Part shown: positions 1 to 47,802 of the stretch, one piece after another
How positions within the stretch are numbered: the first letter of the stretch is position 1
Layout: every line of letters starts with the position of its first letter
IMG/VR virus record: IMGVR_UViG_3300025846_000020
Coordinates: 1-47,802 of that record
Strand: one strand, 5' to 3'
Source of the DNA: a virus
DNA length: 47,802 nucleotides
Notes under the pieces: generated by a model
What the model saw: only the letters and a program-made list of their open reading frames with translations
The model's database searches: none
Told to the model about the DNA's origin: nothing
Made by a program: the position numbers and the translations under genes

Positions 1-1115
1 CCTGCGCCATCGAGGACGCGGGCTGGATCATCCGCGACATGCTCGTCTGGGCGTATGCGTCGGGCTTTCCGAAAGGCCGCGCCAACCTCAAGCCCGCGTG
101 GGAGCCGATCGTCATGGCCCGCAAGCCCGGCCCGCTGCGACCGTTGGCCATCGATGCGTGCCGCATTCCCGGCGCACTGGACGACGCCGACCGACCGGAT
201 CGCTTCGGGACGACAGACGGCGGGACGTTCGCGGCCTTCTCAACGCCACCGGTTGCCCGCGTTGAAGGTCGCTGGCCCGCCAACGTCATCCTCACAGATC
301 CCATATTCGATGGCGGCTGGGATGGCGTGGTGGGCGGGGGTTCCGCGCCCGGTGCAATCAGTGTCGAACGCAACCGCGACGGCGAGGTACACAACGAAAT
401 CTATGGCGCAATGCGGAAGCCTGCCCGCGAGGATCAGGGCTACGGCGACTCCGGCACCTACTCCCGCTTCTTCATTATTCCTAAGAGTTCGCGGTCAGAT
501 CGCGAGCCGGTGCTCGGCGGGCTGGCCGAGCGGCGGCAGGCCGACGATGGCCCCATCACAGAATACGTCCATCCAACACCAGACGGTATCGGCGCATGGC
601 TTCGGGCGCAACGTGAACGCGCAGGCTTGGCGCGGCGCCAAGTAGCGGGGCACTTCCCAAGCCGAACGGGCGGCATAACTGGATGCGTCACGAACTGGGA
701 AGAGGAGCTCAACCGACCGACGCCCGAACAGTGGCGAACCCTTCGGGACGTGCTCGGCTTCGACGGACGGTATGACACGCAGATGACCGCGGTTCGTGAC
801 GTGACGTTGGCAGAGCGCGATGCGCGAAGCACGTCGGCCAACCTCGAACTCATGCGCCGCGTGGCTGGCCTTGGTAAGACCCGCGCCAACCATCACCCCA
901 CCGTGAAGCCCACCGACCTCATGCGCCACCTCGTGCGCCTCGTCACGCCGCCGGGCGGGACGGTGCTCGATCCGTTTGGGGGCAGCGGGACGACGGCCCT
1001 GGCGGCTGAAATGGAGGGTTTCGACTGGATCCTGATCGAGAAAGAGGCCGAGTACGTCGCCATCGCTGAGGCGCGGCTGAACGGCACGCAACGCGGACTG
1101 GGGCTCACGGGATGA
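1..1115 (+). CDS. DNA methyltransferase, C-terminal part (gene enters from the left edge)
   Basis: The reading frame is open from base 3, so this is the end of a longer gene. Its N-terminus is most likely the fragment at 47586-47802. The conserved CAIEDAGW and GSGFPK-like segment of phage DNA methylases opens the fragment. Near the C-terminus are NHHPTVKP and DPFGGSGTT, the SAM-binding motif of beta-class amino-methyltransferases (N6-adenine or N4-cytosine; the base cannot be told). Between SDREPVL and NHHPTVKP, at about 579-767, lies an inserted segment that resembles an XRE-type helix-turn-helix (GAWLRAQRERAGLARRQVAG, then a TNWEE turn and RPTPEQW). The role is probably protection of phage DNA from restriction, or epigenetic control. 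The stop overlaps the next start by 4 bases (ATGA). Confidence 0.88.
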   Translation, partial: CAIEDAGWIIRDMLVWAYASGFPKGRANLKPAWEPIVMARKPGPLRPLAIDACRIPGALDDADRPDRFGTTDGGTFAAFSTPPVARVEGRWPANVILTDPIFDGGWDGVVGGGSAPGAISVERNRDGEVHNEIYGAMRKPAREDQGYGDSGTYSRFFIIPKSSRSDREPVLGGLAERRQADDGPITEYVHPTPDGIGAWLRAQRERAGLARRQVAGHFPSRTGGITGCVTNWEEELNRPTPEQWRTLRDVLGFDGRYDTQMTAVRDVTLAERDARSTSANLELMRRVAGLGKTRANHHPTVKPTDLMRHLVRLVTPPGGTVLDPFGGSGTTALAAEMEGFDWILIEKEAEYVAIAEARLNGTQRGLGLTG

Positions 1116-1696
1116 ACAACCTGCTCTGGTTTCTTGACCACCTCGATCCGCCCCCGGATCGCATGCACCGCCGGGGCGTGTGGAGCGATCCCGATGACGG
1201 CATGGGTTCGCTACTCGGCTCTCGCGCCATGTTCGGGCCCTTCGTGCGATGGCTCGAGGCGGCGTCTCGCTGGACCGTCGCCGAGCCCGTCAAAGTGCAA
1301 TGCTTCCATGCCGTCCAGCGTCGGCCTTGCGAGGTCTGCGCCGATACCGGCACCCGCTCTGGGCGCAAGTTTTACCGATGGCCGATGGCGGCTGCCATCG
1401 CGCGGGTTCACTACGACTTGGTCCCAGACGGGATGCCGAGCAGGTCGAACATTCTCTTTGCTATCGCCTGCTGCCCGAAGACTTATGACGGGCAGGGGCG
1501 CGCCAAGTGCGACCTGCCTGCCGTCGCCGCCACATTGGCCCACCGTTACCCGCTCATGGGCGATCCCCTCATTGCCGAGCGTGCGATGGCGGAGGCCCTG
1601 GCCCACGTCCGGTACGTTTGGCGCGAGGATGTCCCCGTTCGTGGTGCAAGTTGTGTAGACAAGCCGCTTGCCACGGGTGTAGAGTCAGTGGCCTAA
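1112..1696 (+). CDS. hypothetical protein, Cys-containing
   Basis: This 194-residue protein starts at an ATG that overlaps the methyltransferase stop, so translation is probably coupled. I do not recognise a family. It has a CEVC pair near the middle and further cysteines (CCPKT, KCD) that could bind zinc. The N-terminus is Trp/Pro-rich and there is no membrane segment. It was chosen over other open frames here because of the stop-start overlap and the balanced residue composition. It ends in a non-coding stretch with hairpins, so it probably closes the methyltransferase transcript. Confidence 0.6.
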   Translation: MNNLLWFLDHLDPPPDRMHRRGVWSDPDDGMGSLLGSRAMFGPFVRWLEAASRWTVAEPVKVQCFHAVQRRPCEVCADTGTRSGRKFYRWPMAAAIARVHYDLVPDGMPSRSNILFAIACCPKTYDGQGRAKCDLPAVAATLAHRYPLMGDPLIAERAMAEALAHVRYVWREDVPVRGASCVDKPLATGVESVA

Positions 1697-1869
1697 AGGG
1701 GTCGGCTCAGAGACAAGAGCCATCGCCCTCGCCGCAAAGACTCCCGGACGGTCGGCGTCAAAGGTTTCCGGAGATTATACCCGGGATATAACCGACCCCA
1801 CGAAACCACATACGGGGCCGAGCGGGATTGCCCCCGATCGGCGCGACTCCCGCCGGCCCCCACCATATA

Positions 1870-1885
1870 CCTCGGGTTTCCGAGG
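1870..1885 (+). other. small hairpin in the non-coding gap
   Basis: CCTCGG-GTTT-CCGAGG is a perfect 6-bp stem with a 4-base loop. It lies in the 273-base gap 1697-1969, which holds no credible gene. The same gap also has the distant complementary pair GGGGTCGG (1698-1705) and CCGACCCC (1792-1799). Confidence 0.4.
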
Positions 1886-1891
1886 ATCGTC

Positions 1892-1944
1892 GGGACCAGG
1901 ACAAAGGCGCCAAGCCTCCGGCGCCTCCTGGTCCCGCTTCTTTC
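1892..1944 (+). terminator. terminator-like long hairpin
   Basis: GGGACCAGGA (1892-1901) pairs with TCCTGGTCCC (1926-1935). Inside it AGGCGCC (1905-1911) pairs with GGCGCCT (1920-1926), leaving an 8-base loop. A weakly T-rich GCTTCTTT follows. It probably ends the transcript of the methyltransferase and the gene after it. Confidence 0.65.
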
Positions 1945-1969
1945 ATGCGCCACTCCCGAGGTTATCCGT

Positions 1970-2161
1970 ATGGGCGGTCACAAGAGCCACGAGATGCAGT
2001 ACAGCCTGCGCAACGGCTGGGCGTGCGCCGCCTGCCCGTTCGCGATCGATGACACAGAAGCCGGTGCCAGGGCGGCGATGGCCCACGTGGTGGCCCACCA
2101 GTACGCCGTGCAGCCTCCCAAGCCGATCGACTATGACCGGCCCCAGAGGCGCCAGAGGTGA
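1970..2161 (+). CDS. small hypothetical protein with CxxC
   Basis: This 63-residue protein has GAGG 8 bases before the ATG. The segment WACAACPFAI followed by HVVAHQY gives a C-x2-C plus His pattern that could form a zinc knuckle. It begins a tightly overlapping series of small genes; its TGA overlaps the next GTG. Function unknown. Confidence 0.6.
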   Translation: MGGHKSHEMQYSLRNGWACAACPFAIDDTEAGARAAMAHVVAHQYAVQPPKPIDYDRPQRRQR

Positions 2162-2307
2162 GCGCGTGGGTCATCCGCTGCCGACATGGAGGCCGGCACC
2201 GGACGTTCCGCTTGCGGCTTCCCCTGACGCGGTTCGATGCGCGACTCGTGTTCCTCTGCCCAGAGTGCGAGGACTTCCTCGCGCCGCTGCTGACGGTCCC
2301 GGCATGA
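2158..2307 (+). CDS. 49-residue zinc-ribbon-like protein
   Basis: The gene starts at a GTG that overlaps the previous stop (GTGA) and ends with a stop overlapping the next ATG (ATGA). It has an N-terminal IRCRHGG segment and a C-terminal LCPECEDFL knuckle. This is the pattern of small phage zinc ribbons, which often bind nucleic acid or protein. Perfect overlap on both sides supports it as real. Specific role unknown. Confidence 0.6.
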   Translation: MSAWVIRCRHGGRHRTFRLRLPLTRFDARLVFLCPECEDFLAPLLTVPA

Positions 2308-2531
2308 ACTGGAAGTGGTTTCGGGTCGTCCTTGGTGGACGCGCGTCAAGGAACGCGCACCTGTTTGCGACCCTATGGGAGAACGCTGACTCTGGTCGCC
2401 AGGCAGCCTGCGGGCTCCGGCCCGGGGACCTCATCCCGGATGATGCGCCGATCAGGTACGCCACCGCCGGTCCGGCTGACGAGCGGTGCCCGGCTTGCGC
2501 GGCCAGCAAGTCTGCTTGCGCTCCCACTTGA
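2304..2531 (+). CDS. small Cys-rich hypothetical protein
   Basis: This 75-residue protein starts at the ATG overlapping the stop of the previous gene. Cysteines cluster in AACGL and in CPACAASKSAC near the end, a likely zinc-binding arrangement common in small phage proteins. An upstream extension of the same frame is open but would run over the preceding gene. The stop overlaps a TTGACA sequence at 2528. Confidence 0.6.
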   Translation: MNWKWFRVVLGGRASRNAHLFATLWENADSGRQAACGLRPGDLIPDDAPIRYATAGPADERCPACAASKSACAPT

Positions 2532-2554
2532 CACAATGTGGTAATCTTCTCTTA
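2528..2554 (+). promoter_or_regulatory. CTTGACA element before a strong ribosome site
   Basis: TTGACA (2528-2533) is followed after 8 bases by TAATCT and then by the AGGAGG of the next gene. The -35-like box is perfect but no good -10 lies at 16-18 bases, so this is either a non-standard promoter or a regulator-binding site. Similar elements occur at 34588 and 38396. Confidence 0.35.
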
Positions 2555-2567
2555 GGAGGCAACCCAC

Positions 2568-2822
2568 ATGGCAACTGCTCTACCGCGCACTCACACGGAC
2601 CAAGTTCTAGACCGCGCCCGCGTCGCGCTCGACGCGACACCGTCAGACTCCCCCAACTTCACCCGCGTACATCGCGCCTTCTGCGATGCGCTTGACGCCA
2701 ACAACCGCTACCACGCCTGCGACCTCTACTCGCCCGCCGAGGGCTACGGCTCCTCCTGCGCCGACTGTGGCGAGAGCTGCACCGATCACGCGGGCTTCAA
2801 TCCGAACGGTGGCGCGTGGTGA
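2568..2822 (+). CDS. hypothetical protein with CxxC pair
   Basis: This 84-residue protein has a near-perfect AGGAGG before its ATG, unusual among its coupled neighbours, and it probably starts a new translation or transcription unit. The C-terminal half carries YHACDLYS and then SSCADCGESC, a probable zinc-binding cluster. The N-terminal half is helical and polar. The stop overlaps the next GTG. Family not recognised. Confidence 0.65.
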   Translation: MATALPRTHTDQVLDRARVALDATPSDSPNFTRVHRAFCDALDANNRYHACDLYSPAEGYGSSCADCGESCTDHAGFNPNGGAW

Positions 2823-3061
2823 TTGCTCTATCGCGTATCTCGCTACTTACTCCGGTCCCCGCCCTCTCGACTGACCGCGCCCTTGCGCGCGAGGCACAGC
2901 GAGCGCTCGAGTACCAGCTCGGCCGCCTTCGGGCGCACCTTGACGAGATCCCCCTCGAGGCCGAATACGGCATCAGTCGCAAGTGGTGCGCCGACACCCT
3001 CGACGAGATCACTGCCACCGCCACCGCTTACGCCCAGGCGTTCCACGCCCGGGAGGCGTGA
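2819..3061 (+). CDS. small hypothetical protein, helical
   Basis: The start is taken as the GTG overlapping the previous TGA (GTGA); a GTG three bases earlier is equally possible. The roughly 80-residue protein has a short hydrophobic N-terminus and then a charged, probably alpha-helical body (ALAREAQRALEYQLGRLRAH). No known domain is visible. The stop overlaps the next GTG. Confidence 0.55.
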   Translation: MIALSRISLLTPVPALSTDRALAREAQRALEYQLGRLRAHLDEIPLEAEYGISRKWCADTLDEITATATAYAQAFHAREA

Positions 3062-3645
3062 CGTGGCCACTGATGTCGCATAAGAAGCAGCTCGCAGTCC
3101 TGCTCCTCGTCCTCGTCTTCCTGTCGCTCGCCATCCTGTGGCCGCCATCGACGAAGTGCGACCAGCCCGTGGTGGCGAGCCGCATCCCTGCCTCGGAGTT
3201 CGAGCGGGTGAGCCTGCCGTTTCCGCACCCCGAGGGGCTGACCGATGACGAGGACTACCGCGGCCATTTGGCGGATGCAAGCCGTTCTGTTCGCGCTCGG
3301 CGCATCGCTCCCGGCTCACCCATGCCGATTGTACCCCTCCCATCCCCGTCCGCGCCACGCCCTGTTAGCGTCGCGCCCGCGGCTAGAACCTGCCCGGCGT
3401 CCATGACGGGGATAGCCTCCTGGTATCGGTACGTCGTCGGTGGCGCTGCCGCCGGGCCCCGGCTCCGGGCGGCGTTGGGACCGGGGTGGAGGGGCCGTAG
3501 TGTTACGGTCTGCGCCGCTATCTGCGTTCAGGTCCGGCTCTCGGACTGGATGGCCGCCGATCGCCTGGTCGACCTCGACAGCCGGTCGTTCTCGCGGCTC
3601 GCGCCGCTGTCGCGTGGCATCGTGGAGGTATCCGTCCGATGGTGA
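3058..3645 (+). CDS. membrane-anchored RlpA-like double-psi beta-barrel protein
   Basis: After a short start there is a strong hydrophobic segment (QLAVLLLVLVFLSLAILW), then a Pro/Ser-rich linker of about 90 residues. A C-terminal RlpA/barwin-like domain follows: GIASWY, the RAALG helix, VTVCA, the conserved Asp in RLSDW, DLDS and RLAPLSRGIVEV. Proteins with this fold bind or cut peptidoglycan. Here it would act on the periplasmic or outer face of the membrane, perhaps in lysis or wall remodelling. Start: a GTG overlapping the previous stop; ATG at 3073 is the alternative, still upstream of the membrane segment. Its last 39 bases recur as a remnant at 3812-3850. Confidence 0.72.
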   Translation: MTWPLMSHKKQLAVLLLVLVFLSLAILWPPSTKCDQPVVASRIPASEFERVSLPFPHPEGLTDDEDYRGHLADASRSVRARRIAPGSPMPIVPLPSPSAPRPVSVAPAARTCPASMTGIASWYRYVVGGAAAGPRLRAALGPGWRGRSVTVCAAICVQVRLSDWMAADRLVDLDSRSFSRLAPLSRGIVEVSVRW

Positions 3646-3850
3646 GCGATGCCGTCCTCGTGGTTGGGGTCGTGTTCTCCCTGTTCCTGACCTCCAACTC
3701 CGTGCTGTCCTTCACGGGTCATTATCGGCGCGAGTTGTCCCTGATCCGAACGAGCGCCGCCGGCCTCGCGTGGATCGGCACCATCGTGGCATGGGGACTG
3801 GCCCGGGCGATCTGTCCCGCGGCATCGTGGAGGTGACGATAAAATGGTGA
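3607..3850 (+). repeat. direct repeat of the RlpA-like gene end (3607-3645 and 3812-3850)
   Basis: Two 39-base segments match closely, each containing GGCATCGTGGAGGT and ending in ATGGTGA. In the RlpA frame they encode LSRGIVEVSVRW and LSRGIVEVTIKW. Both carry the start and a GGAGG ribosome site for the next small membrane gene. This looks like a duplication or recombination junction that inserted the 3639 gene. Confidence 0.75.
3639..3836 (+). CDS. small membrane protein
   Basis: This 65-residue protein has two hydrophobic stretches, DAVLVVGVVFSLFL near the start and AGLAWIGTIVAWGLARAI near the end, separated by a basic loop. It starts at an ATG inside the end of the RlpA-like gene, with GGAGG 11 bases upstream. 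Its C-terminus is encoded, in another frame, by the remnant of a duplicated RlpA-like gene end. A holin-like or other membrane role is possible but unproven. Confidence 0.5.
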   Translation: MVSDAVLVVGVVFSLFLTSNSVLSFTGHYRRELSLIRTSAAGLAWIGTIVAWGLARAICPAASWR

Positions 3851-3948
3851 ACCCGGATCCCCTTGCTCCGGCTCGCGGCTGCCTCAACGGCGGTTGCCTG
3901 AGCCTGATCTTCTGGGCCGTCGTGGCCTTCATCATCCTGGGAGCCTGA
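3844..3948 (+). CDS. 34-residue membrane peptide
   Basis: ATG at 3844 lies 9 bases after a GGAGG. The peptide has two cysteines (GCLNGGC) and then one hydrophobic segment, LSLIFWAVVAFIILGA, ending at the C-terminus. This is the layout of many small phage membrane peptides. The next gene follows after one base. Function unknown. Confidence 0.5.
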   Translation: MVNPDPLAPARGCLNGGCLSLIFWAVVAFIILGA

Positions 3949-3949
3949 C

Positions 3950-4144
3950 ATGATCGAGCGTGGGATCGAGTTGGCCCGCCAGCAAGCGGCCGAGATCGCC
4001 CGGCTGACCGCGGCGCTGTACGGCGCGGATGAGGCCCTGCGGGCGCTTGTGAACGCCGGGTGGTCATCTCTTTCGGAGATGCGGGCTATCGCGGCGGCAG
4101 ATGAGTGCACCGCCGCCCTCGCCCCAGCCCCGAGCGAGCCATGA
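3950..4144 (+). CDS. small coiled-coil-like protein, member 1 of a duplicated set
   Basis: This 64-residue protein has the helical segment AAEIARLTAALYGADEALRA and the C-terminal tail APAPSEP. The EIARL-AL helix and the APSEP tail recur in the next gene, and the helix recurs in the gene after that, so the three form a paralogous series. The stop overlaps the next start (ATGA). Confidence 0.6.
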   Translation: MIERGIELARQQAAEIARLTAALYGADEALRALVNAGWSSLSEMRAIAAADECTAALAPAPSEP

Positions 4145-4514
4145 CCCCCGAAGAGGAGGCGGCCCTGCGCCGACGCGCCAATCCGAGCATGACCACCGAC
4201 GCCCGAGCCGAGCTGGCGGAGGCGCTGCACGCGACAGACGTTATTCACCCGGCCAAAGATCGCTGGCCAGATGACGGTTGCGCGTGGTGTTCAAGTTCGG
4301 CCCACGACATCCTCGCCGCCCTCCCGCCCGACTGGTGCGGGCATGGCGACATCGTGACGATGGCTGAGGAGGAATGCGAGCGTTTAGAGGCCGAGATCGC
4401 CCGGCTGCGAGAGGCGCTACTGGCCATTTGTCGGTTGTCGGCGGCGGCGCACCATCTCCCGATCTTCGCTATCACCAAAGACGCCCTCGCCCTCGCCCCG
4501 AGCGAGCCATGACC
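4128..4514 (+). repeat. 19-base gene-junction repeat (4128-4146 and 4496-4514)
   Basis: The identical 19 bases CCCCGAGCGAGCCATGACC occur at both junctions of the paralogous set. Each copy encodes the APSEP tail of one gene and the start codon of the next, so it marks the duplication unit. Confidence 0.8.
4141..4512 (+). CDS. hypothetical protein, member 2 of a duplicated set
   Basis: This 123-residue protein starts at the ATG overlapping the previous stop. It has MTTDARAELAEALHATD, then CAWCSS (a C-x2-C pair), a helix EIARLREALL and the tail ALAPSEP. The first two elements recur in the next gene (MTTDSKAALAAALERHHD and CVYCSS). The arrangement suggests unequal duplication of one ancestral small gene. 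No family recognised. Confidence 0.62.
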   Translation: MTPEEEAALRRRANPSMTTDARAELAEALHATDVIHPAKDRWPDDGCAWCSSSAHDILAALPPDWCGHGDIVTMAEEECERLEAEIARLREALLAICRLSAAAHHLPIFAITKDALALAPSEP

Positions 4515-4784
4515 ACCGACAGCAAGGCCGCGCTGGCGGCGGCTCTGGAACGCCACCATGACAGTGAGGGGTTTTGCGTCTACTGCTCCTCGAAGCGAGT
4601 GTTCGAGCCGTGGCCTTGCGACGCCGCGCGCGCCCGAGAGGAGATCGCCCGGCTGCGAGAGGCGCTGGAGGAGGCCATTTCCCTAGCCTCCCGACTCAAT
4701 TACACGGTTAGCCAAGAGTTTGGGGAGTCACCCGAGGTAGACGCAACTCTGGAACGTTTGGCCCTGCAGGAGGTTTTGGGATGA
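4509..4784 (+). CDS. hypothetical protein, member 3 of a duplicated set
   Basis: This 91-residue protein overlaps the previous stop by 4 bases. Order of elements: MTTDSKAALAAALERHHD, CVYCSSKRVF, then the helix REEIARLREALEEAIS. It lacks the APSEP tail of its two upstream relatives and has its own C-terminus. A C-x2-C plus coiled-coil design would suit a small DNA- or protein-binding accessory factor, but nothing specific can be claimed. Confidence 0.62.
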   Translation: MTTDSKAALAAALERHHDSEGFCVYCSSKRVFEPWPCDAARAREEIARLREALEEAISLASRLNYTVSQEFGESPEVDATLERLALQEVLG

Positions 4785-5044
4785 ACGGCTATCCAACGCC
4801 CGGTGAACTGCTCGCGGCGCACCATACGATGCGCAAGATGACGAGCGCGTCGTATGCCGAGGCCACGGGGGCAAACGACATGCCGAACTCGGCGAAGTTC
4901 CTCGAGACGGCTTGGGGTGAATGGGTCGAGGCGACACGCCAGATCGCCCTCGCCTGCTCATGGCTCGCGGGAGACGCGGCAGGCGATCCTTATGACGTTG
5001 CCTGGAACCAGATGATGGACGACGAGGCGGAGGCTGATGGGTAG
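4781..5044 (+). CDS. hypothetical protein upstream of terminase
   Basis: This 87-residue protein starts at an ATG overlapping the preceding stop and ends overlapping the terminase small subunit start. It is helical, with KFLETAWGEWVEATRQIALACSW in the middle and an acidic C-terminus (MMDDEAEADG). No motif is recognised. Its position suggests it is translated with the packaging genes. Confidence 0.6.
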   Translation: MNGYPTPGELLAAHHTMRKMTSASYAEATGANDMPNSAKFLETAWGEWVEATRQIALACSWLAGDAAGDPYDVAWNQMMDDEAEADG

Positions 5045-5513
5045 GCGCTCAAAGCGTAGCCCAGAACGCGAGACGGCAATCCTCAACGCTCTGCGCGTCG
5101 GTAACACGCGCCGCGCCGCTGCAGCGGCTGCTGATGTCGATCATGCGACCTTCTACCGCTGGCTTGACATCGCGACGTTTCGCGACGCTGTAGTAAAGGC
5201 TGAAGCTGAAGCCGAACTGCGCTTCCTCGGCCAGATCGCCACGGCGGCGATGAAAAACTGGCAAGCCGCTGCATGGTGGCTGGAGCGGCGCAAGCATGAA
5301 GACTATCGCCGCATGGACGGCGTGCAGATTAGCGGACCCTCTGGCGGGCCGATTGAGGGCAGGGTCGATGTCATGCATTTTGTGCCAGATGAGGCGTTCA
5401 TGATGCAATACGCCCGGGTCCTCAATGAGGCAGGGCTGATCGACGAGCCGCTTCTTGGTCCCTCAGCGTTCCCTGAGCCCCGCCAAGTCGGCCCTGGAGA
5501 CGAGGCCCCGTAG
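5037..5513 (+). CDS. terS: terminase small subunit (DNA-recognition subunit)
   Basis: This 158-residue protein sits directly before the large terminase gene. The N-terminus has a helix-turn-helix typical of small terminases (NTRRAAAAAADVDHATFYRW), followed by a helical segment with FRDAVVKAEAEAE that would oligomerise, and a flexible acidic/proline C-terminus. Small subunits bind the packaging site and load the large subunit. The cluster of GTAGC repeats starting at its stop codon is a candidate binding site. The first bases overlap the preceding gene. Confidence 0.75.
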   Translation: MGRRSKRSPERETAILNALRVGNTRRAAAAAADVDHATFYRWLDIATFRDAVVKAEAEAELRFLGQIATAAMKNWQAAAWWLERRKHEDYRRMDGVQISGPSGGPIEGRVDVMHFVPDEAFMMQYARVLNEAGLIDEPLLGPSAFPEPRQVGPGDEAP

Positions 5514-5626
5514 CACTTTGAGGGTGCTACGCCCTTGCTACGTACGCCCCCCGTAGCATCGCCCCGTAGCACTTTTCCGATGCTACGGTAACGCTACGGG
5601 GTACCCCTGCTGGGGGTCCGTAGCAA
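5506..5626 (+). repeat. GTAGC/GCTAC repeat cluster between terS and terL (candidate packaging site)
   Basis: Eight copies of GTAGC or its complement lie within about 115 bases, from 5510 to 5624. CCCCGTAGCACTTT is repeated exactly at 5506-5519 and 5562-5575. Perfect stems can form: CGTAGCAC (5509-5516) with GTGCTACG (5524-5531), and CCCCGTAGC (5562-5570) with GCTACGGGG (5593-5601). The position beside the terminase genes fits a pac/cos recognition region. Confidence 0.7.
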
Positions 5627-5627
5627 C

Positions 5628-5652
5628 AACCCCCCCCCCTTACAGGGGGGTT
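5628..5652 (+). terminator. C-tract/G-tract hairpin before terL
   Basis: AACCCCCC (5628-5635) pairs with GGGGGGTT (5645-5652). The C run is 10 long. A second short hairpin, ACCCC-TGCTG-GGGGT, lies just before it (5603-5617). No clear T run follows, so it could be a terminator or part of the packaging site. Confidence 0.4.
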
Positions 5653-5695
5653 GGTGTTACGGCCCCGCGGCACCTGCTCCGGCTCAAGGTGAGAA

Positions 5696-7072
5696 ATGCC
5701 CAACCTGATGCCGGACTGGTACCCGTCCGAGTACTTGCCTCACATTCCTACAGCGCCACAGTTAGTGTTTCTCTCGCTCCCCAACCGGGAGGCGTTGTAC
5801 GGCGGCGCGGCAGGGGGAGGCAAGTCGGACGCGCTACTCATGGACGGGCTGGCATGGGTCCAGTTCAAAGACTATGACGGGCTGATCGTCCGGAAGACGT
5901 ACCGCGACCTCGCGCTCTCCGGGGCGATCATGGACCGGGCCCGAACCTGGCTCGATCCGTTCGTCTCGCGGGGCGTCGTTCACTGGGACAGCCTGGATCA
6001 CCGTTTCAAGTTTCCCTCCGGGGCCCGGTTGCAGTTCGGCTACCTCGGGGACGCGAGGGACCGCTACCGCTACATGTCGGCTGAGTACCAGTTCGTCGGG
6101 ATCGACGAGGCTACCCAGTTCGAGGAGGCGGACTACACGTACCTCCTGTCCCGTAACCGCCGCACGAAGGCGGCCACGGTGCCGGGCGTCAAGATGCGTC
6201 TTGCCAGCAACCCTGGTGGGATAGGCCACGACTGGTGCCGTCGCCGCTTCCTGCCCTGGGTCGACGACGACGGGCATACCGTCTATCCCTGCCGTGAGGA
6301 CGGCGAGCGGCGCGTGTTCGTCCCTGCTAAGCTCTGGGACAACCCGCATATCAACGCTGACGAGTACGCGGCCAACCTCCGCGAACTCGACCCGGTCACC
6401 TGCTCCCAACTGCTCAACGGTGACTGGGGAGCCCGCCCACCCGGCGAGATGTTCGATCGCCGCTGGTACTCGCTCGATGGTGAGGAATTGGTTTCGCGCG
6501 CCGCCCGGTGGGTGAGGGCGTGGGACCTTGCCGGCACCAAGAAGCGATCCGCCGGCCACGATCCGGACTTCACAGTCGGGACGCTCATGGGCGTGACCCC
6601 GACATCCGAGGTCGTCGTCTGGGACGTGATCCGCAAGCGCGACACGGCAGGGGCGATCGAGGATCTTATCATTCAGACGGCCCAGGCGGACAAGGCGCGC
6701 TTTGGCAGCGTGGCGCTCAGGATCGAGCAGGAGCCTGGTAGCAGCGGCAAGTACGTCGCAGAGTCCTACGCCCGCAAGCTGCTGGGCTACGACTTCGAGG
6801 CGGTTCCCGCCACGGGAGCCAAGAGCCTCCGGGCCGTGCCCTTCTCCAAGGCTAGCAAGGCGGGCCTGGTCCACCTGCGGGACGCGCCGTGGACTGGCGA
6901 CTGGCTCTCAGAGTTCGAAGCGTTCCCGCAGGAGTCAACGCACGACGACCAGGTAGACGCCTCGTCGCTCGCGTTCCAGACCCTGACCCAGCATTCGCCC
7001 GCGGCCGGCGGCACAGTCGAGCCCTCGCGCACCAAGAGCCCCTATGACGCACCCCGAAGGAGCCGACTGTGA
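5696..7072 (+). CDS. terL: terminase large subunit (packaging ATPase-nuclease)
   Basis: This 458-residue protein drives DNA into the prohead and cuts it. ATPase domain: Walker A GGAAGGGKSD at residues 36-45, Walker B with D137-E138 in VGIDEAT, and the SNPGG coupling motif at 171-175. Nuclease domain: acidic residues D277 (RAWDLAG), E344/E346 (IEQEPGSSGK) and the C-terminal HDDQVDA at 416-422, as in Terminase_6-type RNase H-fold nucleases. Length is normal. AAGGTGAG lies 5 bases before the ATG, so this start is well supported. The next gene overlaps its stop. Confidence 0.95.
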   Translation: MPNLMPDWYPSEYLPHIPTAPQLVFLSLPNREALYGGAAGGGKSDALLMDGLAWVQFKDYDGLIVRKTYRDLALSGAIMDRARTWLDPFVSRGVVHWDSLDHRFKFPSGARLQFGYLGDARDRYRYMSAEYQFVGIDEATQFEEADYTYLLSRNRRTKAATVPGVKMRLASNPGGIGHDWCRRRFLPWVDDDGHTVYPCREDGERRVFVPAKLWDNPHINADEYAANLRELDPVTCSQLLNGDWGARPPGEMFDRRWYSLDGEELVSRAARWVRAWDLAGTKKRSAGHDPDFTVGTLMGVTPTSEVVVWDVIRKRDTAGAIEDLIIQTAQADKARFGSVALRIEQEPGSSGKYVAESYARKLLGYDFEAVPATGAKSLRAVPFSKASKAGLVHLRDAPWTGDWLSEFEAFPQESTHDDQVDASSLAFQTLTQHSPAAGGTVEPSRTKSPYDAPRRSRL

Positions 7073-7413
7073 TGGCGCATGAGACGGAAGCATGGCCCGT
7101 GACAGAGGAGCACATCTACCCGCAAGGCACCCCGGCATCTGCGACGGGCGACTTCGATGAGATCCGCGAGCTCGCCCGCGTCGCAGCTCATGAGGCCGCG
7201 ATTGACGTTTTGACGATGGGCGTGGTGGACGGGCTGACCGTCCGGACTGCTCGTGTCTACGCCTACTCGCTCGCTGCGATCGAGCGGTGCCCGGCGTGCT
7301 GCCGTCGCCTGCCTGCCTCCCTGCCGCTGTCGGGCCACGGGCTCGATATCGCTGTCCTGATCCACGCAAGCCATCGGCTCGCCGAGTCGTACATTCCGGA
7401 GACCGTCGCATGA
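7069..7413 (+). CDS. hypothetical protein between terminase and portal
   Basis: This 114-residue protein starts with GTG overlapping the terL stop; an ATG one codon on is also possible, and AAGGAG lies upstream of both. It has CPACCRRLP in the middle, a possible zinc knuckle, and otherwise helical sequence (FDEIRELARVAAHEAAIDVL). No family recognised. The stop overlaps the next start. Confidence 0.6.
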   Translation: MMAHETEAWPVTEEHIYPQGTPASATGDFDEIRELARVAAHEAAIDVLTMGVVDGLTVRTARVYAYSLAAIERCPACCRRLPASLPLSGHGLDIAVLIHASHRLAESYIPETVA

Positions 7414-7709
7414 AGCAGAAGTGGGTCGACTTCGAGGAGATCCGCGAGGTCGCCCCGAGCGTAGATATCGAACCCGGCAACCTGTTCACGTGGACGGGCG
7501 AACGCCGATCGGCCATCCACATCACGACGGTCCCATGGGACATGCCGACCGTCGTCCATGATGGTTTGTTCTACTGCGCCAATCGCCCGCGCCACTGGTG
7601 GCATCTGCGGACGTGGTTCCATGTGGCCCGCGTTCTCTGGGGGATGCCCTACGAGCCGGGCCTGGGTGGGTCGGCGTTCCGGCGATCCATCCCGGAGGCT
7701 GATGCATGA
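7410..7709 (+). CDS. hypothetical protein
   Basis: This 99-residue protein starts at the ATG overlapping the previous stop. Its opening KWVDFEEIREVAPS echoes the FDEIRELA segment of the preceding gene, so the two may be distantly related. It is Trp-rich (HWWHLRTWFHVARVLWG), suggesting a compact hydrophobic core. Function unknown. Confidence 0.6.
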   Translation: MKQKWVDFEEIREVAPSVDIEPGNLFTWTGERRSAIHITTVPWDMPTVVHDGLFYCANRPRHWWHLRTWFHVARVLWGMPYEPGLGGSAFRRSIPEADA

Positions 7710-7864
7710 AGGTCAAGGTTGTGTGGCTGAACGGCGACAAGGAGACGATCCACTGCCGGGTTTTCTGCGTTCGTGATGGCCTTCTTGTATTGGAGATCAA
7801 GCGAGACGAGTGGCAGTACATTCCCTTCACGAGCATTCGGGCCTGGACCGCGGTCGAGTCATGA
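7706..7864 (+). CDS. 52-residue hypothetical protein, beta-rich
   Basis: Both ends overlap neighbours by 4 bases. The sequence alternates hydrophobic and polar residues (MKVKVVWLNGDKETIHC, then LLVLEIKRDEWQYIPF), which predicts a small beta-barrel. The overlaps and composition support it as a true gene; function unknown. Confidence 0.55.
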   Translation: MKVKVVWLNGDKETIHCRVFCVRDGLLVLEIKRDEWQYIPFTSIRAWTAVES

Positions 7865-8049
7865 GCGCCATTGTCTACGCCTGCCCGCACAACGGCGAGC
7901 GCCTGCCCTGCCCGACGTGTGGTGTGCCGTTCCCCCATCGTCGCGAAGAGCTGGCCAACTGGCGCAAGCCGTCCACGTGTGAGACGCACGGCGTACGCCT
8001 GAGCCCCATGCTCAGCACGGTCGCCCAAGTACTCCGGGCGGTGGCCTGA
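7861..8049 (+). CDS. 62-residue zinc-finger-like protein
   Basis: It starts at the ATG overlapping the previous stop. YACPHNGERLPCPTC and STCETHGVRL supply C/H ligands in the spacing of a small zinc finger. The last base is shared with the portal gene start (TGATG), so it is coupled to portal expression. Confidence 0.6.
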   Translation: MSAIVYACPHNGERLPCPTCGVPFPHRREELANWRKPSTCETHGVRLSPMLSTVAQVLRAVA

Positions 8050-9587
8050 TGGGCCTGATGGAGATGATCGCCCGGGCGATGGGCGCCACCCCTCGTCTCG
8101 TTGAGGGCGTTACTATCCCTTCTGGTGACTACGTTGACTCGGATGAGGCCCTGTGGCGTCCGATCACGGGCAACAAGCGCCGCGACCTGAACCCGATCGA
8201 GTTTGACAAGGCGCGCCGGATCAGCACCTATCTCTGGCGTCGTAACCCGATGGCGCATCGGCTGATCGAGCAGATGGCTGACTTCATTGTGGGCGACGGC
8301 TTCACGCTGACCGCCGACACGGACGCGGGCCAGCGTATCGCCGATGATGTCTGGGCCGACCCCGTCACGAACTTGAAGGATCGCCACCGCGACCTCTTCC
8401 GCGACCTCTCGATCTTTGGCGAACTCGCCGCGCGGGTGTCGGTCAACCCGGTCGCTGGGCGAATGCGCCTGGGCTTCATCGATGTTGAGCGCATCCACCA
8501 CGTCGACCTCGATCCCGAGAACGTTCTGATCGACAAGACGCTGTTCGTCATCGAGGGGACGAACGTCGAGCCGATCCCGATCCCGCTCTATGTCTGGGAC
8601 GACATGACGACCCCGGGCGAGGGCCAGTGGGTCGGCGAGGGTTTCTACCACGCGATCAACAGGTTGACCGGGCAGACCCGCGGGACGCCCGACCTGCTGG
8701 CGATCGCCGATTACGTCGACGGGTATGACCAGCTCGTGTTCAACGCGCTGGAGCGGAGCAGCTTGGTAAACGCGTTCATCTACGAAGTGACCCTCGAGGG
8801 CGCAGATGACTCGCAGATCGCCGCGTGGTTGAGCAAGAATGGCACGGCCCCCCGCCCGGGCAGCATCCGGGCGCACAACGCCTCGGAAAAGTGGGGCGTC
8901 GTCGAGCCGGCCCTGGGCTCGGCTGACACGGTCGCGCTCGGGCGCATCGTCAAAAATATGGGGTTGGGCGGCGCAGGAGTCCCGGAGGCATGGTTCGCGG
9001 AGGGTGATTCGGTCAACCGGGCTACCCTCGTTGCCCAGGGCGACCCGACGTACCGGATGCTCAAAGCCCGCCAGGACCTGTGCCAGGGGTACGTCCGACG
9101 GTGGGTCGAGGTCGGGATCCAGCACGCCCGGGGCAAGCGCCTCAGCATGAGCGCCGCCGTCCCCAAGATCAGCGTCGGTGTCCCGGATATCAGTCAGAAG
9201 GACCTCAGCGGTGTGAGCCAGGCTTTGCCGCAGGTTGCTACCGCGATCGTCTCGGCCGTCGCCGAGCAGTTGATCGATCGCAAGTCCGGCCGCAAGGTAT
9301 TCTTGATGGTTGCCAGCCAGCTCGGCGTCGAGCTGAACGAGCAGGACGTCGAGAAGGCGATCGAAGAGGATCAGGCACAGGCGAAAGCCGAGGCCGAGGC
9401 CACGAACGTCGAGCAGGCGCTTCGCGCCGCCGCCGGGCTCACGCCCGAAGGCTTCCCGAAGCCGCCGGTTCCCCTTGCCCTTCGCCCCTACGCCGGCCAG
9501 GCTCCGGGCGCTGTCCCGAAGCCGGGCGCCGTGCCCGGAGTCCAGTCCGGCGGCCCCGTGCAGCCCGAGCAGGTAGTCACCGCCTGA
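8049..9587 (+). CDS. portal protein
   Basis: This 512-residue protein follows terminase in the standard order and has the size and features of phage portals. These include an N-terminal segment with RRISTYLWRRNPMAHRLIEQ and a hydrophobic FIVGDGFTL strand, and a middle region with the conserved NALERSSLVNAF-type helix and IVKNMGLGGAGVPEAWF. The helical clip/crown region and Ala/Pro-rich C-terminus come last. Twelve copies would form the vertex through which DNA passes. It overlaps the previous stop by one base. Confidence 0.88.
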   Translation: MGLMEMIARAMGATPRLVEGVTIPSGDYVDSDEALWRPITGNKRRDLNPIEFDKARRISTYLWRRNPMAHRLIEQMADFIVGDGFTLTADTDAGQRIADDVWADPVTNLKDRHRDLFRDLSIFGELAARVSVNPVAGRMRLGFIDVERIHHVDLDPENVLIDKTLFVIEGTNVEPIPIPLYVWDDMTTPGEGQWVGEGFYHAINRLTGQTRGTPDLLAIADYVDGYDQLVFNALERSSLVNAFIYEVTLEGADDSQIAAWLSKNGTAPRPGSIRAHNASEKWGVVEPALGSADTVALGRIVKNMGLGGAGVPEAWFAEGDSVNRATLVAQGDPTYRMLKARQDLCQGYVRRWVEVGIQHARGKRLSMSAAVPKISVGVPDISQKDLSGVSQALPQVATAIVSAVAEQLIDRKSGRKVFLMVASQLGVELNEQDVEKAIEEDQAQAKAEAEATNVEQALRAAAGLTPEGFPKPPVPLALRPYAGQAPGAVPKPGAVPGVQSGGPVQPEQVVTA

Positions 9588-9622
9588 GGCCTCCGATTGT
9601 GGATAACTTCCGCCGAAAACAC

Positions 9623-9651
9623 TTGACATTCTCTACGCTAGGGTGTATAGT
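9623..9651 (+). promoter_or_regulatory. strong sigma-70-type promoter after the portal gene
   Basis: TTGACA (9623-9628), 17-base spacer, TATAGT (9646-9651). This is the best consensus promoter in the structural region. Transcription should begin near 9658, right at the first base of the hairpin described next. Confidence 0.8.
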
Positions 9652-9658
9652 GTAACTA

Positions 9659-9818
9659 TCAGATGGAGAAAGGTACCGAGAGAGCTCCAATCCCCTCCAT
9701 CTGACACCAAGACACTGCTACCGTTTGTCCCTTAGTGGCTTGCGAGTCCCGGCACTTGATCCGGGTCGGCAGTGTTGATAACAGACCGGCGGGGCGCCTA
9801 CCAGATAGGACCCGCCGG
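9659..9818 (+). ncRNA. structured leader or small RNA upstream of the HTH gene
   Basis: Three separate stem structures follow the promoter. TCAGATGGAG (9659-9668) pairs with CTCCATCTGA (9695-9704). ACACTGC (9712-9718) pairs with GCAGTGT (9769-9775), enclosing CCCGG/CCGGG (9748-9752, 9761-9765). CCGGCGGG (9786-9793) pairs with CCCGCCGG (9811-9818), enclosing CCTA/TAGG. There is no credible coding frame before 9843. It may be a cis-acting leader or a separate RNA; no known family is recognised. Confidence 0.5.
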
Positions 9819-9842
9819 ATCTCGTTGCCGAGGGTGTGCCCG

Positions 9843-9998
9843 ATGACCCTGATTGAAGCGGCGGCGCTCCTCGGAGTGACCGCCGCGACTCTGCGCCAGC
9901 AGATCGCCAACGGGAAGCTGAAGGCGACGAAGCGGGGGCGCGATTGGTGGGTGACGCGCCGCGAGGTCGAGCGGTATCGCGTGGAGTCGCGACGCTGA
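9843..9998 (+). CDS. small MerR/excisionase-type HTH protein
   Basis: This 51-residue protein is almost entirely one helix-turn-helix: LIEAAALLGVTAATLRQQIA, then the wing WWVTRREVERYRV. This is the HTH_17/excisionase pattern. GAGGG lies 8 bases before the ATG; the frame is open further upstream but that would run through the structured leader. It has its own promoter and terminator, so it forms an independent unit inside the head genes. It may be a recombination directionality factor or a regulator; the sequence cannot decide. Confidence 0.78.
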   Translation: MTLIEAAALLGVTAATLRQQIANGKLKATKRGRDWWVTRREVERYRVESRR

Positions 9999-10023
9999 TC
10001 CCCCCACCCACTCGCCGCCTACG

Positions 10024-10053
10024 AAGGCCCCGGCACTGTCCGGGGCCTTTCCA
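10024..10053 (+). terminator. rho-independent terminator
   Basis: AAGGCCCCGG (10024-10033) pairs with CCGGGGCCTT (10040-10049) around a 6-base loop, followed by TTTCC. It closes the 9623-9998 unit just before the MuF-like gene. Confidence 0.85.
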
Positions 10054-10072
10054 TGTGCCTGAGGAGTCCGCC

Positions 10073-10987
10073 GTGCCTGATCCCATCAGTGCTGCGCGTG
10101 AGGCGGCCATCCGGCAGGCGTACAAGCTGGAGCACCAGCTCTACCAACTTGGGAACACGAGCTTGGCGGAGATCAAGGCCGAGCTCGAGGTGACCCGCCG
10201 GTCCGTGCTGTCGATCCTCGCGACCGCAACCAAGGACTGGCAGATTTCCCAGGCCCAGAGCTTGCTGGACGAGATCGAGCGCCAAATCAAGGCGTGGGGC
10301 GCGTTCTCTACAAGTGCGATCGGGAGCCGTTTCCCGACCGTGGCGGATATCGGCGTGGAGCAGATGACCGCCGCCCTGAAAGCGGGCGGTACGAGTCTGT
10401 CGATCGGCGCCGGCCCGATGCTTTCGCGGGCCTTCATTGCCGTGGCCTACCAGAGCCTGCCGCTCATGATCACGGATATCAGCACCGAGGCGACGTCCAA
10501 GATCGGGCGCATCCTGCGTCAGGCCGTGCTCGCCCAACGCACCCCGTTCGATGCCATGCAGGAGATCGGCACGATCACGGGCAAGGGCGTGTTCGGTTCC
10601 GCGCTCGTGCGCGGCGAGACGATCCTGCGAACCGAATACGGGCGCATCGCCCAGACTGCCAACCACGCCGCGCTGTCGGACGTCGCCCAAGATAACCCGA
10701 CGCTCCACAAGGAATGGAGCGCGATCATCGACGGGCGCACCCGGCCCACCCATGCCAAAGCCGATGGCCAGATCCGCGACGTCGACAAGCCATACGACCT
10801 TGGCGGGTATCCCGGCCTCTACCCCCACGATCCGCAGTTGCCCGCCGAGGAGTCCATCAACTGCCGATGTATCAGCGTCGCGCAGGATGCGAGCTGGCCC
10901 GACGATCGCACCAAGAGCACGCAGGTCCCCGAGGGCGCAACTTCTCTTGACATCGCACCTGCCCCAGACGTATCCTCAGCCCCATGA
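10073..10987 (+). CDS. MuF-like head morphogenesis protein
   Basis: This protein of about 304 residues lies after the portal, the usual place for minor head/MuF-type proteins. The long N-terminal half is helical. The C-terminal domain has FGSALVRGETILRTEYGR, then HKEWSAIIDGRTRPTHAKAD and EESINCRCIS, the classic MuF signature. GAGGAG lies 6 bases before the GTG at 10073, which is therefore preferred to longer openings that would cross the terminator. These proteins are packaged or sit at the portal and help head assembly. Stop overlaps the next ATG. Confidence 0.88.
   Translation: MPDPISAAREAAIRQAYKLEHQLYQLGNTSLAEIKAELEVTRRSVLSILATATKDWQISQAQSLLDEIERQIKAWGAFSTSAIGSRFPTVADIGVEQMTAALKAGGTSLSIGAGPMLSRAFIAVAYQSLPLMITDISTEATSKIGRILRQAVLAQRTPFDAMQEIGTITGKGVFGSALVRGETILRTEYGRIAQTANHAALSDVAQDNPTLHKEWSAIIDGRTRPTHAKADGQIRDVDKPYDLGGYPGLYPHDPQLPAEESINCRCISVAQDASWPDDRTKSTQVPEGATSLDIAPAPDVSSAP
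10947..10976 (+). promoter_or_regulatory. promoter inside the end of the MuF-like gene
   Basis: TTGACA (10947-10952), 18-base spacer, TATCCT (10971-10976). The predicted start of RNA, near 10983, falls at the ATG of the next small gene, which has no ribosome site, so that transcript could be leaderless. Confidence 0.5.
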
Positions 10988-11112
10988 CTAAGGGAACCAT
11001 CCCCCCCGGCCAGTGGTCCCCGAAGGGCGCCCGTATCGACAAGACGGGCAAGCTCGTCATGCCTAAAGCTCCGGTCAAGGTCAGGGTCATTCGCTTAGGC
11101 CCTCGCGGGTAG
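10984..11112 (+). CDS. 42-residue basic peptide
   Basis: ATG overlaps the MuF-like stop. The peptide is basic and proline-rich (GTIPPGQWSPKGARIDKTGK, then KVRVIRLGPRG) with no membrane segment. A terminator-like hairpin follows at once. The overlap plus a promoter immediately upstream support it, but its shortness keeps confidence moderate. Function unknown. Confidence 0.5.
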   Translation: MTKGTIPPGQWSPKGARIDKTGKLVMPKAPVKVRVIRLGPRG

Positions 11113-11132
11113 CCCGCCGTACCGGCGTTTGT

Positions 11133-11165
11133 ACCGGCGTTTCCTTGGGGCGCCGGTTTCTCTAT
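11133..11165 (+). terminator. terminator-like hairpin
   Basis: ACCGGCG (11133-11139) pairs with CGCCGGT (11151-11157), followed by TTCTCTAT. GTACCGGCGTTT also occurs as a direct repeat just upstream (11119-11130 and 11131-11142). Confidence 0.6.
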
Positions 11166-11194
11166 GTCCCCACACCCGAGGAATGGTGCTGCCC

Positions 11195-11494
11195 ATGAGC
11201 GCACGACGCTACACCACCCACGAGCCTTGCCCGGTAGACGACGCGCCGGTGGTGATGGACACCTGCGAGGGGTGCCGTTTCTATCGCGGCGCCACGTCGT
11301 CACGTCACGAAGCGCCGGACGCCACCCACCGCTTCCCGCACGGCTGGGACGTCTGCTGCAACTGGCCGCGCGACGGGGCGTATGTCGCCGCGGGTGGTGA
11401 GGGACGCGAGGGCCCTGGCATCGAGCGCGCGGTGGGTGGCGGTTCCATTCCGCCGATCTTCCTGGCGGGGTTCGACGAAGAGGCAGCGGCATGA
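11195..11494 (+). CDS. hypothetical Cys/His protein
   Basis: This 99-residue protein has PCPVDDAP, MDTCEGCRFY and WDVCCNWP, with a His between, likely zinc ligands. The ATG at 11195 is chosen over one at 11183 because the GAGGAA there abuts the earlier ATG. It overlaps the next gene by 4 bases. No family recognised. Confidence 0.6.
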   Translation: MSARRYTTHEPCPVDDAPVVMDTCEGCRFYRGATSSRHEAPDATHRFPHGWDVCCNWPRDGAYVAAGGEGREGPGIERAVGGGSIPPIFLAGFDEEAAA

Positions 11495-11856
11495 GACGGC
11501 TACCGACCGAGATCGACATCATCGGCCAACGCTTTCGCGTCGAGGTAGTCGATCATCCGACTGCTGCCCTCGACGCCACCGACCCGGAGTCGCATGACGC
11601 GCTTGGACACTGTGACCGGACGGCCCAGGTCATCCGGATCCGGGGCGCCGGGGTGCTGTCGGACAGCAAGGCGCGCGAGACGCTACTCCACGAGACCCTT
11701 CATGCCATCATCGGGACCGCGCGGATCCACCCGTTCATGGCGGACGATGATGCCGAGGAGACCTGGGTCTCGCAGCTCTCGCCGCTCCTGCTCTACGTGC
11801 TTCGCTCCAACCCGCGGTTCGTCGCGGCCCTGATCTCCCGACGGTCGTCGGCATGA
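11491..11856 (+). CDS. small zincin-like metallopeptidase
   Basis: This 121-residue protein contains the zinc-peptidase signature HETLH (LLHETLHAII) at about residue 67, downstream of a beta strand with a Cys (GHCDRTAQVIRIRG). This layout is common in short phage proteins related to SprT/ImmA-type zincins. The third ligand is not obvious. It might process a protein during infection or assembly; the target is unknown. It is coupled to both neighbours by 4-base overlaps. Confidence 0.65.
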   Translation: MRRLPTEIDIIGQRFRVEVVDHPTAALDATDPESHDALGHCDRTAQVIRIRGAGVLSDSKARETLLHETLHAIIGTARIHPFMADDDAEETWVSQLSPLLLYVLRSNPRFVAALISRRSSA

Positions 11857-12062
11857 GAAGGCTCATGCCCTTCGTCTGCATCAGGACTACGTGGTCCGAT
11901 GACACCAAGACCACCTCCCCGCCCCTCGAGGAGTGGTATGCCGAATGGCTCTTGCTCGCCTACGGTCTCCCGATCCTGTGGGGCAAGAGCCAGATCCGTC
12001 CCGTCCGGGCGATCCTCTGCGACCGTCACTACTGGCCTGTTGAACCTGTGCCGGTGAACTGA
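11853..12062 (+). CDS. small hypothetical protein
   Basis: This 69-residue protein overlaps the zincin stop. It is rich in Trp and Pro (EEWYAEWLLLAYGLPILWG) with one moderately hydrophobic stretch and a C-terminal RHYWPVEPVPVN. No motif recognised. A 41-base gap separates it from the next gene. Confidence 0.55.
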   Translation: MRRLMPFVCIRTTWSDDTKTTSPPLEEWYAEWLLLAYGLPILWGKSQIRPVRAILCDRHYWPVEPVPVN

Positions 12063-12103
12063 GCAAGCGCCAAGGGCTAGGCCCGGGGCATGAGGTGCCG
12101 TGA

Positions 12104-12553
12104 ATGGATACGTTCCTGTTGGCCTCCATCGCCCTGATCCTGATGGTCGTCGCGGTGTATCGCTTGGCGCTCGAGGGTGCAGAGAGCGACGACTTGCGCG
12201 AGGACGACTGGCTGGCGGCTCGACATACGATCCCGGGCCCGCCCAAGGTCTGCCCGGATTGTCGGCATCTGGTCCGCCAGTGCTGCGACTCGATCCTGGG
12301 CGACGATCACATGCAGGCTTGCCAGTGGCGCGATGGTCTGCCCCGCTATTGGGTGGACACGCCGGCCGGCCGCTATTGGCAGGAGTTCCATGCACGTGAC
12401 GAGCGGGCGGTTGCGTGGCGCCACCCGCGCCTAGGCGTGGCAGAACTGAGGGAGTCAGGCCCGCTTCCGCCGGAGCCCGCGAAGCCTGAGGCCGCTGCCC
12501 AGAACGCCGCCACGGCCGCCGAAGCGTGGTCCGATCGAGAGGACGCCGCCTAG
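12104..12553 (+). CDS. hypothetical protein with N-terminal membrane anchor and Cys cluster
   Basis: This 149-residue protein has GAGGTG 7 bases before the ATG. Residues 3-19 are a membrane segment (TFLLASIALILMVVAVY). Then VCPDCRHLVRQCC and a later MQAC suggest a metal site, and the C-terminus is Ala/Pro/Glu-rich. It would expose a zinc-type domain on one side of the membrane. Its stop lies head to head with the end of a minus-strand gene. Function unknown. Confidence 0.62.
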   Translation: MDTFLLASIALILMVVAVYRLALEGAESDDLREDDWLAARHTIPGPPKVCPDCRHLVRQCCDSILGDDHMQACQWRDGLPRYWVDTPAGRYWQEFHARDERAVAWRHPRLGVAELRESGPLPPEPAKPEAAAQNAATAAEAWSDREDAA

Positions 12554-12843
12554 CGGATGCCGAACCCTATTTCATACCAGCGGGGTCCGCCGGCCGGGAC
12601 CCAGACATCCCAGCTCGCTCGCGCAAGGTGCAGGGCGACAGCGAGCGCCGTTTCGTGATCGGGCGCCGTGAACGTTGGGAGCTGCCGGAGTTCCACTAGC
12701 CCTGCCTCGATCTTTCGGATCGGGGCAGAAGTGATCCCCTCCGCCGCCGGTGCCCACGTTCCGCGCACCACGACGCCGGCGAGGCGCCACGAGCCGCCTG
12801 AGTGCTGCTTTCGCACCTCTGCCTGTGCATCGTTGTAGATCAC
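12550..12843 (-). CDS. opposite-strand hypothetical protein inside the head region
   Basis: The plus strand has no gene from 12554 to 12873, while the minus strand has about 97 codons with balanced composition: AGVVVRGTWAPAAEGITSAP, then HETALAVALHLARASWDVW and ending YEIGFGIR. The GTG at 12843 is the most plausible start, with a weak AGGG upstream. It converges on the previous gene (both stops share CTAG) and diverges from the next with only 30 bases between. It is probably an independently expressed moron-type gene. The start is uncertain. Confidence 0.5.
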   Translation of the reverse strand: MIYNDAQAEVRKQHSGGSWRLAGVVVRGTWAPAAEGITSAPIRKIEAGLVELRQLPTFTAPDHETALAVALHLARASWDVWVPAGGPRWYEIGFGIR

Positions 12844-12873
12844 GACCCGAACCCTAAGACCAAAGGAGACTGC

Positions 12874-13188
12874 ATGTCTACCGTCCCGTCCAAGATCAAA
12901 CACCTGTTTGAGCCCGGGGAGAAGGTCATCGGTCAACGCACCGATGACGGGACCCTCATTGTCGTCACCAGTTCTGGCCGCAAGGTATCGATTGATCTCG
13001 CCTCTGGCGAGTACACGATCCTCAGCGGCCCCGCCTTCCCGGTTCGGCCGGTGGAGGCGCCTGAAACGGAGACTCCTTTTGAAGGAGCTTATCGAGGCGC
13101 TCCTGCGGGCCGAAGCTACGACCCTAGTCAAAGCGCGGCTCGTGGAGTCCAACCTGATCGAGGCGGGTCAGAAGCACGCCAAGGTTGA
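12874..13188 (+). CDS. hypothetical protein overlapping the capsid polyprotein
   Basis: AAAGGAG lies 6 bases before the ATG, one of the best ribosome sites here. The first 65 residues look like a real small beta domain (KIKHLFEPGEKVIGQRTDDG, then KVSIDLASGEYTIL). The last 40 are low-complexity and are simply another frame of the following gene, which overlaps by 110 bases. It is either a separate protein or the front of the next gene joined by a +1 shift near the T run at 13077-13080. Confidence 0.6.
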   Translation: MSTVPSKIKHLFEPGEKVIGQRTDDGTLIVVTSSGRKVSIDLASGEYTILSGPAFPVRPVEAPETETPFEGAYRGAPAGRSYDPSQSAARGVQPDRGGSEARQG

Positions 13189-15676
13189 CCTGGGCCGGCT
13201 GCGCGAGATCCTGCGTCTCGTGCGCATGGTCATTGGCCCTTACTCCGAAGAGGAGAAGGCCGACGCGAAAGCCGAGCTTGACGAGCTTGCGGCCCTGACC
13301 GGCGCGGCGCCCGCCGAGGGTGAGTCGATGGTCGAGCGTGCAGCGCGTGCGGCCATCATGAAGGCCCGCGCCGCGGGCGAGTTCCAGGGCGAGGGCCCCG
13401 AAGAGATCCGCGGCCCCGCGAAGGCCGCTGCTCCCGAGGCTCCTGTTGCACCGGAGGAGCCTGTTGCGCCTGTTGTGCAACAGGCATCCCCAGAACCCGA
13501 GCCGGCCCCTGTCAAGCCCGCGGCAGCGGTAGCGGCCAAGGGAGCGGCTGCGGCTAAAGCCAAGGCTGCCGTTGAGAAGGCGACCGGACGCAATGTCACG
13601 GTCACCATCGCCGAAGCGGCTGACCTGACGATCAAGCAAGAGGGCGCCCAGTGGGTCGTCTACTCGGCTGACGGTCGAAAGATCGGTTCGTTCGCGACCG
13701 AGGCGGAAGCCAAGGCGGCTGTCGCCAAGGCCAAGACGATGCCGGTTGCCCTCGCCAAGGCGTTGCCGAACAAGGCGCTTGTTGCCGCGATGGCCGAGAC
13801 GGGCGACTCCTGCCTGATCGAAGCGGTCGAGCCGACCGGCAAGGTCATCGACGTGCTGGTTATTCGGGCGGGCACGTCGGCCAATGGCAAGCGGTATCGC
13901 CCAGCCGTCCTTCGCGAGGCGGTCGAGCAGGGCAAGTTTGAGGGCGCCCGGTCGTTTGCCAGCGAAGGCGTCGACCACTACGGCGCCCGGGGCGTCAAAG
14001 CCCTGGTCGGATGGTGGGACAACGCTCGGTACTCCGATCGCGTCCAGCTCCCCAACGGGAAGCTGGCCGAAGGCGTGTCGGCGTACTACCACCCGACGGA
14101 CCGGAACCTGCGCGAGACCCTGGTCGAGGCGATCCACGGCGGACGTCACGACCTCATCGGTTTCAGCATCTTCGGTGACGGTCCGCTCACCGCAGTCCGC
14201 GACGGCAAGCGGACAATCCAAGACGTTGGGGCGATCAATGTAATCGACTCGATCGACCCCGTTATGCACCCAGCGGCCGGAGGCCAGGCTCTCCGGCTTG
14301 TCGCATCTATGGAGACTCCAGTGGGAGACGAGAACAAGACGCCGGAGTCCCCGGACGTCGATAAGCTGGTTGAGGCCGCTGTCGCTTCTGCGATGGCTCC
14401 GATCCAGACTGAGCGGCTGGTTGAGGCCACGCTCGCACAGTATCCGGACCTTGCCGTCGCGGCGAAGGCTCGGGTACGCAAGCTGGCCGAGGGCCAGGCC
14501 CTGACCCCCGAGAGCGCGAAGGCGCTTGTCGAGGCTGAGGCCGAGTACGTCGCTGGCTTCGCACCTGCGAAGATCACCGGCGCCGGATCCTCTGTTATCA
14601 CCCCCGGCCAGAGCCAGCGCGAGAAGCTGGTCGAGTCCATTTCGGACGTCCTGGATGGCAAGACCAGCTCGATCAAGAAGGTCTACATCGACCTGACGGG
14701 CGACGAGGGAATGACCGGGAAGACGCAGACCTCCGGCCGGCTCTCGGAGAGCCGACTCGCCGAGGCTGGCGAGATCCTTAGCACCACGTTCCCGAAGCTG
14801 ACCCAGGAAGCGATGCACAAGCGGCTGATCGCTGAGTACAACCTCCCCGGGCTGGACAACTGGAAGAAGATTTGTTCGGGCATCACGTCCGCCAACGACT
14901 TCCGGACCCAGAAGTTCGTCCTTCAGGGCGGGTACGGCAACCTGCCGACCGTTCTTGAGGCTGCGCCCTACGTGGACCAGGCCGCGCCGGCTGAGGATGA
15001 CGTCACGTTCCCTGCCCTGCACAAAGTGGGTGGCACCGAAGCGTTGACCCTTGAAGCGATCGCCAACGATGACGTGCGCGTGTTCCGACGCATCCCCGTC
15101 TCGCTGGCCCGCGCCGCCAAGCGCACCCTGAACCGGGGCGTGTGGTCGGTCCTCACGTCTAACCCCAACTTCCCGGACACCGCGGGTACCGCGCTGTTCC
15201 TTGCTGGCAAGAACAACCTCGGCTCGGCTGCGATGGACGCAACGTCAATCGCCGCCGGCCGTCTCGCCATGCAGCGGCAGACCCAGCTCACCTCGGGCGA
15301 GCGCCTCGGCATCATGCCGAAGTACCTCGTCATCCCGGCGGACCTGGAGCAGGCCGAGTATGTGCTTTTGAACACGCAACGCGTGGTCGGGAGCGATTAC
15401 AACGACGTGTCGTTCGTCGCCCAGATGGGCCTTGAGCCCATCGTGGTCGACTTCTGGACCGACGCCAATAACTGGTACCTCGTTGCCGATCCGAAGCAGA
15501 TCGACACGCTGGAAGTCGCGTTTTTCCAGGGCCGCCAGGAGCCCGAGCTGTTCGTGCAGGACGAGCCGACCAACGGCGCGAACTTCACGAACGATGTCCT
15601 GACCTACAAGATCAGGCACATCTGGGCAGTCGGCATTGTCGACTACCGCGGGTTCTACGGCGCAATCGTCGCATAA
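13079..15676 (+). CDS. prohead protease and major capsid protein in one reading frame
   Basis: From the TTG at 13079 (GGAG 7 bases before) the protein is 865 residues. Order: a helical N-terminus; an Ala/Pro/Glu linker at about 112-165; a small DUF2188-like segment near 190-218; a maturation-protease-like domain at about 255-410 with candidate His300 (GVDHYG) and Ser363 (LIGFSIFG); a helical scaffold-like stretch at 425-530; and the capsid protein at about 545-865, with KFVLQGGYG and a typical C-terminal half. In most phages the protease and capsid genes are separate. Self-cleavage is the obvious maturation route. The start is uncertain. Confidence 0.82.
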   Translation: MKELIEALLRAEATTLVKARLVESNLIEAGQKHAKVDLGRLREILRLVRMVIGPYSEEEKADAKAELDELAALTGAAPAEGESMVERAARAAIMKARAAGEFQGEGPEEIRGPAKAAAPEAPVAPEEPVAPVVQQASPEPEPAPVKPAAAVAAKGAAAAKAKAAVEKATGRNVTVTIAEAADLTIKQEGAQWVVYSADGRKIGSFATEAEAKAAVAKAKTMPVALAKALPNKALVAAMAETGDSCLIEAVEPTGKVIDVLVIRAGTSANGKRYRPAVLREAVEQGKFEGARSFASEGVDHYGARGVKALVGWWDNARYSDRVQLPNGKLAEGVSAYYHPTDRNLRETLVEAIHGGRHDLIGFSIFGDGPLTAVRDGKRTIQDVGAINVIDSIDPVMHPAAGGQALRLVASMETPVGDENKTPESPDVDKLVEAAVASAMAPIQTERLVEATLAQYPDLAVAAKARVRKLAEGQALTPESAKALVEAEAEYVAGFAPAKITGAGSSVITPGQSQREKLVESISDVLDGKTSSIKKVYIDLTGDEGMTGKTQTSGRLSESRLAEAGEILSTTFPKLTQEAMHKRLIAEYNLPGLDNWKKICSGITSANDFRTQKFVLQGGYGNLPTVLEAAPYVDQAAPAEDDVTFPALHKVGGTEALTLEAIANDDVRVFRRIPVSLARAAKRTLNRGVWSVLTSNPNFPDTAGTALFLAGKNNLGSAAMDATSIAAGRLAMQRQTQLTSGERLGIMPKYLVIPADLEQAEYVLLNTQRVVGSDYNDVSFVAQMGLEPIVVDFWTDANNWYLVADPKQIDTLEVAFFQGRQEPELFVQDEPTNGANFTNDVLTYKIRHIWAVGIVDYRGFYGAIVA

Positions 15677-15683
15677 CCCTGAC

Positions 15684-15718
15684 AACCGGGGCCCTGCTCT
15701 TTTGGGCGGGCCCCGGTT
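15684..15718 (+). terminator. terminator-like hairpin after the capsid gene
   Basis: AACCGGGGCCC (15684-15694) pairs perfectly with GGGCCCCGGTT (15708-15718) around a 13-base loop. A pyrimidine-rich tract follows. It may partly stop transcription so that capsid is made in excess over downstream proteins. Confidence 0.75.
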
Positions 15719-15775
15719 CACTCTCTCCCCTTCCAACCGCCGGCCTGGCTGCGCGGTTCCGAGATTTGATAAAAC

Positions 15776-16204
15776 ATGGCTGCCGGCCCCTGGGTCTTCG
15801 TCAATGGTGCACGATCCGACATCCTAGATGCCGGACAGCACATCGATTCCGACTCGTACAAGATGTCGCTCCACACGAGCGCATCGAACCTTACCGTGGC
15901 ATCCACGACGTTCGCCGGTGTGACCAACGAGGTCGGCGTCACCAACACCGGCTACACCGCCGGTGGCACCGCGGTCGCGATGACCAAGAGCGGCACGACG
16001 ACGGTCACCGCCGTCATGACCACCGCCCCTGTCTGGACGGCTGGTACAGCCAACCTCACCGCCAAGTGGGCCGCGATCTACAAGGTCGCCGGTAACGTCG
16101 TCGCGTTTGCCCTGCTCGACTCGGGCGGCGCGGACGTGACTGCTACCTCCGGGAACACTCTGACCGTTGGCAGCAACGGCGGAACGGTGTTTACCCTAGC
16201 TTAG
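15776..16204 (+). CDS. structural protein after capsid (decoration/head fibre type)
   Basis: This 142-residue, Thr/Val/Ala-rich beta protein has the pattern SDSYKMSLHTSASNL, then TNTGYTAGGTAVAM and a closing GNTLTVGSNGGTVFTLA. I know this pattern from small phage structural proteins encoded near the capsid gene. It probably decorates the head or forms a fibre. There is no good ribosome site before the ATG, only GATAAAAC. The position after capsid supports a virion role. Confidence 0.62.
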   Translation: MAAGPWVFVNGARSDILDAGQHIDSDSYKMSLHTSASNLTVASTTFAGVTNEVGVTNTGYTAGGTAVAMTKSGTTTVTAVMTTAPVWTAGTANLTAKWAAIYKVAGNVVAFALLDSGGADVTATSGNTLTVGSNGGTVFTLA

Positions 16205-16217
16205 AGGGGCGTAACCG

Positions 16218-17036
16218 ATGCCTGATACCAAGATCTCCGCCCTGACCGTCGCCTCGTCCCTCGCCGGAACGGAGGAGGTTGGTATCAACGATGGCACCGC
16301 CACGTCCAAGAGGTTGACGATCGCGGCGATCAAGGCGTATTCGATCCCGACCCACGCCGCGACGACCGGTCAGACGGCCGACGACCACCATGCCCAGGCT
16401 CACCATGCCGCGCATGAGCCTTCCGGCGCCGATGCGATGGCTGTCGATGCCGACGCCGGGACAGGCTCGCTCCGAACCCTCGGGACCGGCGCGACGCAGG
16501 CGATGCCGGGTAATGCTGGTGCTCCGACGCTCGGGCTGCCGCGCGTTACCCAGTTGGCCTCGCAGCACTCCAACTCGAGCACAACGCCAACCAAGGTTAC
16601 GGGTCTCGACGAGACGGTGGAGTCTGGGACCTACACCTTCACCTACACCCTGATCGTGCGGGCGGCTACGGCTGGCGTGGCGCCGCAGTTCAACTTCAAC
16701 TTTACCGGCGACGCCACGAGGGCCCTCTGGTGGTTCCAATACGCCGACCTGTCGTCAACACTGTTGGCGGCAATCGGGACGGCCGCATCCAACGTCACCA
16801 CGCCAACGCTCGGGTTCGGTATGGCCCAGGCGGAGAACGTCGCGGCGACGAGCGGTGCCGCGACCATGGGGACAACGGGCGGATTGCAGGCCACCGCCAC
16901 AGACACGATGGTGAAGATCACGGGCATCTTGGTGGTGATGGACCCCGGCAACTTGGAACTCTGGCACAGCTCCGAGACGGCGACCGCGACGACCGTTGAG
17001 GTTGGTTCGTCCCTCATTGTCGTGCGGACGGCATAG
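16218..17036 (+). CDS. fibre-like structural protein with KISALT motif
   Basis: This 272-residue protein begins PDTKISALTVASSLAGTEEV, the well-known N-terminal motif of many phage fibre and structural proteins. A His-rich DDHHAQAHHAAHEPSGADAM segment follows, resembling trimeric fibre shafts, and then a C-terminal beta domain of about 150 residues. GAGGGG precedes the ATG. It is probably a trimeric head or tail fibre. Confidence 0.68.
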   Translation: MPDTKISALTVASSLAGTEEVGINDGTATSKRLTIAAIKAYSIPTHAATTGQTADDHHAQAHHAAHEPSGADAMAVDADAGTGSLRTLGTGATQAMPGNAGAPTLGLPRVTQLASQHSNSSTTPTKVTGLDETVESGTYTFTYTLIVRAATAGVAPQFNFNFTGDATRALWWFQYADLSSTLLAAIGTAASNVTTPTLGFGMAQAENVAATSGAATMGTTGGLQATATDTMVKITGILVVMDPGNLELWHSSETATATTVEVGSSLIVVRTA

Positions 17037-17045
17037 GAGATCTTA

Positions 17046-17414
17046 ATGGCCCATCCCGTCACCCACTCGCTCGCGAGCGTCACCGATCCGGTTCAACAGA
17101 ACCGGATCAAGGTGGCGGCCTTCGTTGCGTTGCCCAACGTGGTCAACGTGGTGACGGTCGGCGCCTACACGGTGACGCTCGTGGCGCGGCCGGTGGCGGC
17201 AGTCAACGGGTGCCTCCAGTTCAACGTCCGCATTACGAAGTCGGGCGTGGACGTGACGCCCGCGAGCATGAACCCGGTGCAGGTGTGGAACCCGCCGATC
17301 CTGTTCTCTGATCCGGCGGGTGACGTGGTACTGGCAGACGGCAGCTGCTATCGCGAGGACCTCCACGCCGCCCTGCTCGCCGTCGCCAGCGGGCTAGTTC
17401 AGGGACTCGGCTGA
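17046..17414 (+). CDS. small beta-rich structural protein
   Basis: This 122-residue protein has AGGAGA 6 bases before the ATG. The composition is Val/Ala/Pro-rich with strands such as VVTVGAYTVTLVARPV, typical of virion beta proteins. It sits between two fibre-type genes and shares one base with the next start. Probably a virion accessory protein; the exact role is unknown. Confidence 0.55.
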   Translation: MAHPVTHSLASVTDPVQQNRIKVAAFVALPNVVNVVTVGAYTVTLVARPVAAVNGCLQFNVRITKSGVDVTPASMNPVQVWNPPILFSDPAGDVVLADGSCYREDLHAALLAVASGLVQGLG

Positions 17415-19459
17415 TGGCGACGCTGATCGTCTACGACGCCTCCGGCGATGGATCGGTCAAGAGCACCGACGGGACCTACCTGACCGCCCGTTCCGGCGGC
17501 TCGATGGCGGTCCTCCAGTTCACCAACACGCAGATCGGGCAGGAAACGGGCTACATCTGCCTGGAGAATTTCTTCCAGTTCGACACGTCATCACTAGGCA
17601 GTTCCGCAACCATCAGCGAAGCGGTCTTCTCCTTGTACGGAAACTCTGCCCTTGTAGGACCGAGTTTCAGCATCGAGGCACGTCTCAAGCCGTGGACCAC
17701 TGCGCTCGGTGCAGGCGCTTGGGTGGCGGGGGCGAGTCTTAGCGATCTCACGCTTCTGGCGACCTTCACCGCATCGGGTTGGTCCACGTCGGGCTACAAC
17801 GACTTTACCGATGTAGCGTTCCCGGCCAACGTCAACAAGACCGGGCTGACCTGCGTGATGACTTCGCCGGATCAGCTCAGGTTGGGCAACGCTCCGTCCT
17901 CGATGTACGAGGAAGTCGTTACTTGGATGACCAAGAAGGGCGCGGGATACCAGCCCAAGCTCACCGTCACCTACACCTCGGTTGTGCCCACCGCGGCCGC
18001 CCTAGCCCTGACGGGAGCTACGCCTGCCGTCGCCGTGGCCTTGGCCGTCGTATCCCTGCCGACCGCTGCCTCGCTCACCGCATCGGGCGCGGTCCCGAAC
18101 GTCGTCGCCCTCGGTGACCGTAACGCCTACCTCCTCGAAAGCGGGGCGGGCTCCGGGTATTTGCTGGAGGACGGTTCGGGTGTACTGGCGCTGGAGGGCG
18201 GCGCTGCCTCGGTTGTTCCCACCGCGGCCGCCCTAGCCCTGACGGGAGCTACGCCTGCCGTCGCCGTGGCCTTGGCCGTCGTATCTCTCCCGACGGCTGC
18301 GAGCCTGATGGCGACGGGGGCGGTGCCCACCGTTACGGCGATCGGGACGTCTCACCCGATCCCGACGGCAGCCTCACTCGTCGCCACGGGCGCGGTTCCG
18401 GCGGTCGTGGCGATTGGGACGGCCCTGGCGCTGCCCACCGCTGCCGCGATGACGCTGGCGGGCGGCACGCCTGCCGTTGCTGCACCGCGCGTGGCGCTGC
18501 CGACCTCCGGTGCCCTGACGATGACGGGGGCGACTCCGGGCATCGGCTGGACGATCAACGTGCAGCCGTCCGCGGCATCGCTGGCGATCACCGGCAGCAT
18601 CCCGGTCGTCAACGCGGGCGCGGGCCTCACGGTCCAGCCGAGTGCCGCATCGATGACGATGGCAGGCGGTACGCCGACCGTCTCCCTCCCGGTCGCCATC
18701 CTCCCGTCCGGCGCGTCCGTCTCGCTCTCTGGCGCCACTCCGGCGGTGGCAGCGCCGCGCGTTAGCCTGCCGGGGTCGGTCGGCCTCACGATCTCGCCGG
18801 CGACCCCCGCCGTCGCGGCGGCCCAGCGGTACGCGCCTACTGCCGCCGCGCTGGCGGTCACAGGCGCCACGCCGGCAGTCATCACGGGCGGCAACGTCAC
18901 ATTCCTGCCCACGCCCGCCACGCTAGCCCTGGCGGGCGCCACGCCGGCGGTTGTGCGCCCGGTCGCGGTCTCTCCGGGCGCGGCGTCGCTCGCCCTGACG
19001 GCGGCCACGCCGAGCGTCACCCGGACGGCCAACGTCCGGCTCGAGCCGGCTCCCGCATCGATCAGCATGGCGGGCGCCACCCCGGCCATCTTCACTCCGG
19101 TCCTTGCCAACCCGACGGCGGCGGCGCTCGCCCTCGCCTTCGGGACGCCGAACGTGGCGGCCACCGCTAACGTCACCGCGATCCCTACCGCTGCATCGCT
19201 CGCCATGACGGCGTTCGCGCCCAACGTCATCGCGACCGATCGCAAGCTGGTCACCCCGTCGCCGGCGGCCCTGTGGCTCGCCGGGTTCGTGCCGACCGTA
19301 GAGGTGCTTGCAATCCTCGACCTCATCGCCCGTACCCGTGGCTATACGGGTTCGCGCGACGAAGGCACTACCTCCGCCCGAACCCGTGGCGATACCGCCA
19401 CCCGGAGCGGCGGCTCGACTTCCACCCGTACCCGCGGCGACACTCTCCCGCGCGGCTAG
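17414..19459 (+). CDS. 681-residue repeat protein, probable virion fibre/adhesin
   Basis: The N-terminus (about 1-190) resembles a DNRLRE-type beta domain that often precedes cell-surface repeats. Then come about 20 imperfect repeats of 19-27 residues of the form PTAASLALTGATPAVV, with an inserted YLLEDGSGVLALEGG segment in the middle. The C-terminus is a short Arg/Thr/Gly repeat tail (TRGDTATRSGGSTSTRTRGD). It is probably an elongated beta fibre on the head or tail that touches the host surface. Two nearly identical 68-base DNA copies lie inside. Confidence 0.62.
   Translation: MATLIVYDASGDGSVKSTDGTYLTARSGGSMAVLQFTNTQIGQETGYICLENFFQFDTSSLGSSATISEAVFSLYGNSALVGPSFSIEARLKPWTTALGAGAWVAGASLSDLTLLATFTASGWSTSGYNDFTDVAFPANVNKTGLTCVMTSPDQLRLGNAPSSMYEEVVTWMTKKGAGYQPKLTVTYTSVVPTAAALALTGATPAVAVALAVVSLPTAASLTASGAVPNVVALGDRNAYLLESGAGSGYLLEDGSGVLALEGGAASVVPTAAALALTGATPAVAVALAVVSLPTAASLMATGAVPTVTAIGTSHPIPTAASLVATGAVPAVVAIGTALALPTAAAMTLAGGTPAVAAPRVALPTSGALTMTGATPGIGWTINVQPSAASLAITGSIPVVNAGAGLTVQPSAASMTMAGGTPTVSLPVAILPSGASVSLSGATPAVAAPRVSLPGSVGLTISPATPAVAAAQRYAPTAAALAVTGATPAVITGGNVTFLPTPATLALAGATPAVVRPVAVSPGAASLALTAATPSVTRTANVRLEPAPASISMAGATPAIFTPVLANPTAAALALAFGTPNVAATANVTAIPTAASLAMTAFAPNVIATDRKLVTPSPAALWLAGFVPTVEVLAILDLIARTRGYTGSRDEGTTSARTRGDTATRSGGSTSTRTRGDTLPRG
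17987..18285 (+). repeat. 68-base exact direct repeat (17987-18054 and 18218-18285)
   Basis: Both copies begin CCCACCGCGGCCGCCCTAGC and are identical for 68 bases, offset by 231 bases (77 codons). They encode the same repeat unit on both sides of the YLLEDGSG insertion, showing recent duplication and a possible site of length change. Confidence 0.8.
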
Positions 19460-19468
19460 GAGCACTTC

Positions 19469-20182
19469 ATGGGGACATACGCCCTTGCTGACGCGCTGAC
19501 CCGCGTCTACCGGACGCTGCGCGACCTCGGCACCACGGCCGATGCCCAACTCTTGACGAACACGGAGATGGCCGACTACATCGAAGAGGCGACGGCTCGC
19601 TACAGCTCCGACCGCCCGGCCGAGCTTGTCGAGGACGTGGTTTCCGATGGGACGCGCTACCTCGCCGTGCCGACCCTGTTCGAGGATGGATACTCGGTCA
19701 TCCGTTCGATCGAGTACCCGATTGGCTACGAACTGTCGAGCTACCTAGACCCCCGCGACGTCGACCTCTACCGGACGCCGGTCGGCGCCGGGCCAGCCGC
19801 GCTGAACCTGCGCCTGGGATGGGGAATGGTCGAGAACCTCGAGACTGTCCGGATCACGTTCACCGGGCGCCGTGTGTTCGGCGCCATGGCGGCCGATACG
19901 ACGGTCCTGGATCGCGACTTCGCAGCGGTCTGTAACCTGGCGGTCAGTGCCTGTTGCGATGCGATCGCCCAGAAGTACGCCCGGGCCCATGAGCCGGTCC
20001 TCAATGCCGACTCGGTCGCCTTCCGCGACAAGGTTCTCCAGTGGGAGAGCCGCGCCAAGCGCTATGAAGCTCGCTACCACGACGCGATCGGCCCGAGGAT
20101 CGCGTCCGGGGTCGTCAACTGGGACAGCAACGCATCGTGGCGCAACGGCGAGTGGATGACCCACCCGCGGTATCGCCGGTGA
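19469..20182 (+). CDS. head-tail connector/adaptor-like protein
   Basis: This 237-residue protein comes first in the connector-to-tail series. GGAG lies upstream of the ATG. The N-terminal helix LADALTRVYRTLRDLG and the later EEATARYSSDRPAELVEDVV plus the helical C-terminus fit head-completion adaptors that sit under the portal. The assignment rests largely on gene order. Stop overlaps the next GTG. Confidence 0.55.
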   Translation: MGTYALADALTRVYRTLRDLGTTADAQLLTNTEMADYIEEATARYSSDRPAELVEDVVSDGTRYLAVPTLFEDGYSVIRSIEYPIGYELSSYLDPRDVDLYRTPVGAGPAALNLRLGWGMVENLETVRITFTGRRVFGAMAADTTVLDRDFAAVCNLAVSACCDAIAQKYARAHEPVLNADSVAFRDKVLQWESRAKRYEARYHDAIGPRIASGVVNWDSNASWRNGEWMTHPRYRR

Positions 20183-20715
20183 ACACGTACTCGGTTACTG
20201 TGCGCTACGGGCGCCTTCCGACCGAGATGCGCGCCGCGCCGGTCGAGATGGTTCGACGGTCTCAGCGGGCGGGGGTGTCGGCGGCGCTGCCCTACGTCCA
20301 TCGCCGTTTGTCGCTCGTCACCCCTAGCGGGGCGACCGGCATCGCCCGCCAATCGGTGACGATGGAGACGAGCTTTGCGAACTCCGCTCACGGGTTCGTC
20401 GGCTACAGCGGGATGGCCTCGACCTACATCGGGTTCGTCAACGACGGGACGCGCACGCACTGGGCGCCGATCGCTCCGTTGAAGCTCTGGGCGAAGCGGG
20501 TCGTGGGCAACGAAGCCTTTGCCTACTACCTCCAGCGCAGGATCGCCGGCGTGATCCCGGGCAGGCCGGGAGGCACAAAGGCCCAGCAGTTCGTCGAGAA
20601 GCTTGTCGCACAGGAACGGAGCCGAGTTCAGCAGATGATGATTGACGCCATGCTCGCCGAGTTCCACAAGACAGGTAGCGGCGAGGCGCCGCCGCCTTCA
20701 TGGCTCGTCTTCTGA
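20179..20715 (+). CDS. HK97 gp10-like tail-completion protein
   Basis: This 178-residue protein starts with a GTG overlapping the previous stop. The central part has AALPYVHRRLSLVTPSGATG and later YIGFVNDGTRTHWAPIAPL followed by a basic helix, the pattern of HK97 gp10-like neck/tail completion proteins. It would act at the head-tail joint. Its last base overlaps the next ATG. Confidence 0.65.
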   Translation: MNTYSVTVRYGRLPTEMRAAPVEMVRRSQRAGVSAALPYVHRRLSLVTPSGATGIARQSVTMETSFANSAHGFVGYSGMASTYIGFVNDGTRTHWAPIAPLKLWAKRVVGNEAFAYYLQRRIAGVIPGRPGGTKAQQFVEKLVAQERSRVQQMMIDAMLAEFHKTGSGEAPPPSWLVF

Positions 20716-21209
20716 TGGGCACCTATGCGCTGATCGCCGAGGCGGTGAAGGCCGACCTCGAGACGGTTACGGATATTGGCGTGGTCCTCAACTCGGCCCC
20801 TCTGCCGCCTTTCATGGAGGACTGGGCCGAGTACATCGACACGCTCACTTCGGTGATCGACGGACAGCGGGCCGTCCGGGCGTGGACCGTCGGGTTTCTC
20901 GGGACCAAGGTCGTCTCAGTCCGGCGTGGGCTCGGCTCCCAGAAAGTGCTGCGCGAGGTCCGTTTCTCTATTCGGGGGTACCTCGGGCGGCATCATCCCG
21001 ACAGCGAAGCGACCTTCCGGGACCTGATCGAGACGATCGTCGCTGTTCTTGACGCCGACCTCGGCCTCCGGGGGACGGTCATCGAGCATGCGCCGGTCGA
21101 CGTCGACCTGCCCTCCAACGCCGACGCCGTCCTCCTGGGCGACGTCGTCTGTCACTACTGCGAGATCACACTTGCCGCGCGGGTCGAGATGACCCTGCCG
21201 GTGATCTAG
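20715..21209 (+). CDS. tail terminator-like protein
   Basis: From the ATG at 20715 (TGATG junction) it is 164 residues; an ATG at 20700 is also in frame. It has helix-strand alternation with GYLGRHHPDSEATFRDLIET and ends in a beta strand (EITLAARVEMTLPVI), like tail terminators that cap the tube. Its opening MGTYALIAEA resembles that of the connector at 19469. The order gp10-like, this gene, tail tube supports the call. Confidence 0.58.
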   Translation: MGTYALIAEAVKADLETVTDIGVVLNSAPLPPFMEDWAEYIDTLTSVIDGQRAVRAWTVGFLGTKVVSVRRGLGSQKVLREVRFSIRGYLGRHHPDSEATFRDLIETIVAVLDADLGLRGTVIEHAPVDVDLPSNADAVLLGDVVCHYCEITLAARVEMTLPVI

Positions 21210-21216
21210 AGGAGCC

Positions 21217-21405
21217 ATGTTCAACCTGCACTGGATCGGGGACGCCGAGCACTACGTCATCGGGTACCCCGCCAAGGATATCGAGGTCGAGGACCTTGAC
21301 GATGCGCTCCGGCTCGCCGAGACGGGGCTGTACAAGATCAAGGAGGGTAAGGTCAAGAAGGACCTTGCCCCCGTTGCCCCGGCTGACGCCGCGGCCGAGG
21401 AGTAA
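21217..21405 (+). CDS. small acidic/basic hypothetical protein
   Basis: This 62-residue protein has AGAGGAG upstream of the ATG. The sequence FNLHWIGDAEHYVIGYPAKD and a C-terminal KEGKVKKDLAPVAPADAAAE tail show no known motif. It lies directly before the tail tube gene and is probably translated with it. Confidence 0.55.
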   Translation: MFNLHWIGDAEHYVIGYPAKDIEVEDLDDALRLAETGLYKIKEGKVKKDLAPVAPADAAAEE

Positions 21406-21409
21406 ATCG

Positions 21410-22351
21410 ATGGGCAGCGCGATCCGGGTCGGCAAGGAAGCCGTCCACGGCACCCTCTGCGCGGGAGCCTTCGTGACGGCCCCCTGCGGGTTTGTCGGCA
21501 AGCTCAAGCAGGCGAACATCATTCCGTCTGAGGGCCGGATGGGCCAGGACACCCTCTACACGGTGATCCCTGGGCTCCAGTCGGAAGAGTTCAGCATCTC
21601 TGACTCGCCGATCTATCACGATACGTTCGGGATGTTCCTGAACGCCGCGATCGGAGCGGCGACCAAGACGACCGTTGATACGATCTTTGACAACGCATAC
21701 GCCTTTGCGAATGACCCGAGCTCCCTCACTGTTCAGTGGGACCAGCCCCACCGGAGTACGTCGCCGTTCCAGGTCCTCTACGGCGTCATCGACCAGTTGA
21801 AGATCACCTTTGACGTCAACGGCGACCTGACGTTCAGCGCGTCGGGCGTCGGGATGCCCGAGACGGTCATCGCTGCCCCGGCGTACTCGTTCAGCACGGC
21901 CCGGCCGTTCGCCGCCTGGGCCTGCGCGGTGACCAAGGGCGGGTCGGCTTATGCCAAGCTGCTCAAGGGCTCGATCACGATCAAGCGCAGCCGCAAGCCG
22001 TTTTTCACCCTGAACAACATCCAGACGCCATCGAAGATGACGATCGGCGATCGGACCGTCGAGTTCGAGCTGACGATCGACTTCGATGCGACGACCGAGT
22101 ACGCCCAGTGGAAGGCCGCGGCCACGGACATCCTTGTCCTCAAGTTTGAGGATGCAGGGGTCACGATCGGCACTATATCAAAGCCGGCGCTCACCCTGAC
22201 GATGAGCAAGTGCGGGTACGAAACGGCCGAGATCGACGATGGGTCGGACCTGCCGTCGCTCAAGATTTCGGGCAAGGCCCTGTACAACGCGACCGACGTC
22301 GGTCCGATGGCCGCCGTCCTGCGGTCGTCCAAGGACTACACGATCGCCTGA
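21410..22351 (+). CDS. major tail (tube) protein
   Basis: This 313-residue protein has GAGGAG 8 bases before the ATG. It is a beta-rich sequence with QLKITFDVNGDLTFSASGVG and KMTIGDRTVEFELTIDFDAT, typical of major tail proteins of the larger two-domain kind. It lies just before the tail chaperones and tape measure, the standard place. Many copies stack to form the tube. A strong hairpin follows, as often seen after highly expressed virion genes. Confidence 0.78.
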   Translation: MGSAIRVGKEAVHGTLCAGAFVTAPCGFVGKLKQANIIPSEGRMGQDTLYTVIPGLQSEEFSISDSPIYHDTFGMFLNAAIGAATKTTVDTIFDNAYAFANDPSSLTVQWDQPHRSTSPFQVLYGVIDQLKITFDVNGDLTFSASGVGMPETVIAAPAYSFSTARPFAAWACAVTKGGSAYAKLLKGSITIKRSRKPFFTLNNIQTPSKMTIGDRTVEFELTIDFDATTEYAQWKAAATDILVLKFEDAGVTIGTISKPALTLTMSKCGYETAEIDDGSDLPSLKISGKALYNATDVGPMAAVLRSSKDYTIA

Positions 22352-22358
22352 GCGGCTC

Positions 22359-22392
22359 GTGGGGCGGTGCGCCGCAAGGGCCACCGCCCCAC
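22359..22392 (+). terminator. strong hairpin after the tail tube gene
   Basis: GTGGGGCGGTG (22359-22369) pairs perfectly with CACCGCCCCAC (22382-22392), an 11-bp stem with a 12-base loop. No clear T run follows. It may attenuate transcription or protect the upstream mRNA end. Confidence 0.65.
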
Positions 22393-22427
22393 CTTGCCAT
22401 CCAAGCCCCACAGAGAGGTATCCCCCC

Positions 22428-22880
22428 ATGCCGTTCAAGTCTGCTGCCGCCCGGCGCGCGGGTGACGTGGCCACCCTGACCCATGACGACTGCCCGCTCG
22501 GGCTCGATGAGGGCGAGTCGGTCACGTACTGGACGCGCCTGCCCCACAGTGCCCAGGCGCGGGTCCTCTCGGCCAGTCTCCGGCTCATCCTTGACAAGCG
22601 GGGCCGGACGGCATCGTCGAACATCGATCTCGGCGAGTACGCGTTGACCACAATCGCCGCCGGGATCGTTGACTGGACGCTGTTCGACGAGAAACACCAG
22701 GCGGTCCATTGGGACCCGTCCCAGGCGCGCGTCCTCATGGATGGCCTCCACCGCGAGGTCACGAAGGCACTCGGCGACAAGATCAAGAGCGACGATCCGC
22801 CCGTGCTCAACGCGGTCGACCCCGAGACCGCCGTTGACGGCGAGGGACCGACCGTGGGGGAAACCTCCGCCGATCGCTGA
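22428..22880 (+). CDS. tail assembly chaperone (gpG-like)
   Basis: This 150-residue protein lies between tail tube and tape measure, where two-part tail chaperones are found. AGAGAGG precedes the ATG. The helical sequence (HSAQARVLSASLRLILDKRG, then YALTTIAAGIVDWTLF) ends in an acidic tail. Near its end is a TGGGGGAAAC stretch at 22855-22864, after which a -1 frame is open for a further 68 codons. The chaperone would coat the tape measure before tube assembly. Confidence 0.72.
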   Translation: MPFKSAAARRAGDVATLTHDDCPLGLDEGESVTYWTRLPHSAQARVLSASLRLILDKRGRTASSNIDLGEYALTTIAAGIVDWTLFDEKHQAVHWDPSQARVLMDGLHREVTKALGDKIKSDDPPVLNAVDPETAVDGEGPTVGETSADR

Positions 22881-23065
22881 TCGAGTGCGTATCAGGCGAT
22901 CGGCCCACTCCTGAATGGCTCGTCCGCTGGGTCACCTGTCGGCGGATGGGCTGGACGTACGACGACTATGACGAGCAGCCCGACTGGTGGCTCCAGAGGG
23001 GCCTGCTCTACGAGGATGTTCTTGCCGCGGAGATAGTCCGCAGGCGCGAGAACTCCGCCGGCTGA
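22859..23065 (+). CDS. -1 frameshift extension of the tail chaperone (gpGT-like C-terminus)
   Basis: In the -1 frame relative to the chaperone, an open stretch runs from the G5A3 slippery tract to the TGA at 23063. It encodes PTPEWLVRWVTCRRMGWTYD, then PDWWLQRGLLYEDVLAAEIV. It has no good start of its own. Frameshifted tail chaperones are the rule in siphoviruses, so about 212 residues are expected for the fused form. In the zero frame the codons are GTG GGG GAA; slipping one base back re-pairs GGG perfectly. Confidence 0.68.
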   Translation, partial: GNLRRSLIECVSGDRPTPEWLVRWVTCRRMGWTYDDYDEQPDWWLQRGLLYEDVLAAEIVRRRENSAG

Positions 23066-23083
23066 ACCGGCCCAGGGGCCCCG

Positions 23084-25930
23084 ATGTTCGGAACCAGCGA
23101 CCGCGAGATCGGCATTGATATCAATGCCAATGACGCCGGGGCATCGGCGACGATCAAGAAGGTCGGCGAGTCTACAAAGGCACTCGGTGACGCGTCGGAA
23201 CAGACTAGCAGTCGGTTTGGCGCGCTCGGCTCGATGATGACGGGCGCCTTCATGGGCATTGGGATGGCGGTCGCCAACGTGGCGGGGAACGTCATCCACG
23301 ACGTCGTGGGGATGGCCACGGGTGCAGTCGCTTCGGCGGCGGCGATGCAAGTCGCCAATGCCAAGCTCGATCAGGCGCTTAAGCTTACCGGCAGCTCATA
23401 CGCCGAGAATGCCGCGGCGATCGATGATCTATCCAAGAAGGGCATCGCCCTGGGCTTTACCGACGGCGAAATCGTTGACGCTATGGCTCGGCTCGTCACG
23501 GCCAGTGGCTCGACCGCGGCCGCCGCCGTTGATCTGGGCATCGCACAGGATCTCGCCCGCTTCAAGGGCATCGACCTCGCGACCGCGACCAAGGCGCTCA
23601 CGATGATCGAGGGCGGACGCTATGTCGGACTCGCCCAGCTCGGTATCAATATCAAGGCGGGGGCCACCCAGGAAGAGGCGCTGGCCGCCGTTCGGGAAAA
23701 GGCGGGCGGGCAGGCCGCCAAATATGCGGATACCGAGACTGGCGCATGGGCCAGGGTGAGCGCCACCTGGGACTCGGCGTCGTCGCAACTAGCATCCAAG
23801 CTCCTGCCTCGCCTGACCGACCTTGCTAACGTCCTGTCCAACCAGGTTATTCCCGATGTCATCTGGGCCGTCGACAACCTCAGCAAGCTCGGCCCCGTGT
23901 TCGTTGGGGTAGGCACCGCCGCCACTGTTTTCGCTGCGCCTGGGATCTATGCGATGGCCGCGGCGTTCGTCGCGCTGGTTATCGCCGCCCTGCCGGTCAT
24001 TGCTCCGTTTGTCGCTCTCGCCGCCGCCGTTACCGTCTTGACCAACCTGCTCAATGAGCACCGTCTCACCGCCGAAGAGACGGGCCCAGCGATACAACGC
24101 GTTGGAAAGTACGTGGAGGGCTCGACCGTCGCCTTCAATGGCTTCGCGCCGGCGCTGGCTAGCGCTACCGCGGCGTTCCAACAGGCTAGCCCTAGCGCCT
24201 CGGCGTTTGCTGACGCCTCCCTCGCGGCCGGCGTGGCGGCAAGTACGGGCGCGGGCGGTATCTCGGCGTTCGCGGACGCCTCCCTTGCCGCTGCCGTGGT
24301 GGCCAAGGCTTCCGGCCCTGACATCTCGGCGTTTGCTGACGCCTCCCTCGCGGCCGGAGTGGCGGCCACCACTTCTCGCCCTGACATCTCGGCGTTTGCC
24401 GATGCCTCCCTTGCGGCCGGCGTGGCGGCCACCACTTCTGGCTCGGCGTTTGCCGATGCCTCCCTTGCCGCCGGTGTCGCGGCGGGTACGGCGCGCACCA
24501 GCGTCTCGGCGTTTGCTGACGCCTCCCTCGCGGCCGGCGTGGCGGCGACCACCAGCGGCTCGGCGTTTGCCGATGCCTCCCTTGCCGCCGGCGCGGCGGC
24601 GGAAGCGGCGCACCCCTACGTCTCGGCGTTTGCCGATGCCTCCCTCGCGGCCGGTGCCGCGACCGGCTTCGCCCATACTGACATCTCGGCGTTTGCTGAT
24701 GCCTCTCTTGCGGCCGGTGCGGCGGCCGCCGCTTCTGGCCCTGACGTCTCGGCGTTCGGCGATGCCTCCCTCGCGGCTGCCGGCACGTGGACGACGGCGG
24801 CGAGCACGATCACGATTGCCTCGCGCACGATCACCGCCAATGCTGTCGCGAGCATGGTCTCGATCGCTACCAATGCCTCTGCCGCGAGCCAATCGGTTGC
24901 AACCCATACGATGAGCATGTCCATCGCTGCCGCCACGGCCGCGGCAAAGATCGGCAAGTCGATGACCGATGTCGGTACCTCGTTTACGGACGCCGCTTCC
25001 ACGGTTATCGCCGCGGGCAACGCCGTGATCACTGGCGCCTTCGACCCGCTTATCACCAATGCGGATCTCGTGGCGTCTCGTTTGGAGCTTGCCGACTTGC
25101 GCAAGCAGGCCTCGGCCGCGAAGACGGGCTCGGTGATCAAGGCCCAGCTCAACCTCCAGATCGTCCAGGCGCAGGAGCACATCCAACAACTCGAGCTCCA
25201 GCAGCTCACCTACGGAACCGATGCGGAGGCAGCCGCCAAGATCAACGGCTATCTCACGGGCGCGGCCCATGCCGCGGGACTCAACAGCTCCAACAAGGAG
25301 GAGAAGGCTGCGGCCATTGCGTTCGATGCCACGCTTCGCGCTTATCTGTTGAGGCTCCAGGGCGACACCTACACATACGGCTACAGCACCGGCACGGCAT
25401 GGGCACGCGGCCTCATCGCCTCCATCCAAATCGAGAACCCCCATATCGGCGGAGCGATCGCCCACGTCACGGGCCTCTTCAAGGCGACGTCGCCCCCAGG
25501 TCCCGAGAGTCCGCTTCACGAGATCGACATCTGGGGCGCGCGGACCGGCCAGTCCTGGGTGGACAACCTCGCGCGCTCCATCGGCAATACGTCCGGGATC
25601 ACGTCCGCCATGAGCCGCCTGGCGCCGGCGTTCGCTGGCACGTTCGCTGGCGCAACGTTCGCTGGCGCAACTTCCGCTGGCGCAACTTCCGGCGGGGCCA
25701 TGCAGCTCGCTCCCGGTATCGGCGCGCGCCTGGGCTCCTCAATGATCGCCGCGAGCGACCGCGCGGGAGCTACCGGTGGCGCTACGTCTATCAACGTGAC
25801 CTATGCGCCTCGTGCCTTCACAACGGGCTCGCCCGCTGAGATGGCCGAGGCCTCTACGCTCCTGGGCCGCTTGGCGGCCGAGGAGCTGGTCCGGCGACGG
25901 ATTATCGCCCGACCGGGCGGGACAATCTAG
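23084..25930 (+). CDS. tape measure protein
   Basis: This 948-residue protein comes directly after the chaperones. The N-terminal part is helical and Ala/Gly-rich, with a TP901-type core (LGFTDGEIVDAMARLVTASG). Strong hydrophobic segments lie at about 268-322. A run of ten SAFADASLAAG repeats covers 373-566, helical sequence follows, and near the end are GATFAGATSAGAT pentamers. It sets tail length and is delivered into the host. No lytic domain is visible. The ATG lies 18 bases after the frameshift product stop. Confidence 0.88.
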   Translation: MFGTSDREIGIDINANDAGASATIKKVGESTKALGDASEQTSSRFGALGSMMTGAFMGIGMAVANVAGNVIHDVVGMATGAVASAAAMQVANAKLDQALKLTGSSYAENAAAIDDLSKKGIALGFTDGEIVDAMARLVTASGSTAAAAVDLGIAQDLARFKGIDLATATKALTMIEGGRYVGLAQLGINIKAGATQEEALAAVREKAGGQAAKYADTETGAWARVSATWDSASSQLASKLLPRLTDLANVLSNQVIPDVIWAVDNLSKLGPVFVGVGTAATVFAAPGIYAMAAAFVALVIAALPVIAPFVALAAAVTVLTNLLNEHRLTAEETGPAIQRVGKYVEGSTVAFNGFAPALASATAAFQQASPSASAFADASLAAGVAASTGAGGISAFADASLAAAVVAKASGPDISAFADASLAAGVAATTSRPDISAFADASLAAGVAATTSGSAFADASLAAGVAAGTARTSVSAFADASLAAGVAATTSGSAFADASLAAGAAAEAAHPYVSAFADASLAAGAATGFAHTDISAFADASLAAGAAAAASGPDVSAFGDASLAAAGTWTTAASTITIASRTITANAVASMVSIATNASAASQSVATHTMSMSIAAATAAAKIGKSMTDVGTSFTDAASTVIAAGNAVITGAFDPLITNADLVASRLELADLRKQASAAKTGSVIKAQLNLQIVQAQEHIQQLELQQLTYGTDAEAAAKINGYLTGAAHAAGLNSSNKEEKAAAIAFDATLRAYLLRLQGDTYTYGYSTGTAWARGLIASIQIENPHIGGAIAHVTGLFKATSPPGPESPLHEIDIWGARTGQSWVDNLARSIGNTSGITSAMSRLAPAFAGTFAGATFAGATSAGATSGGAMQLAPGIGARLGSSMIAASDRAGATGGATSINVTYAPRAFTTGSPAEMAEASTLLGRLAAEELVRRRIIARPGGTI
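24200..24782 (+). repeat. ten-unit tandem array in the tape measure gene
   Basis: Ten consecutive copies of a unit starting SAFADASLAA, each mostly 18 or 21 residues (54 or 63 bases). The core DNA TCGGCGTTTGC-GA-GCCTCCCT is kept with few changes. A second, 15-base array (GCTGGCGCAACGTTC type) lies at about 25633-25695. Confidence 0.9.
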
Positions 25931-25931
25931 C

Positions 25932-28391
25932 ATGGTCGAGAAATACGCCAACGCGTTTGCTACACCCATCGTTCTTACGTCCAATCTGAGCATCGGTGGA
26001 ACCTCCGTAAGCGTGAACACCGTCGCTCCGACTGCGCTCCAGGGCGGCCAGGCCCGTCTCTCAATCCAACTTGACCCCGCGCACCCCGACAACCACGAAC
26101 TTCTGCTCGTCACCGCGGGCCAGAACACCACGACGTGGACGGTTGAGCGGGCCGTTGAGGGCACGACTGCGGTTTCGCACGCGAGTGGTTCAACGGTCTC
26201 GCATATCCTGACGGCGGCGAGTTTGCTTAGTGCATCACCCGCCGAAGTAATCGACGCGCGGCGGGGCGAAGCCTCGCTCGGAGCGAAAATAGACCTGCTC
26301 AGTGCTGGCGGCGGCGGCGGCTCATCCGCCGAAGTAATCGGCGCGCGGGGAGGGTATGCGACGCTCGTGGAGAGCGTGCGCGAGTCGACGTTCGACGTGC
26401 GCGACTTCGGGGCGGTCGGCAACGGCGTGACGAACGATACCGTCGCGCTCCGGGCGGCGATCATCGCCTCTGCCGGCGCGAAACTCATATGGCCCTTCGG
26501 GGTCTACCTCGTCACTGACACGCTCGTTGACGCGGATGATGTGTCGCGCTATTCGTGGGAGGGGCTGCGCAGTGAGCGCGGCGCCCACGCATCCGAGGAC
26601 GAGATGGGAATTGATACCAGCGCGGTACGCATCCTGTTTCGCCCTGCGGATGAGAGTAAGCCGTTGGTTCGATGCTACAACACCGCGGATCCGCTTTGGA
26701 CGTTCATCGGTCCCTTCGAGCACCGCAACATCACGTTCGACTTGGGTGACGCGAACGGCCTCGTCTTTGGTGTTGACGATCCAGCTAACCCAACGACGTT
26801 TCCTGCCAATCCGTCCGAGGTTACCGATGATAGTGGGCAGAAGTACGTCACGGGTGTCCGGTTCGACGGGTGCGCCCTGATTGCCTCTGGAGCGGAGCGC
26901 GCCTCAGTCGCCGGGGTCATTACGCGCAGCGGACGCCGGATTATCTCGCTGACCAAGACGTTTGAGGCCGTGGTCGAGAACTCGAGTCTGTACGGGGGCG
27001 ATACCCAGGTCCACACGCTCGGGTGTGACAAGCCGACCATCCGCAACGTGCGCTCTCAGGGGAGTCATCTTCCTATTGACTTCGTGCCGTCGGGTACGTT
27101 TGCCGTTCAGCACACGATCGATAACCTACAGGTCGAGGGATGGACGTTCACTCCTCTCAGGAATGCTGGCGTCGATTTTGCGGGGTCTAACCTTCGGTTT
27201 GAACAGAACGATGGCGCCCCGACAGGGTCGGGTCGGTTCGCGATCCCCGGCACCGTCGCCGTCACGGCCGATAGCGCAACTCTGACGTTCAGCCAGTCGA
27301 TGAACGGAATCCTGTTCCCCGGCCTCTCCATCGTCGAGCTCACCGACGGGACGAACGTCCTGACGGTCATCGTAAAGACGGTGAGTGGCGCAACGGTGAC
27401 GTTCGACGATGACTGTACGGTGGCGACATGGAGCGACGGTGCCGCGACGGCAACTCGCATTCACGGCTACGGTCCGATCGACTTCGGCGCGAACGCCGCG
27501 TTCACAAATGTCTCCTGTGGCGCATCCTATAACACGCCCGCCTTCGTCTACCTGATGGGGCGTTCCACTATGTCCGTCACCAACGCGCTCGGCGGTATCG
27601 GCAGTTATGGGGACATGCGCAGCCTCATCATTGGCAATCATCTGTATGGCACGTGGGACATGCAGTCAATCGCCATGTTCAACGGGTGTGACTACTCAGT
27701 GTGCCCTCCGAGTCACCCCTTCGCGAGCGTGTCGAACCTCCGGGACAACTACGGGACCGAGGACATAGGCAGCGTGCACCTGCCCGTGGGCGGGCTTGCC
27801 GAGGCAATGGCGTCGGTGCGCCGCCAGTGGGCCTTCACCCCAGGCACCACGGGGGCCTCTACTCTGAACACCCAGACGGATATCCCGGTTGTCCTGCGTC
27901 CTGTCGATGTCAACACGACGCAGCAACAGTGGGCGTGGCACATCAGGGGCGGCGCCATCTCACTGTCCGACAGCTCGTTGCCCTCAAAGGTGACTTCCCG
28001 GATCAGGGTCAGGTTCATGGCCGCATCGGTGTCCGGGACGACTGACCTCAGCTTCCAGTTCTTCGGCGACGGCGGGGCCTGGCTCTTAACCTGGACTCTC
28101 ACCACGACTCCGACCGTGTACGAGTATGTGCTGGATGTGCCGGTCGCATGGCAGACCTCAAGTGACTGGCGGGGGATCACCACCGCCACCACCGGTGGCG
28201 AGCCCTGTTACCTGTTCGGGGTCACGGTCGAGGAGTTGACCGCAGCCGATGTGGCCGGGGGTTGGACGGCCGCTACGGGCACCGCTTCGCGCGCTACGTT
28301 TGTCACGTCCACTGTCACCACGGCGCAGTTGGCGCAGCGAGTTATGGCGCTTGAGGCAGACCTGATCGCACGCGGGATCATCGGCGCATGA
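25932..28391 (+). CDS. tailspike-like protein with pectate-lyase beta-helix
   Basis: This 819-residue protein starts one base after the tape measure stop. It has an N-terminal virion-binding part, then two copies of a neck motif (AEVIDARRGEASLG and AEVIGARGGYATLV). Next come FDVRDFGAVGNGVTNDTVAL, the hallmark of pectate-lyase-3 type right-handed beta-helices, and a long beta region. The C-terminus is a carbohydrate-binding-like domain ending in a short helix. Such trimeric spikes bind and often cut surface polysaccharide. Catalytic residues cannot be assigned by eye. Confidence 0.8.
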   Translation: MVEKYANAFATPIVLTSNLSIGGTSVSVNTVAPTALQGGQARLSIQLDPAHPDNHELLLVTAGQNTTTWTVERAVEGTTAVSHASGSTVSHILTAASLLSASPAEVIDARRGEASLGAKIDLLSAGGGGGSSAEVIGARGGYATLVESVRESTFDVRDFGAVGNGVTNDTVALRAAIIASAGAKLIWPFGVYLVTDTLVDADDVSRYSWEGLRSERGAHASEDEMGIDTSAVRILFRPADESKPLVRCYNTADPLWTFIGPFEHRNITFDLGDANGLVFGVDDPANPTTFPANPSEVTDDSGQKYVTGVRFDGCALIASGAERASVAGVITRSGRRIISLTKTFEAVVENSSLYGGDTQVHTLGCDKPTIRNVRSQGSHLPIDFVPSGTFAVQHTIDNLQVEGWTFTPLRNAGVDFAGSNLRFEQNDGAPTGSGRFAIPGTVAVTADSATLTFSQSMNGILFPGLSIVELTDGTNVLTVIVKTVSGATVTFDDDCTVATWSDGAATATRIHGYGPIDFGANAAFTNVSCGASYNTPAFVYLMGRSTMSVTNALGGIGSYGDMRSLIIGNHLYGTWDMQSIAMFNGCDYSVCPPSHPFASVSNLRDNYGTEDIGSVHLPVGGLAEAMASVRRQWAFTPGTTGASTLNTQTDIPVVLRPVDVNTTQQQWAWHIRGGAISLSDSSLPSKVTSRIRVRFMAASVSGTTDLSFQFFGDGGAWLLTWTLTTTPTVYEYVLDVPVAWQTSSDWRGITTATTGGEPCYLFGVTVEELTAADVAGGWTAATGTASRATFVTSTVTTAQLAQRVMALEADLIARGIIGA

Positions 28392-28392
28392 C

Positions 28393-29997
28393 ATGACCAG
28401 TCCGCTCGGCCTCTTTGTCCTGGGGGTGGATACGCTCGGCGGGGGACTGCTCGGGGAGGAGCCGAGTCCAGGGAACGTGCGGCCGTCCGCGGCTTCGCTG
28501 GCGATCACCGGCAGTGTCCCGGTCGTCAGTGCGTATCCAGGGCCGGGTCCAGAGCCGGGTCCAGAGCCGGGTTCGCTTTCCAAGCCGTCCTTGTCCGTTC
28601 GGGTCGACTGGGACGCCGACGGTTCGTTTTCGACGACCGGCGACGATATCAGCGCCGACGTCGAGCGGATGACTTATAACCTGGGCGCCTGCCGCGACTT
28701 CCGCGGCGGGACTCAGGCATCCTCGGCCATGCTCACGCTGCTCAATGAGAACGGCAAGTACAGCCGGGAGAATACGAGCGGCCCGCTCTACGGCAAGCTT
28801 CGTCCCAACCGTCCGATCTGGGTCACGGCGACGTATGCCTCTGTGGCCTATGGCGTGTTCGCGGGCTACGTAGAGCGGCTTGTCTGCGACCCTGGGGCAC
28901 GTCGGGCCTACTTGTATTGCGAGGGCATGGATCAGGCGTTCGGGACGGCCCCGCCTGCTATCAGCCCATCCCGGACCCGTTCATTCAGCGCCTACCGGGT
29001 GGCGATCCTTGACGCGCTCCGCGTTCCCGCTGGCGGGCGTTCGTTCGAGGCCGAGTACGATAGCGTGCCGTTCTCGGGCGGGCGCAAGGTTCGGGCGATC
29101 GATCTCCTCGAGGCGATCAATCTCGCCACCGGCTCGCGTCACTACATCGGCGCCGGCGCCACTGAGGCGAGCTGGTACGCATACACCGCAGTCAATCGGC
29201 ACCACAAGCTGGATGCTGCCGTTGACGAGACGATCGACGATGCGCTCGACATGGATGCATACGAGCTGGACCTTGCTACGGTCGGCAATCAGCAATCTGT
29301 CGTGGCTACGCCGACGGTGTTCCCGGGTGAGGCAACCGTCTGGACCTGTCCCATCGTGCCCGTCTCGCTTCAGGCGGGCCACAGCCAGGATATATGGGCC
29401 AGCTTCAGTGGGTTTGTCCTTGACGCCGGTTTCGTAGAGACGCATACGGGCACGCTGACGGTGGCGGCGACCTACTTCGGCGACTCGGCGAAGTTCACCC
29501 TGACGGCCACGACGGACGCGACGGACGCGACGCTCACGGATCTGCACGTCACAGGGAACATGGGGGTTGCCGCGCCGGGCATTTCGGTATCTGCCGAGGA
29601 TGCTACCTCTGTCCTGCAGACCAACTACGGGCCCCAGGCCATGCCCGAGATCGACACGCCGCTGCTCGGTTCCTCTGCCCTCGCGCAGGGGCTCGCCGAT
29701 CACCTCGTGTGGCGCTTCAAGGATCCCCATCCGCGCCCCGTCGTTCGGCGGTTCAACAAGTTCCCATCGATGATCGCCCGGCGACTGTTTGACGTCGTTG
29801 GGCTCACCTACCCGCGCCAATCGCTGGCCGCCCGGCGGTTCGAGGTCGTCGGTTTGACCGGCGAGATCGAGCCGGGAGCCGACTGGACCGTGTCCTATCA
29901 GCTCCAGGAGGCGCCGTCACAGACGGCCCTTCAGTTTTTCAAGCTCGGCGGCTCGGCCGCTGAGGGCGTCGGTGGGACCGGCGTTCTCGCCCGCTAA
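28393..29997 (+). CDS. minor tail/baseplate hub protein
   Basis: This 534-residue protein has an N-terminal 60-residue segment with SAASLAITGSVPVV and a PGPEPG linker. A domain typical of distal minor tail proteins follows (VRVDWDADGSFSTTGDDISA, then LLNENGKYSRENTSGPLYG) and then a long beta-rich body. It probably forms part of the tail tip. The SAASLAITG unit is shared, even at DNA level, with the repeat protein at 17414. No ribosome site is clear before the ATG. Confidence 0.7.
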   Translation: MTSPLGLFVLGVDTLGGGLLGEEPSPGNVRPSAASLAITGSVPVVSAYPGPGPEPGPEPGSLSKPSLSVRVDWDADGSFSTTGDDISADVERMTYNLGACRDFRGGTQASSAMLTLLNENGKYSRENTSGPLYGKLRPNRPIWVTATYASVAYGVFAGYVERLVCDPGARRAYLYCEGMDQAFGTAPPAISPSRTRSFSAYRVAILDALRVPAGGRSFEAEYDSVPFSGGRKVRAIDLLEAINLATGSRHYIGAGATEASWYAYTAVNRHHKLDAAVDETIDDALDMDAYELDLATVGNQQSVVATPTVFPGEATVWTCPIVPVSLQAGHSQDIWASFSGFVLDAGFVETHTGTLTVAATYFGDSAKFTLTATTDATDATLTDLHVTGNMGVAAPGISVSAEDATSVLQTNYGPQAMPEIDTPLLGSSALAQGLADHLVWRFKDPHPRPVVRRFNKFPSMIARRLFDVVGLTYPRQSLAARRFEVVGLTGEIEPGADWTVSYQLQEAPSQTALQFFKLGGSAAEGVGGTGVLAR

Positions 29998-30006
29998 GGA
30001 GCGCTC

Positions 30007-30654
30007 ATGTCTGTCTGGACTTCGTTGGCGACCTGGGTGAATGGCGCCGTCACCGCGGCGACCATGAACGTCGAGGTTCGCGATCACCTCGCATGGCTCA
30101 AAGGGGCGTTTACCCAGCTCGGCGTCACGAGCGATGTCGCTCAGTCGAACCTTGGCCGCGGCAACACCTTCCCAGCCTCCCCGCAGCTATATGACCGCTA
30201 TTTCTGGACGGATCAGGGGCTCGAGTTCTACTGGGACGGGGTGCACTGGCTATCGACGACGGTGTACAACGACCCGGTTGCGATCTCGGCGACGCTCCAA
30301 CCGTACTCGGCCACCGCCGCCGAGCGGTACGCGCCCGCATGGAGAAATATTTACGACGTATGGCTCTTGGCCTTCTATGCGACGTTCATTGTGGTCGGTG
30401 GTACCGCGCTCGACGGCTCCAACTACTGGCGGATCACTCTCTATGGGGAGCCGTCTCACAGACTCTACCTTGACTACTACATCGCTACTGGCGCCAGTGA
30501 CATCTGGAGGGATAACGGCCCAGGGTGGATCGACGCCTTGCAAGACTCCGTCGACCCCATGCTCCAGTTGAACTACACCAAGGTGGGTACGCCCGGCAAT
30601 CTCTACATCTCTCCCCGCGTAGCCTATCGCCTCGTGGCCTACCTCGGCGGTTAG
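30007..30654 (+). CDS. minor tail/fibre protein
   Basis: AAGGAGCG stands 7 bases before the ATG of this 215-residue protein. Its start, WTSLATWVNGAVTAATMNVE followed by VRDHLAWLKGA, is common in phage fibre-tip proteins. Then QLYDRYFWTDQGLEFYWDG and a beta-rich aromatic C-terminus follow, consistent with receptor contact. It is the last of the tail genes before the lysis region. Confidence 0.62.
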   Translation: MSVWTSLATWVNGAVTAATMNVEVRDHLAWLKGAFTQLGVTSDVAQSNLGRGNTFPASPQLYDRYFWTDQGLEFYWDGVHWLSTTVYNDPVAISATLQPYSATAAERYAPAWRNIYDVWLLAFYATFIVVGGTALDGSNYWRITLYGEPSHRLYLDYYIATGASDIWRDNGPGWIDALQDSVDPMLQLNYTKVGTPGNLYISPRVAYRLVAYLGG

Positions 30655-30718
30655 CGGGGCCCCTTTCTGCCGCTGACCTCGGCGTCCGGCTTGGCTGGGC
30701 GCCTGTTGGTGTTTCCCT

Positions 30719-31240
30719 TTGAGCAAGACGTTGAAAACGCGCGCCACCCGCCTTACGGATCTGCGTCTTGCCGACAGGCTGCGCGAGGACGATCTGCGCG
30801 CGGCGGAGACCCGGCGTCTCAATGATATTCGCCGCATAACTCGTAGGGCCGAACACCGGGCGATCAAGGCAGAAGCGCGTCGCATTGATGCGTTGATGCT
30901 TTCGGAGTCCCGGCGGATCGACGCGAACCGCGCGGCAGACGTGGCGGCCGTTGCGCTTGCGAGTGCGCGAGCCGAGATGACTGCATCCAACTTGGCCGAG
31001 CGCGTGGACTCGACCGCAAATGCAGCCAGCGCCGAAGGGGAAGCCCTGGCGAAGACGAACGCCGCCGCCGTGACGGCCGCCGCCATGACGACCGATCAGC
31101 GTATCTCTCCCCTTGAAAAGTCGCGGTACGAGCAGGCGGGCCGCGGCGATCTCGCTGGCCCGCTCCAGATGGCGTTTGCGGCCCTTGTCGGCGGACTCGC
31201 TATCTGGGTTATCCAACAGCTCCTGGCGGCGAGCGCATGA
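30719..31240 (+). CDS. charged coiled-coil protein with C-terminal membrane anchor
   Basis: This protein of about 173 residues starts at TTG 30719. Arg/Glu/Asp/Ala-rich helices (REDDLRAAETRRLNDIRRIT, then EARRIDALMLSESRRIDANR) run for over 100 residues, followed by one C-terminal membrane segment LQMAFAALVGGLAIWVIQQL. A tail-anchored coiled coil next to the peptidase and holins suggests a membrane or lysis accessory role. The stop overlaps an ATG of the next frame. Confidence 0.6.
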   Translation: MSKTLKTRATRLTDLRLADRLREDDLRAAETRRLNDIRRITRRAEHRAIKAEARRIDALMLSESRRIDANRAADVAAVALASARAEMTASNLAERVDSTANAASAEGEALAKTNAAAVTAAAMTTDQRISPLEKSRYEQAGRGDLAGPLQMAFAALVGGLAIWVIQQLLAASA

Positions 31241-31275
31241 GTTCCAAGCACAAAGCTCGGAGAGGAGCTAAACCG

Positions 31276-32217
31276 ATGATCGATACACTTGAGTTCGGCC
31301 TCGGAGCTGTACAGAGTCCGCCCGATGTTCGGGACTGGCCGATCTCGTCCCTCTTCGCCACTGTCGGCGTTGAAGCGGCGGTTACGATCCCGGCCTCGTT
31401 CGTGGTCCCTGCACCGCTCCCGCCGGTCCTGAACCAGGGCAACACGCCGATGTGTGCTGCGTATTCGACCGCGTGCCTCAAGGGGTACGAGGATCGGATC
31501 GATCAGGGCCAGTTTTACAACTTCGACAAGCCGACGTTTTTCCGTGCCATCGGCGGCGGAGTGAACGGTGCGATCCTCCGGGATGCGTTCGCCCGGATGC
31601 TGGGGACCGGCTATCCGGTCGTCAGTGCAGGGCAGGCCGGGAGCCACAAGATCAAGGCGTACTACGCCGTCCCTCGGACGAAACTCGACATTCAGCAGGC
31701 GATCCTCGCCTTCGGTCCGCTCGTCCTCGGGATGAACTGGTACGGCTCGTGGTTCCATCCGGTCAACGGGGTCCTCCCCGAGCCGTCCGGTGGGATTGTG
31801 GGCGGCCATGCGATCGCCGCGATCGGCTGGGACAGCCGCGGCCTCCACCTCCGAAACTCGTGGGGAGCCAGCTGGGGCATCGGAGGCGACTGCTTTATTC
31901 CCTGGTCCTACGCGCTGGCCGCGTGGGAAGTCTGGAAGGCGATTGACGTCATCGAGACCGCTCCGGTGTCGACCCACAAGGTCCTCATTGAAGCGAACAC
32001 CGTGGTCCTGTTCGCGCAGATTAGCGGGGCGTGTATCTCCGGGTGGACCCGATATCCCTGGGGGCCATCCGCAAGCTCGGCATCCTGTGGCGCGCCGTAC
32101 ATTCTCCCCGGGTGCTCGAACGGTCAGGCGACGGTCGTCAGTATCACGTCTACAACTGGACCCTTCGCCGGGAAGGTCGTCCGGGTCGGATCCGGTGTCA
32201 CGGTCACGGCCATTTGA
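31276..32217 (+). CDS. papain-like (C1A) cysteine peptidase
   Basis: Catalytic elements are complete: the oxyanion Gln and nucleophile Cys in LNQGNTPMCAAYST (Q54, C60), the His in GGHAIAAIGWD (H178) and the Asn in LRNSWGASWG (N194). The C-terminal 80 residues form a Cys-containing extension. GAGGAG lies 8 bases before the ATG at 31276; an ATG at 31237 overlapping the previous stop would add 13 residues. Papain-type enzymes are rare in phages. The place before the holins suggests a lytic role or cleavage of host wall peptides, but this is inference. Confidence 0.8.
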   Translation: MIDTLEFGLGAVQSPPDVRDWPISSLFATVGVEAAVTIPASFVVPAPLPPVLNQGNTPMCAAYSTACLKGYEDRIDQGQFYNFDKPTFFRAIGGGVNGAILRDAFARMLGTGYPVVSAGQAGSHKIKAYYAVPRTKLDIQQAILAFGPLVLGMNWYGSWFHPVNGVLPEPSGGIVGGHAIAAIGWDSRGLHLRNSWGASWGIGGDCFIPWSYALAAWEVWKAIDVIETAPVSTHKVLIEANTVVLFAQISGACISGWTRYPWGPSASSASCGAPYILPGCSNGQATVVSITSTTGPFAGKVVRVGSGVTVTAI

Positions 32218-32218
32218 G

Positions 32219-32551
32219 ATGAGGCTAGGCGCTCCTCGCCAAATCAAGGCCGCGGTGGAGCAGGTCAAGAACCAGCCTGTCGCAGTCGCTAACGGAGCGG
32301 CTGGCCTGCTCGGCCTAGCCGTGTCTTTCGGGCTTCCCATCACGCCAGACCAGAAGATCGGCCTGGCCTCGTCGTTCGTCGGCATCGCCAACTGGTGGGT
32401 GCACAGCCAGGTCGTCCCAGTCAACAAGCTCGTGTCCGGCGATGTGTCGCAGTCGGCCGCCGGCGAGCCAGTCACCATCGTCTCGCCAGACGGCGCGACA
32501 ACCACAGTCGGTGAAGGAGGCGCCGTGTCCATCGGTCAAGTCAGGCAGTAA
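32219..32551 (+). CDS. holin-like protein
   Basis: This 110-residue protein has two hydrophobic stretches around QPVAVANGAAGLLGLAVSFG and GLASSFVGIANWW, then a polar C-terminus (VTIVSPDGATTTVGEGGAVS). This resembles short holin-family proteins that follow endolysin genes. Its ATG lies just past the peptidase stop region. Holins set lysis timing by opening the inner membrane. Confidence 0.6.
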   Translation: MRLGAPRQIKAAVEQVKNQPVAVANGAAGLLGLAVSFGLPITPDQKIGLASSFVGIANWWVHSQVVPVNKLVSGDVSQSAAGEPVTIVSPDGATTTVGEGGAVSIGQVRQ

Positions 32552-32574
32552 GCACAGCATAAGGAACACTCTGA

Positions 32575-32775
32575 ATGACGTTCATCGCACTCTTGACCAC
32601 CATCGTCACCGTCCTCGTCACCTCCGCCCTGTTCGGATGGGGCCTCCAGCTCGTCTGGAACAAGTTCGCCCCGCTCGCGTGGAAGGAAGCTCCCACGATC
32701 ACGTGGGTCGAGGGCTTCGCCGCCTACCTGTTGCTCGCGCTTCTGGCCGGAGCCGGCCAGATCTTCGGCGCGTAG
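32575..32775 (+). CDS. small membrane protein of the lysis region
   Basis: This 66-residue protein has an N-terminal membrane segment LLTTIVTVLVTSALFGWGLQ, a short basic loop (WNKFAPLAWKE) and a C-terminal segment GFAAYLLLALLAGAGQIFGA. AGGAA lies upstream of the ATG. Two-segment topology with a charged loop fits a holin, antiholin or spanin-like partner. Confidence 0.6.
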   Translation: MTFIALLTTIVTVLVTSALFGWGLQLVWNKFAPLAWKEAPTITWVEGFAAYLLLALLAGAGQIFGA

Positions 32776-32777
32776 CC

Positions 32778-33029
32778 GTGAGTCCAGCACTTGTCCAGGC
32801 GCTCCAGCGCCTTGTCGTCGTCGCAGTCGTCGGGGCCCTCAGTGCCATCGGCCTCAATCTGACCGTTTTGAACGGGGCGCTCGGGAACACCGCGCTCCTG
32901 CTCATTCCGATCCTGACGGCTGTCATCGACGCCGCCTTGAAGTACCTCGGTGGACCGACGATCCAAGCCAATTCCGCCATCTCTCGTGTTGGCGTTGGGA
33001 TCAACAAGCCGCCCTTCTGGTCGGTCTGA
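32778..33029 (+). CDS. second holin-like membrane protein
   Basis: This 83-residue protein starts with GTG three bases after the previous stop. Two hydrophobic stretches, RLVVVAVVGALSAIGLNLTV and GNTALLLIPILTAVIDAALK, are followed by a polar tail. With its neighbours it makes a row of three small membrane proteins behind the peptidase, so the lysis system may use several membrane partners. Confidence 0.6.
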   Translation: MSPALVQALQRLVVVAVVGALSAIGLNLTVLNGALGNTALLLIPILTAVIDAALKYLGGPTIQANSAISRVGVGINKPPFWSV

Positions 33030-33032
33030 TCT

Positions 33033-33308
33033 ATGACTTCTGCGTCTGGATGTTGGCCGTGGCAAGTTGACTTCGACTGGTGCGTCCTGGGCGAGCCGTC
33101 CAAGGACGAGGCAGACATCTGGCACATGGTCACGCCGCAGTCGGCCAAGACCGCGTGCGGGCTTGACGCGGCGAACCCGGACGAGGAATGGCGCTGGACA
33201 GACAGGCTTGGCAACCATCGTCCGTGTGACAACTGCACGCATGTCCTTGCCCACAAGGCAGACGCGGTCGTCACGAGCAACGGCGGAGCACTACCGAGGG
33301 ATGCGTGA
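33033..33308 (+). CDS. hypothetical Cys-rich protein
   Basis: This 91-residue protein has WHMVTPQSAKTACGLDAA and RPCDNCTHVLAHK, giving a C...C-x2-C...H pattern of a likely zinc site. This treble-clef-like design recurs in phage small proteins. It starts 3 bases after the holin stop and overlaps the next gene by 4 bases. Function unknown. Confidence 0.58.
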   Translation: MTSASGCWPWQVDFDWCVLGEPSKDEADIWHMVTPQSAKTACGLDAANPDEEWRWTDRLGNHRPCDNCTHVLAHKADAVVTSNGGALPRDA

Positions 33309-33547
33309 ACATCGCAGACGAGCTCGCGGCCTATATCACCCCCAACGGATACCCATGCCGGCTTTACACGCTGGCGACCTCCCATCCTGCTGAGCACGCC
33401 GACCTCCTCGAGGCGATCGCGTCCAACCGTAGCTACTCAGTCGTCGCCCGCTGGTGGAATGACACCCGCTGCCCGGCGACTGGGCTCCATCTCTCTGACG
33501 GCACCGTGTCCCGGCACCGCAATAAGCTGTGCCCGCGATGTCTGTAG
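33305..33547 (+). CDS. small HTH-like protein ending in a Cys pair
   Basis: This 80-residue protein starts with a GTG overlapping the previous stop. ADLLEAIASNRSYSVVARWW followed by LSDGTVSRHRNKLCPRC looks like a helix-turn-helix in which TVSRHRNK is the recognition helix, closed by C-P-R-C. Short phage proteins of this form are often DNA-binding, but this is a pattern call only. Confidence 0.52.
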   Translation: MNIADELAAYITPNGYPCRLYTLATSHPAEHADLLEAIASNRSYSVVARWWNDTRCPATGLHLSDGTVSRHRNKLCPRCL

Positions 33548-34509
33548 CCGACGAGTTGGCCGCGGTCGCGCGGTCCGCGGCAATCTCCGGCGGGAAGGAC
33601 CCGGACCTAGTTGACCTCGAGGACGCCATCCGGCGGCTTCGATCGAAGGGCGTCGATTTTAGCGTCGAGGACGGCAAGGTGGTCACCGCCAACCACCCCC
33701 TCGACCGCGACCGCGAGACGCTACTGGACATCGGCAAGGACCACATCCGCCTTGGGGTTGTCTCCGACCCCCACGGCGGGAGTCACCACGAACAACTCAC
33801 CGCCCTCCGGACGTTCTACCGCCATGCCGACGAGTTGGAGGTTGACGCCTTCGTGAACGGCGGGGACATGACGCAGGGCTCCGACAAGATGCACCTCGAA
33901 CAGCCCTACCAGGTCCACGTGCACGGCGCCGACCAACAGGCGAACTACGTGATCGCCACGTACCCGCGCTCCACTCGGCCGGGGATCAAGACTTACGCGC
34001 TTAGCGGCAACCACGACGACTCGTTTCTCAAGGACGGCGGGATCAACATCGTCCGGCGGATCTGCGACGCCCGGCCGGACATCGAATACCTCGGGCAGAC
34101 GGGCGCGTACCTGTCTCTCGGCCGGCTGAACACCTACGTCGTCCACCCTCGCGGCGGGATGCCCTACGCGAAGTCCTACCGCATCCAGAAGTTCATCGAG
34201 GCGCTACCCATCGAACGCAAGATCCACCTCTTGCTCATGGGGCACCTTCACAGTTACGACGTGGCCCAGGAGCACGGCGTCACCGGCATCCTCCTGCCGT
34301 GCTTCCAATCGCAGTACGGCTGGATGGCCTCCGGCGCGCTCCACCCGGCCATCGGCGGCGTCATCGTCGACGTGTGGCTGACAGACGAGGGCGGAGTTGG
34401 CCGGGTTGCCCACGAGTTCGTGCGTTTCCAGGCCCAGGTCGACGATTGGGATCGCGGCGTGAGCTATGAGGTCGCGCGGGGATGGACTCCGGACGGGCTC
34501 GTGGCCTGA
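33538..34509 (+). CDS. calcineurin-like metallophosphoesterase
   Basis: From the ATG at 33538 it is 323 residues. All metal-binding motifs are present in order: D77-x-H79 (SDPHGG), GGD at 108-110, GNHD at 157-160 and GHLH at 235-238. The N-terminal 65 residues are an extra helical/basic domain. Phage enzymes of this family act on nucleic acid or nucleotide phosphates; the substrate is unknown. It lies at the end of the rightward late block, overlapping the small HTH gene. Confidence 0.85.
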   Translation: MSVADELAAVARSAAISGGKDPDLVDLEDAIRRLRSKGVDFSVEDGKVVTANHPLDRDRETLLDIGKDHIRLGVVSDPHGGSHHEQLTALRTFYRHADELEVDAFVNGGDMTQGSDKMHLEQPYQVHVHGADQQANYVIATYPRSTRPGIKTYALSGNHDDSFLKDGGINIVRRICDARPDIEYLGQTGAYLSLGRLNTYVVHPRGGMPYAKSYRIQKFIEALPIERKIHLLLMGHLHSYDVAQEHGVTGILLPCFQSQYGWMASGALHPAIGGVIVDVWLTDEGGVGRVAHEFVRFQAQVDDWDRGVSYEVARGWTPDGLVA

Positions 34510-34523
34510 CCCGGGCGTCAGTT

Positions 34524-34542
34524 CTATAGCAGATTGCTATAG
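34524..34542. promoter_or_regulatory. perfect palindrome, probable operator
   Basis: CTATAGCA-GAT-TGCTATAG is an 8-bp perfect inverted repeat with a 3-base centre, AT-rich in a GC-rich gap between the phosphoesterase and a small gene. This is the form of a repressor-dimer site; no second copy was noticed in the window. Confidence 0.55.
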
Positions 34543-34587
34543 TTGGGACATTGCCGGTGCCCGCCCGTACCCCCTCTCCCTCCCCTC

Positions 34588-34606
34588 TTGACTGGTGTGT
34601 TACACT
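34588..34606 (+). promoter_or_regulatory. CTTGACT element before a small early-type gene
   Basis: TTGACT (34588-34593) is followed after 7 bases by TACACT and again by TACAGT, then GAGAGGAG of the gene at 34641. The spacing is too short for a normal promoter. Compare 2528 and 38396. Confidence 0.35.
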
Positions 34607-34640
34607 TACAGTAGCCACCCGTAACAGAGAGGAGCCCGCA

Positions 34641-34844
34641 ATGACCGAGCCGACCAAGGCCCCGCGCACTTCCGTGCGATGCTGGCCCGACGACTGCCGC
34701 ATGTACCACGAGACGTGGCTGCACCTGGAGGGCGAGGACCCCTGCATGTGTCCCTGCCATGTCAAGGTAACTCCCGAACAACGAGCAAGAGCAATCCGCC
34801 ATATCCAGGTCCTCGTCGCCCGCCGCCAGCGAGTTGTCTTATGA
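34641..34844 (+). CDS. small Cys/His-rich protein
   Basis: This 67-residue protein has GAGAGGAG upstream of the ATG. Four or more cysteines (RCWPDDCRMYH, then DPCMCPCH) suggest a zinc finger, followed by a basic helix EQRARAIRHIQVLVARRQR. A nucleic-acid-binding role is likely. Stop overlaps the next start. Confidence 0.62.
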   Translation: MTEPTKAPRTSVRCWPDDCRMYHETWLHLEGEDPCMCPCHVKVTPEQRARAIRHIQVLVARRQRVVL

Positions 34845-34957
34845 GGCGATGCGTTGTCTGCGGGGCTTCTCTCGGGAAGTCCCGCAGCGATCGCCGCACC
34901 TGCTCGGCCAAGTGCCGCGTCGCCCTGTCGCGGCGGCTGCCCAAGCCGAAGCTCTGA
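34841..34957 (+). CDS. 38-residue zinc-finger peptide
   Basis: ATG overlaps the previous stop. MRRCVVCGASLGKSRSDRRT followed by CSAKCRVALSRR gives C-x2-C...C-x3-C, a clear four-Cys zinc finger with a basic surface. This pattern is known from very short proteins in bacteria and phages. A terminator follows. Confidence 0.6.
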   Translation: MRRCVVCGASLGKSRSDRRTCSAKCRVALSRRLPKPKL

Positions 34958-34998
34958 ACGGTGACCGTCCGCACCGGCACCTAATCCACATGCTCTAT

Positions 34999-35034
34999 GG
35001 CCCTCCCGGTTCCCGCTGGGAGGGCCGTATTTTC
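34999..35034. terminator. terminator between convergent modules
   Basis: GGCCCTCCC (34999-35007) pairs with GGGAGGGCC (35018-35026), followed by GTATTTTC. It ends the rightward transcript and, facing the repressor operon that ends at 35045, may work from both sides. Confidence 0.8.
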
Positions 35035-35044
35035 GTGTGCCTGG

Positions 35045-35383
35045 CTACTCTTGTTTGCGGATCTCGCGCACCACTTCTGCCACTCCCTGCCGTACCCCCT
35101 CCGCGATGGCGCGCTTGATCCACTGGCGCATCTCCGGCGGCAGCCCCACGTTGGGGGCCGGCACCGCGACCCGCCCGAGCTTGCGGAGCAGGTAGTCCGG
35201 CTCCCAGCCGAGCGTCTTTGCCCACGTGACCAGCTTGTCGGCGTCGGGATCCCAGTCGACCCCTCGCTCGACCGCGCTGACGTAGGCGCGCGTCGTGCCG
35301 ATCGCGTCGGCGATGTTGACCTGTGTCATCGCGACGAGGAGGCGCCGCTGGCGCATCTCCCCGCCGATCTTGCGGGGGACCAC
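35045..35383 (-). CDS. XRE-family repressor (probable lysogeny repressor)
   Basis: From the GTG at 35383 (AGGTAA 5 bases before) it is 112 residues. The N-terminal helix-turn-helix is MRQRRLLVAMTQVNIADAIG followed by TTRAYVSAVERG. The C-terminal third is an amphipathic helix (QWIKRAIAEGVRQGVAEVVR) suited to oligomerisation. There is no LexA/CI-type protease domain, so classic RecA-triggered self-cleavage is unlikely. It is transcribed leftward behind the lipoprotein gene, with a 19-base gap, and faces the Cro-like gene across a shared control region. Confidence 0.72.
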   Translation of the reverse strand: MVPRKIGGEMRQRRLLVAMTQVNIADAIGTTRAYVSAVERGVDWDPDADKLVTWAKTLGWEPDYLLRKLGRVAVPAPNVGLPPEMRQWIKRAIAEGVRQGVAEVVREIRKQE

Positions 35384-35402
35384 GTACTTACCTACTCTGT
35401 GT

Positions 35403-35777
35403 TTAGGGCTTGCAGTCCGCGAGCTTTTTACCACCGCCGATGATGGTCACCCCGGAGATGCCGAGCGGCTGGGCCGTAGTACTGTCATTCGTGATTGCAG
35501 CGATAGACGAGCAGATGCTCGCCGCCAGGGTCGCGGCCCGCGGGAGTATGGCGACGACCAGAAACTGGTCCGTCACGTTGATATCCAAGTGCGTCCCGTC
35601 CGTGAGCAGGTACGGGTACCAATCCGACGTGGCGTAGGAATAGGCGATATTGCCGAGCATCGCCGAGGTTAGGTCGGCGTCCGCTCGCTTAGGCGCGGCG
35701 GCCACCCCCGGCGTCGCGTTCGGACTGCTCGAGCAGGCCGCGAGGATCACCGCCACCACGAGTACGGATAGGCGCAT
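35403..35777 (-). CDS. lipoprotein of the lysogeny operon
   Basis: This protein of about 124 residues begins MRLSVLVVAVILAACSSSPN, a clear lipoprotein signal with Cys at the LAAC lipobox. The mature part is about 110 residues, beta/alpha, with two further cysteines (SICSS and the final ADCKP). AGGA lies 7 bases before the ATG at 35777; an ATG two codons upstream is possible. It is first in the leftward operon with the repressor, so it should be made in lysogens. Surface lipoproteins so placed often block superinfection, but that is inference. Confidence 0.7.
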   Translation of the reverse strand: MRLSVLVVAVILAACSSSPNATPGVAAAPKRADADLTSAMLGNIAYSYATSDWYPYLLTDGTHLDINVTDQFLVVAILPRAATLAASICSSIAAITNDSTTAQPLGISGVTIIGGGKKLADCKP

Positions 35778-35814
35778 CTTCATTTCCTGGCTCCCGCTTT
35801 GATTTCCACGGATC

Positions 35815-35843
35815 CTTGTACGCGCTCGCAATCCGGCTGTCAA
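35815..35843 (-). promoter_or_regulatory. leftward promoter of the repressor operon
   Basis: On the minus strand TTGACA (35843-35838) and TACAAG (35820-35815) are separated by 17 bases. It drives the lipoprotein and repressor genes and lies back to back with the rightward promoter. Confidence 0.65.
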
Positions 35844-35874
35844 GGGGTGCGCGCAACTCCACTTGCATTCGCTC

Positions 35875-35903
35875 TTGACAACGCAAGGGCCTTCTGCTAG
35901 ATT
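35875..35903 (+). promoter_or_regulatory. rightward early promoter
   Basis: TTGACA (35875-35880), 17-base spacer, TAGATT (35898-35903). RNA should start near 35910, three bases before the Cro-like ATG, so the mRNA is effectively leaderless. The imperfect inverted repeat TTGCATTCG/ACAACGCAA (35864-35886) overlaps the -35 box and is a candidate operator. Confidence 0.78.
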
Positions 35904-35912
35904 GACCCCGTT

Positions 35913-36278
35913 ATGGACGGCGTTGATCTCAAAGTGCTGCGCGTGCGTCGCGGCTTCACCGCGACCGACCTGGGCTCCGTGCTGGGCGTTTCGCACCAGC
36001 GGGTGGGCCAGATCGAGAGCCTGGGCGCCGTGGCGCCGGCGTGGACGGAGCGCTATCTCAACGGCTTGGCGCAGCTAGCGCGGGGCCGTGAAGGCGCGCC
36101 CGAGAGCAAGGAGCCCGCCCGCCGCTACGCGATCTGCGTCAAGCGCATGGGCAAGGCCCGCTGTGGGCGCGTCGTGGGGCTGAGTCGCTTCGGGTGGGGC
36201 CACGTCAACGGCGCGGCATCGAACCACCACTACCCGGTCCCGGGGCCCGCGTGCGACGAACAAGGAGGCGAGGCGTGA
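35913..36278 (+). CDS. Cro-like HTH protein, leaderless start
   Basis: This 121-residue protein has a helix-turn-helix near the start (TATDLGSVLGVSHQRVGQIE) and a C-terminal part with CVKRMGKARCGRVVG that may bind metal. The ATG is only 9 bases from the -10 box and there is no ribosome site, so translation must begin at the mRNA end. As first gene of the early operon facing the repressor it is the natural Cro-type antirepressive regulator. Stop overlaps the next GTG. Confidence 0.72.
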   Translation: MDGVDLKVLRVRRGFTATDLGSVLGVSHQRVGQIESLGAVAPAWTERYLNGLAQLARGREGAPESKEPARRYAICVKRMGKARCGRVVGLSRFGWGHVNGAASNHHYPVPGPACDEQGGEA

Positions 36279-36466
36279 CGAGCTGTGGCAACTGCGGGAC
36301 GGCCCAGGGGCCGTTTGAGCGCGTCCACGTCGGCAACCGCAAGACGGGGCGGAAGCTCGTGCTCTGCGTCCACGGGCCGCTCGATGACGAAGGCCACGGG
36401 AAGGGCACGCTCGCGTGCCTCGCTCGCCGCGACCGCCAGGACGCCGTTCGGTGGGGGACGAGATGA
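36275..36466 (+). CDS. small zinc-finger-like early protein
   Basis: This 63-residue protein starts with a GTG overlapping the previous stop, with AAGGAGG upstream. TSCGNCGTAQG and LVLCVHGP, then LACLARRDRQ, supply cysteines for a zinc site. The rest is basic and Gly-rich. Overlaps on both sides. Confidence 0.6.
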   Translation: MTSCGNCGTAQGPFERVHVGNRKTGRKLVLCVHGPLDDEGHGKGTLACLARRDRQDAVRWGTR

Positions 36467-36678
36467 CCCGACACGACTATCCAGTCGACCCGATCCTCCG
36501 CGACGAACTCGCCTTCCAGCTCCGCATCGCTCGCCGTGAGCCTCGCGTCGTAGCGGCGCTCCGGGATGTCGGCAAGGCAGCGCGCGCCGCGGAGACGGCA
36601 CGGCATACACACGAGTGGGCGGCCCGGGCGTTCCGGGAGATGGCCCCGAAGGCATCGAGAGAGGAGGCCGCGCTATGA
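36463..36678 (+). CDS. small helical early protein
   Basis: This 71-residue protein overlaps both neighbours by 4 bases. Charged helices (FQLRIARREPRVVAALRDVG, then KAARAAETARHTHEWAARAF) and no membrane segment are seen. No family recognised. Confidence 0.58.
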   Translation: MTRHDYPVDPILRDELAFQLRIARREPRVVAALRDVGKAARAAETARHTHEWAARAFREMAPKASREEAAL

Positions 36679-36911
36679 CCACGATCCGAGAACGGGACGC
36701 CGCGTGGGCCGAGGCTCGGAAGTTGGGCCGCCAGGAGTTCCCGACAGATTGGAACGTCATGGAGGATCGCCGCGCCCTCCTGTCCGCCGGCGACGTGCTG
36801 GCCGAGGCGGCTGAACACGCGACGGAGTGGGGAGATGTGGGTGGCCTGCTGACTGGCGATGTAGCGGCCGTCCGTGCTGCCCTCGCCGCGTGGAAGGCGG
36901 CCACCGGATGA
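36675..36911 (+). CDS. small hypothetical early protein
   Basis: This 78-residue protein starts at the ATG overlapping the previous stop. The opening TTIRERDAAWAEARKLGRQE and later LAEAAEHATEWGDVGGLLTG are helical and acidic. No motif recognised. Stop overlaps the next start. Confidence 0.58.
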   Translation: MTTIRERDAAWAEARKLGRQEFPTDWNVMEDRRALLSAGDVLAEAAEHATEWGDVGGLLTGDVAAVRAALAAWKAATG

Positions 36912-37054
36912 ACCGCCAGCACGCAAGGCCCGGCCGCTATCTCCCGCCCGCCGAGCCGCCGCGACAGCGCATGACGTTCGGCGACCTGGTGGGCCTCGTT
37001 GGGATCCTGCTCGTGATCGTGGGGTTCGTGCTCTGGATCGGGGTGACTTGGTGA
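36908..37054 (+). CDS. 48-residue single-pass membrane protein
   Basis: A basic, proline-rich N-terminus (NRQHARPGRYLPPAEPPRQR) is followed by one C-terminal membrane segment, GLVGILLVIVGFVLWIGVTW. Overlaps on both sides support it. The topology, with a positive cytoplasmic tail, suits a small host-membrane effector. Confidence 0.6.
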   Translation: MNRQHARPGRYLPPAEPPRQRMTFGDLVGLVGILLVIVGFVLWIGVTW

Positions 37055-37266
37055 ACGAGATCGAAGGCTTCCGGGCGCTGCCGGCCGCGGCTACGTCGGA
37101 GACAGCTCTGCTCAATGCCCGGATGCGCGCGCTCCGCCATGAGATTTACCTGCTCGAGGGTGAGGCAGACCAGTCGGAGCAGCACGCCCGGGTCCTGCGC
37201 GACCGCGCGCTCACCTTGCGAAGCGAGCTCTACGCGCTGGAGATGGTCAAGGAGGCAACCCATTGA
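37051..37266 (+). CDS. coiled-coil early protein before the nuclease
   Basis: This 71-residue protein starts with a GTG overlapping the previous stop. It is almost one continuous helix (LLNARMRALRHEIYLLEGEA, then LRDRALTLRSELYALEMVKE), probably a coiled coil. It overlaps the nuclease start by 4 bases and contains the AAGGAGG ribosome site for it. Confidence 0.58.
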   Translation: MNEIEGFRALPAAATSETALLNARMRALRHEIYLLEGEADQSEQHARVLRDRALTLRSELYALEMVKEATH

Positions 37267-38099
37267 GTGACCCGTTGCGCTGCTTCGATCCGGCACACCG
37301 GAGCTACAGCTCGGATAAGGAGTGGGACCACTGCCAGACGCTCGCCGCCCTGGTGGACGCGGGCGAGGTCGTCAAGAGCTTCCCGGCCAAAGTAGCCCGA
37401 GGCTCGACCGTTGACGATGCGGTCATGGCGCTGATCGACGGGCGGGACCCGATTGACTTCGCCGGCACGTACCGCGGCTACTGCACGGAGTACCTGGTCG
37501 CATTCCCGGACGAGGCGAAGCAGGTCGAGGCCGGGCTCGCCCAGGTCGCGCTCTTTGAGCGCGAGGTGCTGCCGACGCTCGGCCAGGTAAGCGCGCGGTC
37601 GCGCAGGGTCCACCAGACGCAGATGGAGGTTCACTGGACGCTCGATGACATCGAGTACCACGCGCACCTCGACATCTCGATGGCGGACGGGTTCATCTGG
37701 GACGTCAAGGCCCCGGACCAGCGACTCGGCGCCCGGCGGGCCGACGACGACCCCCAGCTCACGACGTATGCCGCGGCGCTTTACGGCGCGTTCGGCCATC
37801 TCGCTCCCGGCGTGGGCTACCTCGGGCTTGTGAACAGCAGGACCCCGGAAGACATCGAACCCGTCGCCAAGCTCCGGACGAAGCCGTGGCTCGACCGGCA
37901 GACCTCGGTCCGGACGCTCGAGCAGATCGCCACCTGGGAAGCGGAGGCTCGCCGGCGCGAGGCGTCCCGGCGTTGGGCCCGCTCCACCGGGATCTATCAG
38001 ACGCAAGCTCGGTCCAGCCCCTATGGCTGTTCGGGGTGCGACGCGAAGCGCTTATGCCCGGCGTGGGCCGGGTTCGATCTAGGGGCAGAGGCAGCGTGA
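37263..38099 (+). CDS. PD-(D/E)XK nuclease, Cas4/RecB-like
   Basis: This 278-residue protein starts with TTG and AAGGAGG 8 bases upstream. Nuclease core: E122, D137 (HAHLDI), D147 and K149 (IWDVKAP), then Q165 and Y169 (QLTTYA), matching the RecB-family active site. At the C-terminus CSGCDAKRLC plus an earlier Cys may bind an iron-sulphur cluster as in Cas4/AddB-type enzymes. It probably resects DNA ends for the Sak4-like protein and SSB encoded just downstream. Confidence 0.82.
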   Translation: MSDPLRCFDPAHRSYSSDKEWDHCQTLAALVDAGEVVKSFPAKVARGSTVDDAVMALIDGRDPIDFAGTYRGYCTEYLVAFPDEAKQVEAGLAQVALFEREVLPTLGQVSARSRRVHQTQMEVHWTLDDIEYHAHLDISMADGFIWDVKAPDQRLGARRADDDPQLTTYAAALYGAFGHLAPGVGYLGLVNSRTPEDIEPVAKLRTKPWLDRQTSVRTLEQIATWEAEARRREASRRWARSTGIYQTQARSSPYGCSGCDAKRLCPAWAGFDLGAEAA

Positions 38100-38374
38100 T
38101 GTACCACAGCACCGGAGTCATTCCGAAGCCGGCCGACATCCACTTTCAGATTTGGGGCAAGGCCGGCTCCCGCCTGAGGGTCATCTCCTTTGGCTCGCCC
38201 GGTGCCAGCGTTGAGGTTCACATCGAGGATCGCCCGACGCTTGACACCCTCCAAGGGGCGCTCGACCTGATCCGCGCCGACATGGACTACCCCACCGGTG
38301 CGAGTGACCAGACGCCTACGGAGATGGCCGACTGGCCGGAACAAACGGCTGACGCCATCACTCTCTCCGGGTAG
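38099..38374 (+). CDS. hypothetical early protein
   Basis: This 91-residue protein shares its first base with the nuclease stop (TGATG). It is an alpha/beta sequence (IHFQIWGKAGSRLRVISFGS, then LDTLQGALDLIRADM) with no known motif. Its place between nuclease and annealing ATPase suggests an accessory role in recombination or replication. Confidence 0.58.
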   Translation: MYHSTGVIPKPADIHFQIWGKAGSRLRVISFGSPGASVEVHIEDRPTLDTLQGALDLIRADMDYPTGASDQTPTEMADWPEQTADAITLSG

Positions 38375-38395
38375 CAAGAAAAGTAGCGCGCCCGC

Positions 38396-38414
38396 TTGAC
38401 AGAGGGCCTACGCT
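38396..38414 (+). promoter_or_regulatory. CTTGACA element before the Sak4-like gene
   Basis: TTGACA (38396-38401) is followed after 7 bases by TACGCT and by GTAACC, then AAGGAGG of the gene at 38441. There is no proper -10 at 17 bases. Third example of this layout, after 2528 and 34588. Confidence 0.35.
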
Positions 38415-38440
38415 GTAACCCCAGAGGCAAGGAGGCACCC

Positions 38441-39460
38441 ATGCCACGCACCACCGATCCACCCAGCCGCCCTAGTCCGGGCAAGCTGCCCGATCCGTTT
38501 ATCAAGCCCGAGGCGATCAAGCCAACCATCATGGCCCTGATCTCGGGGCCGCCGAAGGTCGGCAAGACCTATCTCGCTCTCCAGGGCGCCCCCCGCCCGA
38601 TGGCGGTGATCGACTCCGAGGGTTCGGCCCAGTGGTATGTCGGGCGCAAGGGCTTTGAGCCGTTCGCGCTGCTCCACACGAAGTCCTATCGCGAGCTGAT
38701 GGCCGCCCTCGATTACATCGAGGCGAACCCCGGCGCTTACGAAACGCTCGTCATCGACTCCATGAGCGTGTTCTATTCGGTCCTCCAGGACGCCGCGGTG
38801 GCCTCCCGGACGGCCCGCGTGGTAGCGGCCGGCGGCGACCCCGCTGACGTCGACATCGAGATGAAGGATTGGGGCCGTATCAAGCGGTTGAACAAGGCGC
38901 TCATGAGCCGGCTGATGAACCTGCCGCTCAATGTCCTGGTTACCGTCCGCGAAAAGGATGCGGTGGAGAAGCGCGGTGGCGAGTTCGTGAAGGTCGGGGT
39001 CAAGCCCGACGCCGACAAGGGCATCGAATACGATGCCGCCCTGCTCATTCGGCTCGACGGTCCGCCCCACCGCAAGGACGGGAACCGCGTCGCTCTTTCC
39101 CTCGGCGGCTGGACCGAGGGCCTGCCACCCGGAACCGAAGTGGCCAATCCAACATGGAGCAACCTGTTCGCTCCGCTCCTGGCCCGCGGTGGCAACGCCA
39201 AGGCGACGCGCGCCGTCCAGTCCGATGAGGCCGCGGCGCACGAAGACGCGACCTCGATGGGGACCCGTCTCGCAACTCCGCTCGAGGCCCAGGCGCTCGC
39301 CGAGGCCATGACCGCCGCCGGGTACGACCCGGAAGAGGTCCGCGAACGCAAGGGCTGGCCGCCCTTCGGAGAGATGGGCGCCGTCAAGACCGCCGAGCTG
39401 ATCGCCTTCTTTGAAAAGAAGGTGGCTAAGCCCGAGCCTGCGCCGGAGGTAGCTGCATGA
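38441..39460 (+). CDS. Sak4-like RecA-fold ATPase (single-strand annealing)
   Basis: This 339-residue protein has AAGGAGG 7 bases before the ATG. Walker A is GPPKVGKT at 36-43 and Walker B is TLVIDS at 103-108, with an aspartate/glutamate in VIDSEGSA between. The length and short RecA core match phage Sak4 proteins, which anneal single strands with SSB. The C-terminal 100 residues hold a small helical region (AEAMTAAGYDPEEVRERKGW). Neighbouring nuclease and SSB genes support a complete recombination set. Confidence 0.82.
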   Translation: MPRTTDPPSRPSPGKLPDPFIKPEAIKPTIMALISGPPKVGKTYLALQGAPRPMAVIDSEGSAQWYVGRKGFEPFALLHTKSYRELMAALDYIEANPGAYETLVIDSMSVFYSVLQDAAVASRTARVVAAGGDPADVDIEMKDWGRIKRLNKALMSRLMNLPLNVLVTVREKDAVEKRGGEFVKVGVKPDADKGIEYDAALLIRLDGPPHRKDGNRVALSLGGWTEGLPPGTEVANPTWSNLFAPLLARGGNAKATRAVQSDEAAAHEDATSMGTRLATPLEAQALAEAMTAAGYDPEEVRERKGWPPFGEMGAVKTAELIAFFEKKVAKPEPAPEVAA

Positions 39461-39702
39461 AGATCCCCGCCACCTGGGACGGCGAAACCGTCTACATCGT
39501 GGCTTTTGACACCCGCAACCCCGCCACCGCGGTGCTCATCCGGCACGACGGCTCGTTCGCGTTCGCGGAGCTGACCTCCCTCACGGTCCTGCGCCATGAG
39601 GGCGTCTTCAACAGCTACGGCCGCGATAACACGTTCACCCCGCCGGCGGAGACGATCGCGTCCCTCGCCCGCCGTCAGGCCTTCAAGGAGGCGGGCGAAT
39701 GA
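39457..39702 (+). CDS. hypothetical early protein, beta-rich
   Basis: This 81-residue protein overlaps the Sak4-like stop by 4 bases. Strands such as GETVYIVAFDTRNPATAVLI and a C-terminal helix suggest a small alpha/beta domain. No family recognised; co-translation links it to the recombination genes. Confidence 0.58.
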   Translation: MKIPATWDGETVYIVAFDTRNPATAVLIRHDGSFAFAELTSLTVLRHEGVFNSYGRDNTFTPPAETIASLARRQAFKEAGE

Positions 39703-39965
39703 TCGCCCCCAGTGCCGTCAGAACCCTTCGGGAGCGGCGGGCAGAGATCGAAGCCCGTCAGTTGCGCCTCAGCGAAGAGGTCATCGCGATCGCCGCCCAA
39801 CAGGAGGAGCGCCATCTCCTAGCCGCCTACTGGCGCGCGGAGCTTGCCGACATCGACCGCGTGCTCCGCATCCTTGACGCTATCTGTGACGCGCCGTTTA
39901 TTCCGCCCGTGGAAGAAGCCAGCGCGATTGCTCCACTGGCGATCGAAAGCAAGGCAGCGGCGTAA
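39699..39965 (+). CDS. helical hypothetical early protein
   Basis: This 88-residue protein overlaps the previous stop. A long charged helix (RTLRERRAEIEARQLRLSEE, then AAYWRAELADIDRVLRILDA) suggests a coiled coil. The next gene starts immediately after its stop. Function unknown. Confidence 0.58.
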   Translation: MIAPSAVRTLRERRAEIEARQLRLSEEVIAIAAQQEERHLLAAYWRAELADIDRVLRILDAICDAPFIPPVEEASAIAPLAIESKAAA

Positions 39966-41078
39966 GTGACCGACTGGAGGGCTGCCGGGCTACTGGCCAA
40001 CGCCCATCGCGTCACCAACCTCGCCCGAGGCAGTTACGACAGCCCGGCCAAGTCACGCGTCAGGACCCGTGCCCTCCGGTTCATCGCTGGCGGTCTCGCC
40101 GCTGACGAGAAAATGGGCGACTTGTGGGGTGGGGGCGCGAGTGCGGCCGAGGCCGCGGCGCTCGGTATCCCGACCATCTCCATCGAGGACGGGCGCTGGC
40201 CTAAGAGCGAGCATGGCGTTTCGGCGCTCGTCTCCAAGCGCGCTCTCGTCACAGACGCGCAGGAGCACGGCTTTGAGTGGCGGTGGGGCAAGGCCGACAA
40301 GTTCGCCGGCGAGTGCCAAGCGTCCTTCTGGGACTTCTGCGGGCACTGGTGCCCCGAGATGCGGCGCACCCTAAAGGCGAGCGATCACCACAAGCGGATC
40401 GTTGTCACGATGATGCCCGAACGAGTGCCGGTCGGGCGCGGCCTAACCCCTGCGGAGTGGCGGGCCACGTATCGTGGACTGTTGTCCCTGACGCTACCCA
40501 ATCACGGCTTCAAGTGGTTCCAAAAATACCGCCGCGCCGAGGAACAGTGGGCGTTTGTGTTTGGGTTGGTGCGAACGGGCAGGGGCGCCCGCCGACGAGC
40601 CTATGACCTCACACCCGAGGCCAAGGCCCGCCACGCCGCCTACAGGGCCACGCCCGAGGTTAAGGCCCGCAAGGCTGCCGCCAGGGCCGTCGCCGAGGCT
40701 AGGCCCGAGGTCAAGGCCCGCAGGGCCGCCTATAGGTCCACGCCCGAGGCCAAGGCCCGCAGGGCCGCCTGCATGGCCACCTACAACGCCACACCCAAGG
40801 GCAAGGCTTGCAGGGCCGCCTACAAGGTCGCCTACAACGCCACGCCCGAGGCCAAGGCCCGCCAACGATCTTACGACGCTAGGCCCGAGGTCAAGGCCCG
40901 CAAGGTCGCCTACAACGCCACGCCCGAGGTTAAGGCCCGCCAACGAGCCTATGACCTCACACCCGAGGCCAAGGCCCACCACGCCGCCTTCTACGCTGCC
41001 CACCGTGAGGAAATCCTCGCTAAGGGCGCCGCTTATTACGCCCGCAAGAAAGCCGAACAAACCGAAGGAGCTGCCTGA
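39966..41078 (+). CDS. two-part protein: unknown enzyme-like domain plus basic repeat tail
   Basis: This protein of about 370 residues (GTG start) directly follows the previous stop. Residues 1-210 form a folded domain with DLWGGGASAAEAAALGIPTI, which recalls the SAM-binding loop of class I methyltransferases, then FWDFCGHWCPEM and a basic region; I cannot assign it firmly. Residues about 215-355 are nine or so repeats of 13-17 residues, TPEVKARKAAYNA type, highly basic and helical. Similar K/R-rich repeats occur in some phage DNA-binding and HNH proteins. It lies between recombination genes and SSB, so a DNA-bound role is likely. Confidence 0.65.
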   Translation: MTDWRAAGLLANAHRVTNLARGSYDSPAKSRVRTRALRFIAGGLAADEKMGDLWGGGASAAEAAALGIPTISIEDGRWPKSEHGVSALVSKRALVTDAQEHGFEWRWGKADKFAGECQASFWDFCGHWCPEMRRTLKASDHHKRIVVTMMPERVPVGRGLTPAEWRATYRGLLSLTLPNHGFKWFQKYRRAEEQWAFVFGLVRTGRGARRRAYDLTPEAKARHAAYRATPEVKARKAAARAVAEARPEVKARRAAYRSTPEAKARRAACMATYNATPKGKACRAAYKVAYNATPEAKARQRSYDARPEVKARKVAYNATPEVKARQRAYDLTPEAKAHHAAFYAAHREEILAKGAAYYARKKAEQTEGAA

Positions 41079-41079
41079 C

Positions 41080-41535
41080 ATGGGCTTTTGCAACCTGACC
41101 CTAGTGGGCAATCTGGGGCGTGACCCTGAGATGAGGTACACCCCGGCCGGCCAAGCCGTGACCCAGTTTTCGGTTGCGGTCAGTTCCAGCAAGCCTGACG
41201 GCTCGGGCGGCTGGAAGGATGAGCATACCGATTGGTTCAGGGTGTCCGTCTGGGGCGCCCGCGGCGAGCGCGCCGCCGAACAGCTCCGCAAGGGCGCCAA
41301 GGTCCTCGTGTCCGGCCGCTTCGCGACTCGCGAATGGGAAGGCAAGGACGACGGCGTTACCCACACGTCGCTCGAAGTGACGGCCGATGCCGTCATGCAG
41401 ATGGCCCCGCCCAAGGGTGGCGGCGACACCTTCGGCCAGGAGGACGCGCGGCCCTCGGCGCCCCGCGCTGCACCTACCGCGGCACGTGTGGAGCCTGCGT
41501 CAGACCTCGACGATCTGGACTCGCTCCCGTTCTGA
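41080..41535 (+). CDS. ssb: single-stranded DNA-binding protein
   Basis: This 151-residue protein has AAGGAG upstream. The OB-fold N-terminus is typical (NLTLVGNLGRDPEMRYTPAG, then WFRVSVWGARGERAAEQLRK and LVSGRFATREW). A flexible linker leads to the acidic tip DDLDSLPF, the usual partner-docking tail. It coats single strands during replication and works with the nuclease and Sak4-like protein. A tetraloop hairpin follows. Confidence 0.93.
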   Translation: MGFCNLTLVGNLGRDPEMRYTPAGQAVTQFSVAVSSSKPDGSGGWKDEHTDWFRVSVWGARGERAAEQLRKGAKVLVSGRFATREWEGKDDGVTHTSLEVTADAVMQMAPPKGGGDTFGQEDARPSAPRAAPTAARVEPASDLDDLDSLPF

Positions 41536-41538
41536 GAT

Positions 41539-41566
41539 GAGGGGCTTCGGCCCCTCTCTCCCTCTC
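41539..41566 (+). terminator. UUCG tetraloop hairpin after ssb
   Basis: GAGGGGC-TTCG-GCCCCTC (41539-41556) is a perfect 7-bp stem with the very stable TTCG loop, followed by a CT-rich tract. A second hairpin, AGGGAC-ACCGC-GTCCCT (41584-41600), lies just before the next ribosome site. Confidence 0.78.
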
Positions 41567-41611
41567 CTGTCTGTTCAAGGCTTAGGGACACCGCGTCCCT
41601 GAAGGGATTAT

Positions 41612-43381
41612 ATGGCGCAGCGAACGCGCTATGAGGTCAAGGACGCGTCGGGTGCGCTGGTCGCTGTCCACGTGCGGATTGACGAGCCGGACGGCACGAA
41701 ACGCCTCCTGTGGGAGCGTCCGGCCGGTGAGTCTGGCCTCGGCGAGCTGGCCCTCGTCGACCTGCCGCTCTATGGCGTCCACCACCTCGGAGACTGGCCG
41801 GCCCACCGCCCGATCGTCGTCACGGAGGGAGAGAAGGCGGCCCAGGCGCTGATCGACGCCGACATCTGCGCCGTAGGCACGGTCACCGGGGCGAGCTCCA
41901 CCCCGGGCCCGGCCCTGGGCGAGCTCGCCGGGCGCCACGTCGTCCTGTGGCCCGATAACGACGAGGTTGGCCGCGCGCACATGAAGCGGATCGCCGGAGG
42001 CCTGCGGGCCATCGTGGCGTCTCTCCGCTGGGCTGAATGGCCCGCGGCCCCGGCTCACGGTGACGCCGCCGACCTGATCCTCCTGGGCGCCGATGCCGTG
42101 TGGAACGTGATCGACGCGGCCGAGCCGATCGGGTCGGATCGCTTTGAGCATCAGGGGCTCGGGTACGTCGGCCACTTTGAGGAGGGCGAGGTCGACGTGA
42201 CCTTTGACCATATCCGCCGCTCTGGCGGGGATCTGGTCGGGGAGCTGTCGGTCACCTCTGCTGACGCATCGGTTTCGGATAACGGCCACCTCCTGCGGGG
42301 TTCCTTCAATGTCTCCGCGATGGGCACCCGCTCGACGATCGCGAAGGCTCTTGCCGAACGCGCGCCGACGCTGACGGTCGATTGGCGGGGCTACCTCGAG
42401 CGTTTCTGCCGCGCCACGCTCGAGGCCGAGCGACAGGGCGAGCCGGTCGTGATCGTGGGCAACCGTCCCCGGAGGCCAGCGATCCCGTACCTGCTGGATC
42501 CCCTCCTGGTGGTCGGCAAGTCGACGATCCTCTTCGGGCCTGAGGGAACGGGTAAGAGCTACCTCGCGGCAGCCGCGGTCGTCTCGGTCGAGTCCGGGGT
42601 GAGCGTCATCCCTGGCTGGTGTCCCGGCAAGGGCGGGCATGTGCTGATCCTCGACTGGGAGGATGACGAGGACGAGTGGAACGATCGCCTTGCCCGGATC
42701 TGCCGGGGAGCCAACCTGCCGCCCGTCGGCGTCGTCTACCGCTACGGGCGCGGGCCTCTCGCGGACAACGTTGAGGAGGTCGCCCGGATCGTGGTAGAGC
42801 GGAAGATCGACCTCGTCATCGTCGACTCCGTGAGCAAGGCGGCTCCTCCCGGCCGTGAGGGTGGCGACCCGTCCGACTCCGCCGGGCGGCTGTTCGCGGC
42901 CCTCCGCTACATCGGAGGTACGCACCTCCTGCTGGACCACGTCCCCAAGGCCGACCGGGGCAAGGCGGGCTCTGAGCGTCCATACGGTTCGGTCATGAAG
43001 CCCGCCTGGGCCCGGGTCACGTTCGAGCTGTCCTGCTCGGATGAGAGCGACCCCGACGATCGCCATCTGGTCCTTGTCAATCGCAAGCGCAACAGCGGCG
43101 CCCGGACCGACCCGAAGGGCGTCGGGATCAAATATGGAGAGGATGCCGTGACGTTCTATGACGAGAAGCCCACGGGGGAAACCGTCCCGCTCCGGGTTCG
43201 CATCATCGCGGTCCTTGGCCAGGGGGCCATGACCTATGCGGACATCGCGTCCGAAGTCAACTCCGACCCGGAGACGGTGCGCAGCACCATGAACCGGGCG
43301 CGAGATCAGTTCGTCAAGGTCGTCGGCGCCGATGCGGTCACTCGCTGGGCCCTCGCGTACCGCGACGAGAAGGCGGCGTGA
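41612..43381 (+). CDS. TOPRIM primase-type plus RecA-like helicase protein
   Basis: This 589-residue protein carries two enzymes. N-terminal TOPRIM domain: TEGEKAAQAL (E72), LWPDNDEVGR (D115, D117) and HGDAAD at 149-154. C-terminal AAA/RecA-like domain: Walker A GPEGTGKS at 309-316, the acidic WEDDEDEW at 349-356 and IVDSVSKA at 403-410. The last 70 residues look like a winged helix (MTYADIASEVNSDPETVRST). It should prime and unwind DNA at the phage fork. No zinc finger is seen at the N-terminus. The next gene overlaps its stop. Confidence 0.88.
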   Translation: MAQRTRYEVKDASGALVAVHVRIDEPDGTKRLLWERPAGESGLGELALVDLPLYGVHHLGDWPAHRPIVVTEGEKAAQALIDADICAVGTVTGASSTPGPALGELAGRHVVLWPDNDEVGRAHMKRIAGGLRAIVASLRWAEWPAAPAHGDAADLILLGADAVWNVIDAAEPIGSDRFEHQGLGYVGHFEEGEVDVTFDHIRRSGGDLVGELSVTSADASVSDNGHLLRGSFNVSAMGTRSTIAKALAERAPTLTVDWRGYLERFCRATLEAERQGEPVVIVGNRPRRPAIPYLLDPLLVVGKSTILFGPEGTGKSYLAAAAVVSVESGVSVIPGWCPGKGGHVLILDWEDDEDEWNDRLARICRGANLPPVGVVYRYGRGPLADNVEEVARIVVERKIDLVIVDSVSKAAPPGREGGDPSDSAGRLFAALRYIGGTHLLLDHVPKADRGKAGSERPYGSVMKPAWARVTFELSCSDESDPDDRHLVLVNRKRNSGARTDPKGVGIKYGEDAVTFYDEKPTGETVPLRVRIIAVLGQGAMTYADIASEVNSDPETVRSTMNRARDQFVKVVGADAVTRWALAYRDEKAA

Positions 43382-43653
43382 TGAACATCGAAGCCCTCAC
43401 CCGGCTGGCGCAGGAGGCCACGCCGGGACCGTGGGAGTACGAGCCGGGCGAGCCGGATGACCCGGCGCGCCGTTCATGGCCGGGTATCTACGTCCCAGCC
43501 AAACGCGGTCCGGGGTGCATGTCCTTCGCGGTTACGACGTTCAACGCGGAGGCCGACGCCGCCTACATCGCCGCTGCCTCGCCGGACGTGGTGCTTGCGC
43601 TGGTCCGTGTGGTGCTGGCGGCCTTGAACGCCCTCGCGGACCTCGACCGATGA
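43381..43653 (+). CDS. Ea22-like small phage protein
   Basis: This protein of about 90 residues (a GTG one codon upstream is also possible) has the familiar layout EALTRLAQEATPGPWEYEPG, then DAAYIAAASPDVVLALVRVV, known from many phage ead/Ea22-type proteins. Their function is unclear. It is coupled to the helicase and to the next gene. Confidence 0.68.
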   Translation: MNIEALTRLAQEATPGPWEYEPGEPDDPARRSWPGIYVPAKRGPGCMSFAVTTFNAEADAAYIAAASPDVVLALVRVVLAALNALADLDR

Positions 43654-44246
43654 CCACCGTGTACATCGCCGGGCCCATGCGGGGGTACCCCTCGTTCAAC
43701 TTTCCGGCGTTCCACCAGGCCGAGGCTTGGTTCAGGGACCACGGGTGGAACGTGTTGAACCCGGCTCGGATGGACGAGGCAGAAGGCTTCGACCCCCGCA
43801 CGGACCCGGCCGGGACCCCCGAGTCCTATATGCGTCGCGACCTCCCGCTGCTCATGAACTGCGACGCGATCGCGCTCCTGCCGGGCTGGCGTGCGAGCAA
43901 CGGCGCCAGGAACGAGTTGGCCGTGGCGCGGATGTGCGGCCTGCAGATCCTTGACGCCGAGACGATGGAAGACCTCCCTGACGAGACGATCCTCGAGGAA
44001 GCGCAGCGGATCGTCCACAGCGATCGGGGGGCAGCCTATGGGCCTCCCGAGATCGATTTCGCCCGAACGGGCCGCATGTGGGGGGCGATCCTGGGTATCC
44101 CCGACGTGCCTCCCGAAAAGGTCGGTTTGTGCATGGTCGCGGTCAAGATCGGCCGGGAGGTCAACGAACACCGGCGTGACAACCTCGTAGACCTCGCCGG
44201 GTACGCGGAGACCGTTGATCTCATTTGGCAACGGAGGGCGGCATGA
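43650..44246 (+). CDS. DUF4406-like plus MazG/DUF6378-like fusion
   Basis: This 198-residue protein starts at an ATG overlapping the previous stop. Residues 1-110 have VYIAGPMRGYPSFNFPAFHQ and CDAIALLPGWRASNGARNEL, the nucleoside 2-deoxyribosyltransferase-like DUF4406 pattern. Residues 115-198 have DRGAAYGPPEIDFARTGRMW and VAVKIGREVNEHRRDNLVDL, like the MazG-related DUF6378 family. Both halves suggest nucleotide-pool or modified-nucleotide metabolism. The two families are often separate proteins. Confidence 0.75.
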   Translation: MTTVYIAGPMRGYPSFNFPAFHQAEAWFRDHGWNVLNPARMDEAEGFDPRTDPAGTPESYMRRDLPLLMNCDAIALLPGWRASNGARNELAVARMCGLQILDAETMEDLPDETILEEAQRIVHSDRGAAYGPPEIDFARTGRMWGAILGIPDVPPEKVGLCMVAVKIGREVNEHRRDNLVDLAGYAETVDLIWQRRAA

Positions 44247-44494
44247 GCGGGCGTCCGCCTTGCATGACATTCGCTGAATGGATGGACTGGCGGGCGTTCA
44301 ACTTGATCCTCCATCCCTCTAACCGCGCGGATAGCCCCTGCCGAGACTGCACGCCGGCCTTTGCCGCGACGCAGCCCATCTGCACCGGCATCCCGGGAAA
44401 GCGGGGGCGGGGGCCTGCGTACACGGCAGACGAAGCGCTCGCGACCAGGCGGGCCACGTGGCGCGAGTCGTCGAGAAGACGGAGGGCGGCGTGA
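44243..44494 (+). CDS. small Cys-containing hypothetical protein
   Basis: This 83-residue protein overlaps the previous stop. FNLILHPSNRADSPCRDCTP followed by AATQPIC gives C-x2-C plus a third Cys. The C-terminus is very basic (RATWRESSRRRRAA). A DNA- or RNA-binding role is possible. Stop overlaps the resolvase start. Confidence 0.6.
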   Translation: MSGRPPCMTFAEWMDWRAFNLILHPSNRADSPCRDCTPAFAATQPICTGIPGKRGRGPAYTADEALATRRATWRESSRRRRAA

Positions 44495-44967
44495 GCGTCA
44501 TCTTGGCGATCGATCCTGGCACCACGCGATCGGCGTGGGTCGTCCTTCAGGACGGGCGACCGGTCCGGTTCGGGATCGATCCGAACGGGACGATCCTCGG
44601 GTCGCTGCGAGCCGGAATGCTGACGGATGGTACGCTCTGCCGTCCACCCGTCGCCGTCATCGAGCAGGTCGCATCCTACGGGATGCCGGTCGGCGCCGAG
44701 GTCTTCGAGACCGTGCGCTGGTCCGGCCGCTTCGAAGAGGCGCTGTACCCGACGCCCGTCGCCCAGCTCACCCGCAAGGCGATCGTCGTCCACCTCTGCG
44801 GCTCGGCGCGGGCCAAGGATCCCAACGTGCGCCGCGCGTTGATGGACAAGTTCGGGGGCGACGCGTCGATCGGCCGGAAGGCGGCGCCGGGCCCGCTGTA
44901 CGGCTTCCACGCTGATTTGTGGAGCGCTTTGGCGGTGGCTGTCGCCTACGCCGAGGGCGCGAAGTGA
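44491..44967 (+). CDS. RuvC-like Holliday junction resolvase
   Basis: This 158-residue protein starts with a GTG overlapping the previous stop. It has an RNase H-like fold with D8 in ILAIDPGTTRSAW, E59 in VIEQVASYG, and H140/D142 in FHADLWSALAVAVAY, the expected acidic active-site set of RuvC-type resolvases. It would resolve recombination and replication branches before packaging. It belongs with the Sak4-like, SSB and nuclease genes functionally. Confidence 0.82.
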   Translation: MSVILAIDPGTTRSAWVVLQDGRPVRFGIDPNGTILGSLRAGMLTDGTLCRPPVAVIEQVASYGMPVGAEVFETVRWSGRFEEALYPTPVAQLTRKAIVVHLCGSARAKDPNVRRALMDKFGGDASIGRKAAPGPLYGFHADLWSALAVAVAYAEGAK

Positions 44968-45242
44968 GCGACCTCCGGGCCCGGATCGCCGAATACGACG
45001 CCCGCCCCCTGCTCGCATGGGCCGTGGAGTGGCACAGCGTCAACCGGCTCGACGGCGACCGGCGGCACCTGCAATGGAGCCCGGAGTCCGGGCCGGGCGA
45101 TTTCCGTCTGTTCCGAACCCGCCGCGCGTGCCGCGCCTACATCGAGGAACGCTACGGCTATGCCCGCGACCGGGAGGATCTGCGGGCTGAACCGCACGGC
45201 TGGCGCATCCCCCGAGCCGTCCGCGTCACGGTGTCCCGATGA
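44964..45242 (+). CDS. hypothetical protein after the resolvase
   Basis: This 92-residue protein starts with a GTG overlapping the resolvase stop. It is Arg/Trp/Tyr-rich (LLAWAVEWHSVNRLDGDRRH, then TRRACRAYIEERYGYARDRE). No known motif is seen. Its stop overlaps the next ATG. Confidence 0.58.
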   Translation: MSDLRARIAEYDARPLLAWAVEWHSVNRLDGDRRHLQWSPESGPGDFRLFRTRRACRAYIEERYGYARDREDLRAEPHGWRIPRAVRVTVSR

Positions 45243-45550
45243 CCCCGATCGAGGCGCACGACGAGGTGATCGCCCGGGATGATATCTGCTTCCTGTTCCG
45301 CATCCAAGCCGGTCACGTTTGCCGGGACGCCTGGGGCAATCGGCATGAGCCGTCCGACCGCGAGCGGCTGACCGTCGACCGCGTCAAGGAGCACCCGCGC
45401 ATGGGCGTCGGGGAGTCTCACCGCGATCCGACGCACCTGATCGCCATGTGCTATGCGGGCAACGTCGGTGGGCCGTCTCGGGAAGTGCGGGCCGCCGAGC
45501 GCGCGTACCTCGCGCGCCTGTACCCAGACACCTGGGAGGTGGCGGCGTGA
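45239..45550 (+). CDS. degenerate HNH-type protein
   Basis: This 103-residue protein has the frame of a small phage HNH endonuclease: DEVIARDDICFLFRIQAGHV, CRDAWG, then LTVDRVKEHPRMG and HLIAMCYAGNVGG. In active relatives the DR is DH and the final part is C-x2-HN; here the first His is Arg and the second is Ala-Gly-Asn. It is therefore probably a catalytically dead or altered HNH protein that may still bind DNA. Overlaps its neighbours by 4 bases. Confidence 0.6.
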   Translation: MTPIEAHDEVIARDDICFLFRIQAGHVCRDAWGNRHEPSDRERLTVDRVKEHPRMGVGESHRDPTHLIAMCYAGNVGGPSREVRAAERAYLARLYPDTWEVAA

Positions 45551-46245
45551 CGCCCTACTACTCCGACGACCTCGTGACGATCTACCACGGAGATTGCCGG
45601 GAGTGGATGCCCGAGGCCGACGTGATCGTGACGGACCCGCCGTACTCATCGGGCGGCTTCCAAGAGGCCGGTAAGTCGTCGGGCAGCATCGGGAAGATGG
45701 GCGCGGCGACGAAGGACGACCGCATCGGTTACGACACGCTTTCGACTCGTGGGTACATGAACCTCATGCGCGAAGTCCTGCGAAGCGCGCGGAGCGTAGA
45801 CGAGATTGCCGTATTCACGGATTGGCGGATGTGGGTCAATACCGCCGACTCGCTCGAATACGCCGGGTACATGCTCAGGGCGATGATCGTGTGGTCGAAG
45901 GGCAACAACGGCATCGGGCGGCCGTGGCGCAACCAGCACGAACTTATCGCCTACGGGATGCGCCGACCTGCCAACAAAGATCGCATCGCCAAGCACGGAA
46001 ACGTGATCGACTGTGCCCGTAGCGGGAATGTGAACCACCCGACGGAGAAGCCCGTCGAGTTATTGCGGAAGGTCATCGACAACATGCTCGGCGCCGTATT
46101 GCTCGACCCCTTTATGGGCTCCGGCTCGACCCTCGTCGCCGCGAAGTCCCTCGGTCGCCGCGCCATCGGCATCGAGATCGAAGAGAAGTGGTGCGAGACC
46201 GCCGCCAACCGCTGCCGGCAGGAAGTCCTAGGGCTCGCCGCATGA
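45547..46245 (+). CDS. second DNA methyltransferase (N4/N6 amino type)
   Basis: This 232-residue protein starts with a GTG overlapping the previous stop. VIVTDPPYSSGG (DPPY at 30-33) is the catalytic motif. The C-terminal NHPTEKPVELLRKVI and DPFMGSGSTLVAA form the SAM site, again the beta order. The whole enzyme is present, unlike the split one at the window ends. It probably modifies phage DNA at a different site. Specificity cannot be read from sequence. Confidence 0.88.
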   Translation: MTPYYSDDLVTIYHGDCREWMPEADVIVTDPPYSSGGFQEAGKSSGSIGKMGAATKDDRIGYDTLSTRGYMNLMREVLRSARSVDEIAVFTDWRMWVNTADSLEYAGYMLRAMIVWSKGNNGIGRPWRNQHELIAYGMRRPANKDRIAKHGNVIDCARSGNVNHPTEKPVELLRKVIDNMLGAVLLDPFMGSGSTLVAAKSLGRRAIGIEIEEKWCETAANRCRQEVLGLAA

Positions 46246-46299
46246 TCCGGGCCCTTTCGTCGTTCAGCCTTCCAGAGCAACGGCTGATCTTGGCCTTGG

Positions 46300-47508
46300 T
46301 CAGGCTGGAGGACTCACCCATTCTGGCACCAGCCATTCCGCGGCAACGGGCCGCATGTCCCCGTCTATTTGAACCGAACCCCATATCATCCGGAGTGCCC
46401 GGTTTACCTCTTGCGGCTCGCGATCCCAACTCACTGCCGGGACCAACCTCACCTGTCCCTGGAGATCGAGCCGCATGAGAGCGTCGTCGACCTCCGCTTT
46501 CTCGGCCATCATCGTCGGTTCGTCCTGGTACAAGCCGGCGATCCATGCAACCCGGATGCGGTCCAGTTGAGCCCGGAGCGCCGCCTGCTCCGCCACTGTG
46601 CTCTCGGCCAGGGCCACCTTGTCTTTCGGCGGTCGAAGCCGCAGGGCCTCGCGTATCGCCCATTCAAGGACGCGGCTCTCGGGGACGGTCGTCGTACCGT
46701 GGAGCGTGTCCAGCCTGCCCCGGGTGCAGCGATAACTGACGTAGCCCACCATCCTCCCGGACGCGCGGCGCCAGCCGGTCATGGTGCGCCCGCAGTGGCA
46801 GCGCAGCAACCTGTAGAACAAGAAGGGCGCCGCCTTCTTGGCGCCCCGCGGCTGACCGACCGGGAGCAGTTGCGGGGCCACGCGCCGCAGGATCACAGAG
46901 ACAGCGCTCGGGTACCAGACGGCGTTGCCGTTCCGGGTCCGAACGCCCCGCGCCGTCAAAAGCCTTGCTGCTCCCGTGCAGGAGCCCGCTTCCTCGTATG
47001 CCTCGATGACGAGCGGGTGCTCGAGGAACACCGGGGCCCCCATTACGTCACCGCGGGCCCGGCGGACCTCCACCGCGTCGAGCGCTCGCTCCGAAGCCAG
47101 GTCGGCCTCGAGCTGGGCCATGACGCCGAGCAGGGCCAGGATCGCCCGGCCGGTCGCAGTCGTGGGATCCGGGTCAGTGTCCCGCGCCAGCCGGATAGCG
47201 ACGCCCTGGACCCTGCACAGCTCGGCCAGGGCCATGATGTCACGGACCGACCGGGAGAGTCGGCTGAGGCTGTACGAGTAGACGGCCGACACCTCCCCGG
47301 CTTCGATCGCGGAGAGCAGGGCATCGAAACCCGGACGCTCGCGTCTCCCCTTGCGCCCGCTCCTGTTCAGGTCGGTGAGCACGATGAGATCGCGGTCGCC
47401 GAACGCCTCCGCGTACTGGGTGGCCGCCGCGAGCTGCATCTCGGGGCTGACGATCTCCTGGTCGCGATAGACCCGCGACTTTCTCAGATACGCGTAGGCG
47501 CGCCTCAC
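46300..47508 (-). CDS. int: serine integrase (large serine recombinase)
   Basis: This 402-residue protein has the catalytic domain AYLRKSRVY with Ser11, then SLSRLSRSVRDI carrying the active-site arginines, and ILALLGVMAQLEADLASERA of the long helix E. A recombinase domain follows, then a zinc ribbon (LLRCHCGRTM and SYRC) and a short coiled coil (EQAALRAQLDRIRVAWIAGL). It is short for the family but complete in order. It starts with GTG 6 bases after a TAGAGT box (47520-47515), so the mRNA may be leaderless. It integrates the phage at attP/attB. Confidence 0.92.
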   Translation of the reverse strand: MRRAYAYLRKSRVYRDQEIVSPEMQLAAATQYAEAFGDRDLIVLTDLNRSGRKGRRERPGFDALLSAIEAGEVSAVYSYSLSRLSRSVRDIMALAELCRVQGVAIRLARDTDPDPTTATGRAILALLGVMAQLEADLASERALDAVEVRRARGDVMGAPVFLEHPLVIEAYEEAGSCTGAARLLTARGVRTRNGNAVWYPSAVSVILRRVAPQLLPVGQPRGAKKAAPFLFYRLLRCHCGRTMTGWRRASGRMVGYVSYRCTRGRLDTLHGTTTVPESRVLEWAIREALRLRPPKDKVALAESTVAEQAALRAQLDRIRVAWIAGLYQDEPTMMAEKAEVDDALMRLDLQGQVRLVPAVSWDREPQEVNRALRMIWGSVQIDGDMRPVAAEWLVPEWVSPPA

Positions 47509-47523
47509 GGGACAACTCTACAG

Positions 47524-47573
47524 CGTGAGACAAGGAGCCAGTTAGCGTGGTCCCAGACTCTGCTTGTCTCACG
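47524..47573. other. attP: candidate attP site
   Basis: CGTGAGACAAG (47524-47534) and CTTGTCTCACG (47563-47573) form perfect 11-base inverted arms around 28 bases, 50 bases in all, only 16 bases from the integrase start. Large serine integrases use attP sites of about this length with symmetrical outer arms and a central dinucleotide, here TG at 47548-47549. No host half-site is visible, so it remains a prediction. Confidence 0.68.
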
Positions 47574-47585
47574 GGAGGGAGCAGC

Positions 47586-47802
47586 ATGACGCTCATCCAC
47601 GGCGATTGCATCGAGGCGATGGCCGCGATGGAGCCGGACAGCATCGATGCCATCGTCACGGACCCGCCCTACGGGATCGGCTTCATGGGCAAGGCGTGGG
47701 ACTCGCTGTCTGCCGATCCGGTCGAGGCGTCATGGAACGTCCGCGGCAGAAACACGACTTCCACTCGGGATCCGGGAGCCGCTACACCGGCAGGGCGCAG
47801 CA
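47586..47802 (+). CDS. DNA methyltransferase, N-terminal part (runs off the right edge)
   Basis: The ATG has GGGAGGGAG a few bases upstream. The first 72 residues include LIHGDCIEAMAAMEPDSIDA and IVTDPPYGIGFMGKAWDSLS, the catalytic DPPY motif. The frame continues without shift into base 3 of the window, where CAIEDAGW begins, so both pieces belong to one gene on a circular or permuted genome. About 40 or more residues (the usual RVLKPGGHLLAFGGTRT region) are missing at the join. Confidence 0.85.
   Translation, partial: MTLIHGDCIEAMAAMEPDSIDAIVTDPPYGIGFMGKAWDSLSADPVEASWNVRGRNTTSTRDPGAATPAGRS

Follow-up and report, generated by a model that had tools for sequence, protein, structure and literature searches.

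What purpose could be served by a small DNA-binding protein gene, with a promoter of its own and 185 nt of apparently structured sequence in front of it, placed between two head genes of a phage? The case comes from a 47.8-kb IMG/VR virus record of an uncultivated phage, analysed over its whole length of 47,802 nt (the window). Here, 485 nt separate the portal gene (8049–9587) from the MuF gene, which most likely starts at a GTG at 10073 and ends at 10987. Within this interval lie, in order, a promoter, 185 nt without a credible open reading frame (ORF), a gene for a helix-turn-helix (HTH) protein of 51 residues and a 10-bp hairpin, forming a small cassette that is co-directional with the head genes (Table 1).

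Table 1. Features of the cassette between the portal and MuF genes, in window coordinates.
Feature	Position	Strand	Remarks
DnaA-box-like 9-mer, TGTGGATAA	9598–9606	+	16 bp upstream of the -35
Promoter, TTGACA-17-TATAGT	9623–9651	+	TTGACA 9623–9628, TATAGT 9646–9651; sigma-70 score 11/12; same type in nearly all relatives
Operator-like inverted repeat, TCTACGCTAGGGTGTA	9632–9647	+	in the spacer and -10; right arm degenerate, 5/8 pairs (7/8 in most close relatives)
Payload slot, candidate structured RNA with three hairpins	9658–9842	+	no credible ORF; predicted RNA start near 9658
Hairpin 1, TCAGATGGAG/CTCCATCTGA	9659–9704	+	10 perfect pairs; z -4.0; at the predicted RNA start
Hairpin 2, branched	about 9711–9776	+	z -1.4
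Hairpin 3, CCGGCGGG/CCCGCCGG core	about 9783–9822	+	z -3.8
HTH_17 (Xis/MerR-like) gene, 51 aa, likely autorepressor	9843–9998	+	ATG 9843, stop 9996–9998; GAGG at 9830–9833
GC-rich hairpin, terminator-like	10024–10049	+	10-bp stem, loop of 6, -20 kcal/mol, z -3.9; tail TTTCCATG, poor U-tract

A sequence-only reading of the window had placed a TTGACA-17-TATAGT promoter, a 51-residue excisionase-type HTH gene with its own ribosome site and a terminator between the portal and MuF genes. The flanking genes and the promoter were confirmed; only two sites scoring at least 9/12 occur in 10 kb (shuffled sequence, 0.9 ± 1.1). The HTH gene was likewise borne out, with a GAGG upstream and matches to Pfam HTH_17 (E = 2e-10) and to the NCBIfam profile ‘excise’ (TIGR01764, E = 2e-9). 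Its fold is of the Xis family, the closest solved relative being Pukovnik Gp37 (Xis; PDB ID: 4J2N). The terminator held in part: the 10-bp stem is real, but its tail has no good U-tract, and the terminator scan passed over it for this reason. Among 30 non-redundant cassettes (the set used for the operator and HTH comparison and for the payload counts), only that of the window has a perfect stem of at least seven pairs no further than 100 nt from the HTH stop codon. Such a hairpin would make sense if transcription running on into MuF has to be kept low.

The cassette recurs well beyond this phage. We found relatives of the HTH protein (57–91% identical) in about 20 viral contigs, mostly unrelated, and more distant relatives at 71 loci; the contigs that carry it have little else in common with the window. 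In these relatives, the HTH gene is the last gene of a cassette that is often inserted among structural genes. Where the surroundings can be read, the cassette is mostly antisense to its neighbours, and those identified are head or tail genes. An empty site was sought through relatives of the portal, MuF and TerL proteins, which proved too distant; in Microcystis phage Mae-JY22 (portal 36% identical), the portal gene and its successor overlap and the cassette is absent. In genome collections, the HTH protein was found in one Thermomicrobiales metagenome-assembled genome (MAG) and, at E ≤ 1e-10, in 10 of the 177 genomes of the class to which this MAG belongs, the one class searched. We treat these matches as a lead only to the host class, the phages possibly being those of Chloroflexota.

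Nearly all relatives share the same type of promoter upstream of the HTH gene, in which the spacer between TTGACA and the -10 element holds a 16-bp inverted repeat (TCTACGCTAGSGTAGA), and several have a second copy of the operator (TACGCTAGGGTA) abutting the -35. When contigs were searched in two scans by promoter pattern, ignoring the HTH, 17 were recovered, of which 16 carry the HTH gene; the remaining one (L131) ends about 88 bp past the promoter. The left half-site of the window operator is true to its class, and the right arm reads GGGTGTA against an expected GGGTAGA. Its -10, TATAGT, is better than GATAGT. Together, the degenerate arm and the improved -10 predict weaker repression and stronger expression in this phage. 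A further operator-like site in the window, at 16192–16205 on the minus strand, lies at a gene junction with no promoter and was set aside. In a 64-kb phage contig (G017, loci L049–L052), the TCTACGCTAGCGTAGA operator occurs about 15 times across the genome, in the manner of the stoperators of a genome-wide repressor, and one promoter-pattern match lies far from its HTH gene; the regulator may thus be wider in reach than an autorepressor.

Many of these promoters also carry a DnaA-box-like 9-mer. A match of at least 8/9 lies within 60 bp in 12 of the 30 cassette promoters (chance, 0.46% each), and in 11 of these 12 it is placed 16–17 bp upstream of the -35, far above chance. Carriers of TGTGGATAA or an 8/9 version include the window, L060, L062, L063, L069, L073, L079, L089, L094, L098 and L103. 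The element might couple expression to DnaA, or serve as an upstream promoter element.

Operator and protein change together. Across the 30 cassettes, proteins with the recognition helix TLRQQ mostly go with TCTACGC half-sites, those with TLRHQ or TLRSQ with GCGTGTA, and those with NLRGA mostly with CTTACGC. HTH distance correlates with operator distance (Mantel r = 0.54, p = 2e-4), the covarying changes being the outer bases of the operator and the helix expected to read them. This pattern of sequence change fits autorepression as in Aca proteins, with linked descent of operator and protein contributing. The pairing of helix and operator classes amounts to a binding code, directly testable, for a putative repressor of 51 residues.

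What lies between promoter and HTH gene is variable. One or more payload ORFs, usually of 60–100 codons, occupy the slot in 27 of the 30 cassettes; the payload stop and the HTH start typically share bases, as ATGA or GTGA. In a Pfam scan of eight payloads, most had no family match and one resembled a C5 cytosine methylase. The cassettes of two contigs (G003 and G004) occupy the same place, between the portal and major capsid genes and on the opposite strand; their portal (73%), capsid (68%) and HTH (89%) proteins are similar and the promoter regions align, whereas neither DNA nor protein comparison detects any similarity between their payloads. The same site, promoter and HTH gene with unrelated payloads indicate that the payload has been exchanged. 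Besides the window, just one cassette (L086, 2770–3000) has a clearly non-coding payload: 230 nt with stops in all frames, predicted to fold compactly, with a closing stem of 10 bp (MFE -95.9, z -2.7). It has no Rfam match and no recognisable kinship to the window payload, and we regard it as a candidate new structured RNA. L103 has a short hairpin payload, though this stretch may alternatively code for additional N-terminal residues of the HTH protein. The HTH-coupled payload ORF of L070/L071 (G011) resembles a C5 cytosine DNA methylase, with a possible anti-restriction function.

In the window, the slot offers no ORF longer than 23 codons outside the HTH frame, and none of its frames resembles a payload of the relatives. 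An N-terminally extended HTH protein starting at GTG 9735 was rejected, there being no ribosome site. All three stems noted in the sequence-only reading exist, but the overall fold is not by itself beyond chance in this genome. The whole 185–191 nt folds with a moderate z of -2.9 or -2.5 against shuffled sequence, the antisense strand gives nearly the same value (-2.3), and z ≤ -2.88 is found for 41 of 794 windows (about 5%) along this GC-rich genome. The GC content falls to 0.535 in 9600–9799. The earlier failure to recognise a known RNA family also stood, Rfam giving no match at the gathering score and only chance-level ones at E ≤ 10. Single-sequence covariance models of the window leader (R1) and of the L086 payload (R2) recovered only themselves and chance-level matches, and the stem-3 pattern was not found in viral contigs. 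No homologue of the 185-nt sequence was found that could show covariation. ARAGORN found no tRNA in the tRNA-like hairpin 2, and this candidate was dropped. The leader is complementary to other parts of the window only over stretches of 10–15 nt. Positions 9807–9836 match rpoA in antisense in many genomes; a control segment from the portal gene matched equally well, and we discount this as background.

From these results, we consider it highly probable that the locus is an autoregulated cassette with exchangeable cargo. Its strong promoter would be read by the host RNA polymerase, and the Xis/MerR-like HTH protein, encoded last, would bind the inverted repeat between the -35 and -10 and damp the cassette. 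The stretch from promoter to HTH gene would be the cargo slot, usually filled by a short protein gene whose stop overlaps the HTH start. For the window phage, we lean slightly towards a cassette of this kind whose cargo is a structured non-coding RNA, which would form the 5' part of the HTH message. Three observations lead to this reading: the slot lacks an ORF, a hairpin stands where the RNA is predicted to start, and L086 offers a comparable payload. Since 27 of the 30 cassettes hold a protein ORF in the slot and the window holds none, an RNA that acts on its own is the payload reading that we prefer, and it is a possible one. By analogy, the cargo probably aids the phage in the early phase of infection or in the prophage state, for instance by countering host defence. 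In favour of the model are the recurrence of the cassette, the conserved promoter and operator, the payload exchange, the covariation of operator and HTH protein and the absent ORF in the window; against it count the modest fold and its antisense equal, an RNA with no homologue, the degenerate right arm, the single parallel non-coding payload, a covariation that linked descent could produce as well and the many operators of G017.

The same autoregulated cassette might instead express the HTH protein as its sole product, the 185 nt being left over from a payload gene that was lost or frameshifted, or an inert spacer, with hairpins incidental to GC-rich DNA. We find this somewhat unlikely. It would suit the presence of a protein in the slot of most relatives, the roughly 5% of genome windows that reach the same fold score and the equal antisense fold; yet the frames are unlike the payload of any relative, a perfect 10-bp stem stands exactly at the predicted RNA start, the local GC content is lowered to 0.535, and L086 offers another folded non-coding payload. 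That the 185 nt are a cis-acting leader for HTH translation or termination, riboswitch- or attenuator-like, is improbable. In a fold of the leader alone, ACACC and GGUGU form a 5-bp helix at the ribosome site of the HTH gene, but this is lost in the longer fold that takes in the coding sequence, where the start region finds its partner inside the HTH gene, the three hairpins remain separate and sequestration of the ribosome site disappears. Rfam contains no match to the leader, and the relatives govern the HTH gene by overlap with the payload ORF instead. Control of the HTH protein by its leader RNA, as the sequence-only reading had suggested, is thus unsupported.

The window RNA might instead be an RNA anti-CRISPR (Racr), a mimic of the CRISPR repeats of the host. 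Solitary repeat units are often preceded by a predicted promoter, and an acr gene can be part of the same operon (PMC10651486); the cassette has an acr-aca-like architecture, is counter-defence-like and would make a small structured phage RNA (predicted here) from its own promoter. Unlike a solitary repeat unit, the RNA spans about 185 nt with three hairpins, and no similarity to CRISPR repeats was detected. Array-like matches were found in none of the 177 genomes of the suspected host class, the host itself being uncertain, and leader matches in these genomes were no better than those of a control segment; we judge this reading very improbable. We give still less credence to the HTH protein being a phage excisionase, or recombination directionality factor (RDF), acting at attP. 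Its profile matches and its likeness in fold family and size to HTH_17/winged-helix phage excisionases such as mycobacteriophage Pukovnik Xis (PDB ID: 4J2N) would agree with such a role. However, HTH proteins 84–88% identical to it lie beside tyrosine integrases (G002 and G013), whereas the window has a serine recombinase, so that it is not paired with one integrase system. RDF sites are typically direct repeats (PMC7498355), whereas the site linked to the HTH protein lies in the promoter of its own cassette and is an inverted repeat. With mixed integrase types and a predicted site inside its own promoter, the binding at attP that had been envisaged finds no support, and a dedicated excisionase role is unlikely.

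Ordinary phage morons are extra genes with their own promoter and terminator inside a late operon. The cassette resembles them in position and self-contained transcription signals, its terminator-like hairpin having no good U-tract, and the recurrence of promoter, payload and HTH gene as a unit in unrelated phages supports the earlier suggestion of a moron or regulatory cassette. It differs in that unrelated phages have a conserved regulator and operator in common but exchanged payloads. A closer parallel is the acr-aca operon, whose Aca proteins repress by way of inverted repeats of the core promoter, a second copy being present in some cases (PMC9410906, PMC8434428). Shared with it are a strong promoter of the sigma-70 type that contains one or two inverted repeats, one or more short and variable genes at the front, an HTH gene in the operon, the moron position and spread among unrelated phages (PMC9410906, PMC8434428). 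The cassette inverted repeat is a 16-bp element in the spacer, degenerate in the window, and the HTH gene follows small variable gene(s) in the relatives but no small gene in the window, where the cargo slot has no ORF. The cassette HTH protein is also Xis/MerR-like (HTH_17) and of 51 residues. We propose that the autoregulated cassette works like an acr-aca operon, a likeness in architecture that does not imply membership. More tentatively, such cassettes may form a new family of Aca-like cargo cassettes in uncultivated phages, defined by an Xis-like HTH protein and a TCTACGCTAGCGTAGA-type operator and carrying small proteins or unrelated structured non-coding RNAs as interchangeable anti-defence cargo. 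If the proposed model is right, HTH gene and operator would provide a search handle, for a phage group with no cultured model, and the small proteins or RNAs between them would be candidate counter-defence or host-modifying factors; interchangeable RNA cargo would widen the use of non-coding RNA by phages beyond CRISPR-repeat mimics.

Several other features of the window deserve mention. The serine recombinase gene (46300–47508, minus strand) suggests a temperate phage. Two N6/N4 DNA methylase genes (39–1115 and 45448–46245) lie near the two ends of the record, and a gene for a papain-family (Peptidase_C1) protein is found at 31237–32217, in the tail-fibre/lysis region. Directly after MuF, there is a promoter-like site (TTGACA-18-TATCCT, 10/12), a basic ORF of 42 residues (10984–11112) and a terminator-like hairpin with 11 pairs (11133–11157); this unit, at 10947–11157, is possibly a second small moron.
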